Source: Gammaproteobacteria bacterium
GTDB lineage: Bacteria > Pseudomonadota > Gammaproteobacteria > Thiohalomonadales > Thiohalomonadaceae
NCBI GenBank assembly: GCA_024709225.1
Contig: JANJXC010000013.1
Location: forward strand, 1-64,000
DNA length: 64,000 bases
Direction of reading: 5' to 3'
Shown here one piece after another: positions 1 through 64,000 of the stretch (its first letter is position 1; the number at the start of each line of letters is the position of its first letter). The notes under the pieces are model-generated. The model was not told the DNA's origin. It saw only the letters and a program-made list of their open reading frames with translations, and made no database searches. Both the position numbers and the translations under genes were made by a program.

Positions 1-94
1 TCCTGAGTCCTGAGTCCTGAGTCCTGAGTCCTGAGTCCTGAGTCCTGAGTCCTGAGTCCTGAGTCCTGAGTCCTGAGTCCTGAGTCCTGAGTCC
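1..94. repeat. Heptanucleotide tandem array, unit TCCTGAG, about 13 copies, truncated by window edge
   Basis: Direct reading: tcctgagtcctgag... repeated without interruption. Confidence 0.97.
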
Positions 95-108
95 ATCCTG
101 TCGAGCCG

Positions 109-828
109 ATGATCGAGTTTCCCAAACTGGACTGGCCCGGCATCGCGCCGGAAACCAGCGTACGCATCAGCGCCCGCGCGCGTTACGTGCGGCTGCGCGT
201 GCTGCCGCCGGGGCGGGTGGAGCTGGTGTTGCCCACCCGTCACGACCGCCTGGCGCTGCCCGGTTTCGTGCAGCAGCACCGGCAGTGGCTCATCGATACG
301 CTGGCGCGAATCCAGGGCGAACACGTGCAGCAGCAGGCGCAGCGCGTGGCGCCTCTCGAATTGTATCTGCCGGCGCTGGATGAGCAGTGGCGGCTGGAGT
401 ACCGCAGCGGCGGGCGCAACGGCTGGTGGGAGCGGGCCGGACGCGGCCTGCTGGTGCAATACAAGAACCAGGAATGGGACCAGGTGTTGCAGCGCTGGCT
501 GGCCGAGCGCGCGCGCCAGACCCTGGGGCCGGCCCTGCTGGCGCTGGCGGATGAACTGCGCATGACCTGCAACGGCTACACCATCCGCGGCCAGAAGACG
601 CGCTGGGGCAGCTGTTCAGCGAAGAAGGTGATCAACCTCAACTGGCGCCTGCTGTTTCTGCCGCCGGAGCAGGTGCGCTATCTGATGGTGCACGAGCTGT
701 GTCATACCGTGCACCTCAATCATTCCACCCGCTTCTGGGCCCTGGTGGAAAAGATGCAGCCGGGCTACCGGATGCTGGACCAGGCGATGCGCAAGGCGGG
801 GCGGCTGGTGCCGGCGTGGGCGCTTTAA
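109..828 (+). CDS. YgjP/DUF45-type (SprT-like) zinc metallopeptidase
   Basis: Motif RGQKTRWGSCS...NWRLLFLP...YLMVHELCHTVHLNHSTRFW, typical of the YgjP-like metallopeptidase family. Confidence 0.85.
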   Translation: MIEFPKLDWPGIAPETSVRISARARYVRLRVLPPGRVELVLPTRHDRLALPGFVQQHRQWLIDTLARIQGEHVQQQAQRVAPLELYLPALDEQWRLEYRSGGRNGWWERAGRGLLVQYKNQEWDQVLQRWLAERARQTLGPALLALADELRMTCNGYTIRGQKTRWGSCSAKKVINLNWRLLFLPPEQVRYLMVHELCHTVHLNHSTRFWALVEKMQPGYRMLDQAMRKAGRLVPAWAL

Positions 829-831
829 GGT

Positions 832-891
832 AATTCAAGATTCAAAATTCGAGAAGTGAGTCGGCCTTTTTGAATCTTGAATTCTGAATTG
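832..891. repeat. Short inverted-repeat element of ATTCAAG-type heptamers
   Basis: AATTCAAGATTCAAAATTC...GAATCTTGAATTCTGAATT. Confidence 0.75.
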
Positions 892-901
892 AGGTTGTCG
901 G

Positions 902-1441
902 CTAGAGGAAGAAGAGGCTGCCCGCCGCCAGTCCGGCGCCGACCAGTGCGCCCATCACGACATCCGACGGGTAGTGCAGGCCGAGCACCATGCGCGATGT
1001 CGCCACCAGCAGGGTAAACGGAATCAGCACCAGGGCCAGTGATGGATGATGGTGTAGCGCCACCCAGGTGAAGGCCACCGCATGCAGGGTATGGCCGGAG
1101 GGAAAACTGAAGCGGTCCAGCGGCATGGTGCCGAGCCGGATCTGCGGGTGGTTGACGAAGGGCCGTTCGCGGTTGAAGCGTTTCTTCATCAGGCGGTACA
1201 GCAACACCCCGACGACGCCGACCGCCGCCATGTGCAGGGCGCTGGCCAGGCCGGCGGTGCCGTAGGAGAGCGGCAACGCCGCCATCAACGCATACCAGGC
1301 GACGCCGTTGCCCAGACGGCTGGCCACGGCGAACAGGCGCTGTACGGCGCTGCGCCGTCCGCCGCGGTTGAACAACAGGCAGAGCGACAGGTCCAGTTCG
1401 CCGGCGCGTTGCCGCAGTCGTCCGCCGCCCAGCGCCATCAT
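902..1441 (-). CDS. PAP2-family phosphatase (membrane)
   Basis: KKRFNRERPF...SFPSGHTLHAVAF...SRMVLGLHYPSDVVMGALVG; start (MMALGGG) overlaps upstream glycosyltransferase stop (ATGATGA). Confidence 0.85.
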   Translation of the reverse strand: MMALGGGRLRQRAGELDLSLCLLFNRGGRRSAVQRLFAVASRLGNGVAWYALMAALPLSYGTAGLASALHMAAVGVVGVLLYRLMKKRFNRERPFVNHPQIRLGTMPLDRFSFPSGHTLHAVAFTWVALHHHPSLALVLIPFTLLVATSRMVLGLHYPSDVVMGALVGAGLAAGSLFFL

Positions 1442-2643
1442 GCCCCCCTCTGACCATAGGTGCGCAACAACCATTCGAAGCGATCCGCGACACCGCGCCA
1501 GTCGAGGCGCTGCGCCTTGCGTCGTGCCGCGGCACCGAGCTGACGCACGCGCTCCGGTTGGTCGGCCAGAGCGCTGGCCGTGGCAATGAAGGACTCATGT
1601 TGTCCGAGTGGAATGAGCAGGCCGTCCCGTCCTGGCTCGATGTGCAGGTGGGCGGCGGCATAGTCGAAGGCCACCACGGCCAGGCCCGATGCCATCGCCT
1701 CCAGGGTTACGTTGCCGAAGGTTTCCGTCTCGCTGGGAAAAAGAAAGATGTCGGCCGACGCATAATGCTCGGCCAGCGCCGTGCCGGTTTGCGCACCGCA
1801 GAAGATCACGTCGCGCTCGTTGGCGTACAGCTCCTGATAGAACGGGCCGTCCCCCACAATGATCAGGCGCAGGTTGGGAGTGCGCTCGCGCATGGCGCGA
1901 AAGGCATGCATCGCCAGCGGCAGGTTTTTTTCCGCGGCGAGTCGGCCGACGTAGAGCACCGCCTGATCATGGCGGCGCAGGCCCCAGGCACGGCGCAGCT
2001 CATCGTTGCGCCATGTCGGCGAAAATCGCTGGCTGTCGACGCCGCGCCCCAGCACCTCCACATTGTGAAAATTGTCGGCCAGCAATGCCTGGCGCTGCGC
2101 CTCGGTGGGCACCAGGGTGCAGGCGGTGCGGTTGTGCAGGCGGCGCAGGTAGTCGTAGATCGGGCGCTGCAGGAAGCCGACCTGATAGTGCGTGCTGTAG
2201 CTGTGGAAATTGGTGTGAAAACCGCTGATCACCGGGATGTTGTGCCGCGCCGCTTCACGGATCGCCGACCAGCCGAGCAGTCCCTCGGTCGCCACATAGA
2301 GTACATCGGGGCGCTCCCGTCGCCACAACTGACGCAGCCGCTGGCCGGCGGGCAGGCCCAGGCGCAGTTCGCGGTACCAGGGCATGGTGACTCCGGCCAC
2401 CAGCGTCGTGGCAAGCGGTGGCTCGAAATCAGTCGCCAACGTATCGGCAGGGCAGTCGCCGTGACCTTGACGGGGCCGCACCAGCTGAATGCGGTGACCG
2501 CGCCGGCTCATCTCCTCGGCCAGTCGCCCCACGGTCAAGGCCACGCCGTTGATTTCGGGCGGATAGGTCTCCGTCACGATCCCCAGATGAAGGTGGATAG
2601 GGCTCGTCGAGCACGCAGTGATGGCCGGGGCATCGGTTTGCAT
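1438..2643 (-). CDS. GT4-family glycosyltransferase
   Basis: LGIVTETYPPEINGVALTVGRLAEEMSRRGH...VLYVGRLAAEKNL...FPSETETFGNVTLEAMASGLAVVAFD; start placed at MQTDAP. Confidence 0.85.
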   Translation of the reverse strand: MQTDAPAITACSTSPIHLHLGIVTETYPPEINGVALTVGRLAEEMSRRGHRIQLVRPRQGHGDCPADTLATDFEPPLATTLVAGVTMPWYRELRLGLPAGQRLRQLWRRERPDVLYVATEGLLGWSAIREAARHNIPVISGFHTNFHSYSTHYQVGFLQRPIYDYLRRLHNRTACTLVPTEAQRQALLADNFHNVEVLGRGVDSQRFSPTWRNDELRRAWGLRRHDQAVLYVGRLAAEKNLPLAMHAFRAMRERTPNLRLIIVGDGPFYQELYANERDVIFCGAQTGTALAEHYASADIFLFPSETETFGNVTLEAMASGLAVVAFDYAAAHLHIEPGRDGLLIPLGQHESFIATASALADQPERVRQLGAAARRKAQRLDWRGVADRFEWLLRTYGQRGA

Positions 2644-2692
2644 GGGATGCACTCTCTCCTTGTTGCGTGAAGCGCCGATGACAGGATGATGA

Positions 2693-3925
2693 TCATTCCG
2701 TGATATCCGTCGTGCTGCCGGTGGCGACAGGGGACATCTCCTGCGCGGCCTCCACATCCAGGTGCATCGCATCGGCAGCGGCGCTGGCGGCGTAATGCTC
2801 TGCCAGTTGCCGTCCCAGGCGCGGGGCCGCCCAGCGGGCAGCGTAGGCGCGTGCCGTCAGGCCGAGGGCTGCGCGCTGTTCGGTGTCGTGCAGCACGGCA
2901 ACGATGCGCGCGGCAAACTCCGCTTCGTCGTCCGGGGCGATAACGGCGCCCGCGCCTTCGCGCAATACGTCACGCGTTCCCATCACCGCGGTCGACACCA
3001 CCGGAACGCCCAGCGCCATGGCCTCCAGCAGCACCAGACCCTGGGTTTCCGTGCGCGAGGCGAAGACGAAGAGATCGGCGGCGGCATAGCAGTCCTGCAG
3101 CGCGCCGTCGCGCGCGAGGTAGCCGAGAAACATCACCTGGCGGTCCAGCGCCAGTTGTTGCGTCATGTTGCGCAGATGCTCCACTGCCGGCCCCTGCCCG
3201 GCGATGACCAGCAGCACCTCGGGTACGGCCTGGCGGACGCGTACCAGCATGCGCAGCAGGAAATCGATATTCTTTTCAAAGGCGATGCGCCCGACGAACA
3301 GCAGCAGGGGACGCCCTGCCGTGATGCCGTACTGGCGGCGAAAGGCGGCACCGTCACCCTGGCAGAATTCGTCCAGCTCGATGCCGGTGGGAATGACCTC
3401 GATGCGACTCTCCACACCATAGCTGCGCAGCACGTCCAGCATGGCGCTGGAGGGCACTACCACGCTGTCCACGGCATTGCATTGTCGACGGGAAAAATGC
3501 CGGGCCAGCGCGCGCAGCCAGCCGCGCGGCAGGAACGGGATGTAGTGGAACAGGTATTCCTCGAAGAAGGTGTGGTAGCTCTCCAGCACCGGTATGCCCA
3601 ACTCGCGGGCCAGATGCAGTCCGAGATAGTGGGCGACGAAGGGGGTCTGGATATGCACCAGGTCGTAGTCGCGCGTGCGCAGTGCGGGCAGCAGTCCGAG
3701 GATCGCGCCGCGACGCATCAGGCGGTCTTCCGGATCGAACAGCACCTGCCGTGACGGCACGCGAATGATGTCTGCATCGTCGTCACCATGGGCGATGCCG
3801 TAGTCCGGCACGATGAGCGTGACGGTATGGCCGAGGGCGTGCAATTCGCGGCGGAAGGTGCGGATGGAGGTGGATACCCCGTTGACGCGGGGGAAAAATA
3901 CATCGGAGACCATCAAGATGCGCAC
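2693..3925 (-). CDS. GT4-family glycosyltransferase (SqdX/MgtA-like)
   Basis: MRILMVSDVFFPRVNGVSTSIRTFRRELHALGH...LLFVGRIAFEKNIDFLL...FVFASRTETQGLVLLEAMALGVPVVST; GTG start. Confidence 0.85.
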   Translation of the reverse strand: MRILMVSDVFFPRVNGVSTSIRTFRRELHALGHTVTLIVPDYGIAHGDDDADIIRVPSRQVLFDPEDRLMRRGAILGLLPALRTRDYDLVHIQTPFVAHYLGLHLARELGIPVLESYHTFFEEYLFHYIPFLPRGWLRALARHFSRRQCNAVDSVVVPSSAMLDVLRSYGVESRIEVIPTGIELDEFCQGDGAAFRRQYGITAGRPLLLFVGRIAFEKNIDFLLRMLVRVRQAVPEVLLVIAGQGPAVEHLRNMTQQLALDRQVMFLGYLARDGALQDCYAAADLFVFASRTETQGLVLLEAMALGVPVVSTAVMGTRDVLREGAGAVIAPDDEAEFAARIVAVLHDTEQRAALGLTARAYAARWAAPRLGRQLAEHYAASAAADAMHLDVEAAQEMSPVATGSTTDITE

Positions 3926-3986
3926 ACGGACAACCTCGATCTGGCCTGCCTCATACAGGCGTGTGCTGACAGCCTGCCGCAGGTGT

Positions 3987-4015
3987 GTTGCAGTGCGATA
4001 ACCGGAGCGTTACCG
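3987..4015 (-). promoter_or_regulatory. Candidate Pho box, three half-sites at 11-bp spacing upstream of the GT4/GT4/PAP2 cluster
   Basis: Minus strand CGGTAAC-GCTC-CGGTTAT-CGCA-CTGCAAC, each 11 bp apart; Pho-box half-site consensus CTGTMAY. Confidence 0.45.
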
Positions 4016-4022
4016 CAGTGTG

Positions 4023-5849
4023 TCAGGACGCCGCGGCAGCCTGCGTATGCCGCGCGGCGGCTTCCGGTTCGTGCAGCGCACGAAAATGCTCTGCTGCTTC
4101 CCGTCCCATGTACCTGGCCAGCACCGCGCCATCCGTCTGGCGCAGGTCGACCACAATCAGGCCATCGATGGCATTGCTGAACGAGGGATCGACATTGAAA
4201 CCGAGCAGCCGGCCACCCAGCTTCAGGTACTGCCGCAGCAATACGGGAACACCTTTCTGATCCGGCTCCAGTGCGGCCAGCCATTCCGACAACTGCTCCA
4301 GGCTGCCGGGCGCCTCCGCTCCTGCCGGCCAGGAGGCGCGCAGGGGCAGACGGAATGGCCGGCGCGGCCGCACTTGCCGCGCCAGTTGCGGCAGATAGCT
4401 GTTGGCGCGCAGAAACCGCACCAGCAGGCGTTGCGAGGTCGAGGTATAGCTGTTGCTGATGCTGACCGGACCGAACAGGGTGTGATATTGCGGGTGGCGC
4501 GCCACGAAACGTCCGATGCCCTTCCACAGCAGCAGCAGCGGGGTATAGCTGCGCTGGTCTTCCGGTCGCACGAAAGAGCGGCCCAGCTCGATCGCCGGCG
4601 CCATCTGTTGCAGCAGTGTGCGGCGGTAACGGAACAGGGAATGGGTATACAGTCCCTTCAGTCCACACTGGTTGACGATCTCGTCGCTCAGTCCCAGACG
4701 GTAGGCGCCGACCACCCGCGATTGCCTGCGGTCCCAGATAAACAGATGCAGATAGAGGGCATCGTGCAAGTCGAGGTCGCGGCTGCGGCCGGTGCCTTCG
4801 CCCACGGCACGGAAGCTGATTTCGCGCAGGCGACCGATCTCCTGCAACAACCAGGGCATTTCGTCGGCGCGGGCATACCACACCTCCAGTTCGCCGCTTT
4901 GTTCCAGGCGCTGGGCTGCAGGCAGCGCATCCACCTCGGCGCACAACAGCGGCACCGGCACCGCGGCCGCGATATCGGCATGATGCTGCCGGTCGCTGTG
5001 GGTGGTGTGGCGGCCGGCGGTGACCTGCCGGGCGGCGAGGGCATAGCAGCGCAGGCGCAGCTGTGCGGTCAACGCCGCATCGTCCAGGGCCTGGAGCTGG
5101 GCAAAGGGGAGCGGATGGCCGATATGAATGGCCATCTGGCGCTGCCGCTTGTTGAGCAGTTCACGCGCCAGCAGCGCGGTGCGCAACCGGGGGTGCAGCA
5201 GGCCTGCCAGGTGGAACGACAGGCTGTTATGGCCCGGGAAATATACCGGCAGGGCCTGCGCCCGGCTGTGGCGCAGCAGGCGGGCCACGCTGGTGTGCCA
5301 CGCCGGATCGCTGGTGCCGTGGCCGAGGCGGTGATGGGATACCGCACCGGCGGGGAAGACTACCAGCGCCCCCCCGGCCTGCAGATGATCCAGCGCCTGT
5401 TTGAGGCCGCGACGGTTGCGGCGGGAGGCCGCGGCGCCACCGAACGGATCGACGCCGATAAACAGATCCCGCAGTTCGGGCACGCGCTCCAGCAGATGAT
5501 TGGCAAGAATCTTAACGTCGCTGCGGACGTGGCGCAGCTGCTGCGCCAGGAGCACGCCCTCCAGCGCACCGAAGGGATGGTTGGCGACCACGACCAGGGC
5601 GCCGCTGGAGGGGATGCGCAGCAGGGCGTGTTCGTCACACTGTACCTGGATGTGGAATGCATCCAGCACCTGTTGCAGAAAGGCATCGCTGCCGGCCACC
5701 GGCGGCAGCGCGCGATACATCCGGTCAAGTTGGCTGAGGGCAAACACCCTCTCCACTGCGCCTTCCAGCAGGCGGTCCAGCGCCGCGTGACGTGTCAAGC
5801 GCAGGCTGCCGTTGAGTCGAAAGGGAGATGTGGGTTCTGTTGTTGTCAT
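4023..5849 (-). CDS. olsF: Bifunctional acyltransferase: PlsC-like N-terminal domain + OlsB-like GNAT C-terminal domain; ornithine lipid synthase candidate
   Basis: N-term VVANHPFGALEGVLL...FIGVDPFGG...VVFPAGAVSH (glycerolipid acyltransferase-like); C-term EVWYARADEMPWLLQEIGRLREISFRAVGEGTGRSRDLDLHDALYLHLFIWDR...VVGAYRLG (hemolysin/OlsB type). Start at MTTTEP with GGAGG 5-9 nt upstream. Confidence 0.65.
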   Translation of the reverse strand: MTTTEPTSPFRLNGSLRLTRHAALDRLLEGAVERVFALSQLDRMYRALPPVAGSDAFLQQVLDAFHIQVQCDEHALLRIPSSGALVVVANHPFGALEGVLLAQQLRHVRSDVKILANHLLERVPELRDLFIGVDPFGGAAASRRNRRGLKQALDHLQAGGALVVFPAGAVSHHRLGHGTSDPAWHTSVARLLRHSRAQALPVYFPGHNSLSFHLAGLLHPRLRTALLARELLNKRQRQMAIHIGHPLPFAQLQALDDAALTAQLRLRCYALAARQVTAGRHTTHSDRQHHADIAAAVPVPLLCAEVDALPAAQRLEQSGELEVWYARADEMPWLLQEIGRLREISFRAVGEGTGRSRDLDLHDALYLHLFIWDRRQSRVVGAYRLGLSDEIVNQCGLKGLYTHSLFRYRRTLLQQMAPAIELGRSFVRPEDQRSYTPLLLLWKGIGRFVARHPQYHTLFGPVSISNSYTSTSQRLLVRFLRANSYLPQLARQVRPRRPFRLPLRASWPAGAEAPGSLEQLSEWLAALEPDQKGVPVLLRQYLKLGGRLLGFNVDPSFSNAIDGLIVVDLRQTDGAVLARYMGREAAEHFRALHEPEAAARHTQAAAAS

Positions 5850-5987
5850 GACTGCCTCCGCCGCTGCCGGAATCAAGGATGGAGTCAGCCTAGAGGCGGC
5901 TTGTGACGAGGGCATTACCGCCATGCTTCTCTTCGATGGATGCGGCAGGCGCCGCAGAGCGGGAATGGTGCCGGGCGGGTCCGCGCA

Positions 5988-6005
5988 GAGTAACCGCGCT
6001 GTAAC
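5988..6005 (+). promoter_or_regulatory. Candidate Pho box in the divergent olsF-like/plcP-like intergenic region
   Basis: GAGTAAC-CGCG-CTGTAAC (7-4-7) between divergent starts at 5849(-) and 6074(+). Confidence 0.5.
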
Positions 6006-6073
6006 CTCGGTGCCGTGAATGCGCCATATTTGCTGTGCAGACTCCGGGCATTACCGTCACGGGGAGTGCCGCC

Positions 6074-6874
6074 ATGCAGAACCTGCAGTTTCGCGCCATT
6101 TTCATTTCCGATATCCACCTGGGAACCCGCGATGCACAGGCGAGTCACCTGTTGGATTTTCTCAACCACACCGAAAGCGAGTATCTCTACCTGCTTGGCG
6201 ACGTGGTGGATTTCTGGAAGGCCAAATCGGGCTGGTATTGGCCGGCGCAGCACACCGAGGTGCTGCAGGCGCTGCTGCGCAAGGCACGGCGCGGCACCCG
6301 GGTGATCTATGTCCCGGGCAATCATGACGAGTGGCTGCGGGACTACGCCCGCAGCGAGTTCAACGGCATCGAGCTGCGCCTGGGCGCCGTACATCACACT
6401 GCAGACGGCCGCCGCTTTCTGTTGCTGCACGGCGATGAGTTCGACAGCGCGGTACGCTGCAATCGCGTGCTGAACCTGCTGGGCAGCAGCGCCTATGACG
6501 TACTGCTATGGCTCAACCGCATCCACCATCAGGTGCGCCGCCGCCTCGGCTTTTCCTATTGGTCACTGTCATCCTGGATCAAGAGCCGGATCAAAAATGC
6601 GGCCGCCTATGTCCAGCGTTTTGAACAGGCGGCACTGCGCGAGGCGGAGCGGCATGGTGTCAACGGGGTGATTTGCGGCCATATCCACCAGCCGACCATG
6701 CGATATGGTGCCGGTCTGTGCTATGCCAATACCGGCGACTGGGTAGAGCATTGCAGCGCCCTGGCGGAGGACCGCGAAGGTCGGCTGCACCTGATTCACT
6801 GGGCGGAAGACAGTCTGCACTGGCTGCAGGGCAGGGAGGTTCCGGCCATGACGCCGGACGCGGCCGCCGCTTGA
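6074..6874 (+). CDS. LpxH-fold metallophosphoesterase, PlcP-like (phospholipase C of phosphate-limited lipid remodelling) candidate
   Basis: FISDIHLG...LLGDVVDFW...YVPGNHDEWLRDY...LLHGDEFD...VICGHIHQP...CYANTGDWVEHCSAL; ATG at 6074 preceded by GGGGAG. Confidence 0.75.
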   Translation: MQNLQFRAIFISDIHLGTRDAQASHLLDFLNHTESEYLYLLGDVVDFWKAKSGWYWPAQHTEVLQALLRKARRGTRVIYVPGNHDEWLRDYARSEFNGIELRLGAVHHTADGRRFLLLHGDEFDSAVRCNRVLNLLGSSAYDVLLWLNRIHHQVRRRLGFSYWSLSSWIKSRIKNAAAYVQRFEQAALREAERHGVNGVICGHIHQPTMRYGAGLCYANTGDWVEHCSALAEDREGRLHLIHWAEDSLHWLQGREVPAMTPDAAAA

Positions 6875-6968
6875 ACTGAGTGTGGCTGAGACGGATATCA
6901 GCCGGCTGTATGAGTGATTCAGAAGTAAGTCAGAACCACAAGGTATCGGAACCGCAATTTTGCATGGA

Positions 6969-7730
6969 CTATTCCTCCGTCGGCAGCATCACCTTCAGAT
7001 CGTGCTCCAGTGTGTCCAGCAGGTGATCCAGGCGGCAGAATTCGCGCAGTTGTTCCAGATCGGCGACGCGTACCTCGTCGCCACGCACATCCACGCTGTA
7101 ACCGCGCAGTTCGGCCAGGGCGCGGGAGAAGCTCTCCGGTGTCATGCCGAGGCGTGAGGCCAGCAGTTTCTTGTCGTAGGGCAGGCGTGTGGTCTGGCCG
7201 CTGCTGTTGTTCTCCACCAGATGCAGCAGGTACAACGCCAGGCGCTGGGAGGCGGTGCGCAGGCGCAGGCTCTTGATCTCGCGCACCATGTGGCGATATT
7301 TCTGCGCCATCGAACCGAGCAGGGCGATGGCCAGGTCAGGATTGTTCTTCAGCTCTGCCAGCAGCAGGCCGGTGGGGATCAGCAGGATGTGGGAGGGCTC
7401 CACCGCCCGTGCCGAACGCAGGAAGCGTTGCGAGGTGAGGGCGGTGGCTACCACAAAGGTCTCGAACGGGCGCAGCAGTTCCACTACCGCCTCGCGGCCA
7501 TCGGGGGTACTGGCGCTGAGCTGGACGCTGCCCTGCGCCAGCACATACAGATACTCGCACTGCTGGCCCGCCTCGAACAGTATGGCGTCGCGATCGTAGC
7601 GCCGCAGCTGCGAGCCGGCCGCCAGGCTCTGCAATGACTGGGCGGAAACGCCGGAAAACAGTGGGCTGTGCCCGAGGAGTTCCAGGGTGGCGGCCTGCGG
7701 GTCCGTGTCGAACGAAAAGGTGTTGGTCAT
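6969..7730 (-). CDS. Crp/Fnr-family transcriptional regulator
   Basis: cNMP-binding-like domain plus HTH ...LPYDKKLLASRLGMTPESFSRALAELR; start MTNTFSF. Confidence 0.85.
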   Translation of the reverse strand: MTNTFSFDTDPQAATLELLGHSPLFSGVSAQSLQSLAAGSQLRRYDRDAILFEAGQQCEYLYVLAQGSVQLSASTPDGREAVVELLRPFETFVVATALTSQRFLRSARAVEPSHILLIPTGLLLAELKNNPDLAIALLGSMAQKYRHMVREIKSLRLRTASQRLALYLLHLVENNSSGQTTRLPYDKKLLASRLGMTPESFSRALAELRGYSVDVRGDEVRVADLEQLREFCRLDHLLDTLEHDLKVMLPTEE

Positions 7731-8050
7731 GAAGTTGATGTTCCGAATTCGTGGCGGCCGCAACGCAGCCGCTTGTACTGGCGCATCATGATGATGGCCT
7801 TGTGCACCGTGGGTGCATCGAAGCAGTGTACATCAAGTACCACGGTCAGTTGGCGGCCATCCGGCCCCTCTGCGCCTATGTCGATGTAATTGCACGCCAC
7901 GCCGCTATGGCGGCGCGTCATGAAGTGGGCATCCCACTGGATCCGGCGCCCCTCGAAAGGTCCGTAAAAACGCAAAAAAAGCTCTGCGCCACCCAGCGGG
8001 GTGAGGGCGTGGTAGTCGGGCGTGGGGTGGGGGGGATGCATGGGCTGCAA
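7727..8050 (-). CDS. Small conserved-looking hypothetical protein
   Basis: 107-aa ORF, overlaps start of Crp/Fnr gene by 4 nt (ATGA-type coupling). Confidence 0.55.
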   Translation of the reverse strand: MQPMHPPHPTPDYHALTPLGGAELFLRFYGPFEGRRIQWDAHFMTRRHSGVACNYIDIGAEGPDGRQLTVVLDVHCFDAPTVHKAIIMMRQYKRLRCGRHEFGTSTS

Positions 8051-8068
8051 GCGTACCCGCTTGGGCCG

Positions 8069-8108
8069 CTGTCATAAAGCAGTAACAGTAGTGTCATACA
8101 TATGACAA
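8069..8108 (+). promoter_or_regulatory. Pho box upstream of pstS
   Basis: CTGTCATAAAG CAGTAACAGTA GTGTCATACAT ATGACAA: half-sites at 8069, 8080, 8091, 8102 (exact 11-bp phasing). Confidence 0.75.
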
Positions 8109-8197
8109 CACCCGCTCCCATACTGCGTTCCGTTGCAAAGCGGGGGCCGATGGTTCCGGCTCTTGTTTCAACCTACCCAGACAGAGGATTGACCTGT

Positions 8198-9175
8198 ATG
8201 ACTTTCAAGAAAGTATTCACCGCGGCCGCCCTGGCCTCGGCCCTGGTGGCCGGCAGTGCCATGGCTGCCATGCCGAAGGTTGATGCCGGCCTGCCGGAAT
8301 ACCAGCGTGCCTCCGGTGTGTCCGGCAATTTCTCCAGCATCGGTTCCGACACCCTGAACAACCTGATGACGCTGTGGGCCGAGGATTACAACCGCTTCTA
8401 TCCCAACGTCAACATCCAGATCCAGGGCGCCGGTTCTTCCACCGCGCCCCCGGCGCTGACCGAAGGCACCGCCAACTTCGGCCCCATGAGCCGCGCCATG
8501 AAGTCCTCGGAAATCCAGGCCTTCGAGAACAAGTACGGCTACAAGCCCACCGCCGTGCCCGTCGCCATCGACGTGCTGGCCGTGTACGTCAACAAGGACA
8601 ACCCGATCAAGGGCCTGACCATGGCGCAGGTGGACGCCATCTTCTCCGCCACCCGCCGCTGCGGCGGCAAGGAAGACATCACCCGCTGGGGCCAGCTCGG
8701 CCTGACCGGTGCCTGGGCCAACCGCGACTTCACCCTGTACAGCCGCAATGCCGTGTCCGGTACCTACGGCTTCTTCAAGGAGCACGCCCTGTGCAAGGGT
8801 GACTTCAAGGCGAACATCAATGAGCAGCCGGGTTCGGCCTCGGTGGTGCAGGGCGTGACCGAGTCGGTCAACGGCATCGGCTACTCCGGTATCGGCTACA
8901 TCACCTCCGGCGTGCGCGCCGTGCCGCTGGCCAAGGCCGAAGGCAAGCCGTTCGCCCCGGCCGACGCCGAGCATGCCGCCGACGGCAGCTACCCGATGGC
9001 ACGCTTCCTGTACGTCTACGTGAACAAGCACCCGAACCGCCCGCTGTCGCCGATGGAGCGCGAGTTCTTCAAGCTGGTGCTGTCCAAGCAGGGTCAGGAA
9101 ACCGTGGTCAAGGATGGCTACATCCCGCTGCCCGCCGCCGTGGTCAAGCGCGAGCTGGAGAAGCTCGGGCTGTAA
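8198..9175 (+). CDS. pstS: Phosphate ABC transporter substrate-binding protein PstS
   Basis: Signal peptide [75 protein letters not shown]. Confidence 0.93.
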
Positions 9176-9186
9176 ATCGCAAACCA

Positions 9187-9216
9187 CAGACCGCCCCGTC
9201 CGGGGCGGTCTGTTTT
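9187..9216 (+). terminator. Rho-independent terminator-like hairpin after pstS
   Basis: CAGACCGCCCC-GTCC-GGGGCGGTCTG followed by TTTT (perfect 11-bp stem). Confidence 0.85.
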
Positions 9217-9241
9217 CCAATGAATCGATGGGAGATAAATG

Positions 9242-9841
9242 ATGCTTGCGAACAAAAGCAGGATGACGCTCGCCGCCGTGGCGCTGCTGGGTCTGGGTTT
9301 GAGCGGTTGCGCCACCGAGCAGGGCGCCGCCAAGGGCGAGGCCAAGACCGAGATGGCCAAGGCCGCCGCCGTGGAAACCAGTGCGGCCCTGCCGCAGCAG
9401 TATTTCGAACTGCACAAGGACGGCCGTATCTGGGTGTTCGGTGACGCCGCCCTGTACAAGGGCGCTGTGGCCGGCAAGGAAGTACCCCTGGCCATGACCC
9501 GCATCGGTGCCGGGCCCAAGCGCGAGACCGTGGTCTTCGGCCTGACCAAGGACGAGAGCAAGAAGGTCGCCAGCCTGGGCCAGGTCGCCCTGTTCGAGGG
9601 CAAGGTGGCAGGCGCTGCCGAGGGTTTCTACGGCGAAATCGTCAAGAGCGGCCGCCACTACGTGTTCGACGGCTGGAACGAGATGAAGGCCTTCCGCAAC
9701 AGCGGCGAAGCCCCCTATGTCTTCACCTACGTCGGCGCCGGCGCCGGGAAGGCAACCGTGGTCTATGTGCGCAACAAGGCGCAGAGCAAGACCGTCCCCA
9801 GTCCCCTGATCGCCCAGTTCCGCCAGTTCCACGGGCTTTAA
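9242..9841 (+). CDS. Predicted lipoprotein of unknown function within pst cluster
   Basis: N-terminal signal with lipobox LLGLGLSGC; internal repeat-like segments (FGDAALYKGAVAGKEV.../VALFEGKVAGAAEGF). Confidence 0.8.
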   Translation: MLANKSRMTLAAVALLGLGLSGCATEQGAAKGEAKTEMAKAAAVETSAALPQQYFELHKDGRIWVFGDAALYKGAVAGKEVPLAMTRIGAGPKRETVVFGLTKDESKKVASLGQVALFEGKVAGAAEGFYGEIVKSGRHYVFDGWNEMKAFRNSGEAPYVFTYVGAGAGKATVVYVRNKAQSKTVPSPLIAQFRQFHGL

Positions 9842-9966
9842 AAGGCAGATACAAGTTACAAGTGGCAAGATACAAGTGATGGAATGCGCTACGCGCGCCG
9901 TATATCAAAACAGCTCCCGCGGAGCGGGCACATTCCCTTGTCACTTGTAACTTGTCACTTGCAACT
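9842..9966. repeat. Heptamer-arm inverted-repeat element
   Basis: Left arm GGCAGATACAAGTTACAAGTGGCAAGATACAAGTGATGGAATG; right arm reverse complement GGCAGTTGCAAGTGACAAGTTACAAGTGACAAGGGAATG; internal small hairpins. Confidence 0.85.
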
Positions 9967-9972
9967 GCCGTT

Positions 9973-10020
9973 GTGTAATCGATTTGTAACATTCCTGCTT
10001 TACCGTAACAGTCCTGTCAT
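9973..10020 (+). promoter_or_regulatory. Two Pho boxes upstream of pstC
   Basis: GTGTAAT(9973)/TTGTAAC(9984) and CCGTAAC(10003)/CTGTCAT(10014), 11-bp spacing within each pair. Confidence 0.7.
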
Positions 10021-10050
10021 ACGACCGAATCCAGACGAGACCCCCGTTCC

Positions 10051-12348
10051 ATGACCAATACCGTCGCCAAGGCCGCCTCCGGGGACGGCGCCCGTGTTTC
10101 CCTGCTGCCCAGCGGCGAGCAGCGCGCCCGGCTGCGGCGCTGGCGCTATGCCAAGGACCGCATTTCCCGCTACGGCGTCGCCATCGGCGGTCTCGGCGTG
10201 GTGGTCGCCCTGGCGCTGATCTTTGTCTACCTGTTCTACGAAGTCTTTCCCATGCTGCGCCCGGCCGATGTGACGCCGGTGAGCGCCTATGCCCTACCGG
10301 CCGATGTGCGCGGCGATCAGGTGGTCGACCTGGCCACCGAGCGCTATACCGAGGTGGCGGGCGTCTATGGCCGCGATGGCAGCGTCACCTTCCTCAACCC
10401 GCGCAACGGCGAGCTGCTCAAGCGCGTGGACCTGCCGCTGCCGGCGGGCGTGGCGGTGACGAGCGGCGCGCCGGCCGAGGCGAAGTACGGCCTGCTGGCC
10501 CACGGCCTGTCCGATGGCCGCGTGCTGGTGACCCAGCACGAATATACCGTCACCTATCCGGATGACGTGCGTCATACCGAGCCGGAGATCACCTATCCCC
10601 TGGGCGACCAGCCCCTGATGCTGGACGAGCAGGGCGCGCCGCTGGCCGTGGTCGGCATCCAGGCGGTGGGCGAGGGCTATGCCCTGGCCGGCGCCACCGC
10701 AGACGGCCGCCTGACCCTGGCGATCTACAGCGCCGCCGTGTCGTTCATGACCGGCGAGGTGGAGATCAAGCGCGAGGCGTACAGCCTGCCGCCGCTGGCC
10801 GGCCGCCCCACCCACATCCTCATCAACAAGAACATGCGCAACCTGTTCGTGGCGGATGCGGCCGGTTACATCACGCACTACGACATCGTCGACCCCGACG
10901 AGCCGCGCCTGCTGGAGCGGGTGCATGCCGTGGCCGACGGCGTCACCATCGCGGCCATGCGCTATCTGTCCGGCACGGTGTCGATCATCGTCGGCGGTTC
11001 CGACGGCAGCCTGGCGCAGTGGTTCCCGGTGCGCGACGAACAGAACGCCTATCACCTGACCCATATCCGTGATTTCGAACGGCATCCGGCCGCGATCACC
11101 TTCATCGCGCCGGAGTATGCGCGCAAGGGCTTCGTCGTCGGCGACGCCTCCGGCCATGTCGGCGCGCACTTCACCACCTCCGGCCGCACCGTGCTGCTGG
11201 AGCAGGTGAGCGACGCCGCCATCACCGGCGTGACCATGTCGCCGGTGAACGACACCCTGCTGGTGACTGATGCCGCCGGCCGGATGCATTTCCTCAATCT
11301 GTACAACGAGCATCCCGAGATCTCGCTCAAGGCCCTGTGGGGCAAGGTGTGGTACGAGAACCGCGCCGGCGAGGAGTATGTGTGGCAGGCCTCGTCGGGC
11401 AGCGACGACTTCGAGCCCAAGCTGAGCCTGACGCCGCTGACCCTGGGCACCATCAAGGCGGCCTTCTTCGCCATGGTGTTCGCCATCCCGCTCGCCATCA
11501 TGGGGGCGCTGTACAGCGCCTATTTCATGACCGCGCGCCTGCGCGGCTTCGTCAAGCCGAGCATCGAGATCATGGAGGCGCTGCCGACGGTGATCCTCGG
11601 CTTCCTCGCCGGCCTGTGGCTGGCGCCGTTCATGGAGAACAACCTGCCGGCGGTGTTCAGCATCCTGCTGCTGATGCCCATCGCCATGCTGGTGGTGGCC
11701 TATGGCTGGGCCAACCTGCCGGCACGTCTGCGCCTGCTGGTGCCGCCGGGCTGGGAGGTGGTGATCCTGATGCCGGTGATCCTGCTGGTGGGCTGGCTGT
11801 GCGTCGTGATGAGCCCCTCGGTGGAGGTCTGGTTCTTCAACGGCAGCATGCGCCAGTGGCTGACCGACGTGGGCATTACCTACGACCAGCGCAACGCCCT
11901 GGTGGTGGGCATCGCCATGGGCTTCGCCGTCATCCCCACCATCTTCTCCATCGCCGAGGACGCCATCTTCACCGTGCCGCGCCACCTCACCCAGGGCTCG
12001 CTGGCGCTCGGCGCCACGCCGTGGCAGACCATGGTCGGCGTGGTGCTGCCCACCGCCAGCCCCGGCATCTTCGCCGCGGTGATGATGGGCTTCGGCCGCG
12101 CCGTGGGCGAGACCATGATCGTGCTGATGGCCACCGGCAACAGCCCGGTGATGAACTTCAACATCTTCGAGGGCATGCGCACCCTGTCCGCCAACATCGC
12201 GGTGGAGCTGCCGGAGACGCCGCTGGGCAGCACCCACTTCCGCGTGCTGTTCCTCGCCGCCCTGGTGCTGCTGGTGCTCACCTTCGTGATGAACACCGCA
12301 GCGGAAATTGTGCGCCAGCGCCTGCGCAAGCGTTACAGCACCCTCTGA
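10051..12348 (+). CDS. pstC: Phosphate ABC transporter permease PstC, long form with extracytoplasmic insert
   Basis: C-terminal permease SLALGATPWQTMVGVVLPTASPGIFAAVMMGFGRAVGETMIVLMATG; about 400-aa insert after first TM helix. Confidence 0.9.
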   Translation: MTNTVAKAASGDGARVSLLPSGEQRARLRRWRYAKDRISRYGVAIGGLGVVVALALIFVYLFYEVFPMLRPADVTPVSAYALPADVRGDQVVDLATERYTEVAGVYGRDGSVTFLNPRNGELLKRVDLPLPAGVAVTSGAPAEAKYGLLAHGLSDGRVLVTQHEYTVTYPDDVRHTEPEITYPLGDQPLMLDEQGAPLAVVGIQAVGEGYALAGATADGRLTLAIYSAAVSFMTGEVEIKREAYSLPPLAGRPTHILINKNMRNLFVADAAGYITHYDIVDPDEPRLLERVHAVADGVTIAAMRYLSGTVSIIVGGSDGSLAQWFPVRDEQNAYHLTHIRDFERHPAAITFIAPEYARKGFVVGDASGHVGAHFTTSGRTVLLEQVSDAAITGVTMSPVNDTLLVTDAAGRMHFLNLYNEHPEISLKALWGKVWYENRAGEEYVWQASSGSDDFEPKLSLTPLTLGTIKAAFFAMVFAIPLAIMGALYSAYFMTARLRGFVKPSIEIMEALPTVILGFLAGLWLAPFMENNLPAVFSILLLMPIAMLVVAYGWANLPARLRLLVPPGWEVVILMPVILLVGWLCVVMSPSVEVWFFNGSMRQWLTDVGITYDQRNALVVGIAMGFAVIPTIFSIAEDAIFTVPRHLTQGSLALGATPWQTMVGVVLPTASPGIFAAVMMGFGRAVGETMIVLMATGNSPVMNFNIFEGMRTLSANIAVELPETPLGSTHFRVLFLAALVLLVLTFVMNTAAEIVRQRLRKRYSTL

Positions 12349-12365
12349 TCCGGAGCGCACCCAGA

Positions 12366-14045
12366 ATGAGTCTCGTGAACATCAAAACCTGGAGCAAGAG
12401 CGGCGCCCCCTGGATCTGGCTCAACGCCGGTGCGGTGGCGGCCAGCATGGTGATGGTGCTGGGCCTGCTGCTGCTCATCGCGGTGCGCGGTTTCGGCCAT
12501 TTCTGGCCGCACGACCTGATGGAGGTGGACGTCACCAGTCCGGACGGTACGGTGCAGCGCGTGCTGGGCGAGCTGGTGCGCAGCGAGGAACTGCCGGCCT
12601 CGGTGCTGCACGATGCCGGCGTGCAAATTCCGCGAGATATCCTGACCGTTGAGCGTCACCTGATCAAACAGGGCAACCGCGATACCCTGGGCCGCGACTT
12701 CGTCTGGTACCTGGCGCCGCGCATGGGCGAGCCCAGCTATCCGGTCAACGCCATGGTGCTGGAGCGGCGCGAGTGGGGAAATCTGTACGGCTATCCGCTG
12801 GAGCTGAAGGAAGGCGGCCAGACCGTCGCGCAGGGCGAGGCCCTGTGGCCCGCGCTGCTCGCGCGGATCGAGCGCGCCAACGACATACACGACGAAATCC
12901 GCAGGATCGAGCGCCAGGACATCGGCAAGGTCAATTTCCGCATGGAGGGCCTGCGCCTGGACGAGCGCCGCATGGCGCTGGACCCGAACATGCCCGCCGC
13001 GGAGGTGGCGCAGCGCAAGGCGCAGATGGCGGCCGAGCGCGCCGAGCTGGATGCGGAGTACGCGCGCCTGGCCGAGCAGCTCGAGGTGCTGTACCGCGAC
13101 GTGAAGCGCGACACTTTGGTGGCGGAGCTCATGGACGGGCGCAAGGTGAACGTGCCGGTGGCCAACATCGTGCGCGCCTCGCAGCCCAACGCCATGTCGC
13201 TGTTCGCCAAGATCGGCTACTACTTCGACCGCTTCGGCGAGTTCGTCGGCGGCTATCCGCGCGAGGCCAACACCGAAGGCGGCATTTTCCCCGCCATCTT
13301 CGGCACCGTGACTATGGTGATGGTGATGTCCATCATCGTCACGCCCTTCGGCATCCTCGCCGCCATCTATCTGCGCGAATACGCCAAGCAGGGGCCGCTG
13401 CTGCGCCTGATCCGCGTCTCCGTCTACAACCTGGCCGGCGTGCCGTCCATCGTCTTCGGCGTGTTCGGCCTCGGCTTCTTCGTCTATTTCCTCGGCGGCT
13501 CCATCGACGAGCTGTTTTACCCCGAGGCGCTGCCGTCGCCCACCTTCGGCACCCCCGGCCTGTTCTGGGCCTCGCTGACCCTGGCCCTGCTGACCCTGCC
13601 GGTGGTGATCGTCGCCACCGAGGAAGGCCTGGCGCGCATCCCCAGCACCATCCGCATGGGCAGCCTGGCCCTCGGCGCCACCAAGGCGGAAACGCTGTGG
13701 AAGGTGGTGGTGCCGCTGTCCACCCCGGCGATGATGACGGGACTTATCCTTGCCATCGCCCGCGCCGCCGGCGAGGTGGCGCCGCTGATGCTGGTGGGCG
13801 TGGTCAAGCTGGCGCCGACCCTGCCCATCGACGGCAACCTGCCCTTCATCCACATGGAGCGCAAGATCATGCACCTGGGCTTCCACATCTATGATGTCGG
13901 TTTCCAGAGCCCCAACGTCGAGGCGGCGCGGCCGCTGGTGTACGCCACCGCCCTGACCCTGGTGATCCTGATCGTGATCCTCAACCTGGCCGCCATCAGC
14001 ATCCGCAACCACCTGCGCGAGAAGTACCGCAGCGAATCCGATTGA
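12366..14045 (+). CDS. pstA: Phosphate ABC transporter permease PstA, long form
   Basis: C-terminal [49 protein letters not shown]; start at [11 protein letters not shown] (upstream ORF extension rejected). Confidence 0.9.
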
Positions 14046-14076
14046 TGCACCGGCACCGGATAGAGCAGACAGACAA

Positions 14077-14952
14077 ATGAACGCTATAGGCAAGGATATG
14101 GACATGACCAGCAGCAACCCGTCCGCAGTGCGCACCCATTCCGTCAGCAGCCATATGTTCGAAGGCGAGGAGCGGCAGAAGCTCAGTCTCGCCGACGAGA
14201 CCATCTGCCTCGACGTGCGCAACCTGAACCTGTATTACGGCGCCGACCAGGCGCTGAAGGGCATCAGCCTGAAGATCCCGGCGCAGCGCGTTACCGCCTT
14301 CATCGGCCCCAGCGGCTGCGGCAAGTCCACCCTGCTGCGCTGCTTCAACCGCATGAACGACCTCATCGACAGCTGCCGCATCGAGGGCGAGGTGCTGCTC
14401 GACGGCGAGGACATCTTCAAGCGCGGCGTCGATGTCGCCGAGCTGCGCCGCAAGGTGGGCATGGTGTTCCAGAAGCCCAATCCCTTCCCCAAGTCCATCT
14501 ACGAGAACGTGGCCTACGGCCTGCGCCTGCAGGGCGTGAACAACCGCCGCATTCTCGACGAGGCCGTAGAGAAGGCCCTGACCGGCGCCGCGCTGTGGGG
14601 CGAGGTGAAGGATCGCCTCAACGACAACGCCATGGGCCTGTCCGGCGGCCAGCAGCAGCGTCTGGTCATCGCCCGCGCCATCGCCATCGAGCCGGAAGTG
14701 CTGCTGCTGGACGAGCCGGCCTCGGCCCTGGACCCGATCTCCACCCTGAAGATCGAGGAACTGATCAACGAGCTCAAGTCGCAGTACACCATCGTCATCG
14801 TCACCCACAACATGCAGCAGGCGGCGCGCGTCTCCGACTACACTGCCTTCATGTACATGGGCGACATGATCGAATACAGCGATACCGACACCATCTTCAC
14901 CAATCCGGCCAAGAAGCAGACCGAGGATTACATTACCGGCCGCTACGGTTGA
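14077..14952 (+). CDS. pstB: Phosphate ABC transporter ATP-binding protein PstB
   Basis: Walker [55 protein letters not shown]. Confidence 0.96.
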
Positions 14953-14988
14953 TTTGATGTAGGGCACGCACCGTGCACATCAGGTTTT

Positions 14989-15549
14989 GTAGGAGCGAAT
15001 CGTATTCGCGATGGGGGTGGCACCGACCGGCGCTGTATCGCGGATGCCATCCGCTCCTACGGGTCCGTCGCGTTTGGTAGGAGCGAATCGTATTCGCGAT
15101 GGGGGTGGCTCTGACCGGCGCTGTATCGCGGATGCCATCCGCTCCTACGGGGACCGGCCCGTTTGGTAGGCGCGAATCGTATTCGCGATGGGGGTGGCTC
15201 CGTCCGGCGCTGTATCGCGGATGCCATCCGCTCCTACGGGGACCGTCCCGTTTGGTAGGAGCGAATCGTATTCGCGATTGGTGGTGGCTCCGCCCGGCGC
15301 CGTATCGCGGATGCCATCCGCTCCTACGGGTCCGTCGCGTTTGGTAGGAGCGAATCGTAATCGCGATTGGGGGTGGCTCCGACCGGCGCTGTATCGCGGA
15401 TGCCATCCGCTCCTACGGGGACCGTCCCGTTTGGTAGGAGCGAATCGTATTCGCGATGGGGGGTGGCTCCGTCCGGCGCTGTATCGCGGATGCCATCCGC
15501 TCCTACGGGTACCGGCGCGTTTGGTAGGAGCGAATCGTATTCGCGATGG
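14989..15549. repeat. Tandem array of about 6.3 copies of an 88-90 bp REP/BIME-like unit between pstB and phoU
   Basis: GTAGGAGCGAATCGTATTCGCGAT...TATCGCGGATGCCATCCGCTCCTAC units starting at 14989, 15077, 15166, 15255, 15344, 15434, 15524; each unit self-complementary. Confidence 0.95.
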
Positions 15550-15696
15550 GAAGATGGCGCCGCCATGCAGGCGAGCACGCGGAGCAAAACATATTTGTAG
15601 GGCGGGCTTCAGCCCGCCGGCAGCGGCAACGGGAACACCCGCACCGCTTACAAGGGCAACGACAACACGCGTATCCAGCGAGAAGGAACCGCAGCA

Positions 15697-16413
15697 ATGG
15701 ACAAGATGAGTATCGGTCAGCACATTTCCCAACAGTTCAACGCCGAGCTGGAGGACATCCGTACGCGCGTGCTGAACATGGGCGGCCTGGTCGAGCAGCA
15801 GCTCGCCGACGCCCTGACTGCGGTGATGGATGAAAACACCGAACTGGCCGAACTGGTGATCAACGGCGACCTCAAGGTCAACGCCATGGAGGTGAACATC
15901 GACGAGGAATGCTCGCGCATCCTGGCCCGCCGCCAGCCCGCCGCCAGCGACCTGCGCCTGATCGTCGCCGTGATCAAGACCATCACCGACCTGGAGCGCT
16001 GCGGCGATCAGGCTGAGCGCGTGGCCAGCATCGCCATGCGCCTCACCGGCGGGCGCGAGAACCGCAACCACTACGAAGACCTGGTTCACCTCGGCAATCA
16101 CGTGCGCCAGTTGTTGCACGACGCCCTCGATGCCTTCGCCCGCATGGACCCGGAGGCGGCCGTGCAGGTGGCGCGCGACGACATCAACGTCGACAAGGAA
16201 TACGACGCCCTGACCCGCCAGCTCATCACCTACATGATGGAAGACCCGCGCACCATCACCCGCTCCCTCGACGTGCTGTGGGCCGCCCGCGCCCTGGAGC
16301 GCATCGGCGACCATGCCCGCAACATCTGCGAATACGTCGTCTATCTGGTACGCGGCAAGGACGTGCGCCATGTGTCGCTGGATCAGATGGAGGAGGAGGC
16401 GCGGAAGCGCTGA
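15697..16413 (+). CDS. phoU: Phosphate signalling complex protein PhoU
   Basis: ISQQFNAELEDIRTRVLNMGGLVEQQL...RRQPAASDLRLIVAVIKTITDLERCGDQAERVA. Confidence 0.95.
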   Translation: MDKMSIGQHISQQFNAELEDIRTRVLNMGGLVEQQLADALTAVMDENTELAELVINGDLKVNAMEVNIDEECSRILARRQPAASDLRLIVAVIKTITDLERCGDQAERVASIAMRLTGGRENRNHYEDLVHLGNHVRQLLHDALDAFARMDPEAAVQVARDDINVDKEYDALTRQLITYMMEDPRTITRSLDVLWAARALERIGDHARNICEYVVYLVRGKDVRHVSLDQMEEEARKR

Positions 16414-16819
16414 CTCGGTGGCGCGGAAGCGCCGCTGTTCTTGCCCCTCCGCTCAGGTAGGTTGGGCTGACGCAGGATGCCCAACATCGTGATGGCGAGG
16501 GTGTAAGGTGCGCTTCGCGCGCTGAGTATTTATGCGGGGAGCCGCCCCGCGCGCGGGTCACTTTACGAAGTCCATCCTTGGACTTCGCCCTCCGGGCCAG
16601 CCTGCGGCTGTTCCAATTCGCTCCCGGCGAATTGGTCTTTGTCCCGCCAAAGAAAGTAACCAAAGAAAGTCGGCCCGACTGCCACGCCCTGCGGGTTCAT
16701 TCGGCACATCCCTGTGCCTCACCCTTCGGGCAGCCTGCGGCTGTGCGAATCGGCTGGCCTGCCGATTCGTCCCTGCGCTTATCGCCCGAATCGGCGCTCG
16801 CCTACGCGCCATCCCTGGC

Positions 16820-17295
16820 GCGAAGGCGAGGACCTGCCATCCATGGCATGTCCCCTGTGGGCTCAATCCGATTCGGGCTGCGATGCTCGACGCGGCAAAC
16901 GGGAACCAACCCGGCTCGCCTGCGGCATTGCGCGGTTGGCGTGCGCTTCGCGCACGCAGGGAAAACCCGGAAATGTAGGTTGGGTTCGCCTGATAAGGCG
17001 TAACCCAACATGACGTTGGCTGTTGGGCTTCGTACCTCAGCCCAACCTACCTGCTGACGGCGAAAGATTCGCCATCCATGACGCATCCCCTGCGGGCCTG
17101 CCCGTTTTGAACTGCGCTACTCGGCGAGACAAAAGGGGTTGAAAGCCAAACCCGGCTCGCCTGCGGCATCGCGCGGGTCACGCACGCTTCGCGCACACAA
17201 GGAAACCCCGGAAATGCAGGTCGGATTGGCCTGATAAGGCCTAACCCAACATGATGTTGGTTGTTGGGTCGCATATCTCAGCCAAATCTGCAGGC
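16820..17295. repeat. Two diverged tandem copies (about 235 bp each) of a non-coding repeat
   Basis: 16820-17053 and 17060-17295 share gccatccatg..catcccctg.ggg, cccggctcgcctgcggcat.gcgcggg, gaaaccccggaaatg.aggt.ggat...ctgataaggc.taacccaacatga.gttgg. Confidence 0.75.
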
Positions 17296-17515
17296 CAAAC
17301 CCGGCAAAGTTTGCATTATTTTCCTGTCCGGGCTATGGTTCGGACCAATTCCCCCGGTAGTCACTGCGACGTTTTGAAGCCGACATGCACGCACGTGTTT
17401 TGATCCATCGAGCCTGTTCTCCCGCCTTTCTCATTTGAGCCAGGCGCCTGATGGCGCCTGGCTTGCTCCCCCGTTTCTATCATTCTTCATTCCCGCCAAT
17501 TCCTTTGGAGGGTTT

Positions 17516-17908
17516 ATGTCGCCTGTCGAACGATTGAGGTCGTATATGACTTACTACCTGAGAAAGATCGAGCAGTACTGCATGCTCAACAGTGTCAACC
17601 TTTTCCTGAGCCCCCTCGCGCTGCAGGACGTCCTGCTCAAGCTGGAGCGGATGCAGGAGGACAGCAGTAACGACGCCGATATCCCCAATGTGTCGCGGAT
17701 CGGCTCCCTGGTGCGGTTGATCGACCTGCACGATGGCACGGTGGTGGTGTTTGAACTGGCCTTGCCGGAACAGAGCGACCCGCAGCGTGGCCTGTTGTCG
17801 GTTCTGTCGCCCCTGGGATCGGCCATGCTCGGCAAGAAAGTGGGTGACAAGGTTGAAGTGTCGTTATTCGGCTATCGCCATTCCTACGTGGTGCACAACG
17901 TGTCGTAG
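17516..17908 (+). CDS. GreA/GreB C-terminal-domain protein (Rnk-like)
   Basis: SRIGSLVRLIDLHDGTVVVFELALPEQ...LSVLSPLGSAMLGKKVGDKVEVSLFG; GGAGG RBS before ATG at 17516. Confidence 0.75.
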   Translation: MSPVERLRSYMTYYLRKIEQYCMLNSVNLFLSPLALQDVLLKLERMQEDSSNDADIPNVSRIGSLVRLIDLHDGTVVVFELALPEQSDPQRGLLSVLSPLGSAMLGKKVGDKVEVSLFGYRHSYVVHNVS

Positions 17909-18056
17909 ACACGCACGGCGCCATCCAGCAGAGGAGGATACGAGCATTGCACCCGCAAGCCTGCCGCCAACGTCACGTCGGATATCCAATCGCCCCCGCG
18001 GGCCGCACGCACGGCGGCACGTGATGCCCCCCGGGGGCCAAATCAGAGTGAGCGAT

Positions 18057-18152
18057 ATGAGCAAGGAAAACGTGAAAAAGGCACCGCAAAAGACGCCGAA
18101 GGAAAAGAAGGCGGAGAAACGCGAAAAGCGGCAGAAAAAGTCCAGGGACTGA
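18057..18152 (+). CDS. 31-aa Lys/Arg-rich microprotein candidate
   Basis: MSKENVKKAPQKTPKEKKAEKREKRQKKSRD, immediately followed by a strong terminator. Confidence 0.5.
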   Translation: MSKENVKKAPQKTPKEKKAEKREKRQKKSRD

Positions 18153-18158
18153 TCGCAA

Positions 18159-18184
18159 GCGGGCGCCTCGGGCGCCCGCTTTTC
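18159..18184 (+). terminator. Rho-independent terminator
   Basis: GCGGGCGCC-TCG-GGCGCCCGC followed by TTTTCT. Confidence 0.85.
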
Positions 18185-18215
18185 TCAAGGGATGAGTCCC
18201 TTGGTGGATTTCTGG

Positions 18216-18407
18216 CTATTTGACCTTCAGAACGCCGAGGACGATACACACAGCGCCGCCGACCATGCCCAGCCACGCCTCTATCGGCGTATCTCCGCTG
18301 ATGGCACGCCCCAATTTTGACGCCGCTGAGTCATAAACGTCGTAACCCCAAAATGCCAAGGAAACGCCTACCACAATAAGAATTATGCCAATGAGTTTTT
18401 TGTTCAT
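18216..18407 (-). CDS. Small two-TM protein, DUF3185-like
   Basis: MNKKLIGIILIVVGVSLAFWGYDVYDSAASKLGRAISGDTPIEAWLGMVGGAVCIVLGVLKVK. Confidence 0.75.
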   Translation of the reverse strand: MNKKLIGIILIVVGVSLAFWGYDVYDSAASKLGRAISGDTPIEAWLGMVGGAVCIVLGVLKVK

Positions 18408-18540
18408 CGTTCTCCCTTACTCTGAAGTTGTTACTCTGACACCGATTTCCAATTTATCCGTGGTCTGTCCCAGCGAACTTCGCCGCGCTCTGAACATGTG
18501 ATAAATCCCAGGTACGCTGCATTGCAGGGTTAGCTTTCAC

Positions 18541-19287
18541 CTAGTGGACAGTGACTATGATTGGAGCGCCACGCGTAACAATAATGGTGTGTTCAAATTG
18601 AGCCGAAAGATTGCCGGGTGCTCCGACTAAGGTCCAACCATCTTCGGATTCCGAAACCGTTCTGCTCTTCGTGGACAGAAAGGGTTCAATCGCAATAACC
18701 ATACCCTCTCGTAGCACACGGCGGTCATGAGGGTCGAAAAACCCGAGGATGTGTTCAGGTTCTTCGTGGATCGCTCTTCCCACGCCGTGCCCTCCAAGGT
18801 TCTCGATGATTCTCAACCGGTGGGTACTCGCGACACTTTGAATGGCGCGGCCAATTTGATTAATCGGCTGACCAGCTCTCGCTACTCGAATTGCCGCAGA
18901 TAGTGCCGTGCGAGTGGCGTGACAAAGCTTCGTCTTGATCGGTGTGGTTGGCGGGACAATCTTCGATCCTCCAGTGTCGGCAAAATAGCCATCTAACTCG
19001 GCGGAGACATCAACATTTACGACGTCGCCCGCTTTGATTACTCGATTGCCGGGAACGCCGTGCGCTGCCTCTTCATTAACACTTATGCAAGTGTTCCCGG
19101 GAAATCCATAAGCTAACTGGGGTGCTGAGCGCGCCCCATACTGGGAGAGCAGCCTCCCCCCGATAGCATCGAGCTCCTCGGTAGTCATCCCTGGCTCGAT
19201 AGAATCAAGCATCTTATGAAGAACAATGGATACGACGCTACCGATGCGTTGTAGAGCAACGATGTCCGCTTGAGTTTCAATGGTCAT
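18541..19287 (-). CDS. Type I methionine aminopeptidase (accessory copy)
   Basis: LAYGFPGNTCISVNEEAAHGVPGNRVIKAGDVVNVDVSAELDGYFADTG...NLGGHGVGRAIHEEP...GMVIAIEPFL...QFEHTIIVT; metal ligands intact. Confidence 0.88.
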   Translation of the reverse strand: MTIETQADIVALQRIGSVVSIVLHKMLDSIEPGMTTEELDAIGGRLLSQYGARSAPQLAYGFPGNTCISVNEEAAHGVPGNRVIKAGDVVNVDVSAELDGYFADTGGSKIVPPTTPIKTKLCHATRTALSAAIRVARAGQPINQIGRAIQSVASTHRLRIIENLGGHGVGRAIHEEPEHILGFFDPHDRRVLREGMVIAIEPFLSTKSRTVSESEDGWTLVGAPGNLSAQFEHTIIVTRGAPIIVTVH

Positions 19288-19303
19288 AGATGGTGCCTGT
19301 GAA

Positions 19304-19370
19304 AGCTAACGTGTGAATTTGCCGGTCTGCGCGGCTTTTCGCGCAGATCCGGTGGAATGATGAGTTATAA
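19304..19370 (-). other. attC-like integron recombination site candidate
   Basis: Minus strand TTATAACTCATCATTCCACCGGATCTGCGCGAAAAGCCGCGCAGACCGGCAAATTCACACGTTAGCT: AAC...GTT termini and stem CCGG(A)TCTGCGCG/CGCGCAGACCGG with one unpaired A. Confidence 0.65.
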
Positions 19371-19409
19371 CTGCTGCAGTCAAGGTTGGCTCGGCTGCCG
19401 CTCTACAAG

Positions 19410-19457
19410 GAGTTCGTGGTCAGAGTAAAAACACCCCGGCGCAATGTCAAAGCGGTC
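19410..19457. repeat. 48-bp direct repeat, copy 1, flanking accessory two-gene module
   Basis: gagttcgtggtcagagtaaaaacaccccggcgcaatgtcaaagcggtc; 46/48 identity to 20909-20956. Confidence 0.92.
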
Positions 19458-19465
19458 AAAGTATT

Positions 19466-19513
19466 AAAGGGGTCAGTACCCTTAAGCCAAGTTTAAGGGT
19501 ACTGACCCCTTTT
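19466..19513. terminator. Perfect 20-bp-stem hairpin, terminator-like
   Basis: AAAGGGGTCAGTACCCTTAA...TTAAGGGTACTGACCCCTTTT. Confidence 0.6.
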
Positions 19514-19543
19514 GTTGTTCCTCCCTGCTCAATTGTTCCATTG

Positions 19544-20302
19544 TTATGCTTTAACCTTAGACAAAATCAGCTGCTCGGCTTCCAACTTACCTTTTGGAGA
19601 CAGCACGCAGGTACCGTCTGCCTTGTATTCAATTAGCCTCTTTGCGTGTAGCTGTTTCAGAAGCTTCCTAAAATAACCTTTATCCTTAGCCTCTATGATC
19701 GACATAAGCTTGTCTTCAGTGCTCGTATCAGTGGAAACCAATAAAAACAATATCTGCTCTTTTAGGCTAAGTCCGTCGACTAATATTCTGGTAACTTCGC
19801 CTTGCTCCCAAACACCTTCAACATCCCGCTCTACTATGTGGTCTACAATTTTTGATGTCTCGTCAGCTGACAATGTCGAGTTCAATCTAATTAATTCTGC
19901 AAGGACCCATTTGGCGGATGCGATAATATATGTTGCGTCTAGATAATTCGGAGCAATCAGTGATACATGTCCAACACCGCGTTTGTTGCGAATGCCGTAG
20001 ATGGACAATAATACCCTGGGAATGTGGATGCGGTATGAATCGTCACCACTTTCATTCAAGTACGCCTGCATCGTCTTGTCATTAAAAGACGACAGAGACT
20101 TCCCTATTGGTGTGTACTTTCCGTTAAGACGGAGTTCAATAAATCGCCTTACAGCCTCAACGAAGTGGCCGGCATCTAGCTCGCTAGTCTTCCATTGTTT
20201 AACAAAGTAATGTTTTTCGACCTCTTTGTACGAATCAATAATCAGATTAGCGAGATCTGAATCAGATGCCTGCTCAATTATTGCGAGGACTTTACTCTCC
20301 AT
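19544..20302 (-). CDS. Hypothetical protein, possibly HEPN/Abi_C-like
   Basis: 252-aa intact ORF, lower GC; segment LLSIYGIRNKRGVGHVSLIAPNYLDATYIIASAKWVLAELIRL contains R-x6-H. Confidence 0.7.
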   Translation of the reverse strand: MESKVLAIIEQASDSDLANLIIDSYKEVEKHYFVKQWKTSELDAGHFVEAVRRFIELRLNGKYTPIGKSLSSFNDKTMQAYLNESGDDSYRIHIPRVLLSIYGIRNKRGVGHVSLIAPNYLDATYIIASAKWVLAELIRLNSTLSADETSKIVDHIVERDVEGVWEQGEVTRILVDGLSLKEQILFLLVSTDTSTEDKLMSIIEAKDKGYFRKLLKQLHAKRLIEYKADGTCVLSPKGKLEAEQLILSKVKA

Positions 20303-20864
20303 TAAGGTCTTCCAGAAGCTCTTCGGCTCGCTCGACTCCAGGCAAAGTTAGCTTACATGTTTGAGCTGATGAACCCTTTTTTCCATCGATTATTATGTAC
20401 TCTCTAGCACCTTTCATTGTTGATGAAAAATTACTCGAGTCTAAGCAGCCCTGATGCTGGCATAGGTCTCGAATTTCTTGATAAGGCACCCCTTCTACAC
20501 CGACAGACCGCTTTCCCCATAAATATGCCAAAGCTGTATTGACAGACTTCTTCGCATTATTGGCGCCAGGCATCTTCTTGATAATCTTTACGCTCTTGTC
20601 TTCGATATGGAGAACTCTTGGAAATGACTTTTTATCGAACCCATGCTCCGACTTAGCACCCTCGGGCAACTTGGCCGCAGCGGGAGGCGCATCGTCGTTG
20701 CCAGTAGATGTGGCACCGGGTTTCTGAACTCCTTTATTTTGCAAGGCCTCCAGAATAATCTCTTTGAAATTCTCGATCTGTTGCGAAACAAATAACTCAG
20801 ATCCTGATATCTCAAAAACTCCCTCGGCAAGAGATAGGTGCAGTTTTGCTTCAGAATTACTCAT
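20292..20864 (-). CDS. Hypothetical protein with C-terminal winged-helix-like region
   Basis: 190-aa intact ORF; overlaps downstream gene by 11 nt; N-term KLHLSLAEGVFEISGSELFVSQQIENFKEII, C-term YQEIRDLCQHQGCLDSSNFSSTMKGAREYIIIDGKKG...KLTLPGVERAEELL. Confidence 0.75.
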   Translation of the reverse strand: MSNSEAKLHLSLAEGVFEISGSELFVSQQIENFKEIILEALQNKGVQKPGATSTGNDDAPPAAAKLPEGAKSEHGFDKKSFPRVLHIEDKSVKIIKKMPGANNAKKSVNTALAYLWGKRSVGVEGVPYQEIRDLCQHQGCLDSSNFSSTMKGAREYIIIDGKKGSSAQTCKLTLPGVERAEELLEDLNGE

Positions 20865-20908
20865 GAAATTCCTCCTAAGTTGAACGAGTTCGGGGTAACG
20901 AGTTCGGC

Positions 20909-20956
20909 GAGTTCGGGGTCAGAGTAAAAACTCCCCGGCGCAATGTCAAAGCGGTC
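20909..20956. repeat. 48-bp direct repeat, copy 2
   Basis: gagttcggggtcagagtaaaaactccccggcgcaatgtcaaagcggtc. Confidence 0.92.
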
Positions 20957-20983
20957 CGCACGAGGGCAGGCCACAGATGGCTC

Positions 20984-22174
20984 CTACCGCTCCGCAATCC
21001 GCACCCCATCTCCCACCGTCTCATCCGGATGGATGATCACTCGCTCGCCTTCCTTCAGCCCGTCCAGGATCTGCACCGCCAGGCCGCTGCGTTGGCCGGG
21101 CTTTACCTCCCGCAGGCGGGCGCGGCCGTCTGTGGCGACGAACACGGCCCAGCCGTCGTTGCGGCGGAACAGGGCGCTGGCGGGGATCTGTAGCGCGGCG
21201 TCGCTTTCCCACAGGATGAAGCGGGCGTCGACGCGGTAGCCGTCGCCGAGGGTCTGCCATTGCTGCGGCGGGGCGGCGATGTCGGCGATGACGAGGACGC
21301 GTTGTTCCTCGACGCCGAGGGCGGAGATCTTGGTGAAGCCGACGGGCTCGATGAGGCGCACGCGGCCTTCCAGCGGGGTGCCGCCCCAGCGTTCGAACAG
21401 GACGCGCATGCCAGGCTGGATGCGCACGGCGTTGGAGGACAGGGCCTCGATGGCGACTTCCAGCCGCTGCGGGTCGCCCACTTCGATGAGGGGCTGGCCG
21501 GCGTTCACCACGCCCTCGCTTTGCTGATAGAGCTTGAGCACACGGCCGTCCACCGGGGTGGTGATGGCGACGCGCGCGCCACTGACGGTCTCGCCGCCGG
21601 CGTAGTGTAGCGCGGTGCGCGCGGCCTCCAGTTCGTGGCGGCTGACTTCCACCGCGAAGCGGCTGGAGCGTTCCGTTGCCGTGGCGGCGGCGGTGCGGGC
21701 GCGGGCGCGTTCCACGTCGTTGGGCGAGATGAGGTTTTGTTTGCTCAGCTCCAGCAGGCGCTGGTATTCGGCCTCGGCCTGAGTCGCCTCGGCGGCGGCG
21801 GCGCGTGCCTGTTCGCCGGCGGCCTGTTGTGCGGCCTGGGCGGCGGCGACGCGGGCCTCGGCGGTGGCGCGGCTGCGGGCATCCAGTGCCGTCGGGCGCA
21901 GCGGCTCCAGTTGCACGATGGTTTCGCCGTGCTGCACGGAATCGCCCACGCGCTGGGTGATGCGCGGCGTGTAGCCGGCCACCGGCGCGGAGATGACGTA
22001 GCGGTCGATGACGCGGGTCTTGCCTTCCTCCTGCACCGTCACCTGCAGCGGGCCGGTGTGTACCGTGGCCAGGTCCACCGCGCGCGGCGGCTGGCGGAAG
22101 CCGAGGGCGATGGCGGCGAGGATGCCGACGCCGATCAGGCCGAAGATGAGATTTCTGCGCCAGTGCATGTTCAT
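20984..22174 (-). CDS. HlyD/MFP-family efflux periplasmic adaptor subunit
   Basis: YVISAPVAGYTPRITQRVGDSVQHGETIVQLEP...coiled coil...TPVDGRVLKLYQQSEGVVNAGQPLIEVGDP. Confidence 0.88.
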   Translation of the reverse strand: MNMHWRRNLIFGLIGVGILAAIALGFRQPPRAVDLATVHTGPLQVTVQEEGKTRVIDRYVISAPVAGYTPRITQRVGDSVQHGETIVQLEPLRPTALDARSRATAEARVAAAQAAQQAAGEQARAAAAEATQAEAEYQRLLELSKQNLISPNDVERARARTAAATATERSSRFAVEVSRHELEAARTALHYAGGETVSGARVAITTPVDGRVLKLYQQSEGVVNAGQPLIEVGDPQRLEVAIEALSSNAVRIQPGMRVLFERWGGTPLEGRVRLIEPVGFTKISALGVEEQRVLVIADIAAPPQQWQTLGDGYRVDARFILWESDAALQIPASALFRRNDGWAVFVATDGRARLREVKPGQRSGLAVQILDGLKEGERVIIHPDETVGDGVRIAER

Positions 22175-22241
22175 TCCTTGTTGTCGGTCCATCCCCGGCT
22201 CATTGTGAGGGCCGGGTCCTCGCGGCGAACAGTGCCGGTTC

Positions 22242-22312
22242 AATGTAGGGTGCGCAATGCGCACCGTGCCGATACCTGCTGTGATTTGGTGCGCGGTGCG
22301 CACCCTACCACT
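22242..22312. repeat. Intergenic hairpin repeat
   Basis: GTAGGGTGCGCAATGCGCACC...GGTGCGCGGTGCGCACCCTACC. Confidence 0.7.
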
Positions 22313-22323
22313 GAATTTCAGAT

Positions 22324-24687
22324 TCATTCCTTGGTCTTCAACACCGCAATCAAATCCAGTTTATCCAGCTTGTGCCGCACCAGCAGGGCCGAGATCACCG
22401 TGGCGGCCACGGTGACGGCGGCGGAGAAGGCGTAGGTCTCGGTGTCGATCACCAGCGGCACCCGGTACAGTTCGTTCTGCAGCGTGCTGGCAATATAGCC
22501 GCACAGGGCATAGCCAAGCCAGAGACCGATGGGTAGGGCGGCGAGGGTGAGCAGGGCCAGTTCGCCGAGCAGGATGTAGGAGATCTCGCCGCGGGTGAAG
22601 CCGAGCACGCGCAGGCTGGCCAGTTCGCGGCCGCGCTCGGTGAGGATGATGCGCGCGCTGTTGTACACCACGCCGACGGCGATGATGCAGGAGAACACCG
22701 TGGAGATGAAGGCGACGTACAGCATGGTCTCTTCCATGATGCGGTTGAAGTTCTGCATGTCCTGGGTGCGCTCCACCACGCTGGCCACCCGCGGCGTCCG
22801 CTTGAAACGCTGATGCAGCTCGCCGTAGGCGGTGGCGTCCACGGCGAGCCAGGCGCCGGAGATGGCCCGCCCTTCGCCCAGCAGCTGGTTCAGCGTGGCG
22901 ATGTCCATGTAGGCGAACAGTCCCAGGTATTCTTTCACCAGCCCGGCCACCGGCACCTGATACACGCGCCGGTTTCCCTCCAGCACCTCCACCGTGAGCA
23001 GGTCGCCGACGCGCAGCTCGAGCAGGTCGCCGAGATAATCGGTCAGCAGCACGCCATCGACGGGAATGGGCAGCGGGCGCAGCTCGGTATCGAGCAGGCG
23101 CTTCACCTGGTTGCCGACCTCGACGCCGCGGATCGAGGTGCGGTAGCTGCGGTGTTCGTGGCGCAGCAGCACCGGCACGTTGCGGAACACCTCGCCGTAC
23201 TCCACGCCGGGCAGGCTGGACAGTTCATGCAGGGCGCGGCGCGAGCTGGGTTCGGTAAAGGTCAGCGACATGTCCTCGCGCGAGGCGACGTTGTACTGGA
23301 TGTCCATCATGTAGCCGACGGTGTCGCCCTGGAACAGGCCGGTGGTGGTGATGGCCCCGGCGAGGGCGATGCCCAGCACGGTGAGCGTGGACTTGAAGGG
23401 GCGATGGCCGATGTGGCGGAAGATCATGCGCGTCGGCTGCGCCAGGGCGTGCTTGAAGCCGAGGCGCTCGAGCAGGGTTTCGCGGTAGCGCGCCGGCGGC
23501 TCGGGGCGCATGGCCTCCGCCGGGCGCAGGCGCGCCGCGGCGCGCACCGCCAGCAGGGTGCCGAGGGTGGCGGCCGCGGCGGTGAACAGCGTGGCGTTGA
23601 GCACCAGGGACGGGCGCAGCACGAACATCAGATAGGGCAGGCGATAAAAGCCCATGTAGATGGTGCTGAGTCCGCGCCCCAGCCAGACGCCGGCGGCGAG
23701 GCCGACGATGACGGCGAGGGCCACCACCACCAGCACCAGCTTGATGTAGTGCAGCGCGATGGCGGCGTTGCTGTAGCCGAAGGCCTTGAGCACCGCCACC
23801 TGTTCGCGCTGGGTGGTGACCAGGCGATTGACCACGATGTTGAGCAGGAAGGCGGCGACGCCGAGAAAGATCACCGGGAAGATGCGCGTGATGGTGTCGA
23901 GCTGCTTGAATTCCTCGCTGAGGAATTTGTGCGACAGCTGATCGGCGCGGGCATAGGCGCCGAGGCCGCCGTAGGGGGCGAGGATGTCGTCGGCGTAGTC
24001 AATCACGTCCTCGACGCTGCGGCTGCCGTCGAGGCGGAAGACGACGCTGTTGAAGGCGCCCTTCATTTCGTAGGCATAGCCGAGCGGCGTGCGCGCCATC
24101 CACATCACCGCGTAGCGCTGCTCATCGGGGAAGAAGGCGCCGGGGCGCAGCTGGTAGATGTGTTCCGGCGACATGGCGGTGCCGACGATGGTCAGCACGC
24201 GGCGCTTGCCCTTGATGATCAGCGGGATCCGGTCGCCGGGGCGCAGCTGGTGTGCCGCGGCGAAGGAATGGTCGATGACCACCTCGTCGTCGCGGCCCGG
24301 CTCCACGCTGCGCCCCTGGCGCAGATACAGGGCGTTGAGCAGCGCCGGGCCGTGATCGGGCAGCGAGGTGATGAGGGCGGTGATGGTTTCGGGAAAGCCG
24401 GGCAGGTCGACCGAGGCCCAGGCGGTGACCCGCGTTTCCGCCACCATCACGCCGGGGATCTCCTCCAGGCGCGGTGCCACCGCCTGCGGTGCACGCTTGA
24501 GCGAGACGAAGGCCTCGGCGAAGCGGTAGTCGCGGTAGTAGTCGCTGCGGCTTTGCTGCAGCGAGTCGAGGGTGCTGCTGAACATGATGTAGGTGGCCAC
24601 GCCGCAGGCCATCACCAGCATGATGGCGAACATCTGCGCGCGCAGCTGCCACAGGTCGCGCCACAATTTGCGGTCGAGGGCGGTCAT
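22324..24687 (-). CDS. ABC transporter permease, FtsX-like (MacB-type)
   Basis: Two FtsX-like domains; [39 protein letters not shown]. Confidence 0.9.
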
Positions 24688-24694
24688 GGCCGGC

Positions 24695-25420
24695 TTACCA
24701 GTGCAGCTCCCGCGGGTCCAGCTTGCGCGCGTTGTGCTCGACGCTGGCGACGCGGCCGTCGCTGATGTGGATCACCCGATCGGCGATGGCGGCGATGTCG
24801 CTGTTGTGGGTGATTACCACGGTGGTGGTGCCCAGCTCCTTGTTGATGCGGCTGATCGCCTCCAGCACCACGATGCCGGTGGTGACGTCCAGCGCGCCGG
24901 TGGGCTCGTCGCACAGCAGTACGGCGGGATTCTTGGCGATGGCGCGGGCGATGGCCACGCGCTGCTGCTCGCCGCCGGAGAGCTGGGCGGGGAAGTGATC
25001 CAGCCGGTCGCCCAGGCCCACCAGGCGCAGCGCTTCCTCGGGCGTCATGGGTTTCTCCGCGATCTCGGTGACCAGCGCCACATTCTCGCGCGCGGTGAGC
25101 GAGGGGATCAGGTTGTAGAACTGGAACACGAAGCCGACATGCTCGCGCCGGTAGCGGGTGAGGGCGGTATCGTTGTAGACGGAGAGGTCGTGGTCCTGGT
25201 AGCGCACCGTGCCGGCGGTGGGGACGTCGAGGCCGCCGAGGATGTTGAGCAGGGTGGACTTGCCGCTGCCCGAGGGGCCGAGCATCACCACGAACTCGCC
25301 CGGCCACAGATCGAGATCGACGCCGCGCAGGGCCTGCACCTGCACCTCGCCCATCTGATAGACCTTGGTCAGCCCGCGGGCCTCGAAGACGGCCGGGCCG
25401 GTGTGCTGTGCTGTATCCAT
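24695..25420 (-). CDS. ABC transporter ATP-binding protein (MacB/LolD type)
   Basis: [26 protein letters not shown]...[32 protein letters not shown]. Confidence 0.93.
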
Positions 25421-25443
25421 GCCGACGTTCCTGTCTTGACGGC

Positions 25444-25515
25444 CTGTAGGAGCTCTGCCGCGATGGTGTATCGATTACCCCAGGCAGCGTATCGCGGCAG
25501 AGCCGCTCCTACAGG
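25444..25515. repeat. Single REP-like hairpin unit related to the pstB-phoU array
   Basis: CCTGTAGGAGCTCTGCCGCGAT...ATCGCGGCAGAGCCGCTCCTACAGG. Confidence 0.8.
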
Positions 25516-25539
25516 CAAACACGTTATGCGGCGATGCGC

Positions 25540-26115
25540 TCACTGCTTCGGATTGCGCCACTGCGCCGCCCTGGCCGGGTCTGGTGCCAGCCCGGTCAAG
25601 CCCTGCTCGTAGGCCTGCACCAGCGCGGCACGTGCCTCGCGGCTGCCCTGGTTGGCTGCCTGGGTCCACAGTTCGACGGCCCTGGCCGCATCCTGCCCGG
25701 TGCCGAAGCCGTAGGCATACATCACGCCCAGGTTGTAGATCGCCGGCACATGGCCGCGCGCCGCCGCATGCTCGAACAGCGGCAGGGCCTGGCGAGGGCT
25801 GCGGAATACGCCGTCGCCGGAGATATACATCACCCCAAGGTTGTACATGGCGTCGGCCTGGCCCTGATTGGCGGCCTGCGTGTACCACTCGTGGGCCTGC
25901 TTCGTGTCGCGCGCCACCCCCCAGCCCTTGTGATACAGCAGGCCCAGGTTGTATTGCGCGTCGGCGTTGCCCTGCCGTGCCAGAGGCTGCCACAATTGGA
26001 GCGCCTTGGCGTAGTCCCCGGCCATGAAGGCGGCGGAACCCTCTTCCAGCGGCCCGGCCAGGGCGGCGGAGGTAAGCAGGACAAGTGCGAACAAGTTGAG
26101 CGCGATACTTTTCAT
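25540..26115 (-). CDS. SEL1-like (TPR) repeat protein, secreted
   Basis: Signal peptide; repeats NADAQYNLGLLYHKGWGVARD / QADAMYNLGVMYISGDGVFRS / VPAIYNLGVMYAYGFGTGQD. Confidence 0.9.
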   Translation of the reverse strand: MKSIALNLFALVLLTSAALAGPLEEGSAAFMAGDYAKALQLWQPLARQGNADAQYNLGLLYHKGWGVARDTKQAHEWYTQAANQGQADAMYNLGVMYISGDGVFRSPRQALPLFEHAAARGHVPAIYNLGVMYAYGFGTGQDAARAVELWTQAANQGSREARAALVQAYEQGLTGLAPDPARAAQWRNPKQ

Positions 26116-26207
26116 GGCGGCTATTTCACCATGTCCCGGTTCGATTGTGAAACCATGTTGCAGGCGGCGGTGCTGATGTGCGGCTCAATTCAGGTGTGCC
26201 CATGATG

Positions 26208-27734
26208 GCCAGGTCCCGGACCGGAACAGTATCGGATTATCGATCCCTGCGCCGCCAGCTGCTGGCGCTCACCGCCGGCGGCGCCCTGCTGCTGGTCCTG
26301 GGCATGCAGATCGCCGGCCAGCTGTTGAACCAGATGTTGGTCGAGGATGCCTATGGCGAGCTGCAGCAGCAGTTGAGCAGCAGTTACCGCCACGAGATCG
26401 ACAGCACCCTGCGGCTGATGACCGCACGCCTGAACAACCTGCTGAAATACCCCCAGATCCTCCAGCACGTCCGCAACCGGGATCGCGCCGCGCTGCTCGC
26501 GGAAATGGCCTGGCGCTATCGCAGCTTGCAGGACGAGAATCCCTATCTCGAGGTACTGCATTTTCACGGCCCCGACAACCGGACCCTGTTGCGTCTGCAC
26601 CAGCCGCAACATTTCGGTGATGATCTGAGCGCGGTCCGGCCCATGATCGTCGATGCCAACCGCAACTGGCAGTTGCGCAAGGGGTTCGAGATAGGCAAGA
26701 ACGGCATCAGCTACCGGGTGGCGCTGCCGATCAGCGATGGCGGTGTCCATCTGGGGGTGCTGGAGATGGGCATCAATATTCGCTATTTCACCGAACAGAT
26801 CTCCCGTATTTTTTTCGTACAGGTAGTCCCCTTGTTCCATGCCCGGGCCATGCAGGCCTATCTGGAGGAGCATGGCGAGGCGGGTCTGCAGCGTATCGGG
26901 GACGATTTCTTTGCATTCCGCGGCCTCTCGGCCGAGCTGCTGACCGCCGCGCAACATGGCGCGGCCAGTGCGGGCAATATTGCATTCTTCGACCAGCAGG
27001 GCGAACGCCGAGTGGTCTACAAGGTGTTCGGCATAGAAAATTATCGCGGCGAGGATGTCGGCAACCTGGTGGCGTTGTCCCCTGCCAGCCGTTCTCTGGA
27101 GCAGGTGTGGCAATACGTGCTGTGGAGCAGTCTGAGCATTCTGCTGCTGCTCGGCGGGCTGTTGTTTGGCCAGTACCGCGTGTTCAGCCGCATGCAGACC
27201 GCAATCACTCATTTGGCATTTTATGACGCGCTTACCGGCCTGCCCAACCGCAGCCTGTTCCTGGACCGCTTGCAGCAGGCGCTGCACCACAGCCAGCGCA
27301 GCGGGCAATTCATGGCCGTGCTGTTTATCGACCTGGACAACTTCAAGACCTTGAACGACACCCGGGGACACCATGTGGGCGATGAACTGCTGCAGCAGAC
27401 GGCGACGCGCTTGCTCGGTTGTATCCGCTCCAGCGATACGGTAGCGCGCCAGGGCGGCGACGAGTTTGTTCTGGTGCTGCACGGACTGGGCAGCGACCGG
27501 CACGCGGCAGCGCGCCAGGTCATGATCGTCGGCGAAAAAATTCAGGCTGCCCTGAATCAGCCCTATCATCTGGAAAATGGCCTGGTGCATCAGGGCAGCT
27601 CAAGCATCGGCATCTGCCTCAATACGGGCACCGGACTCACCAGCGACGACTTGCTCAAACGGGCGGATATCGCCATGTATCAGGCCAAGTCCGCGGGACG
27701 CAACCGCGTCTGCATCTATTCCGAGCCCGCATGA
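26208..27734 (+). CDS. Membrane diguanylate cyclase with periplasmic Cache-type sensor
   Basis: TM-flanked sensor (LRLHQPQHFGDDLSAVRPMI...FEIGKNGISYRVALPI); DALTGLPNRSLFLDRL...RQGGDEFVLVL. Start uncertain. Confidence 0.88.
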   Translation, partial: ARSRTGTVSDYRSLRRQLLALTAGGALLLVLGMQIAGQLLNQMLVEDAYGELQQQLSSSYRHEIDSTLRLMTARLNNLLKYPQILQHVRNRDRAALLAEMAWRYRSLQDENPYLEVLHFHGPDNRTLLRLHQPQHFGDDLSAVRPMIVDANRNWQLRKGFEIGKNGISYRVALPISDGGVHLGVLEMGINIRYFTEQISRIFFVQVVPLFHARAMQAYLEEHGEAGLQRIGDDFFAFRGLSAELLTAAQHGAASAGNIAFFDQQGERRVVYKVFGIENYRGEDVGNLVALSPASRSLEQVWQYVLWSSLSILLLLGGLLFGQYRVFSRMQTAITHLAFYDALTGLPNRSLFLDRLQQALHHSQRSGQFMAVLFIDLDNFKTLNDTRGHHVGDELLQQTATRLLGCIRSSDTVARQGGDEFVLVLHGLGSDRHAAARQVMIVGEKIQAALNQPYHLENGLVHQGSSSIGICLNTGTGLTSDDLLKRADIAMYQAKSAGRNRVCIYSEPA

Positions 27735-27876
27735 CGTGAGGCCGTGCCGGGCCGTTTGCTGCGGGATTATCTGCGGTAACTACACGGGATGATGGCTATC
27801 CTGGCATGGCGTCGGCTATCATGGCGCCGCATCAGCCATGCAATCACGTTCGGCTCTCCACACGGAAACATTTACG

Positions 27877-28458
27877 ATGATCAACACAGCAATGCTGGAC
27901 GAGGCCGGGTTGGTACGGCTGGAAGAATTTCTCAGTGCCGAACAGCGCCCGCAGGAATGCATGGTGCTGGACGAACTGGACGGCTTCATGACGGCGCTGA
28001 TCTGCACGCCGCAGGAGGTACCCGAGGCGGAGTGGCTGGCCGAGGTCTGGGGCGGCGTCGCGCCCGGTTTTGCCGATGCCGCGGAAGAGCAGGAGATCGT
28101 CGGCCTGATACACGCGCTGCGCCGCACCATAGAAGACGAGCTGCGCGACAGCGACTCCTTTGAACCCATGTGGTACGTGGGGCTGGACGATGACGACAAC
28201 GAGGTGGTGGAGCCGGAGGGCTGGTGTTCCGGCTTCATGCGCGCCACCCAGTTGCGCAGCGAGCACTGGGATCGCCTGTTCGAATCCGATGAGCAGTACA
28301 TGTGGCTGGCGCCGATCATCGCCTTTTCGGTCTACCAGCTGCCGGAGTCGGAGGATGATCCGATGTTGGCGCAGTTGGGCACCGATCAGTCGCTGCGCGA
28401 AGAGTTCATCAACGCCATCCCGCCGGCGGTGCAGGACATATACAGAAGTTCCCGGTAA
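27877..28458 (+). CDS. UPF0149 / YecA-family protein
   Basis: MVLDELDGFMTALICTPQEVPEAEWLAEVWGG...GWCSGFMRA. Confidence 0.8.
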   Translation: MINTAMLDEAGLVRLEEFLSAEQRPQECMVLDELDGFMTALICTPQEVPEAEWLAEVWGGVAPGFADAAEEQEIVGLIHALRRTIEDELRDSDSFEPMWYVGLDDDDNEVVEPEGWCSGFMRATQLRSEHWDRLFESDEQYMWLAPIIAFSVYQLPESEDDPMLAQLGTDQSLREEFINAIPPAVQDIYRSSR

Positions 28459-28627
28459 AAAGTTTCAAGTTGCAAGTAGCAGGCAAGGGCCGATAATCCT
28501 TGCTTGTCAGTTGTCAGTTGTCAGTTGTCAGTTGTCAGTTGTCAGTTGTCAGTTGTCAGTTGTCAGTTGTCAGTTGTCAGTTGTCAGTTGTCAGTTGTCA
28601 GTTGTCAGTTGTCAGTTGTCAGTTGTC
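28459..28627. repeat. Heptamer-arm element with long TTGTCAG array (about 17 copies)
   Basis: Left arm GTTTCAAGTTGCAAGTAGCAGGCAAGGGCCGATAATCCTTGCT then (TTGTCAG)n from about 28503. Confidence 0.93.
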
Positions 28628-29025
28628 ACCCGGAGATAGTGGTTGGAAAACTCGCGGTCGCTGGTGACGATGTGGGCGATGAGCCAGTCGCGCAGCGCAT
28701 GCATCAAATCGCTGTCGATGGGGGCGTGGCCCCGGCTCACGGTGGTGGTGAGTGATTTCAGTTCGCCCAGCAGCATGGTGTGTTCGCGCTGGTGGTGGAT
28801 GTGGTCACGAAAGCCGCTGGACAGCATCAGCTGCTCTTCATAGAGGAAGTGGGCGCGGGCATGACGGTGGATGCGCTGCAGCAGCGCGGCGGGTTCGGCC
28901 GTTGTCGTGCCGGTGTTCAGGGTATCCGCCAGCCGGTTGAGCAGGTCCGCCAGCTCGCGGTGCTGGTAGTCGATGGGGGCGATGCCCAGATTCAGGTGGG
29001 ACTGCCACTCGATGAATTCCGCCAT
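28612..29025 (-). CDS. Bacteriohemerythrin
   Basis: MAEFIEWQSHLNLGIAPIDYQHRELADLLNRL...HARAHFLYEEQLMLSSGFRDHIHHQREHTMLL; stop codon within heptamer array. Confidence 0.9.
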   Translation of the reverse strand: MAEFIEWQSHLNLGIAPIDYQHRELADLLNRLADTLNTGTTTAEPAALLQRIHRHARAHFLYEEQLMLSSGFRDHIHHQREHTMLLGELKSLTTTVSRGHAPIDSDLMHALRDWLIAHIVTSDREFSNHYLRVTTDN

Positions 29026-29268
29026 GTCTCCTCCATGCCTGCGGGTCAACCGTAGCTGTTGACCGCGCCGGGGCGGGAAAAGTGCCGCGCACGGCACGAT
29101 GCGCAGGCAAATCGTGCCGCAAACGGACGACGCTGGCAATTGGGCGGATGCGGGCGGCAGGACCGCGCTGCGGCCGGGACGGCGCCGTCATCGCCCGATG
29201 GTGGCTTCGGACTTCCTGTCCTTTCGCCACATAATGCCTTCCATGGCAAAAAATCGGGGCTCCCGCGG

Positions 29269-32046
29269 TTACAGGCGGGCGATGCGTGCCTGCTGTTCCC
29301 CCAACTGCGCCAGCGCGGTCTGCACCTCGGCGAGGCGGGCGCGTTCCTTTTCCACCAGCTCGGCCGGGGCCTTGGCGGTGAAGGCCTCGTTGGACAGCTT
29401 GCCCTGCATGCGCTCGATGTCCTTCTCCAGCTTGCCCATCTCGCGGGCCAGGCGCGCCAGCTCCGCCTCCTTGTCGATGAGCCCGGCCATGGGCACCAGC
29501 AGCTGCATCTCGCCCACCAGTGAGGTGGCGGACTCGGGTGCGGCGTCGCCGGCATTGAGCCAGGTGATGGATTCGGTGCGTGCCAGACGCTGCAGGAACA
29601 GGCCATTGCGCTCCAGGCGGCTCTGGTCCTCGGCGGAGCCGTTCTGCAGCAGCACCGGCAGGGCCTTGCTCGGGGCGATGTTCATGCCGGAGCGGATCTT
29701 GCGCACGCCGACGATGAAGTCCATCACCCACTGCATCTCGGCCTCGGCGCCGGCATCCAGCGTGAAGTCGGCGGCCTTGGGGTAGGGCTGGCGCATGACG
29801 GTCGGGCCGTTGACGCCGGCCAGCGGCGCCACGCGCTGCCAGATCTCCTCGGTGATGTAGGGCATGATCGGATGGGCCAGGCGCAGCAGGGCCTCCAGCA
29901 CACGCACCAGGGTCTGGCGCGTGCCGCGCTCTTGTTCTGCACTGGCATCGCCGCTGGTCAGCACCGGCTTGGACAGCTCCAGATACCAGTCGCAGTACTC
30001 GTTCCAGGTGAAGTCGTAGATGGCCTGGGCGGCGAGGTCGAAGCGGTAGCCGTGTATGGCCTCGTTGACGGTGGCCACGGTGCGTTGCAGGCGCGACAGG
30101 ATCCAGCGATCGGCCAGGGACAGTTCGACATTGCCGCCGGTCTGACCGCAATCTTTCTCTTCCGTATTCATCAGCACGTAGCGCGCGGCATTCCACAGCT
30201 TGTTGCAGAAGTTGCGGTAGCCCTCGATGCGGCCGGTGTCGAAGTTGATGTCGCGGCCGGTGGAGGCGAGCGCGGCGAAGGTGAAGCGCAGGGCATCGGT
30301 GCCGTAGGGCTTGATGCCGTCGGGGAACTCGGCGCGGGTCTGCTTTTCGATCTTCTTCGCCATCTCCGGCTGCATCAGGCCGGTGGTGCGCTTCTGCACC
30401 AGCGGTTCCAGCTCGATGCCGTCGATGAGGTCGATGGGGTCGAGCACGTTGCCCTTGGACTTGGACATCTTCTGGCCGTGGGCGTCGCGCACCAGGCCGT
30501 GGATGTAGACCTCGCGGAACGGCACGTCGCCCATGAACTTCAGGCCCATCATGATCATGCGCGCGACCCAGAAGAAGATGATGTCGAAGCCGGTGACCAG
30601 CACCGAGGTCGGGTAGAAGGTCTTGAGGGCCGCGGTCTGCTGCGGCCAGCCCAGGGTGGAGAACGGCCACAGGGCGGAGGAGAACCAGGTGTCGAGCACG
30701 TCCTCGTCCTGGCGCAGCGCCACGTCGAAGCCCAGCTTGTGCTGCTCGCGCACCGCGGCCTCGCTGCGGCCCACATACACATTGCCCTGCTCGTCGTACC
30801 AGGCGGGGATGCGGTGGCCCCACCAGATCTGGCGGCTGATGCACCAGTCCTCGATCTTGTGCATCCAGTCGAAGTAGGTGTTCTTCCAGTTGTCGGGCAC
30901 GAAGCGGATGCGGCCGTCCTCGACCACCTTGATGGCCTCGGCGGCCAGCGGCGCGACCTTGACGTACCACTGGTCGGTGAGCAGCGGCTCGATGACCGAG
31001 TGGGAGCGATCGCCGCGCGGCACCATCAGCTTGTGGTCCTCGATCTTCTCCACCAGGTCCAGTTCCTTCAGGTCGCGCACGATCTGAACGCGCGCCTCGT
31101 AGCGATCGAGGCCGCGGTACTGTTCCGGCGCGTTGTCGTTGATCTTCGCGTCCTTGGTGAAGACGTTGATCTGCGGCAGGTCGTGACGCTGTCCGACGGC
31201 ATAGTCGTTGAAGTCGTGCGCCGGGGTGATCTTGACGCAGCCGGTGCCGAAGGCGGCGTCGACGTAGTCGTCGGCAATGATGGGGATCTCGCGTCCCACC
31301 AGCGGCAGGGTGAGGGTCTTGCCGACGAGGTGCTTATAGCGCTCGTCCTCGGGATTCACCGCCACCGCGCTGTCGCCCAGCATGGTCTCGGGACGGGTGG
31401 TGGCGACCACCAGATGGCCGCTGCCGTCGGTGAGCGGATAGCGGAAGTGCCACATGTAGCCGTTCTCTTCCTCGGAGATGACCTCGAGGTCGGAGACGGC
31501 GGTGTGCAACACCGGGTCCCAGTTGACCAGGCGCTTGCCGCGGTAGATGAGGCCTTCGCTGTACAGGCGCACGAAGACTTCCTTCACCGCGTCGTTGAGC
31601 CCTTCGTCCATGGTGAAGCGTTCCTTCGACCAGTCGGGCGAGGCGCCCATGCGGCGCAGCTGGCGGGTGATGGTGCCGCCGGATTCGGCCTTCCACTTCC
31701 ACACCTCATCGAGGAAGTCCTCGCGGCCGAGGTCGTGGCGGGTCTTGCCCTGGGCCAGCAGGCGGCGCTCCACCACCATCTGGGTGGCGATGCCGGCGTG
31801 GTCGGTGCCCGGCTGCCACAGGGTGTTCTTTCCGGACATGCGGTTGTAGCGGATCAGGGCATCCATGATGGTGTCCTGGAAGGCGTGCCCCATGTGCAGC
31901 GAACCGGTGACGTTGGGCGGCGGGATCATGATGCAGTAGGCATCGCTGTTGGCACCGCTGTCGCTCTGCGGGGCGAACCAGCCGTTCTGCTCCCAGGCCT
32001 GGTACCAGCGCTGCTCGATGGAATGGGGTTCGTAGCTCTTGTCCAT
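29269..32046 (-). CDS. valS: Valine--tRNA ligase
   Basis: [46 protein letters not shown]; ends with C-terminal coiled coil. Confidence 0.97.
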
Positions 32047-32097
32047 GGTGATGTTCTTAAGGGTGGTAGGGTGGATTGGCGCAGCGCCTTCGGTTCA

Positions 32098-32237
32098 AAC
32101 CAGATACAAGATACAAGAGGAAAGATACAAGGGAATGAACTCGCTGCGCTCGTGATGGTTTTGAGTCTGAACAACCGTGCGCGCAGCGCACACCTCCCCT
32201 TGTATCTTGTCTCTTTGCTCTTGTATCTGGTTTGAAC
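32098..32237. repeat. Heptamer-arm inverted-repeat element
   Basis: AACCAGATACAAGATACAAGAGGAAAGATACAAGGGAATGAACTCGCTGCGCTCGT ... CCCCTTGTATCTTGTCTCTTTGCTCTTGTATCTGGTT. Confidence 0.9.
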
Positions 32238-32274
32238 CGAGGCGGGATTATACCCGATGGGGGCGGGGTGCGGC

Positions 32275-32598
32275 CTATTTCAGCAGGTTGCGCATGCGCA
32301 GTTCGTCGCGCAGCACGCGCTTCAGTTCCAGGCGGATGCGCGGCATTTCGCGGTCGATGATCTGGTCGATGAGGGTCTCCAGCTCCGCCTCCGATGGCGG
32401 GGGCAGTTCGGCGGACGGCGGCGCGACTACCGCCACGGTCTCCGTTATCGTCTCGCTCCCTGCGGCAACCACCTCGTCGAGCAGCGGGATGCCGTCTTCT
32501 GTCTTGGGCGGCGCGGGCGCGCGGGTGGCCAGCAGGGCGCGGACGCGGTCCAGCTCGGCGAGGATTTCGGCGGAGGATTTCCTGGGGTGATCGGCCAT
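32275..32598 (-). CDS. Small hypothetical protein between holC and valS
   Basis: MADHPRKSSAEILAELDRVRALLATR...IDREMPRIRLELKRVLRDELRMRNLLK (107 aa). Confidence 0.65.
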   Translation of the reverse strand: MADHPRKSSAEILAELDRVRALLATRAPAPPKTEDGIPLLDEVVAAGSETITETVAVVAPPSAELPPPSEAELETLIDQIIDREMPRIRLELKRVLRDELRMRNLLK

Positions 32599-32602
32599 CG
32601 GC

Positions 32603-33043
32603 TCATCCCTGAGTGAGGGTGTGTGTCTCCAGCGGATAGCCGCGGTCGCGGTAGAACTTGTAGCGGGCGCGGCCCTGCTGTTTGGCGCTGTCGTCGGCCG
32701 GCACGATCTCGGCGACGCGCTCGAAGCGGCTGAAGAACAGCGGCACCTCGGCGGCCAGGTTGATGAGCACTTCGTCATGCACCTCGGGCTCCGTGCCCCA
32801 GCCGATGTGGATGGGCGTGAGTGCGTCGGCCGGCGTACCCGCCTCCAACCTCTGGTGCGGCACGAAGCTGCCCTGGCGGAAGGTCCACAACAGCTCGTCC
32901 AGCCGCTCGGCCTCGCGGGCGTCGGCGGCATGAATGTAGACCTTGTGCCCGGCCTGCCAGGCCTTTTCCGCCACGCGACAGGCCACCTGCGGCCCCTGTT
33001 CGGGGCCGCCGTGCTCCAGGATGTAGAAGTCGATGCGGGTCAT
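32603..33043 (-). CDS. holC: DNA polymerase III subunit chi
   Basis: MTRIDFYILEHGG...VACRVAEKAWQAGHKVYIHAADAREAERLDELLWTFRQGSFVPH; located upstream of valS. Confidence 0.9.
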   Translation of the reverse strand: MTRIDFYILEHGGPEQGPQVACRVAEKAWQAGHKVYIHAADAREAERLDELLWTFRQGSFVPHQRLEAGTPADALTPIHIGWGTEPEVHDEVLINLAAEVPLFFSRFERVAEIVPADDSAKQQGRARYKFYRDRGYPLETHTLTQG

Positions 33044-33047
33044 GTTG

Positions 33048-33146
33048 GAATCAGTTTCAAGTTTCAAGTTACAAGTTGCAAGAAAAGGCCAGCAATCCTG
33101 CTTGTCACTTGTCACTTGTCACTTGTCACTTGTCACTTGTCACTTT
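33048..33146. repeat. Heptamer-arm element with CTTGTCA array (about 6 copies)
   Basis: CAGTTTCAAGTTTCAAGTTACAAGTTGCAAGAAAAGGCCAGCAATCCTGCTTGTCACTTGTCACTTGTCAC... Confidence 0.92.
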
Positions 33147-34628
33147 GTTGAGCAGATACTGCATCAACAGCGGCACTGGCCTGCCGGTCGCGCCCTTGCC
33201 GTTGCCGCTTTTCCAGGCGGTGCCGGCGATGTCCAGGTGGGCCCAGGTGTAGTCCTTGGTGTAGCGGGCCAGGAAGCAGGCGGCGGTGATGGTGCCGGCC
33301 TCCTTGCCGCCGATGTTGGCCATGTCGGCGAAGGGGCTCTTGAGCTGTTCGTCGTACTCGGGCCACAGCGGCATCTGCCAGGCGCGGTCGCCGCTGGCCT
33401 GGCCGGCGGCGAGCAGGGCGTCCACCAGGGCCTGGTCGTTGCCGAGCAGGCCGGAGGCCTGCGAGCCCAGGGCCACCACGCAGGCGCCGGTGAGGGTGGC
33501 GATGTCGATGACCACCGCCGGGTCGAACTTCTTGCTGTAGGTGAGGGCGTCGCACAGGATCAGGCGGCCCTCGGCGTCGGTGTTGAGGATCTCGATGGTC
33601 TGGCCCGACATGGAGGTGACGATGTCGCCGGGCTTGTTGGCGGCGCCGTCGGGCAGGTTCTCGGAGCTCGGCACTACGCCTACTACATTGAGCGGCAGTT
33701 CCAGCTCCGCCACCGCCCGCAGCACGCCGAGCACCGTGGCGCCGCCGCACATGTCGTATTTCATCTCGTCCATGGCGGCCGCGGGCTTCAACGAGATGCC
33801 GCCGGCGTCGAAGGTGAGGCCCTTGCCGACGAGGACCACCGGCTTGTCCTTCTTCTTGCCCCCCTGGTACTCCAGCACGATGAGGCGCGGCGGCTGGCGG
33901 CTGCCCTTCGCCACCGAGAGCAGGGCGCCCATGCCCAGCTTTTCCATCTCCTGCTCGTCGAGGATGGTGGCCTTGAGCTTCTTGTGGCCCTTGGCCAGCT
34001 GCTCGGCCTGTTCGGCGAGGTAGCGCGGGGTGCAGATATTGCCCGGCAGGTTGGCCAGGTCCTTGGTCAGCTTCATGCCGGCCTGGATGGCCCGGCCCTG
34101 GCGTACCGCCTCCTGGGCCACCTTCGCCGCCGCGGCATCGGCCACCAGCACGGCCACCTTCTTGATGTGCGGCGGTTCCTTGTCGTCCTTCTTGCTCTTC
34201 AGCTGGTCGAACTGGTAAATCACGCCGCCGGCCAGTTCCACCGTCTGGCGTACCTTCCAGGCCAGGTCGCGCTCCTTCACCTCCAGCTCGGCGAGGGCGA
34301 GCAGGGCGTCCCTGGCGCCGGTGCCCTTGAGGGCACCGAGGGCGGCGCCCAGCAGCTTGCGGTAGTCGGCGGCGGACAGCGCCTCGCCGGCCTTGCCGCA
34401 GCCCACCAGCAGCACGCGCTCAAGGTGCTCGCTGGCGTGGTGCAGCAGCAGGGTGTCGCCCACCTTGCCCTTGATGTCGTCGCCCTTGAGGACGCGGGCG
34501 ATGGCGCCGCCGCAGGCGGCATCCAGCGCCGCGGCGGCGGGGCTCAGTTTGTGCTTTTCATGCACGCCGACCACGATGCAGGCGCTGCGCTGCTTTTCAA
34601 CCGGACCGTGCTTGACGGAAAACTCCAT
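33126..34628 (-). CDS. pepA: Leucyl aminopeptidase
   Basis: [37 protein letters not shown]...[16 protein letters not shown]; stop codon within heptamer array. Confidence 0.95.
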
Positions 34629-34718
34629 GAACGACTCCTGAACAGTGTTGGAATGGGGGGCCGGTGTCGCCGGCTATGGCTATAGCGTAAACTTGTCTGC
34701 CCTCGACAACCACAATGG

Positions 34719-35813
34719 ATGTCTAATTTCTTGATTATCCGCCGCTATCTGTTGCGCGAGATCCTGACCACCTTCGCCGGGGTGGCGCTGCTGCTGTCGC
34801 TGATCGTCCTCAGCGGCACCTTCGTGCGCGTCCTGTCCGAGGTGGTGGAGGGGACCTATCCGACGGATGTGGTGCTGGAGCTGTTCGCCCTCAAGAGCGC
34901 GGGCAATCTGGTGTTCATCCTGCCGTTGGCCTTTTTCCTCTCCGTGCTGCTGGCCCTGGGGCGTCTGTATCGCGACAGCGAGATGACCGTGCTGTTCGCC
35001 TGCGGCATCGGACCGGAGCGGATCTACCGCAGCGTCGGCGCCGTGACCCTGGCGGTGGCCCTGACGCTGGGCGCGCTGGCGCTGGCATTCGTGCCGTGGA
35101 CCAAGGACCGCGCCTACCGCCTGCAGGAGGAGGCCGGTGCGCGTTCGGAGATCGAGGGACTCACGGCGGGGCGTTTCAACCAGCTGGGCGCGGGCGGCCT
35201 GCTGGTCTATCTGGAAGGCATTTCCGCGGATCGGCGCGAAATGATCGAGGTGTTCAGCCGCGGCGAGGACGACGAGCGCCAGCATGTGCTGACGGCGGCG
35301 CGGGCGCGTCAGCAGGAGCTGGACGGCGAGCGCTACCTGGTGTTTTACGACGGTTACCGCTACGAGGGCGAGCCGGGGACGCCGGATTTCCGCATCGTCG
35401 AGTTCCGCGAGCATGGCATCCGCCTGGTGGAGCGCGAGGTGGTGGCGCGCGAGCGGCCGCGCCAGGCCCTGTCCAGCCTGGCGCTGTGGCGCGGCGGCAC
35501 GCTGGCGGACATGACGGAGCTGCAGTGGCGCCTGACCGTCCCGCTCTCGGCCCTGCTGCTCGGTCTGCTGGCGGTGCCGCTGAGCCGCAGCTCGCCGCGC
35601 GAGGGGCGCTACGGGCGGTTGGCCGAGGCGATCCTGCTGTACATCATCTACAGCTACCTGCTGTTCACCGCGAAATCCACCCTGGCGAAGGGGGCGGTGA
35701 GCCCGTGGCTGGGCATGTGGTGGGTGCACGGTCTGGTGGTGGCCCTGCTGCTTGTGATCATCTGGCGTCAGCGGCGCCTGCCGGGGCCGCGGCGCCAGGC
35801 GGTGCCGGGGTGA
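34719..35813 (+). CDS. lptF: LPS export ABC transporter permease LptF
   Basis: YjgP/YjgQ family architecture, IIRRYLLREILTTFAGV; divergent from pepA, followed by lptG. Confidence 0.93.
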   Translation: MSNFLIIRRYLLREILTTFAGVALLLSLIVLSGTFVRVLSEVVEGTYPTDVVLELFALKSAGNLVFILPLAFFLSVLLALGRLYRDSEMTVLFACGIGPERIYRSVGAVTLAVALTLGALALAFVPWTKDRAYRLQEEAGARSEIEGLTAGRFNQLGAGGLLVYLEGISADRREMIEVFSRGEDDERQHVLTAARARQQELDGERYLVFYDGYRYEGEPGTPDFRIVEFREHGIRLVEREVVARERPRQALSSLALWRGGTLADMTELQWRLTVPLSALLLGLLAVPLSRSSPREGRYGRLAEAILLYIIYSYLLFTAKSTLAKGAVSPWLGMWWVHGLVVALLLVIIWRQRRLPGPRRQAVPG

Positions 35814-36874
35814 GGATTCTCAGCCGTTACATCGGCCGCACCGTACTGACCCATACCCTGATGGTGATGGCGGTGCTGCTGGCCATCTATTTCTTCATCA
35901 CGCTGATGGATGAGCTGGCCTACGTCGGCCAGGGACGCTATTCGATCCTGGGCGCCCTGCAGTATGCCCTGATGCTGCTGCCGCGCCAGATCTACGAACT
36001 GTTTCCGCTGGTGGCCCTGCTCGGCGGCATGCTCGGGCTGGGCACGCTGGCCAGCAGCAACGAGTTGACGGTGATCCGTGCCGCCGGCGTGTCGGTGCGG
36101 CGCATCATGCTGGCAGTGATGCAGACGGCGCTGCTGCTGATGCTGGCCGTGGCATTGATCGGTGAGCTGGTGGCGCCGCAGCTGGAGCAGCAGGCGCGCA
36201 TGATGCGGGCGCAGGCCATCAGCCAGAATGTCAGCCTCAATGTGAAGGGCGGATTGTGGGTGCGCGACGGCGACACCTACATCAGCGTCCGCCACCTGCT
36301 GCCCCAGGGCGTGGCCCATGACATCACGCTGTACGTGTTCGACACGGGGCAGCGGCTGCTGGAAATGGTGCAGGCCAGGGAGGCGGTGTACGCCGGAGGG
36401 CAGTGGACGCTGCACCAGGTGATGCGCAGCCGCATCGACCACGCCGGCGTGGCCACCGGCGCGCTGGAGCAGCTGCCCTGGCAGACCAGCCTGACCCCCG
36501 AGGTGATCAGCGTGGCGGCGCTGCAGCCGGACAAGCTTTCCATCGCCGAGCTGGCCGGGTATGTGGATTACACCCGCAGCAACAGCCTCGATGCCCGCGG
36601 CTACGAACTGGCGCTGTGGACGCGCGTGGTGGCGCCCTTTGCCGCCGGCGGCATGATGCTGCTCGCGGTGCCCTTCATCTTCGGTTCGCTGCGCAGCGTC
36701 AGTATCGGCCTGCGCATTACCGTCGGCGGCCTGCTCGGCATCGGTTTCCACCTGTTCAACGGCGTGTTCGGCCGCATCGCCCTGGTCTATGACCTGTCGC
36801 CCCTGCTCAGCGCCATCGTGCCCACCGTCATCGTGTATGGGCTGTGGTGGGGGTTGATGCGGCGGGTGCAGTGA
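35810..36874 (+). CDS. lptG: LPS export ABC transporter permease LptG
   Basis: RILSRYIGRTVLTHTLMVMAVLLAIYFFITLMDELAYVGQG; GTG start overlapping lptF stop (GTGA). Confidence 0.93.
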   Translation: MRILSRYIGRTVLTHTLMVMAVLLAIYFFITLMDELAYVGQGRYSILGALQYALMLLPRQIYELFPLVALLGGMLGLGTLASSNELTVIRAAGVSVRRIMLAVMQTALLLMLAVALIGELVAPQLEQQARMMRAQAISQNVSLNVKGGLWVRDGDTYISVRHLLPQGVAHDITLYVFDTGQRLLEMVQAREAVYAGGQWTLHQVMRSRIDHAGVATGALEQLPWQTSLTPEVISVAALQPDKLSIAELAGYVDYTRSNSLDARGYELALWTRVVAPFAAGGMMLLAVPFIFGSLRSVSIGLRITVGGLLGIGFHLFNGVFGRIALVYDLSPLLSAIVPTVIVYGLWWGLMRRVQ

Positions 36875-36966
36875 GTGCGGGCGGGTACGGCTGAGGGGCG
36901 GACGGGATTCTTTTCCCGTTGCGGGGATGGGGTAGAATACGCGCCCGCACTCACGACTGGATACGC

Positions 36967-37602
36967 ATGATGGCCGACGAACTTGCCGACCTGTTCCAGA
37001 ACAACCGCCACTGGGCGGCCCAGCATATCGCCCAGGACCCCGACTTCTTCACCCGCCTGTGGCAGCAGCAGAACCCGCAATACCTCTGGATCGGCTGTTC
37101 CGACAGCCGCGTCCCGGCCAACGACATTGTCGGCCTGGCGCCGGGCGAGCTGTTCGTGCACCGCAACGTGGGCAACATGGTCTACCACACCGATTTCAAC
37201 TGCATGTCGGTGCTGCAGTACGCCATCGAGATCCTGCAGGTCAAGCACATCATCGTCACCGGCCACTACGGCTGCGGCGGTGTGCGCGCCGCCCTGCAGA
37301 ACCGCGAGCTGGGGCTGATCGACAACTGGCTGTACGATGTGCGCGACATCTACGACCGCAACCGCAGCAAGCTTGAACGGTTGAGCGAGGAGGAGCGCGT
37401 CGATCGGTTGTGCGAGATGAACGTGGTGCAGCAGGTGGCCAATGTCTGCCACACCACCATCGTGCAGCGCGCCTGGCACAACGGGCAGCAGCTGTCGGTG
37501 CACGGCTGCATCTACAGCGTCAAGGACGGCATCCTGCGCGACCTGGGCGTGCGGGTCACCGGGGCGGAACAGCTGGCGCCGGTGTATCGGATAGAGGAGT
37601 AG
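36967..37602 (+). CDS. can: Beta-class carbonic anhydrase
   Basis: YLWIGCSDSRVPANDIVGLAPGELFVHRNVGNMVYHTDFN...IIVTGHYGCGGVRAAL. Confidence 0.94.
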   Translation: MMADELADLFQNNRHWAAQHIAQDPDFFTRLWQQQNPQYLWIGCSDSRVPANDIVGLAPGELFVHRNVGNMVYHTDFNCMSVLQYAIEILQVKHIIVTGHYGCGGVRAALQNRELGLIDNWLYDVRDIYDRNRSKLERLSEEERVDRLCEMNVVQQVANVCHTTIVQRAWHNGQQLSVHGCIYSVKDGILRDLGVRVTGAEQLAPVYRIEE

Positions 37603-37815
37603 GGGGTAGGGACTGAGGACTAGGGACTGAGTGCGCCAGGCGCACGATTGTCTAGATCAGAAACCGTTCGCGCAGCGAACTAAGTCCTCAGTCCTCAGTC
37701 CTCAGTCCTCAGTCCTCAGTCCTCAGTCCTCAGTCCTCAGTCCTCAGTCCTCAGTCCTCAGTCCCTAGCCCTCAGTCCCTAGCCCTCAGTCCCTAGCCCT
37801 CAGTCCCTAGCCCCT
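37603..37815. repeat. Heptamer-arm inverted-repeat element with long GTCCTCA array passing into 14-mers
   Basis: gggactgaggactagggactgag left arm, GTGCGCCAGGCGCAC and TTCGCGCAGCGAA hairpins, then (AGTCCTC)n to about 37770 and (GTCCCTAGCCCTCA)n to 37814. Confidence 0.94.
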
Positions 37816-38229
37816 GATCTTGACCAGCACGCTCTCCGACCAGCGGTCGTGCCAGGTCATCCTGTCCCTGTCCCACAGCGACCACCAGAAGCCCAGACCG
37901 AGGGCGGCCCACGACACGATGGCGGTCATGAAGCGCAGCAGCGCCTGCATCCAGCCGATGGCATGGCCGTCGCGGGTCTGCACGCGGATGCGCCAGGTGC
38001 GCATCCCCAGGGTCTGGCCGCCGTGGGTCCAGAACCAGCCGAAGAACAGAAACGCCACCGCCAGCAGCCAGAACAGGGCCAGCGGGTCGAAACTGCCGTC
38101 GCCGGCGCCGCGGCGCAGCAGGGTGTAGGGCACGAAGGCGAACAGTTCCACGCCGAGCAGCAGCACGGTGTCGTACATCGCCGCGGCCAGGCGGCGCGGC
38201 AGGGGGCAGGGGGCGAGGTCAGCGTTCAA
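37807..38229 (-). CDS. RDD-family membrane protein
   Basis: PLPRRLAAAMYDTVLLLGVELFAFVPYTLL...TLGMRTWRIRVQTRDG. Confidence 0.88.
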   Translation of the reverse strand: MNADLAPCPLPRRLAAAMYDTVLLLGVELFAFVPYTLLRRGAGDGSFDPLALFWLLAVAFLFFGWFWTHGGQTLGMRTWRIRVQTRDGHAIGWMQALLRFMTAIVSWAALGLGFWWSLWDRDRMTWHDRWSESVLVKIRG

Positions 38230-38415
38230 GATGGCAGGCCGGCAGTGAAAGTCAGGGGCGCCACCTTAGCGCGTTTCCCGGGAACTTTGAATATTTGCGT
38301 GCGTTTGCTCCCACTTTCCGCTCTGCACCGGCGCCGCGCAGCGGGTGCTTAAGCCGGTTTTAAGCTTCCCCTGCTAGTGTTCCCCCACTCGTCATGCCTG
38401 GGTGGTGGAACAGTT

Positions 38416-40338
38416 ATGGGTCGTGCTCTGCAATTTGATTTCAAGGGACGCTATACGGCCGTGCTGGCCTATGTGGCGGTGTTCATCGCCCTGTCCGCCC
38501 TCGTGCGTCTGGCGCTGCTGTGGAAGCAGTGGGGCGACATCGATGCCGGAGTGTTCGGGCTGCTGCAGGTTTTTGCCGTCGGTGTACTGTATGACCTGAT
38601 TACCGCCAACTATTTTGCCCTTCCCTTTGTCCTTTATCTGCTGCTGATTCCCGAGGTCGTCTTCCGTCACCGGCTGCAGCGGGCGCTGCTGGAGCTTGGC
38701 TATGTGGCGGCATTCGCCCTGCTGCTGTTCATCGGCATGGCGGAATGGTTGTTCTGGGACGAGTTCGGCAGCCGTTTCAACTTCGTCGCCGTGGACTACC
38801 TGATCTATACCCAGGAGGTCATCGGCAATATCCGCGAATCCTATCCGCTGACGGCCCTGCTCAGCGGCATTGCCGTGGCGGCGGCCACCCTGCATGTGTT
38901 CATTCGCCGCCGCCTCCTCGCCGGCCTTGCCCACCCCACACGTTTCGCGGCGCGCCTGCGCCATGCCGCCGGTTTTATCGGTGCGGCGGTACTGGCCACC
39001 GCTCTGATCGACAGTTCCCTGGCCCACGTTTCGGAGAACCGCTACGAAAACGAGCTGGCGAGCAACGGGCCGTACAGCTTTTTTGCCGCCTTCCGCAACA
39101 ACGAGCTGGACTACAACACCTTTTACCGCACCGAGCCCGAGGCGGTCGTGCAGCAACATCTGGAACGCCTGGTGGGCGACGGGGGCGACCCTGCCGGCGA
39201 CGGGCTTTCTGCGCACCACCTTATCCATGGGCACGGGGCGGAGCGTCGGCTCAACGTGATGCTGGTGGTGGTGGAGAGCCTGAGCGCCGAGTTCCTCGGC
39301 GCCTATGGCGATGAGCGCGGTCTGACGCCGCATCTCGACGCCATCGCCGCCGACAGCCTGCACTTCACCCGCCTGTATGCCACGGGGACGCGCACCGTGC
39401 GCGGGCTGGAGGCGGTGACCCTGTCCCTGCCGCCGACCCCGGGCAGCTCCATCGTCAAGCGGCCGAACAACGGCGGCCTGTTCTCGGCCGGCTTTCTGTT
39501 CCGCGAACGCGGCTACGACACCCGCTTCCTGTATGGCGGTTACGGCTACTTCGACAACATGAACGCCTTCTTCGCCGGCAACGGCTACGAGGTGGTCGAC
39601 CGCACCGACATGGATGAGACCGAGGCGCCCTTCGCCACCATCTGGGGGGTGGCGGACGAGTATCTGTTCAACCGCGCCCTGGCCGAGGCGGATCGCTCCC
39701 ATGCCGCAGGGCGGCCGTTCTTCCAGCACCTGCTGACCACCTCCAATCATCGCCCCTATACCTATCCGGATGGGCGCATCGACATCCCGTCGGGGACGGG
39801 GCGCGAGGGGGCGGTGAAGTACACCGACTGGGCGCTGGGCAACTTCATCGCCCAGGCGCGGCAGCATCCCTGGTTCGACGACACAATTTTCGTCATCGTC
39901 GCCGACCACTGCGCCAGCAGCGCCGGCCGGGCCGAGCTGGATGTGGCGCGCTACCGCATTCCGCTGCTGGTCTATGCCCCGCGCCATATCCGGCCGCAGC
40001 AGGTCGACACGCTGGCCAGCCAGATCGATGTCATGCCCACCGTGCTCGGCCTGCTCGACTTCAGCTACGACAGCAAGTTCTTCGGCCAGGACCTGCTGGC
40101 CGCCGGCAGCGGCGGCCGGGCCTTCATCGGCAACTACCAGAAGCTGGGCTATCTGCACGGCGACCGCCTTACCGTGCTGTCACCGCAGCAGGCGGTCAGC
40201 GCCTATACGGTGGATGCCGGAAGCGGCCGCCTGCGGGTTACGGCGCCGGATGCCGGGGAACTGGCCGACACCGTGGCGCTGTACCAGGGGGCCAGCGCGC
40301 TCTATCACCGCGGCCTCCAGGCCTGGGGCGTCAACTGA
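38416..40338 (+). CDS. LTA synthase-family (sulfatase-fold) phosphoglycerol/phosphoethanolamine transferase-like membrane protein
   Basis: N-terminal TM helices; VVVESLSAEFLGAYGDERGLTPHLDAIA...YATGTRTVRGLEAVTLSLPPTPG...IFVIVADHCAS. Confidence 0.88.
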   Translation: MGRALQFDFKGRYTAVLAYVAVFIALSALVRLALLWKQWGDIDAGVFGLLQVFAVGVLYDLITANYFALPFVLYLLLIPEVVFRHRLQRALLELGYVAAFALLLFIGMAEWLFWDEFGSRFNFVAVDYLIYTQEVIGNIRESYPLTALLSGIAVAAATLHVFIRRRLLAGLAHPTRFAARLRHAAGFIGAAVLATALIDSSLAHVSENRYENELASNGPYSFFAAFRNNELDYNTFYRTEPEAVVQQHLERLVGDGGDPAGDGLSAHHLIHGHGAERRLNVMLVVVESLSAEFLGAYGDERGLTPHLDAIAADSLHFTRLYATGTRTVRGLEAVTLSLPPTPGSSIVKRPNNGGLFSAGFLFRERGYDTRFLYGGYGYFDNMNAFFAGNGYEVVDRTDMDETEAPFATIWGVADEYLFNRALAEADRSHAAGRPFFQHLLTTSNHRPYTYPDGRIDIPSGTGREGAVKYTDWALGNFIAQARQHPWFDDTIFVIVADHCASSAGRAELDVARYRIPLLVYAPRHIRPQQVDTLASQIDVMPTVLGLLDFSYDSKFFGQDLLAAGSGGRAFIGNYQKLGYLHGDRLTVLSPQQAVSAYTVDAGSGRLRVTAPDAGELADTVALYQGASALYHRGLQAWGVN

Positions 40339-41029
40339 CGGGCCAGACCCGTTGCCGGAAGGCCCATGCATACAGGCCGAGGGCGACGCTCCAGCAGATG
40401 AAGGCCGACCAGACATCGTGCGAGACGAAGTGCGCGCCGCGTACCCACTGGGTGGCGGCGAACAGCGTGCCGGTGGCCAGGGCCAGGCCAAGGCCGGCCA
40501 GGGCCAGGCGGCGGTTGCGGCCGAGGAACAGGAAGTAGAGGAAAAACAGCGAAAACCCACCCGACGAGTGGCCACCGGGAAAGCAGACGCCGCGCGGCAT
40601 GTCCGCCGGACGCGGGCTGAACACCGGGACATACTGCCGGTCGCCGCCGTACTGCGCCAGATTCCAGGGACAGTCCACGTTGGAGTAGTGCTTGCCGAGG
40701 GCGACCAGCCCGGTGCCGAGCAGCATGCAGAGGAAGGCATAGGCGAAGGTACGCCGCCAGTGGCGCAACCGCGGCACGAGCCATGAACCGGCCAGGCCGA
40801 GCAGGACAAAGATGGCGATCAGCCTGATGACGTCGGCGCCGCCGTCGTGCAGCACCTTCTGGGTCAGCCAGGTATCGCCGATGCGCCAGCGGGCCAGTTC
40901 GACGTCGTAGAGCAGGTTGCTGACGGCCAGGTCCAGCCCGGAAAACTGGCCGAGCACGGCCAGGATGAGAAACAGCAGCGCCGGCAGGAGGCCGTGCCGC
41001 AGCCAGAAGTGTCGTGTGTTGTCGGTCAT
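40331..41029 (-). CDS. PAP2-family phosphatase (membrane)
   Basis: GVCFPGGHSSGGFSLFFLYF...WVRGAHFVSHDVWSAFICW; convergent with and overlapping the 3' end of the LTA synthase-like gene. Confidence 0.88.
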   Translation of the reverse strand: MTDNTRHFWLRHGLLPALLFLILAVLGQFSGLDLAVSNLLYDVELARWRIGDTWLTQKVLHDGGADVIRLIAIFVLLGLAGSWLVPRLRHWRRTFAYAFLCMLLGTGLVALGKHYSNVDCPWNLAQYGGDRQYVPVFSPRPADMPRGVCFPGGHSSGGFSLFFLYFLFLGRNRRLALAGLGLALATGTLFAATQWVRGAHFVSHDVWSAFICWSVALGLYAWAFRQRVWPVS

Positions 41030-41212
41030 GGTTCGCGCACCCGGAAGTTGGGGCGCCATTGTTCCATGACATTCCTGAAGTTTTCATGAAGTCGGCGGCG
41101 GTCCGGCCGGCCCGGGGCCGGGGTTTCCGCCCGCATCCCGCGTTTTCCCTTTCCCCGGTTTGCCAGTATCATTGGCGCCTCTCCGAATTCTCACCGAAAG
41201 GCCTGCCCTGTC

Positions 41213-44200
41213 ATGCTGCTGTTGCGCGGAAGTCCGGCTCTGTCACCGTTTCGTCTGGAAAAGCTGCTGGCGCAGGTGCGCCGCGCGGTGCCGGCGGTGG
41301 AACACCTCTACGCCGAATTCGTCCACTTCGCCGACACGGAGCGGGCGCTCACCGACGCCGAGCGTAGCGTGCTGGAGCAGCTGCTGTCCTACGGTCCGCG
41401 CCTGAGCGTGGAGGAGCCGCACGGGCGGCTGTTCTTCGTGGTGCCGCGCCTCGGCACCATCTCCCCCTGGGCCTCCAAGGCCACCGACATCGCCCACAAC
41501 TGCGGCCTGTCCATGGTGCACCGGCTGGAGCGTGGCGTCGCTTACTACGCTGCCAAGGCGGGGGATGCCCCGTTCAGCGAGGACGAGGCCGCCGCCGTGG
41601 CGGCCCTGCTGCACGACCGCATGACCGAGAGCGTGCTGGACGCCCTGGACGAGGCGGCCGGGCTGTTTCGCGTGCAGGAGCCGGGCGCGCTGCGCACGGT
41701 GGACGTGCTCTCCGGCGGTCGCGCCGCGCTGGAGCGGGCCAACCGGGAGTGGGGCCTGGCCCTGGCCGGCGACGAAATCGACTATCTGGTGGAGAACTTC
41801 ATCGCCCTGGGCCGCAATCCCACCGACGTCGAGCTGATGATGTTCGCCCAGGCCAACTCCGAGCACTGCCGCCACAAGATCTTCAACGCCGACTGGGTCA
41901 TCGACGGCCAGGCGCAGGAAAAGTCGCTGTTCGGCATGATCCGCAACACCTATCACCACAACTCCCGCGGCATCCTGTCCGCCTACAAGGACAATGCGGC
42001 GGTGATCGAAGGCTATGAGGCCGGCCGCTTCTACCCGCTGCCCGGTAGCAACGAATACCGCTATCACCAGGAGCCGGTGGCGATCCTGATGAAGGTGGAG
42101 ACCCACAACCACCCCACCGCCATTTCGCCGTTTCCCGGCGCGGCCACCGGCTCCGGCGGCGAGATCCGCGATGAGGGTGCCACCGGCCGCGGCTCCAAGC
42201 CCAAGGCGGGCCTGACCGGCTTCTCCGTCTCCAACCTGCGCATCCCCGGCTTCGAACAGCCCTGGGAACGCGACCACGGCAAGCCGGGGCGTATCGTCTC
42301 GGCCCTGCAGATCATGATCGACGGCCCGCTCGGCGCGGCGGCCTTCAACAACGAATTCGGTCGCCCGGCCATCAACGGCTACTTCCGCACCTATGAAGAG
42401 AAGGTTGCCGGCCCCAACGGCGAAGAGGTGCGCGGCTACCACAAGCCCATCATGCTGGCCGGCGGCCTCGGCAACATCCGCGTCGACCACGTGGAGAAGA
42501 ACCGCATCCCGCCCGGCGCGCAGCTGGTGGTGCTGGGCGGTCCGGCCATGCTCATCGGCCTGGGCGGCGGCGCGGCATCGAGCATGAGCACCGGCCAGTC
42601 CCACGAGGACCTGGACTTCGCCTCGGTGCAGCGCGGCAATCCCGAAATCGAGCGCCGCTGCCAGGAGGTCATCGACCGCTGCTGGCAGCTGGGCGAACAG
42701 AATCCCATCGTCTCCATCCACGATGTCGGCGCCGGCGGCCTGTCCAACGCCATGCCGGAGCTGGTCAACGACGCCGGCCGCGGTGCGCGCTTCGAGCTGC
42801 GCGCCATCCCCAATGACGAGCCGGGCATGGCGCCGATGGAGATCTGGTGCAACGAGGCGCAGGAGCGCTACGTCCTCGCCGTGCGGCCGGAGGACCTGGA
42901 GCGCTTCGCCAGGATCTGCGAGCGCGAGCGCGCGCCCTATGCGGTGATCGGTGAGGCCACCGAGGAACAGCGCCTGGTGCTGGGCGACGGCCACTTCGAG
43001 AACACCCCCATCGACCTGCCGCTGGAGGTGCTGCTGGGCAAGCCGCCCAAGATGCTGCGCGACGTGCAGCACAAGCCGTTCCACAAGAGCGAGCTGCGCA
43101 CCGCGCACATCGACCTTAAGGATGCCGCCTACCGCCTGCTGCGCCTGCCCACGGTGGCGAGCAAGAACTTCCTCATCACCATCGGCGATCGTACCGTCAC
43201 CGGCCTGGTGTGCCGCGACCAGATGGTTGGCCCGTGGCAGGTGCCGGTGGCCGACTGCGGCGTCACCGCCACCTCCTTCGACGTCTACACCGGCGAGGCC
43301 ATGGCCATGGGCGAGCGCACCCCCGTCGCCCTCATCGATCACGCCGCCTCGGCGCGCATGGCGGTGGGCGAGGCGCTGACCAACATCCTTGCCGCCCGCA
43401 TCGACGACATCTCCCGCATCGTGCTGTCCGCCAACTGGATGGCCCCGGCCGGTCATCCCGGCGAGGACGCCGGCCTGTACGCTGCGGTCAAGGCGGTGGG
43501 CATGGAACTGTGTCCGGCGCTCGGCATCGCCATCCCGGTGGGCAAGGACTCCATGTCCATGAAGACGGTGTGGGAGGAGAACGGCGACAAGAAGAGTGTC
43601 ACCGCGCCGCTGTCGCTCATCGTCACCGCCTTCGCCCCGGTGTCCGATGTGCGCAACAGCCTGACCCCCGAACTGCGCGCCGAGCACGGCGACACCGACC
43701 TCATCTTCATCGACCTGGGCAAGGGGCGTAACCGCATGGGCGGCTCCTGTCTGGCACAGGTGTACAAGGAACTGGGCCACCACGCACCGGACCTGGACGA
43801 TGCGGCGCAGTTCAAGGCCTTCTTCGGCTGCATCCAGGAGTTGAACGCCAAGGGCTTGCTGCTGGCCTATCACGATCGCTCCGACGGCGGCCTGTTCACC
43901 ACCCTGGCGGAGATGGCCTTCGCCGGCCACACCGGCATCAGCATCGAACTGGACGGACTGGAGGGCGACGCCGCCTCAGTCCTGTTCAACGAGGAATTGG
44001 GTGCGGTGATCCAGGTGCGCCACGTCGACACCGACGACGTGCTGGCGTATCTGCACGATGCCGGCCTCGGCAGGCACAGCCTGGTCATCGGCACGCTCAA
44101 CGACGACGACCGCCTGGTCATCACGCAGGATCGCATCGAGTTGTTCAATGAGCCGCGCATCGAACTGCAGCGTGCCTGGGCCGAGACCAGCTACCGCATG

Positions 44201-45115
44201 CAGGCGTTGCGCGACAATCCCGAGTGCGCGCAGGAAGAATTCGACACCCTGCTCGACGCCGACGACCCGGGCCTGCATGTGGAGCTCAGCTTCGACATCG
44301 ACGAAGACGTGGCGGCGCCGTTTATACACACCGGCCAGCGTCCGCGCGTCGCCGTGCTGCGCGAGCAGGGCGTCAACGGCCAGGTGGAAATGGCGGCGGC
44401 GTTTGATCGCGCCGGCTTCGCCGCGGTGGATGTGCACATGAGCGACATCATCGCCGGCCGCACCGCGCTGAAGGATTTCACCGGCCTGGTGGCCTGCGGC
44501 GGCTTCTCCTACGGCGACGTGCTCGGCGCCGGCGGCGGCTGGGCCAAGTCGATCCTGTTCAACCCGCGGGCGCGCGATGAATTCGCGGCCTTCTTCCAGC
44601 GCGGCGACAGCTTCAGCCTCGGCGTGTGCAACGGCTGCCAGATGATGTCCAACCTGCACGAACTCATCCCCGGCGCCGAGGGTTGGCCGCGCTTCGTGCG
44701 CAACGAGTCCGAACAGTTCGAGGCGCGCGTGGCGATGGTGGAGGTGGTGAAATCACCGTCGCTGTTCCTCGCCGGCATGGAAGGCTCACGCATGCCCATC
44801 GCCGTGGCCCACGGTGAAGGCCGCGCCGAGTTTGCCGACGCCGAGATGGGGCCGGCCCTGGCCCTGCGCGATCACCGCGTGGCCATGCGCTGGGTCAACA
44901 ACTACGGCGACCCCACCGAGATCTATCCGTTCAATCCCAACGGCTCGCCGCTGGGCATCACCGGCATGACCACCGCCGACGGCCGCGTCACCATCATGAT
45001 GCCGCACCCGGAACGCGTGTTCCGCGCCGTGCAGCATTCCTGGGGGCTGGATACCTGGGGCGAAGATGGCCCCTGGCTGCGCATGTTCCGCAACGCGCGG
45101 GTGTGGGTGGGGTAA
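41213..45115 (+). CDS. purL: Phosphoribosylformylglycinamidine synthase
   Basis: 1300 aa; [62 protein letters not shown]-terminal GATase [16 protein letters not shown]. Confidence 0.97.
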
Positions 45116-45119
45116 TCGG

Positions 45120-45190
45120 GATATACGATGCAAGTGGCAAGATACGAGGGAATGAACTCGCTGCGCTCGTACTGCTTTTGAAATCAGGTA
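45120..45190. repeat. Partial (left-half) copy of heptamer-arm element
   Basis: GATATACGATGCAAGTGGCAAGATACGAGGGAATGAACTCGCTGCGCTCGT matches 32098 element core; no matching right arm. Confidence 0.75.
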
Positions 45191-45297
45191 TAGGTCGGGT
45201 TGGCGCAGCGTAACCCGACGTGTCCAGGGCCGACCGCGTGTTGTCGGGTTACGGCTGCGCGTCGGGCAACACCCTCTTGCCCCACACCATTACGCCC

Positions 45298-47250
45298 TCA
45301 GAATTTCTTTTTCAGGCTGTCCAGCAGCTTGCCGCTTTCCTGCTTCAGTTTCTGTTCCTGCTCATTCGCCAGCGCCTTCTTGCGCGCCTCCAGATCTGCC
45401 TTGGCCTTGTCCAGGTCGGCGCGCAGGCGATCCAGCTCTGCCTGTCGGGCGCTGATCCGGTCCCTGACACTGCCCTCGGCCGCTGCCAACTGGTCGCTGA
45501 ACTTGCGCCGCTCGGCGGCGATGCGTTCGTTGACTTGGGCCTGGACGCGTGCCTGGGCGGCCTCGATCTTCGCCTGCACGTGACGGCGGAAGCCCTGTTC
45601 CAGCAGGTCGGCCAGATTGGTGCGCAGCGTCCACTTGATATCGCTCCAGCTGCCGGAGACCCGCGCATCGACCTTGACCTGGTCGGCGCCCGCCACTGCC
45701 GAGGTGAGGATCTTGCGCATGGTGTCCGAGCTGCCGGCCACGGCAAATTCGACGCCGCTGAAGGTATTGTCGAGGCGGATGTCCACCTGCTGTCCGCGCA
45801 GTTCGGCGTTGAACTCCGAGCGGCCCGCCGCCTTGGCAAAGCCGAGCTTGGCCGCCTCACTGCTGACCAGTGCGTAATCGGTCAGGGCATAGCGGCCGAT
45901 GGTGAATGACAGGCGTTCCAGCGGGGTGGCGGTGGTGTGGTCGATGACCAGTTCGGTACGGGTGTCGTACCAGCCCTGCTGCGGGAAATGGCCGGTGATG
46001 GTGGCGACCAGCGGCTTGCCGATGATGACAGGGTCGCTGGTGACATTGGTGATCTGGCCGGTGAGGTCGGCGGCGTAGTCGCCGCTGCTCGAGCGTGAGC
46101 TGATCTGCGCCTGCTTGAGCCAGAACAGCGGATAGGTGTTGGGGCGGCCGAAGGCATAGTTGCGTCCCGCGCCACGTTCCGGGGCACGCAGTTCGCGCGC
46201 CGCCTTTTCCTCGGCACTGCGCTTGGGCGGCATGTAGTCGCGCGCCGTCTCCATATAGCGGCGGGCGTCGGTCACCTTGGCGTAAAGTTCCGGGCCGAAC
46301 AGTACGTTGGAGAGGCTGCGCGCATCCAGCGACGGAATGCGGAAGCGGGTCTTGAGGGCGCGGATATCCTCCTGCACCAGGCGGTCGATCTCGGCGTATG
46401 CCGTCCGGACGGCACGCGTCTCGCTGCCCAGGGCGGCACCGGCATCGCGCACGGCGGCGGCCTGAACGTCGAACTCGTCGCGGATCGCCTCCAGTTCCTT
46501 GACGGAGGACTGCAGCTCCTTCACGTCCTTGAAATTGTCGCGCTTGACCCGGCGCAGCCGCTCGCCCAGTGCGGCCGCAGTGTCCTTGCCGGGGAGCGCG
46601 GCGATGCGCTGCTCCCATGCCGTTGTCTTCTGTCCCAGCTCCGCCTGCAACTCGGCCAGGCGTGCCTGGCTCTGCAACTGCCCGGTGATCTGGCTGAGTT
46701 GCGCGCCGGGATCGGCGCCCTGGGCCAGCGCCGCCAGGTCGCCGAAGACGTTGGCGGAAAATTCCTTCTGCACGTTGTCCAGCACGGTGTCGGCGTAACC
46801 CGGTCCCGCGGACGGCTCTGCCGGCGCAACAGGGACGACGTAGCCGGGCCGGGCCCGGGGGGAGCCCAGCTGGATGCCGTCGATCGCGGCCTCGTCGATC
46901 ACGACCTTGCCGCGCAACAGGGCATCCCACAGCATCTGCCAGCGCAGTTCGCCGATGCGCACCAGATTGCGCGCCGGCGTGGCGGCGTCGGTGATCTGGA
47001 TGTCGCGCACGCTGAGGCTGGCGCGCCAGACGCTGGACTCCACGGCGCCCACGTTCACTTCGGCCCCCACCGCACGGGTGCCGCCATACTCCAGTGCCCG
47101 CCGCAGGTGAGCGTCGAAAAAGAAGAAGAAATAGGCCCAGGTCAGCAGTGCCAGCAGGGCAAACGGCAGCACCGCCTCGGTACGGATGGGGCCCTGGCGC
47201 CGGGGCTTTTTCTGTGCGCTGTCAGCCGTAGAGTTTGTCATAGGTCGCAT
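45298..47250 (-). CDS. TIGR03545-like family protein
   Basis: Single N-terminal TM, NVGAVESSVWRASLSVRDIQITDAATPARNLVRIGELRWQMLWDALLRGKVVIDEAAIDGIQLG; long coiled coil. Confidence 0.8.
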   Translation of the reverse strand: MRPMTNSTADSAQKKPRRQGPIRTEAVLPFALLALLTWAYFFFFFDAHLRRALEYGGTRAVGAEVNVGAVESSVWRASLSVRDIQITDAATPARNLVRIGELRWQMLWDALLRGKVVIDEAAIDGIQLGSPRARPGYVVPVAPAEPSAGPGYADTVLDNVQKEFSANVFGDLAALAQGADPGAQLSQITGQLQSQARLAELQAELGQKTTAWEQRIAALPGKDTAAALGERLRRVKRDNFKDVKELQSSVKELEAIRDEFDVQAAAVRDAGAALGSETRAVRTAYAEIDRLVQEDIRALKTRFRIPSLDARSLSNVLFGPELYAKVTDARRYMETARDYMPPKRSAEEKAARELRAPERGAGRNYAFGRPNTYPLFWLKQAQISSRSSSGDYAADLTGQITNVTSDPVIIGKPLVATITGHFPQQGWYDTRTELVIDHTTATPLERLSFTIGRYALTDYALVSSEAAKLGFAKAAGRSEFNAELRGQQVDIRLDNTFSGVEFAVAGSSDTMRKILTSAVAGADQVKVDARVSGSWSDIKWTLRTNLADLLEQGFRRHVQAKIEAAQARVQAQVNERIAAERRKFSDQLAAAEGSVRDRISARQAELDRLRADLDKAKADLEARKKALANEQEQKLKQESGKLLDSLKKKF

Positions 47251-47746
47251 ACCACTTGTAGAAGGTGGTCCCGGTCCACAGTTTCCATACCCGGGTCTGT
47301 TGCAGACGCGCCACCACGGTCATGCGGTAGCGCAGCACCAGGCCACGCCCAAGCAGGAACATGAACGGCGCCAGGGCAATGCTGACCACGGCGGCACCCA
47401 TGGTGATGCTGTTGTAAAAGCGGGTGAGCGGCACCAGCGGCATGTTGTACATGGCGGTGAACAGCGGTTGCAGTGCCTGGCTCTCCAGGATCACCGTACC
47501 GACGGCGTGGTGCAGCGGATCGAAGGTCCAGGCGACAAAGGTGAAGAAGAAGGCGGAGAGCAGGGCCGCACCTATCTGCACGCGAAAGAAGAAGAGGCAG
47601 ATCACCACCAGCAGCGTCTGCAGCGAGAAGGCCGGTGCAAAGCCGAGGATCAGGCCACAGGCGAAACCGGCGGCAATCTGGTTGGTGCCGGTGTCGGAGT
47701 TGAGCAGACGGAACAGCGCGAACAGTTGTTTCAACAGCAAGGTCAT
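47222..47746 (-). CDS. TIGR03546/DUF2062-like membrane protein
   Basis: MTLLLKQLFALFRLLNSDTGTNQIAAGFACGLILGFAPAFSLQTLLVVICLFFFRVQIGAALLS. Confidence 0.85.
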   Translation of the reverse strand: MTLLLKQLFALFRLLNSDTGTNQIAAGFACGLILGFAPAFSLQTLLVVICLFFFRVQIGAALLSAFFFTFVAWTFDPLHHAVGTVILESQALQPLFTAMYNMPLVPLTRFYNSITMGAAVVSIALAPFMFLLGRGLVLRYRMTVVARLQQTRVWKLWTGTTFYKWYATYDKLYG

Positions 47747-47930
47747 ATTTCCTCCCGTACCGGGATTCAGCGTAGCCCGGCGGTCAGCATACAGGACTCC
47801 CGCCGGCGCGGGCCATACGCTACCTTTTCCTTTGCCGCCTGCGCTGCGGCATTGTTTCAATCTAACACATCGCGCCTGTGCGACAACCCGCGCGGATTTG
47901 ACTGATTCATGCGCCATTCCTCGGCCGGGC

Positions 47931-48097
47931 GGCCTAAGGAAGCTCTGAATATGTTCAGAGCTTCCGCGGCACAGGAATGTGTCGCCATTTTTCAACGACG
48001 ATAAGTCGTTGGAAAATGAAGCGAATCGAAAATCACACTTTTCGATTCGCGTGGTCTGAGAAGTCCAGGATGGACTTATTCAGACCTTCCCTAAGCC
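47931..48097. repeat. Multi-hairpin intergenic element with imperfect terminal inverted repeats (MITE-like)
   Basis: Four consecutive hairpins: 47938-47965, 47988-48016, 48021-48050, 48053-48086; ends GGCCTAAGGAAG/CTTCCCTAAGCC. Confidence 0.75.
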
Positions 48098-48179
48098 GGG
48101 CAGATGCGCCGCAATCAGGACCTGCCGTTTCCCCCGGATGGGTGCCATGCCGGGGCAGTACGCTGACTGGAGTCTTGTG

Positions 48180-49301
48180 ATGCTGAAATTTCTGCTGATG
48201 TCATGGCTGCTGCTTGCCGGCTTGCCGGCGGCGGCGCAGCCGGTGTTCGAGTCGGCGCAACAGCGCTTTCGCGTGCAGACGGTGGTCGACGGCCTGGTGC
48301 ATCCCTGGTCGCTGGCCTTTCTGCCCGACGGCACGGCGCTGGTCACCGAGCGGCCGGGGCGGTTGCGGGTGGTGCGTGACGGTCGCCTGCTGCCGCAGGC
48401 GGTGAGCGGCTTGCCGGCGATCGCCGTCCGCGGTCAGGGCGGCCTGCTCGACGTGGTGGCGCATCCGCGGTTTGTCGACAACCATCAGATCTATTTCTCC
48501 TATGCTGCGGCCGGTGAGGGAGGACTCACCACCCGCGTTGCCCGCGGCCGGTTTGATGCCGAACGCCTGGCCCTGAGCGAGGTGCAGGTCCTGTTCGAGG
48601 CCCTGCCACGCTCGCGCCGCAGCCATCATTTCGGCTCGCGCCTGGTGTTCGACGGCCAGGGCTATCTCTACATCACTGTCGGTGATCGCGGCGACATGGA
48701 CCGCGCCCAGCGGCTCGATGACCATGCCGGCTCGGTGCTGCGCCTGCACGATGACGGCCGTGTGCCGGCGGACAATCCCTTCGTCGGGCGGAAGGATGTA
48801 CGCCCCGAGATCTACAGCTACGGCCACCGCAATCCGCAGGGCATGACCCTGCATCCGGAGAGCGGTGCGGTGTGGCTGCACGAGCACGGCGCCCGCGGCG
48901 GCGACGAGATCAATATCGTGCGTCCCGGCCGCAACTACGGCTGGCCGGTGATCACCCACGGCGTGGACTACACCTACCTGCCCATCGGCATCGGCACCCA
49001 CAAGGAGGGGATGGAGCAGCCGCTGCACCACTGGACGCCGTCCATCGCCCCCTCCGGCATGGCCTTCTACGCGGGCGAGGTCTTTCCACACTGGCGCGGC
49101 AACCTGTTCGTCGGCGCCCTGGCCGGCAAGCATCTGGCGCGCCTGACCCTGAAGGGCGACCGGGTGGTGGCGGAGGAGAAACTGCTCGTCACGCTGGAGC
49201 GGCGCATCCGCGATGTGCGCCTGGGGCCGGACGGCAGGTTGTGGCTGCTCACCGACCACGACCCCGGCCAGCTGCTGCGCCTGGATGTGGCGGGGGAATA
49301 G
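48180..49301 (+). CDS. PQQ-dependent sugar dehydrogenase (YliI/aldose sugar dehydrogenase family)
   Basis: VVDGLVHPWSLAFLPDGTALVTERPGRLRVV...SYGHRNPQGMTLHPESGAVWLHEHGARGGDEINIVRPGRNYGWPVITHGVDY; signal peptide. Confidence 0.92.
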   Translation: MLKFLLMSWLLLAGLPAAAQPVFESAQQRFRVQTVVDGLVHPWSLAFLPDGTALVTERPGRLRVVRDGRLLPQAVSGLPAIAVRGQGGLLDVVAHPRFVDNHQIYFSYAAAGEGGLTTRVARGRFDAERLALSEVQVLFEALPRSRRSHHFGSRLVFDGQGYLYITVGDRGDMDRAQRLDDHAGSVLRLHDDGRVPADNPFVGRKDVRPEIYSYGHRNPQGMTLHPESGAVWLHEHGARGGDEINIVRPGRNYGWPVITHGVDYTYLPIGIGTHKEGMEQPLHHWTPSIAPSGMAFYAGEVFPHWRGNLFVGALAGKHLARLTLKGDRVVAEEKLLVTLERRIRDVRLGPDGRLWLLTDHDPGQLLRLDVAGE

Positions 49302-49470
49302 GGCGCCAAAACTTCAAACCCATGCCGCAGAGCCCCAGAGGTTCCACCCTCATTGCCTCCGCGTCTCAGCGGCTCTGCGACGAATGGGTTTGGTTTCCTG
49401 ATCTGGCGTTCTTGCGCCGTTCCGGGTTCAAGTTTCCGCCGCCGCCGCCGACATAGCGGGTAAACCGGTA

Positions 49471-50355
49471 ATGGCGGGTATTCCAGTGGCCTTGTTCCTG
49501 CGGAAATGTATGGTGTTGTGCGTCGGACTGCTTCCGGCCGGCTTGGTGCTGGCCGGCACCCAGTACTATGGCGCCGCCCTGCATGAGGCCCGCTGGGAGG
49601 TCAGCTCCAGTCGCCTGATGTGTACCCTGAGCCATCACATTCCCCTCTATGGCACGGTCCGTTTCGAAGGGCGTGCCGGCGGGGGGCTCGATTTTGCCGT
49701 ACAGGTGTTGCGGCGCCCGGCCCGCTCCGGGGTGGCGCAGCTGGCCTCGCTGGCACCGGCCTGGAAGCATGATGCCCCGGCGCTGGACCTGGGCCAGGTC
49801 AAGGTGGCCGACAGCGCCGAGCCCTTCCGTTTCGAGCGCCCGCTGGCCCGCCGCCTGCTCGCCGAGCTGGAAAAGGGCATGTTCCCTACCTTCACCTACC
49901 AGGACTGGGCCGATGGCCGCGATCAGGTGACGGTGACCGTGTCGGCGGTCAACGTGAAGGCGGCGCTGGGTGAGTTTCTGCATTGTCTGGACGGCCTGCT
50001 GTCCTATGACTTCAGCGCCGTAAAGAACACCCGCATCAACTTCGCCTTCGGCAGCGCGGCCATCGGCCGTGAGGCGCGGCTGGCCCTGGACCGGGTGGCC
50101 GAGTACCTGCTGGCCGACGCCTCGGTAGGCAGCGTGCGGATCGAGGGGCACACGGACAATGTCGGCTTCCGCCGCTACAACGAGCGCCTCGGCCGCCAGC
50201 GCAGTGCGGCCGTGCGTGACTATCTGGTGGCCAAGGGGGTGGCGCAGGACAAGTTCGAGATCCTCACCTACGGCGAAGCCAGGCCCGCGGTCAGCAACGC
50301 CACCGAGCGTGGTCGCGCCACCAACCGCCGCGTCCTCGTCTTGCTGGTGCAATAA
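49471..50355 (+). CDS. MotY-like OmpA-family protein (flagellar T-ring type)
   Basis: [44 protein letters not shown]-terminal MotY-type; C-terminal Omp[32 protein letters not shown]. Confidence 0.85.
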
Positions 50356-50489
50356 CCCTTCAAGGCACTTGGGCGGCCCAGCTAGGCAGGGGCCAATTTT
50401 TCCAATGGCCGCGCAGCGTCTCGGTTATAATTCCCCCCTTTGCGCCGCCGGGCGGCGGCGTACGGCACATATCTTTCGGGGAGTCTTCC

Positions 50490-51704
<1,215 letters not shown>

Positions 51705-51762
51705 GACCTTACGGGGGGAGCGGGTGGTCATGTGACCACCCGCCGCCACGGACCTGACCGCC

Positions 51763-53922
51763 ATGTCGGATGTCATACTGGAAAGCCTGCGCGCGCTGTT
51801 GCTGGGAGCGATAGTCGTCTGGCTGTGGCGCATGGGACGTCGTCATGGCCTGGCACGGCAGCCGGGCTGGCGCATCATCTGGACGGGCTTTCTGCTGATC
51901 TTCTGCGGCAGCCTCCTCGACATCACCGACAATTTCCCGCAACTCAATCGCTTCATCCTCATCGGTGATACCCCGCTCGAGGCCCTGCTGGAAAAGGTGG
52001 TCGGCTATCTGGGTGGGGTCGCCGTGCTGGCCTGGGGATTCTGGCGCTGGATGCCCAACGTCGCCAGCCTGCAGCGCGCGCAGCAACAGCTGTGCGACAG
52101 TGCCCAGGAATGTAGCGTGCCCGATCGTGCGGCGGAGTTGCAGATGCTCAACGTCCGTCTGCAGCATGAGGTGCGGCAGCGTGAGGCGGCGGAGCGGCGT
52201 CTGCAGCAGGAGCAGGAACGCCAGCTGGTTACCCTCGAGTCCATCGGTGACGGCGTCATTACCACCGATACCAACGGCATCATCGACTACATCAATCCGG
52301 TCGCGGAACGGCTGACCGGTTTTGCTGAAAGCAGCGCCATCGGCCAGCACTATCTCGATGTACTGATCCTGGTGGATGAGGCGACCGGCGAGTCGCTGTC
52401 CGATCTGGTGACCTTGTGCCTGAGCCGGGATGGGGCCATGGTGCACGCCGATGACGGCGTGTTGAGCCATGCCGATGGCACGCAATACAACATCAATGTC
52501 AGTGTCGCCCCCATGCGTGACAGCGACGGCCAGGTGATCGGCGCCGTGCTGGTGCTGCACGACCTCACCGAGGTGATGGGGATCGCGCGCCAGCTCGGCT
52601 ACCAAGCCAGCCACGACATGCTGACCGGACTGGTCAACCGGCGCGAGTTCGAGCGCCTGCTGGAGCGCACCATCCGCCGGGCGCGCAGCGGTGATGGCGA
52701 GCATGTCCTGTTCTATATCGACCTGGATCAGTTCAAGCTGGTCAATGACAGCTGCGGCCACCGCGCCGGTGACGAGCTGCTGGTCTTGCTGTCGACCTTG
52801 CTGCAGCGCCATGTGCGCGAGGCGGACACGGTGGCACGGCTCGGCGGCGATGAATTCGGCGTGTTGCTGGAAGACTGCGGGCTGGACAGTGCCCTGCTGA
52901 TCGCCGAGGAGTTGCGTCAGGTGGTGCGCGAATTCCGCTTCGTCTGGCAGGGTCAGACCTTCGAGGTCGGCGCCAGTATCGGTGTCGTGCCGGTAGGAAA
53001 AAACAGCGGCCGTCTGGCCGAGGTATTGAGCGCCGCGGATACCGCCTGCTATGTGTCGAAAGACCTGGGCCGCAACCGCATCCACGTGTATACGCCGGAT
53101 GATCGTGAAGTGGTGCATCACCATGGGGAAATGGCCTGGGTGCATCGCATTACCCAGGCCTTCGAGGACGAACGGCTCAGCCTGTACGCCCAGCCGATCC
53201 TGTCGCTCACTGCCGCGGACGGCGTGCCGACGCATTACGAAATTCTGATGCGCATGATCGGCAGCGAAGGCGACCTGATTCTGCCGATGGCCTTCATCCC
53301 GGCCGCGGAACGCTACAACCTGATGCCTACCATCGATCGCTGGGTGGTGCGTACGACCCTGGGACAGTTGCGCCAGGCACAGGGACCGCACGATCGCCCG
53401 CCCATCAATTGCACCATTAACCTGTCGGGCCAGTCGCTGGGCGACGATCATTTCCTCGAGTTCGTCATCGAGCAGTTCCATGAGGCCGATGTGGTGCCGG
53501 AGTGCGTCTGTTTCGAGATCACTGAAACCGCGGCTATCTCCAACCTTAGCCGCGCGATGAATTTCATCGACGTGCTGCACGGGATGGGATGCCGCTTTGC
53601 GCTGGATGATTTCGGCAGCGGGGTTAGCTCGTTTGGTTACCTGAAAAATCTGCATGTCGACTACCTCAAGATCGACGGCAGTTTCGTTCGTGACATGGTC
53701 CGTGATACGGTGGATTTCGCGATGGTCGAATCAATCAATCAAATCGGCCATGTGATGGGCCTCAAGACCATCGCCGAATTTGCCGAGAGCGATGCCATCC
53801 TCGATGCCCTGCGCCGGTTGCAGGTGGACTATGCCCAGGGCAATGTCATCGGTACCCCGATGCCGCTGCGTGATGTGCTGGCGCTGGCCATGCGGGACCG
53901 CGACATGACGCCGGATGGTTGA
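51763..53922 (+). CDS. PAS-GGDEF-EAL cyclic-di-GMP signalling protein
   Basis: PAS-like TDTNGIIDYINPVAERLTG; RLGGDEFGVLLE; EAL-domain ALDDFGSGVSSFGYLKNLHVDYLKIDGSFVRDM. Confidence 0.93.
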   Translation: MSDVILESLRALLLGAIVVWLWRMGRRHGLARQPGWRIIWTGFLLIFCGSLLDITDNFPQLNRFILIGDTPLEALLEKVVGYLGGVAVLAWGFWRWMPNVASLQRAQQQLCDSAQECSVPDRAAELQMLNVRLQHEVRQREAAERRLQQEQERQLVTLESIGDGVITTDTNGIIDYINPVAERLTGFAESSAIGQHYLDVLILVDEATGESLSDLVTLCLSRDGAMVHADDGVLSHADGTQYNINVSVAPMRDSDGQVIGAVLVLHDLTEVMGIARQLGYQASHDMLTGLVNRREFERLLERTIRRARSGDGEHVLFYIDLDQFKLVNDSCGHRAGDELLVLLSTLLQRHVREADTVARLGGDEFGVLLEDCGLDSALLIAEELRQVVREFRFVWQGQTFEVGASIGVVPVGKNSGRLAEVLSAADTACYVSKDLGRNRIHVYTPDDREVVHHHGEMAWVHRITQAFEDERLSLYAQPILSLTAADGVPTHYEILMRMIGSEGDLILPMAFIPAAERYNLMPTIDRWVVRTTLGQLRQAQGPHDRPPINCTINLSGQSLGDDHFLEFVIEQFHEADVVPECVCFEITETAAISNLSRAMNFIDVLHGMGCRFALDDFGSGVSSFGYLKNLHVDYLKIDGSFVRDMVRDTVDFAMVESINQIGHVMGLKTIAEFAESDAILDALRRLQVDYAQGNVIGTPMPLRDVLALAMRDRDMTPDG

Positions 53923-53964
53923 TGCTGAGGTACGGTGCTGCCGGATAGGCACAGGGGAGGAAGG

Positions 53965-56900
53965 ATGATACAGGATGTAACGGTACCGAACACGGCTGCA
54001 GCGGCGTTGGCCGACCGCAGTGCGGGGCATGCCGCCATGGTGCTGCTCGGCGGCAGCCTGGCAGGCCTGTTGCTGGCGTGGTTGCTGCGCGATGCGGTGT
54101 TGCCCTTGCGCCTGTACGGCTGGCTGACCGCCTTGCTGCTGTCCTATCTGGGCTGGGGCGCCGTGCTGTTGCTGTGGCGCGAGCCGGTGGCCGCGGCGCC
54201 ATGCACGGTCGCGGGCATGATGGTTGCCGTGACCTGGGGCAGCGCCATCATCCTGTTCGCGCCGCTGACTCCGTTGCAACAGCCGCCGCTGTTGCTGCTG
54301 CCGGCCCTGGTCGCGGCATCCACCCTGCTGTCTCATACGTCCCGCCGCTGGAGCGGTTCCCTGTTCATCCTGATCGTGCTGCTGCCGCTGGCGGTGGGCA
54401 GTTTCCATGTTGGCGACGAGGCACATCAGGCACTCGGCCTGCTGGTGCTGCTGTACGCCGCGGTGTTGCTGGCGCTGCTGCACCATCTGCATGGCATCAT
54501 CGCTGCCGGGCGGGGGGTGCAGGCGCGCGTCGCCGCGCAGGCCGCAGAGCTGGCACGGCAGCGCAGCAATTTCGTCCATGCCCGTCGCGTGGCGGACCTG
54601 GGGGAATGGGAGTGGGATCTGGTCAGCGGCGACATCCGCTGCTCGGCAGCGGCCTGCGGCCTGCTCGGCCTGGAGCCGTGCGCGACGCTTACGCCACAGA
54701 AATTTCTCGGCGCCATTCATGGGGACGACCGCGCCACCTTCCAGTACCGCCTCGAGGAGGCGGTGCGCAGCGGCGGACTGTACAGCCGCGAGTTCCGCGT
54801 CGTGCACGGCGATGGCCGTGCCCGTGTGCTGCGTGATGCCGGCGAGGTGGTGCGGGATGCCTCCGGCCGGGCCGTCAGCCTGCAGGGAGTGATGATTGAT
54901 ATCACCGAACGGGTGGCGGCGGAGCAGAAGACCCGCAACACGCTGCAGGAACTGAATCGGATCCTCAACAACATGCAGGATACCTATTACCGCGCCGATC
55001 CGGTGGGCCGTCTCAGCTCGGTGTCGCGATCGATGGAAAAGCTGCTCGGCTACCGGCCGGAAGAGTGCGTCGGCATGCGCATCGCCGATCTTTATGCGGT
55101 CGCGGGTTACGGCAAGACCTTTCTGGATGACCTGCATGTGCGCGGTGGCGTGTTGCGCAATTATGAAATACACATGCAGCACTGCAACGGTCAGCGCGTG
55201 TGGGTATCGCTCAATGCCCAGCTCATTCATGACGAGCGTGGCCGCGTAGTCGGCCTGGAAGGCACCATCCGCGACATCAATGAACTGAAGCAGGCGCAGC
55301 AGGCGCTGCACCATGAAAAGGAGCGGGCGCTGGTCACCCTGCAATCCATCGGTGATGGCGTGATCACTACCGATGAATTCGGCATGGTGGACTATCTCAA
55401 TCCCACCGCCGAGCGCCTGCTGCGCGTCGGTTCCGGACAGGCGCTGGGCAAGCATTACAGCGAGGTGGTGCGCCTGGTGGATGAGGGCAGCGGCGAGTCA
55501 CTGGGCGATCTGGTGCGCATGTGCCTGACCCTGGATGCCGGCGCCGTACACGTTGATGAGGGTATGCTGATCCAGGACGACGGTACCCGTTACCACCTCA
55601 AGGTGACGGCGGCGCCGATGCGCGACCACTTCGGCCATGTGGTGGGCGCCGTGCTGGCGCTGCACGATATTACCGAGGTGATGGGTATGGCACGTCAGCT
55701 CAGTTATCAGGCCAGCCACGACATGCTCACCGGGTTGTACAACCGCCGTGTGTTCGAAAAGCGCACCGAGGAAAAGCTGCGTGAGGCGCAGGCCGGTGGC
55801 GGCAGCAGCGTACTGTTCTACATGGACCTCGATCAGTTCAAGGTGGTGAATGATACCTGCGGCCATCAGGCCGGCGACGAGCTGCTGGGACAGATCGCCC
55901 AGCTGATGCAGCAGCGCGTGCGTGACACCGATGTGCTGGCGCGTCTTGGCGGCGACGAGTTCGGGGTGCTGCTGGAGCATTGCCCGCTGGACAAGGCCTG
56001 TCTCATCGCCGAGGGGATACGCGCGGCTGTGCGCGATTATCGTTTTGCCTGGGACGACAAGAGCTTTGACATCGGCGTCTCCATCGGTGTGGTGCCCATT
56101 GCCGCCGACAGCGGCAACCTGGCCGATGTGCTGGCAGCGGCCGATGCCGCCTGTTATGTCGCCAAGGACCACGGCCGCAACCGGATCCATGTCTATCAGC
56201 CGGATGATCTGGCGGTGGCGCTGCGTCACGGGGAGATGGAATGGGTGCATCGCCTGTCTTCGGCCTTCGACAACGAGCGCTTCGTGCTGTATGCCCAGCC
56301 GGTGGCGCATGTCGCCGGTGATCGCGTGGTGTCCCATTACGAGGTGCTGCTGCGCATGATCGACGAGACCGGACGCGTGGTGCCGCCCGGCGCCTTCATT
56401 CCGGCAGCGGAGCGCTACAACCTGATGCCTACCATCGATCGCTGGGTATTGCGCGAGACCTTTGCCCAATTGCGCGCCGCCCAGGGTGAGCTGGCCTTCC
56501 CACCGGTGGAGTGCGCGGTCAACCTGTCGGGCCAGTCCTTGTGTGACGAACATTTTCTCGAATATGTCATCGACCTGTTCGAGCGCACCGGGATACCCTG
56601 CGAGAGCATCTGTTTTGAGGTAACGGAGACCGCCGCCATTGCCAACCTGACCCGCGCCACCCGCTTCATGACCGTGTTGCGCGGCATGGGTTGCAGCTTT
56701 GCACTGGACGACTTCGGTTCCGGCCTCAGTTCCTTCGGCTATCTGAAGACCTTGCCGGTGGACTATCTCAAGATAGACGGCGGTTTCGTGCGCGACATGG
56801 TGGTCGACAGGGTGGATCGCGCCATGGTCGAATCCATCAATCAGGTGGGACATGTCCTCGGCCTGAAGACTATCGCGGAGTTTGCCGAAAGCGAGGCGGT

Positions 56901-57030
56901 GCTGATGGCGCTGGAGAAGGCCGGCATCGACTATGCTCAGGGCAGCGGCATCGCCGTCCCCAGTCCCTTCAGCGAGATACTGGCATTGGAAACGCGGCAG
57001 CATGAAAAGGCAGATACAAGTTACAAGTGA
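53965..57030 (+). CDS. Multi-TM, PAS-PAS-PAS-GGDEF-EAL cyclic-di-GMP signalling protein
   Basis: N-terminal hydrophobic helices, PAS segments, RLGGDEFGVLLE, ALDDFGSGLSSFGYLKTLPVDYLKIDGGFVRDM; stop codon within heptamer element. Confidence 0.93.
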   Translation: MIQDVTVPNTAAAALADRSAGHAAMVLLGGSLAGLLLAWLLRDAVLPLRLYGWLTALLLSYLGWGAVLLLWREPVAAAPCTVAGMMVAVTWGSAIILFAPLTPLQQPPLLLLPALVAASTLLSHTSRRWSGSLFILIVLLPLAVGSFHVGDEAHQALGLLVLLYAAVLLALLHHLHGIIAAGRGVQARVAAQAAELARQRSNFVHARRVADLGEWEWDLVSGDIRCSAAACGLLGLEPCATLTPQKFLGAIHGDDRATFQYRLEEAVRSGGLYSREFRVVHGDGRARVLRDAGEVVRDASGRAVSLQGVMIDITERVAAEQKTRNTLQELNRILNNMQDTYYRADPVGRLSSVSRSMEKLLGYRPEECVGMRIADLYAVAGYGKTFLDDLHVRGGVLRNYEIHMQHCNGQRVWVSLNAQLIHDERGRVVGLEGTIRDINELKQAQQALHHEKERALVTLQSIGDGVITTDEFGMVDYLNPTAERLLRVGSGQALGKHYSEVVRLVDEGSGESLGDLVRMCLTLDAGAVHVDEGMLIQDDGTRYHLKVTAAPMRDHFGHVVGAVLALHDITEVMGMARQLSYQASHDMLTGLYNRRVFEKRTEEKLREAQAGGGSSVLFYMDLDQFKVVNDTCGHQAGDELLGQIAQLMQQRVRDTDVLARLGGDEFGVLLEHCPLDKACLIAEGIRAAVRDYRFAWDDKSFDIGVSIGVVPIAADSGNLADVLAAADAACYVAKDHGRNRIHVYQPDDLAVALRHGEMEWVHRLSSAFDNERFVLYAQPVAHVAGDRVVSHYEVLLRMIDETGRVVPPGAFIPAAERYNLMPTIDRWVLRETFAQLRAAQGELAFPPVECAVNLSGQSLCDEHFLEYVIDLFERTGIPCESICFEVTETAAIANLTRATRFMTVLRGMGCSFALDDFGSGLSSFGYLKTLPVDYLKIDGGFVRDMVVDRVDRAMVESINQVGHVLGLKTIAEFAESEAVLMALEKAGIDYAQGSGIAVPSPFSEILALETRQHEKADTSYK

Positions 57031-57147
57031 CAAGATACAAGTGGATGAGTGCGCTACGCGCACGGTGATTTGAATATAGAAATGGCACGAGCGTAGCGAG
57101 TTCGTTCACTTGTATCTTTACTCTTGTATCTTGTATCTGCTTTCAAG
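57007..57147. repeat. Heptamer-arm inverted-repeat element
   Basis: AAGGCAGATACAAGTTACAAGTGACAAGATACAAGTGGATGAGTGCGCTACGCGCAC ... CACTTGTATCTTTACTCTTGTATCTTGTATCTGCTTTC. Confidence 0.92.
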
Positions 57148-57155
57148 GAGAAGTC

Positions 57156-57542
57156 ATGCGCATACTCCACACCATGATCCGGGTCGGTGACCTCGATCGC
57201 TCCATCCGTTTCTACACCGAGGTACTGGGCATGAAACTGCTGCGGCGCAAGGATTACCCGGAAGGAAAATTCACCCTGGCCTTTGTCGGCTATGGCGATG
57301 AGGCCAGCAACAGCGTTATCGAGCTGACCTATAACTGGGGCGTGGACCACTATGAGCTGGGCACGGGGTTCGGCCACCTGGCACTGGCGGTCGATGACGT
57401 GTATCGCGCGGCGGAGGAGATTCGCGCCCGCGGCGGACGCATCCTGCGCGAACCCGGACCGATGAATGCCGGCACCACCCTGATCGCCTTTGTCGCCGAC
57501 CCGGACGGTTATCCCATCGAACTCATCGGCGGCAGGGATTGA
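57156..57542 (+). CDS. gloA: Lactoylglutathione lyase (glyoxalase I)
   Basis: [49 protein letters not shown]...[22 protein letters not shown]. Confidence 0.96.
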
Positions 57543-57607
57543 GGACTTTACCCGCAGCGACAATGAATTTAGAATCCGTCTAAATTCATTGTGGGCGGGT
57601 GGCTGTG

Positions 57608-58099
57608 ATGCGTAAATGGCAAGGACTGACGGTATTGTTGCTGGTCTGGCTGACGGACGGTATGGCGGCGGCGGAAGACCGCAAGGACTGGCGTAAAAGC
57701 GGCACCACTGCCGACAAGGTGGAGCAGATCCTCAAGACCCTGCCGTCCACTTCCCATGTGATGCTCGAGGTGGGTGCGCGCTATCAGGACCTGTATTGGG
57801 CCGGCAAGCTGGGGCAGTGGGATTTCGCCGCCTATCAGGTGGAAGAAATCGTCAAGCTGATCGAGATGTTGCAGATCAGCAGCCCCAAGCGTGCGGCCAC
57901 GGCACAGGTATTTCTCGACCATGCGGTCACGGAATTTGATGCTGCCTTGCAGAAGAAGGAGTGGGAGACATTCCAGCATGCCTTCGGTGCCATGCGCGCA
58001 CAGTGCATCGTCTGTCACAACAGCAATGACCATGGTTTCATCGTGCCGCCGGAGCACCCGGTGACGGCGCCCAGCGTGATCCTCAATCTGCCGCGTTGA
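57608..58099 (+). CDS. Periplasmic c-type cytochrome-like protein
   Basis: Signal peptide; single haem motif CIVCH near C-terminus. Confidence 0.75.
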   Translation: MRKWQGLTVLLLVWLTDGMAAAEDRKDWRKSGTTADKVEQILKTLPSTSHVMLEVGARYQDLYWAGKLGQWDFAAYQVEEIVKLIEMLQISSPKRAATAQVFLDHAVTEFDAALQKKEWETFQHAFGAMRAQCIVCHNSNDHGFIVPPEHPVTAPSVILNLPR

Positions 58100-58158
58100 C
58101 GGCAGAGTCAAAATATCAGGGCCAGGAGGCGAGGTAGCGTGAGCAGTGCGTACGCTGC

Positions 58159-58530
58159 TCACCCGCCGCTGTCTTTCTGGGGCAGGGGACGCTTGTTGCC
58201 TTTCTCGTCCAGGCTGACGAAGCTGACCTGGGTGGAAAACACCAGTTCTTCCTCTCCCGTGTCGAGGCTGTCGGCGTAGACGTTGACGGCGTAGCGCACC
58301 GAGGTAGTGCCCTGATGGGCGCGCTGCACGTCGAAGCGCAGGATGGCGCCCTTGTTCACCCCCTTGCGGAACTCCACCCGATCCATGCCGATGGTGACGA
58401 ACTTGCAGCCGGGATACTCCAGGCTGGCGGCGATCCAGGAGTACTCATCGGTCCACTTCAGCATGTTGCCGCCGAACAGATAGCCGTAATGGTTCAGGTG
58501 TTCGGGCAGGACCAGCTTGTATTGATTCAT
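58159..58530 (-). CDS. Hotdog-fold acyl-CoA thioesterase
   Basis: [66 protein letters not shown]. Confidence 0.85.
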
Positions 58531-58567
58531 GGCGATGTCCCTCGATGGCGAGGTCGCCATTTTCCCA

Positions 58568-58708
58568 TAAAAAGCGGATACAAGTTGCAAGTGACAAGTT
58601 ACAAGCGAACAAATTCGCTGCGCTCATGTTGTTTTGCATTCAAACAACCATGCGCGCAGCGCACTCATACAACTTGTATCTTGTAACTTGTCACTTGCAT
58701 CTGATTCT
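58568..58708. repeat. Heptamer-arm inverted-repeat element
   Basis: AAAGCGGATACAAGTTGCAAGTGACAAGTTACAAGCGAACAAATTCGCTGCGCTCATG ... CAACTTGTATCTTGTAACTTGTCACTTGCATCTGATTC. Confidence 0.92.
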
Positions 58709-59168
58709 AATGGTGATGATGGTCGTCGTTGCCGTGGCTGTGTTCGGTGGCGATGGCCTTTACCTGGCGCGGCGCCAGCGGCGTGAAGCGGGCCTGCTCG
58801 GCCGGTTGGCCGGCCACGCTGATGCTGAGCACCACGCGCATGGCGGCATCCAGGGCAAATTCACCCTTGCCGGTGAGGCGGTTGTCGCCTGCGGGCGTGA
58901 GGGGGATGGTGCTGCGGTTCTTGCCCACCAGCACGGTGGCGCTGCCGCTGGCGCCGGCACTGGCCACCGGCTGATCGGCGTGGTCGGTGAGGTAGACGGT
59001 AAGCGTGCCTTGCTCCACCACCAGTTCGAAGTGGTGCATGCCGGCCATGCGCATCTGGCCGCCATGCGGTGTGGCGATGGTGTCGAGATATTCGTCGCTG
59101 TGGGCAAAGGCCAGACCGGCGAAGCTCAATGCGGCGGCGGCGAGCAGGGTGTGCAGCAGTTTCATCAT
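58707..59168 (-). CDS. Periplasmic protein with His-rich C-terminus, associated with RND metal efflux genes
   Basis: Signal peptide MMKLLHTLLAAAALSFAGLAFA; C-terminus TEHSHGNDDHHHH. Confidence 0.75.
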   Translation of the reverse strand: MMKLLHTLLAAAALSFAGLAFAHSDEYLDTIATPHGGQMRMAGMHHFELVVEQGTLTVYLTDHADQPVASAGASGSATVLVGKNRSTIPLTPAGDNRLTGKGEFALDAAMRVVLSISVAGQPAEQARFTPLAPRQVKAIATEHSHGNDDHHHH

Positions 59169-59187
59169 GGTTCTCCTTGGGTTGGTA

Positions 59188-59222
59188 GCGGATTCAAGAT
59201 TCAATATTTCGAATTTTGAATC
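59188..59222. repeat. Short inverted repeat of ATTCAAG-type
   Basis: GGATTCAAGATTCAATATTTCGAATTTTGAATCC. Confidence 0.7.
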
Positions 59223-59234
59223 CGATGTCTTTCA

Positions 59235-62200
59235 TCAGTACGCCTCGGCGCGCTGTTCGCCGAGCAGTTGTTGCAGCGGTTTCTCGCCCCACAGCCAGAA
59301 CAGCACCGGGGTGAGCAGGGTATCGAGCAGGGTGGCGCTGACCAGGCCGCCGAAGATCACCACCGCCACCGGGTGCAGGATCTCCTTGCCGGGACTGCCG
59401 CCAGCGAGCAGCAGTGGCACCAGGGCGATGGCGGTGACCAGCGCGGTCATCAGTACCGGCGTCAGTCGCTCCAGCGAGCCGCGCACGATCAGCTCACGGC
59501 CGAAGGCCTCGCCCTCGAAGGCGGCGAGGTTGATGTAGTGGCTGATCTTGAGGATGCCGTTGCGTGCGGCGATGCCGGTGAGGGTGATGAAGCCGATGAG
59601 AGTGGCGACGCTGAGCTGCTCGTCGGCGAGCCACAGCGCGGCCACGCTGCCCACCAGGGCGAGCGGAATGCTGCCGAGGATCATTGCGGTGAGGCGCCAT
59701 GACTTGTAGCGGCTGTACAGCACCACCACCACCAGCAGCAGCGACAGCAGCGACAGGCCCCCGATGAGGCGGGTGGCCTGTTCCTGGGCCTGGAACTGGC
59801 CTTCCAGGCTGTGGAAGTAGCCGGTGGGCAGGCGCTGTGCGGCCAGGGCCGCGCGCACCTGCTGGATCAGCACGCCCAGGTCACGGCCGTCGCTGTTGGC
59901 GGAGAGCACGATACGGCGGCGGCCGTTGTCGCGGCTGATCTGGTTGGGGCCGTCCACCTCCTCGATGGCGGCAACCAGACGCAGCGGCACGTGGCCGGCC
60001 GGTGTCTCGATGAGCAGGTCCGCCAGGGCGTCGCCACCGCGTTGTGCCTCGGGCAGGCGCAGCACCACGTCGAAGCGGCGGTTGCCGTCGATCACCTGTG
60101 CGACGCGGGCACCACCGACCAGGGTCTCCAGCGCGGAGAGCAACTGCGCCGGATTGACGCCGTAGGCGGCGGCGCGCTGATAGTCGAGTCGCACCACCTG
60201 CTGCGGGATCAGTACCTGCTTTTCGATCTGCACGTCGACCAGGCCGGGGATCTGCAGCAGGCGGCCGTGCAGGTCGGCGGCGAGGCCGCGCAGGGTGTCG
60301 AGGTCGTCGCCGAAGACCTTCACCGCGATCTGGGCGCGGATGCCGGACAGCAAGTGATCGAGGCGGTGCGAGATGGGCTGGCCCAGGCTCACCGTGGCCG
60401 GCAGCGGTGCCAGACGCCGGCGGATATCGGTCATGATCTCCTCACGGCCGCGTTGTGAAGGCTCCAGGTCCACCTCCAGTTCGGTGCTGTGCACGCCTTC
60501 GGCGTGCTCGTCCAGTTCGGCACGGCCGGTGCGCCGTCCCACCTGCACCACTTCCGGCACCGCCATCACCAGCCGTTCGGCCAGGGCGCCGATGCGGTTG
60601 GACTCGCTCAGGCTGGTGCCCGGATTGAGCAGGACGCTGATGGTCAGTGTGCCTTCGTTGAAGGACGGCAGAAAGGCGCGCGGCAGGAACGGCACCGCGG
60701 CCGTCGCGCCCAGCACCAGGGCCAGTGCCGCGCCGAGCAGCAGGCGCGGATGGTCGAACGACCAGTACAGCAGCTTGCGATCCCACTGCTTGAGCCTGTG
60801 CACCAGCGGACTGTCGTCGGCCGGCAGATTTTTCATGCGCGGCAGCAGGTAGTAGCACAACACCGGCGTGACGGTGACCGCCACCAGCATGCTGGCCAGG
60901 ATCGACACGATGTAGGCGATGCCGAGCGGGGTGAACAGGCGCCCCTCGATGCCGGGCAGGGCGAACAGCGGCACGAATACCAGCACGATGATCGCGGTGG
61001 CGTAGACGATACCGGAGCGCACCTCGGCGGTGGCGCGGGCGATTACCTGCAGCGCATCGAACGGTGTGCCACGGCTGCGTTGTTCCTTGAGGCGGCGGAA
61101 CACGTTTTCCATGCCCACCACCGCATCATCCACCAGCTCGCCGATGGCGATGGCGAGGCCGCCGAGGGTCATGGTGTTGATGGACAGGCCGAACCAGCGG
61201 AACACCAGCACCGTCATCAGCAGCGACAGTGGAATGGCGGCGAGGGCGATGAAGGTGGTGCGCGTGTTGAGCAGGAACAGGAACAGCACCACCGCCACCA
61301 TGATGGCGCCGTCGCGCAGCGCTTCGCCCACATTGCCGACCGAGGCCTCGATGAAGTCCGCCTGGCGGAACAGGATCTGCGGCTGACCGACACCGTCCGG
61401 CAATGTGCGCGCCAGGTCGGCGAGTGCATCCTCCACCGCGCCGGTGAGCTGCACGGTATCCGCCCCCGGCTGTTTCTGCACCGAGACGATCACCGCCGGC
61501 GCGCCGTTGAAACCGGCATCGCCGCGCTTCACCGCCGCACCGTATTCGGCGCTGGCCACCTGGCGCAGCAGGATCGGCCGATTGTCCTGCCAGGCCACCA
61601 CCAGATTGCGCAGGTCGTCGAGGTGGGTGGTGCGGCCGATGTGACGGATCAGGTATTCGCGCGCCGCGCTGTCGAGAAAGCCGCCGCTGGTGTTCACTGC
61701 GAAGTCGCGCAGCGCGCCCTCCAGCTGTTCCAGCGACACGCCGAGGTCTTCCATGCGCTGCGGATCGGGCCGCACCTGATACTGGCGCACCTCGCCGCCG
61801 ATGGCGATCACCTGGGCCACGCCGGGCAGCGTGAGCAGGCGCGGCCGGATCACCCAGTCGGCGGCCTCGCGCGCCGCCATGGCATCGGCCCCTTCCGCCA
61901 CCGGGATCGCCACCAGCAGTATCTCGCCCATGATGGAGCTGATGGCGCCCATGTGCGGCGTGATGCCGGCGGGGATCTGATCGCGCACCAGGCCGAGACG
62001 CTCCGCCACCTGCTGGCGGTTGAGGTAGACGTCGGTGCCCCAGTCGAACTCCACGAAGACGATGGACAGACCGATGCCCGACACCGAGCGCACGCGCACC
62101 ACGCCGGGCATGCCGTTCATGGCCGACTCGATGGGGAAGGTGACCAGCTGCTCCACCTCCTCCGGCGCCATGCCGTAGGCCTCGGTCATCAGCGTCACCG

Positions 62201-62336
62201 TCGGGCGGTTGAGATCGGGGAATACGTCGATGCCCATCTGGCGCAGGCTGAGCGAGCCCCAGGCCATGAGCAGTACGGCAGCAGTCAGCACCAGCAGGCG
62301 CTGGTGCAGGCTGGCAGTGATCAGTTGGTTGAACAC
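59235..62336 (-). CDS. CusA/CzcA-family heavy-metal RND efflux transporter
   Basis: 1033 aa; [65 protein letters not shown]. Confidence 0.93.
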
Positions 62337-62349
62337 GGCGCGGTCTCCT

Positions 62350-63954
62350 TCAGCGGATCTGTTCCAGCAGCGACGCGCCGCGCACTACCACCCGCTCGCC
62401 GCCGCCCAGGCCGCTGGTGATGGCGATGCGGGCGCCGTCCAGCGCCTCGATACTCACCCGCTGCGGGGTGAAATGCTCGGCACTCTGCTTGAGCCACACG
62501 CGCCACTCGCCACCGGGGCCGCGCGTCACCGCCTCGCGCGGCAGTGCCACGCCTTGCAAGGTGTCGGACAGGCGCGCGAACACGGTGACCTTTTCGTCCA
62601 CCGCCAGCGGCGGCAGCGGCGGCTGCAGTTCGAATTGCAGCGGCACCGCCTGCTGGCGCAGCCGCGTGCCGGCGCCGAGCAGGCGTGCCGGCAGTACCGC
62701 ACCGGAGGCCAGCCGCACGCTGGCGTCCAGGATGCGCGTGGCGAGGGCCGGCTCGTAGGCCAACGCATCCACCCACAGGCGTTGCGGCTGCACGATCTCG
62801 AACAGCGTGTCGCCGGCGGCCACCACGCCGCCGACGCGGGCGGTGGTGTGGCTCACCACCCCAGCGATCGGCGCGGTGAGCGCCTCCTCCCGATACAGGC
62901 CGGCGGCCACGGCGTCACGGCGCCGCTGCAGGCTGCTCACAGCCACTGCGGCGGCATCCAGTTCCTTCTCCGTCACGCTGTCGCGCAACTGCTGCAGCCG
63001 GATCAGTTGCCGTTCCGCCACTTCCAGCTCGCCCTTGATCTCCGCCAGCTGTGCCTCCTTCTCGCCGTGATCGATGGCGGCGGCCAGCGGCACCAGGCGC
63101 GCCAGCATCTGACCCTGGCGCACACCCTGGCCGAGGTGGGGCAGGCCGTCGGGGCCGGCCAGCAGGCGCCCGGCGCGCGGCGCCTGCACCGTGCCGCTGG
63201 CATTGGGATCGGGGATCACATGGCCCATCAGCTCCACGCTGCGCGCCAGCGCCGCCGGCTGCACCGGCAGGGTGCGGATATCCAGCAGGCGCTGGCTCGG
63301 CTTGGGCAGGAACAGGCCGCCGTCGGGCAGCCGCGCGGGCAGCGCGTCGGCGGCAACGATGTTCAGCGGTTCGGCGGCTGCGTGGGTGTGACCTTCATGG
63401 GCATGGCCGTCGGCCAGGGGCAGCAGCAGAAGCAGCACGGCGGGGGCGGCCGCCCGATTCAGGTGGCGGCGGCCGGCCAGCAGGGCCAGGGTGGCCAGCA
63501 GCAGCAAGGCCGTCACGCCGGGCCAGAGCCAGGTGGGAGCGGCGGTCCCGGTCTCCGCCGCCTGCGCGACCTCCAGCGTGGCAATCAACACCTCGTCGAC
63601 GTCACCGACGTGGACGAAGATCATCAGGTTGTGCGTGCCGGCCTGGGCCAGCGGCCCGGCCTCTGCGCGGTAGCTGCCGGGGCCTGTCTCCGTTGCCTCG
63701 ACACTCCACGCGCCCGACTCCAGCACCAGCGTGGCGCCGCTGACGGGGGCGTTGCTGTCCCAGGCGTCCAGCCACAGGGTGAGTGCGCCGTCATGCAGGC
63801 GGCCGAGCAGTTCCAGGCCGGAGCCATGGGCCTCGAAGCGGGGGGCGAGCGGTGCGGTCGGCAGTGCCGGTGCGGCATCGCCGTGGTCGTGGCCCTCATG
63901 GGCCGGCAGTACCGGCGCCCATAGCGCCAGCAGCAGGGGTAAAAAGATACGCAT
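62350..63954 (-). CDS. RND efflux periplasmic adaptor subunit (CzcB/CusB type)
   Basis: Signal peptide then AHEGHDHGD; second His-rich segment [15 protein letters not shown]; adaptor coiled coil and [21 protein letters not shown]. Confidence 0.9.
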
Positions 63955-64000
63955 GATGATCCTCGTCGGGTACGGAAATAAAACATCCATACGACAGGAC

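Follow-up and report, generated by a model that had tools for sequence, protein, structure and literature searches.

HEPN domains have been characterized by an Rx4-6H motif, a polar residue (mostly N, D, or H) after the arginine, and an E-x3-[KR] motif (PMC3710099). HEPN-MNT toxin–antitoxin systems place the HEPN protein second in a compact pair and its partner first, and an antitoxin-first argument has been made for HEPN pairs in general, while AbiJ, AbiU2, AbiV, and AbiD/AbiF are HEPN effectors and predicted RNases carried in accessory DNA (PMC3710099). Abi_C (PF14355) and DUF4145 (PF13643) also belong to the HEPN superfamily. A different principle is represented by Panacea (PanA), a hyperpromiscuous antitoxin network in which one conserved partner occurs with different effectors (PMC10440598).

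The locus considered here has features in common with all these systems. It lies in a window of 64,000 nt, i.e., positions 1 to 64,000 of contig JANJXC010000013.1 (assembly GCA_024709225.1) from a gammaproteobacterium of the family Thiohalomonadaceae, and comprises two genes, designated A and B:

20885..20915, minus strand: CGAACTCG in three copies ahead of A, a candidate operator
20871..20876, minus strand: ribosome-binding site of A, AGGAGG, read from the sequence
20292..20864, minus strand: gene A, first of the pair, an intact ORF encoding a partner protein of 190 aa
20292..20302, minus strand: 11-nt overlap of the A stop and the B start, ATGGAGAGTAA, read from the sequence
19544..20302, minus strand: gene B, an intact ORF of 252 aa from an eight-member family, most likely of HEPN type, with a winged helix at the C-terminus

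The initial sequence-only reading had described two intact genes on the same strand with an 11-nt overlap and a GC content below that of the surroundings. Both ORFs are indeed found as described, and the GC of the pair is 0.438 vs 0.645 for the window, which is the minimum among all its 1321-nt stretches. The candidate operator contains 3 of the 11 copies of CGAACTCG in the window within 31 nt (20885–20915).

Judging from sequence, we consider it rather probable that this cassette of two genes moves horizontally and acts as a toxin–antitoxin or abortive-infection module composed of a HEPN RNase (B) and a regulatory partner (A). The partner-first layout, the tight junction, the HEPN protein in second place, mobility, patchiness, and partner exchange all fit this reading. 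Three regions of B are of importance here:

19883..20242, minus strand: HEPN region of B, approximately residues 21–140, matching the Abi_C profile over 113–115 columns
19967..19990, minus strand: R105-N-K-R-G-V-G-H112 (Rx6H), with H112 and R108 invariant and R105 present in six of eight members
19553..19771, minus strand: winged-helix region of B, approximately residues 178–250, with weak matches in several members at the same place

The IRNKRGVGH stretch noticed at the outset occupies residues 104–112, and the spacing R105-x6-H112 falls within the Rx4-6H range of HEPN domains. The conservation expected of its arginine and histidine is only partly observed: H112 is retained by all eight members of the alignment, as is R108, but R105 by six, alanine being found instead in L003 and L027, and thus some members may be non-catalytic or may rely on R108. 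The residue after the motif arginine is N106 in the window and N or S in the members retaining R105. The E-x3-[KR] motif is represented by E49-x3-R53 and is kept in seven of the eight members, while the invariant positions include G45, F47, E49, Y102, R108, H112, D122, W132, E136, and R139.

The relationship of B to known HEPN families was assessed by profile–profile alignment (hhalign), with Abi_C and DUF4145 proteins from the same class as comparison sets. B aligned with Abi_C at a score of 32.6–33.1 (E 1.5–1.8e-4) over the 113–115 columns, the RN...H motifs of both being aligned with each other, while column-shuffled controls did not exceed 15.1 (40 shuffles) and the reversed profile gave 16.6. 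The score of B against DUF4145 was 23.8; Abi_C and DUF4145, accepted HEPN cousins, scored 36.7 against each other by the same method. Because the Abi_C score is far over both kinds of controls and the motifs are in register, membership of B in the HEPN superfamily is most likely, as a relative of Abi_C outside that family. The HEPN-like character proposed for B initially is thereby backed by both family conservation and profile comparison. B and Abi_C have in common R-N-x5-H with the same spacing within a co-linear match, but the Abi_C Pfam model misses B (nothing at E up to 1, so the gathering cut-off is not reached), and B differs in its C-terminal winged helix and in being preceded by A. 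The DUF4145 Pfam model gave no match to B either.

The C-terminal region of B in several members weakly matches MarR, HTH_27, and other winged-helix models, and the only PADLOC match of B (PDLC01879, E 8.5e-4) is confined to residues 178–242. Since these matches, though weak, fall consistently at the same place across members, they support the winged helix placed there by the sequence-only reading. One further match, in L004, covers 66 aa of the B C-terminus with one stop, and was set aside as a stray winged-helix match. AlphaFold2 models of A and B, built from two-sequence alignments, are of poor confidence, with a mean pLDDT of 43–45; the B model (43) is mostly helical.

Protein A falls into two recognizable parts:

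20736..20864, minus strand: A residues 1–43, strand-strand-helix segment (KLHLSL..GVFEISGSE.FVSQQI), with the pattern conserved in L059, L002, and L011
20301..20567, minus strand: A residues 100–188, winged-helix-like half, predicted as H-H-H-strand-H with low confidence, common to the A-like protein of L060

The N-terminal segment is predicted as E-E-H, also with low confidence, and relatives differ in the N-terminal part of the first gene. That A ends in a winged-helix-like region, as was initially proposed, agrees with the low-confidence prediction and with the conserved pattern, but no Pfam HTH model matches A. Profile comparisons did not firmly unify the winged-helix half of A with those of the small upstream proteins in L027, L028, and L064 and of the effectors (best score 19.9 vs 16.7 shuffled).

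Winged-helix-like regions in both A and B could mean that the two proteins form a non-toxic regulatory pair, where B would be an inert HEPN RNA-binding protein and both would regulate transcription or RNA via their winged helices. Loss of R105 from two B relatives would suit such a pair, and inactive HEPN regulators, e.g., part of the MtlR family, have been described (PMC3710099). We nevertheless regard it as quite unlikely: the invariance of H112 and R108 in eight diverse members, together with retention of E-x3-[KR] in seven, points to an active site in B. The effector is moreover swapped with other HEPN types, and the patchy distribution and mobility are unlike those of a housekeeping regulator.

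If the cassette is instead a toxin–antitoxin or abortive-infection module, it may work as follows. A would be translated first from a shared transcript, with its translation coupled to that of B through the overlap, and would keep B, presumably a HEPN endoribonuclease carrying its own winged helix, inactive within a complex. The operon would be repressed by A via its winged-helix half, while the N-terminal segment of A may sense the trigger. Once A is lost or altered, e.g., upon phage infection or loss of the element, B would cut RNA and growth would stop; protection from phages may be the benefit of such a response.

Neither protein is covered by the family libraries: A and B had no match in Pfam or NCBIfam and no significant match in PDB, while PHROGs gave insignificant matches for A alone and no significant ones for either protein. 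PADLOC-DB contains no model for the system, and none matches across B apart from the C-terminal PDLC01879 match. The cassette resembles AbiJ, AbiU2, AbiV, and AbiD/AbiF in carrying a HEPN effector in accessory DNA, but has no Pfam or PADLOC match to them. Likewise, it has the order of genes seen in HEPN-MNT pairs, but its partner A has no nucleotidyltransferase match in Pfam or PDB. A word-based (not sequence-based) search of open-access papers found no description of the A–B pair.

Relatives of B were sought by protein and profile searches on samples of whole genomes and were found in approximately 1% of the genomes sampled (L002, L003, L010, L027, and L028). An IMG/VR contig, L011, carries a relative with 46% identity, and a plasmid of the haloarchaeon Natronomonas encodes one more, matched by several family members. 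Scans of genome contigs, viral contigs, and phages with the single B sequence gave no relatives. Among the seven bacterial loci of B, the preceding gene and B overlap by 14, 11, 11, 8, 4, or 1 nt or are separated by a 9-nt gap. A compact two-gene operon with the partner first and an overlapping or tight junction, a general trait of type II toxin–antitoxin systems, is found in the window, L002, and L011. The two-gene form is not universal, since three small genes stand ahead of B in L003 and L027 and two in L028.

The upstream protein is related to A in L002 (40% identity) and in L011 (26–28%), and thus the suggestion that A and B form a pair is strengthened by other genomes in which their relatives occur together with the same gene order. 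The protein preceding B in L010 looks similar to A by pattern and position, with no significant match by blastp, and the one in L028 resembles A by pattern and position only. On the Natronomonas plasmid, there is no A upstream of the B relative; on its downstream side, adjoining a transposase, is a short segment resembling the N-terminal part of A. One could suppose that A and B are fortuitous neighbours, i.e., unrelated mobile genes with no joint function, given that the partner differs between genomes and that L003 and L005 have no homologue of A or only an unclear one. This is very improbable: in the window, L002, and L011, A stands ahead of B and the junction is overlapping, at 27–45% identity, and the alternative partners of A are again of HEPN type.

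These alternative partners are the chief addition to what had been noticed from the sequence. The closest relative of A (56.6% identity by blastp) is found in genome G180 (L059), where it is followed after 23 nt not by B but by a 242-aa DUF4145 protein (Pfam 30.3 bits, cut-off 23.1). DUF4145 thus takes the place of B beside an A that is 57% identical, yet B is only weakly similar to it (the score of 23.8 above), and the extra segment of the L059 protein is N-terminal rather than C-terminal. In genome G130 (L060), the first protein shares the second half of A (32% over 109 aa, E 6e-9), and the product of the second gene, 241 aa long, has LRNGCGH close to the C-terminal end. An effector distantly related to it (21%, E 1.4e-12) is encoded on an Ochrobactrum plasmid (L064) in the same two-gene layout. 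The L060 and L064 effectors are labelled HEPN by the RN...H motif and context, their HEPN half giving nothing significant against the Abi_C, DUF4145, and B profiles.

The Ochrobactrum pair (plasmid pLM19O1, L064:2207-3573) consists of two genes both annotated as hypothetical, the second with RNMAAH, and adjoins VapBC and a site-specific integrase.

The presence of different second genes beside the A relatives in L059 and L060 implies that the second gene is exchangeable. These second genes have a HEPN-type motif in common, and winged-helix-like segments can be discerned in them by eye. A close relative of A standing beside a different HEPN protein suggests that the toxin or phage-defence module is of a mix-and-match kind. 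More tentatively, with somewhat less than an even chance of being correct, A may represent a class of winged-helix partners, as yet without a name, that are promiscuous and control HEPN ribonucleases of interchangeable types (Abi_C-like, DUF4145, and a third RN...H type) in a modular toxin–antitoxin or abortive-infection family uncatalogued in the family and defence libraries searched. As in Panacea, one conserved partner would then be combined with different effectors, but A has no Pfam match, and the effectors swapped here are all of HEPN type rather than of unrelated folds. If A does control several HEPN enzymes, nature would offer here a compact case of partners being exchanged around a single RNase fold, and A could be used as bait for HEPN toxins missed by Pfam and defence databases.

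The borders of the cassette, described as mobile-like in the initial reading, are marked by repeats:

20909..20956, no strand: 48-nt direct repeat, upstream copy, from repeat comparison
19410..19457, no strand: 48-nt direct repeat, downstream copy, from repeat comparison
19466..19512, no strand: 20-bp perfect inverted repeat (hairpin) downstream of B, a possible terminator or REP-like element, from repeat analysis

The direct repeats bracket A and B, are 96% identical, and have a spacing of 1499; their 40-nt core occurs nowhere else in the 2.9-Mb assembly, which bears out the mobile-like appearance. At the loci of genus relatives, no single copy of the 48-nt repeat was found. Three of these relatives (G014, G015, and G017) retain the flanking genes toward phoU and toward hlyD at approximately 90% identity, with unrelated content between them. 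In genome G815 (L031:6722-9628), direct repeats of 125 nt enclose the module, which adjoins tRNA-Arg(cct); the opposite side carries an inverted copy of the tRNA 3′ end, and there is no integrase between the repeats. In each of the five relatives for which it was measured, the GC of the module is lower than that of the DNA around it.

Defence-island enrichment had been named initially as a check on the proposed anti-phage role; the chromosomal modules in G178, G561, G778, and G815 are not near known defence genes, being solitary among housekeeping genes. Such a setting, together with the relatives on plasmids and the lack of a PADLOC model, would also suit a plain addiction-type toxin–antitoxin pair with the same biochemistry, which would only stabilize its mobile carrier DNA, giving no protection from phages. 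We hold this to be unlikely, as the module is also cargo of L011, a phage-like contig with endolysin, tail, DNA methyltransferase, and UmuD/DNA-polymerase genes, and the variable N-terminal segment of A exceeds the needs of a minimal antitoxin. Phage-like contigs are a common place for anti-phage genes.

Several minor features of the region deserve mention. GGGGTCA...TGACCCC hairpins lie 3′ of B in two genomes (L006:10850-10891 and window 19466–19512) and could be dispersed REP-like elements or terminators. The interval from phoU to the HlyD-type efflux gene (window ~16400–20980; L022, L023, and L024) is a variable spot in the genus. Judged by eye, G015 has a HigBA-like pair there, G014 encodes a small membrane protein, and G017 a large CheB/CheR-PAS-GGDEF-EAL-like protein, while in the window the interval contains the A–B cassette and a type I methionine aminopeptidase. 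The latter is a stand-alone gene (18541–19287, minus strand; TIGR00500 above cut-off) of intermediate GC, flanked by a 12-nt perfect inverted repeat (18529–18540 and 19299–19310). An integron-cassette origin of this gene, considered on account of the flanking GTTAGC/GCTAAC inverted repeat, was rejected, no attC-like structure being visible downstream by eye. Just upstream of phoU, positions 14984–15550 are occupied by a tandem array of an 89-nt unit in 6.4 copies with 92% matches.
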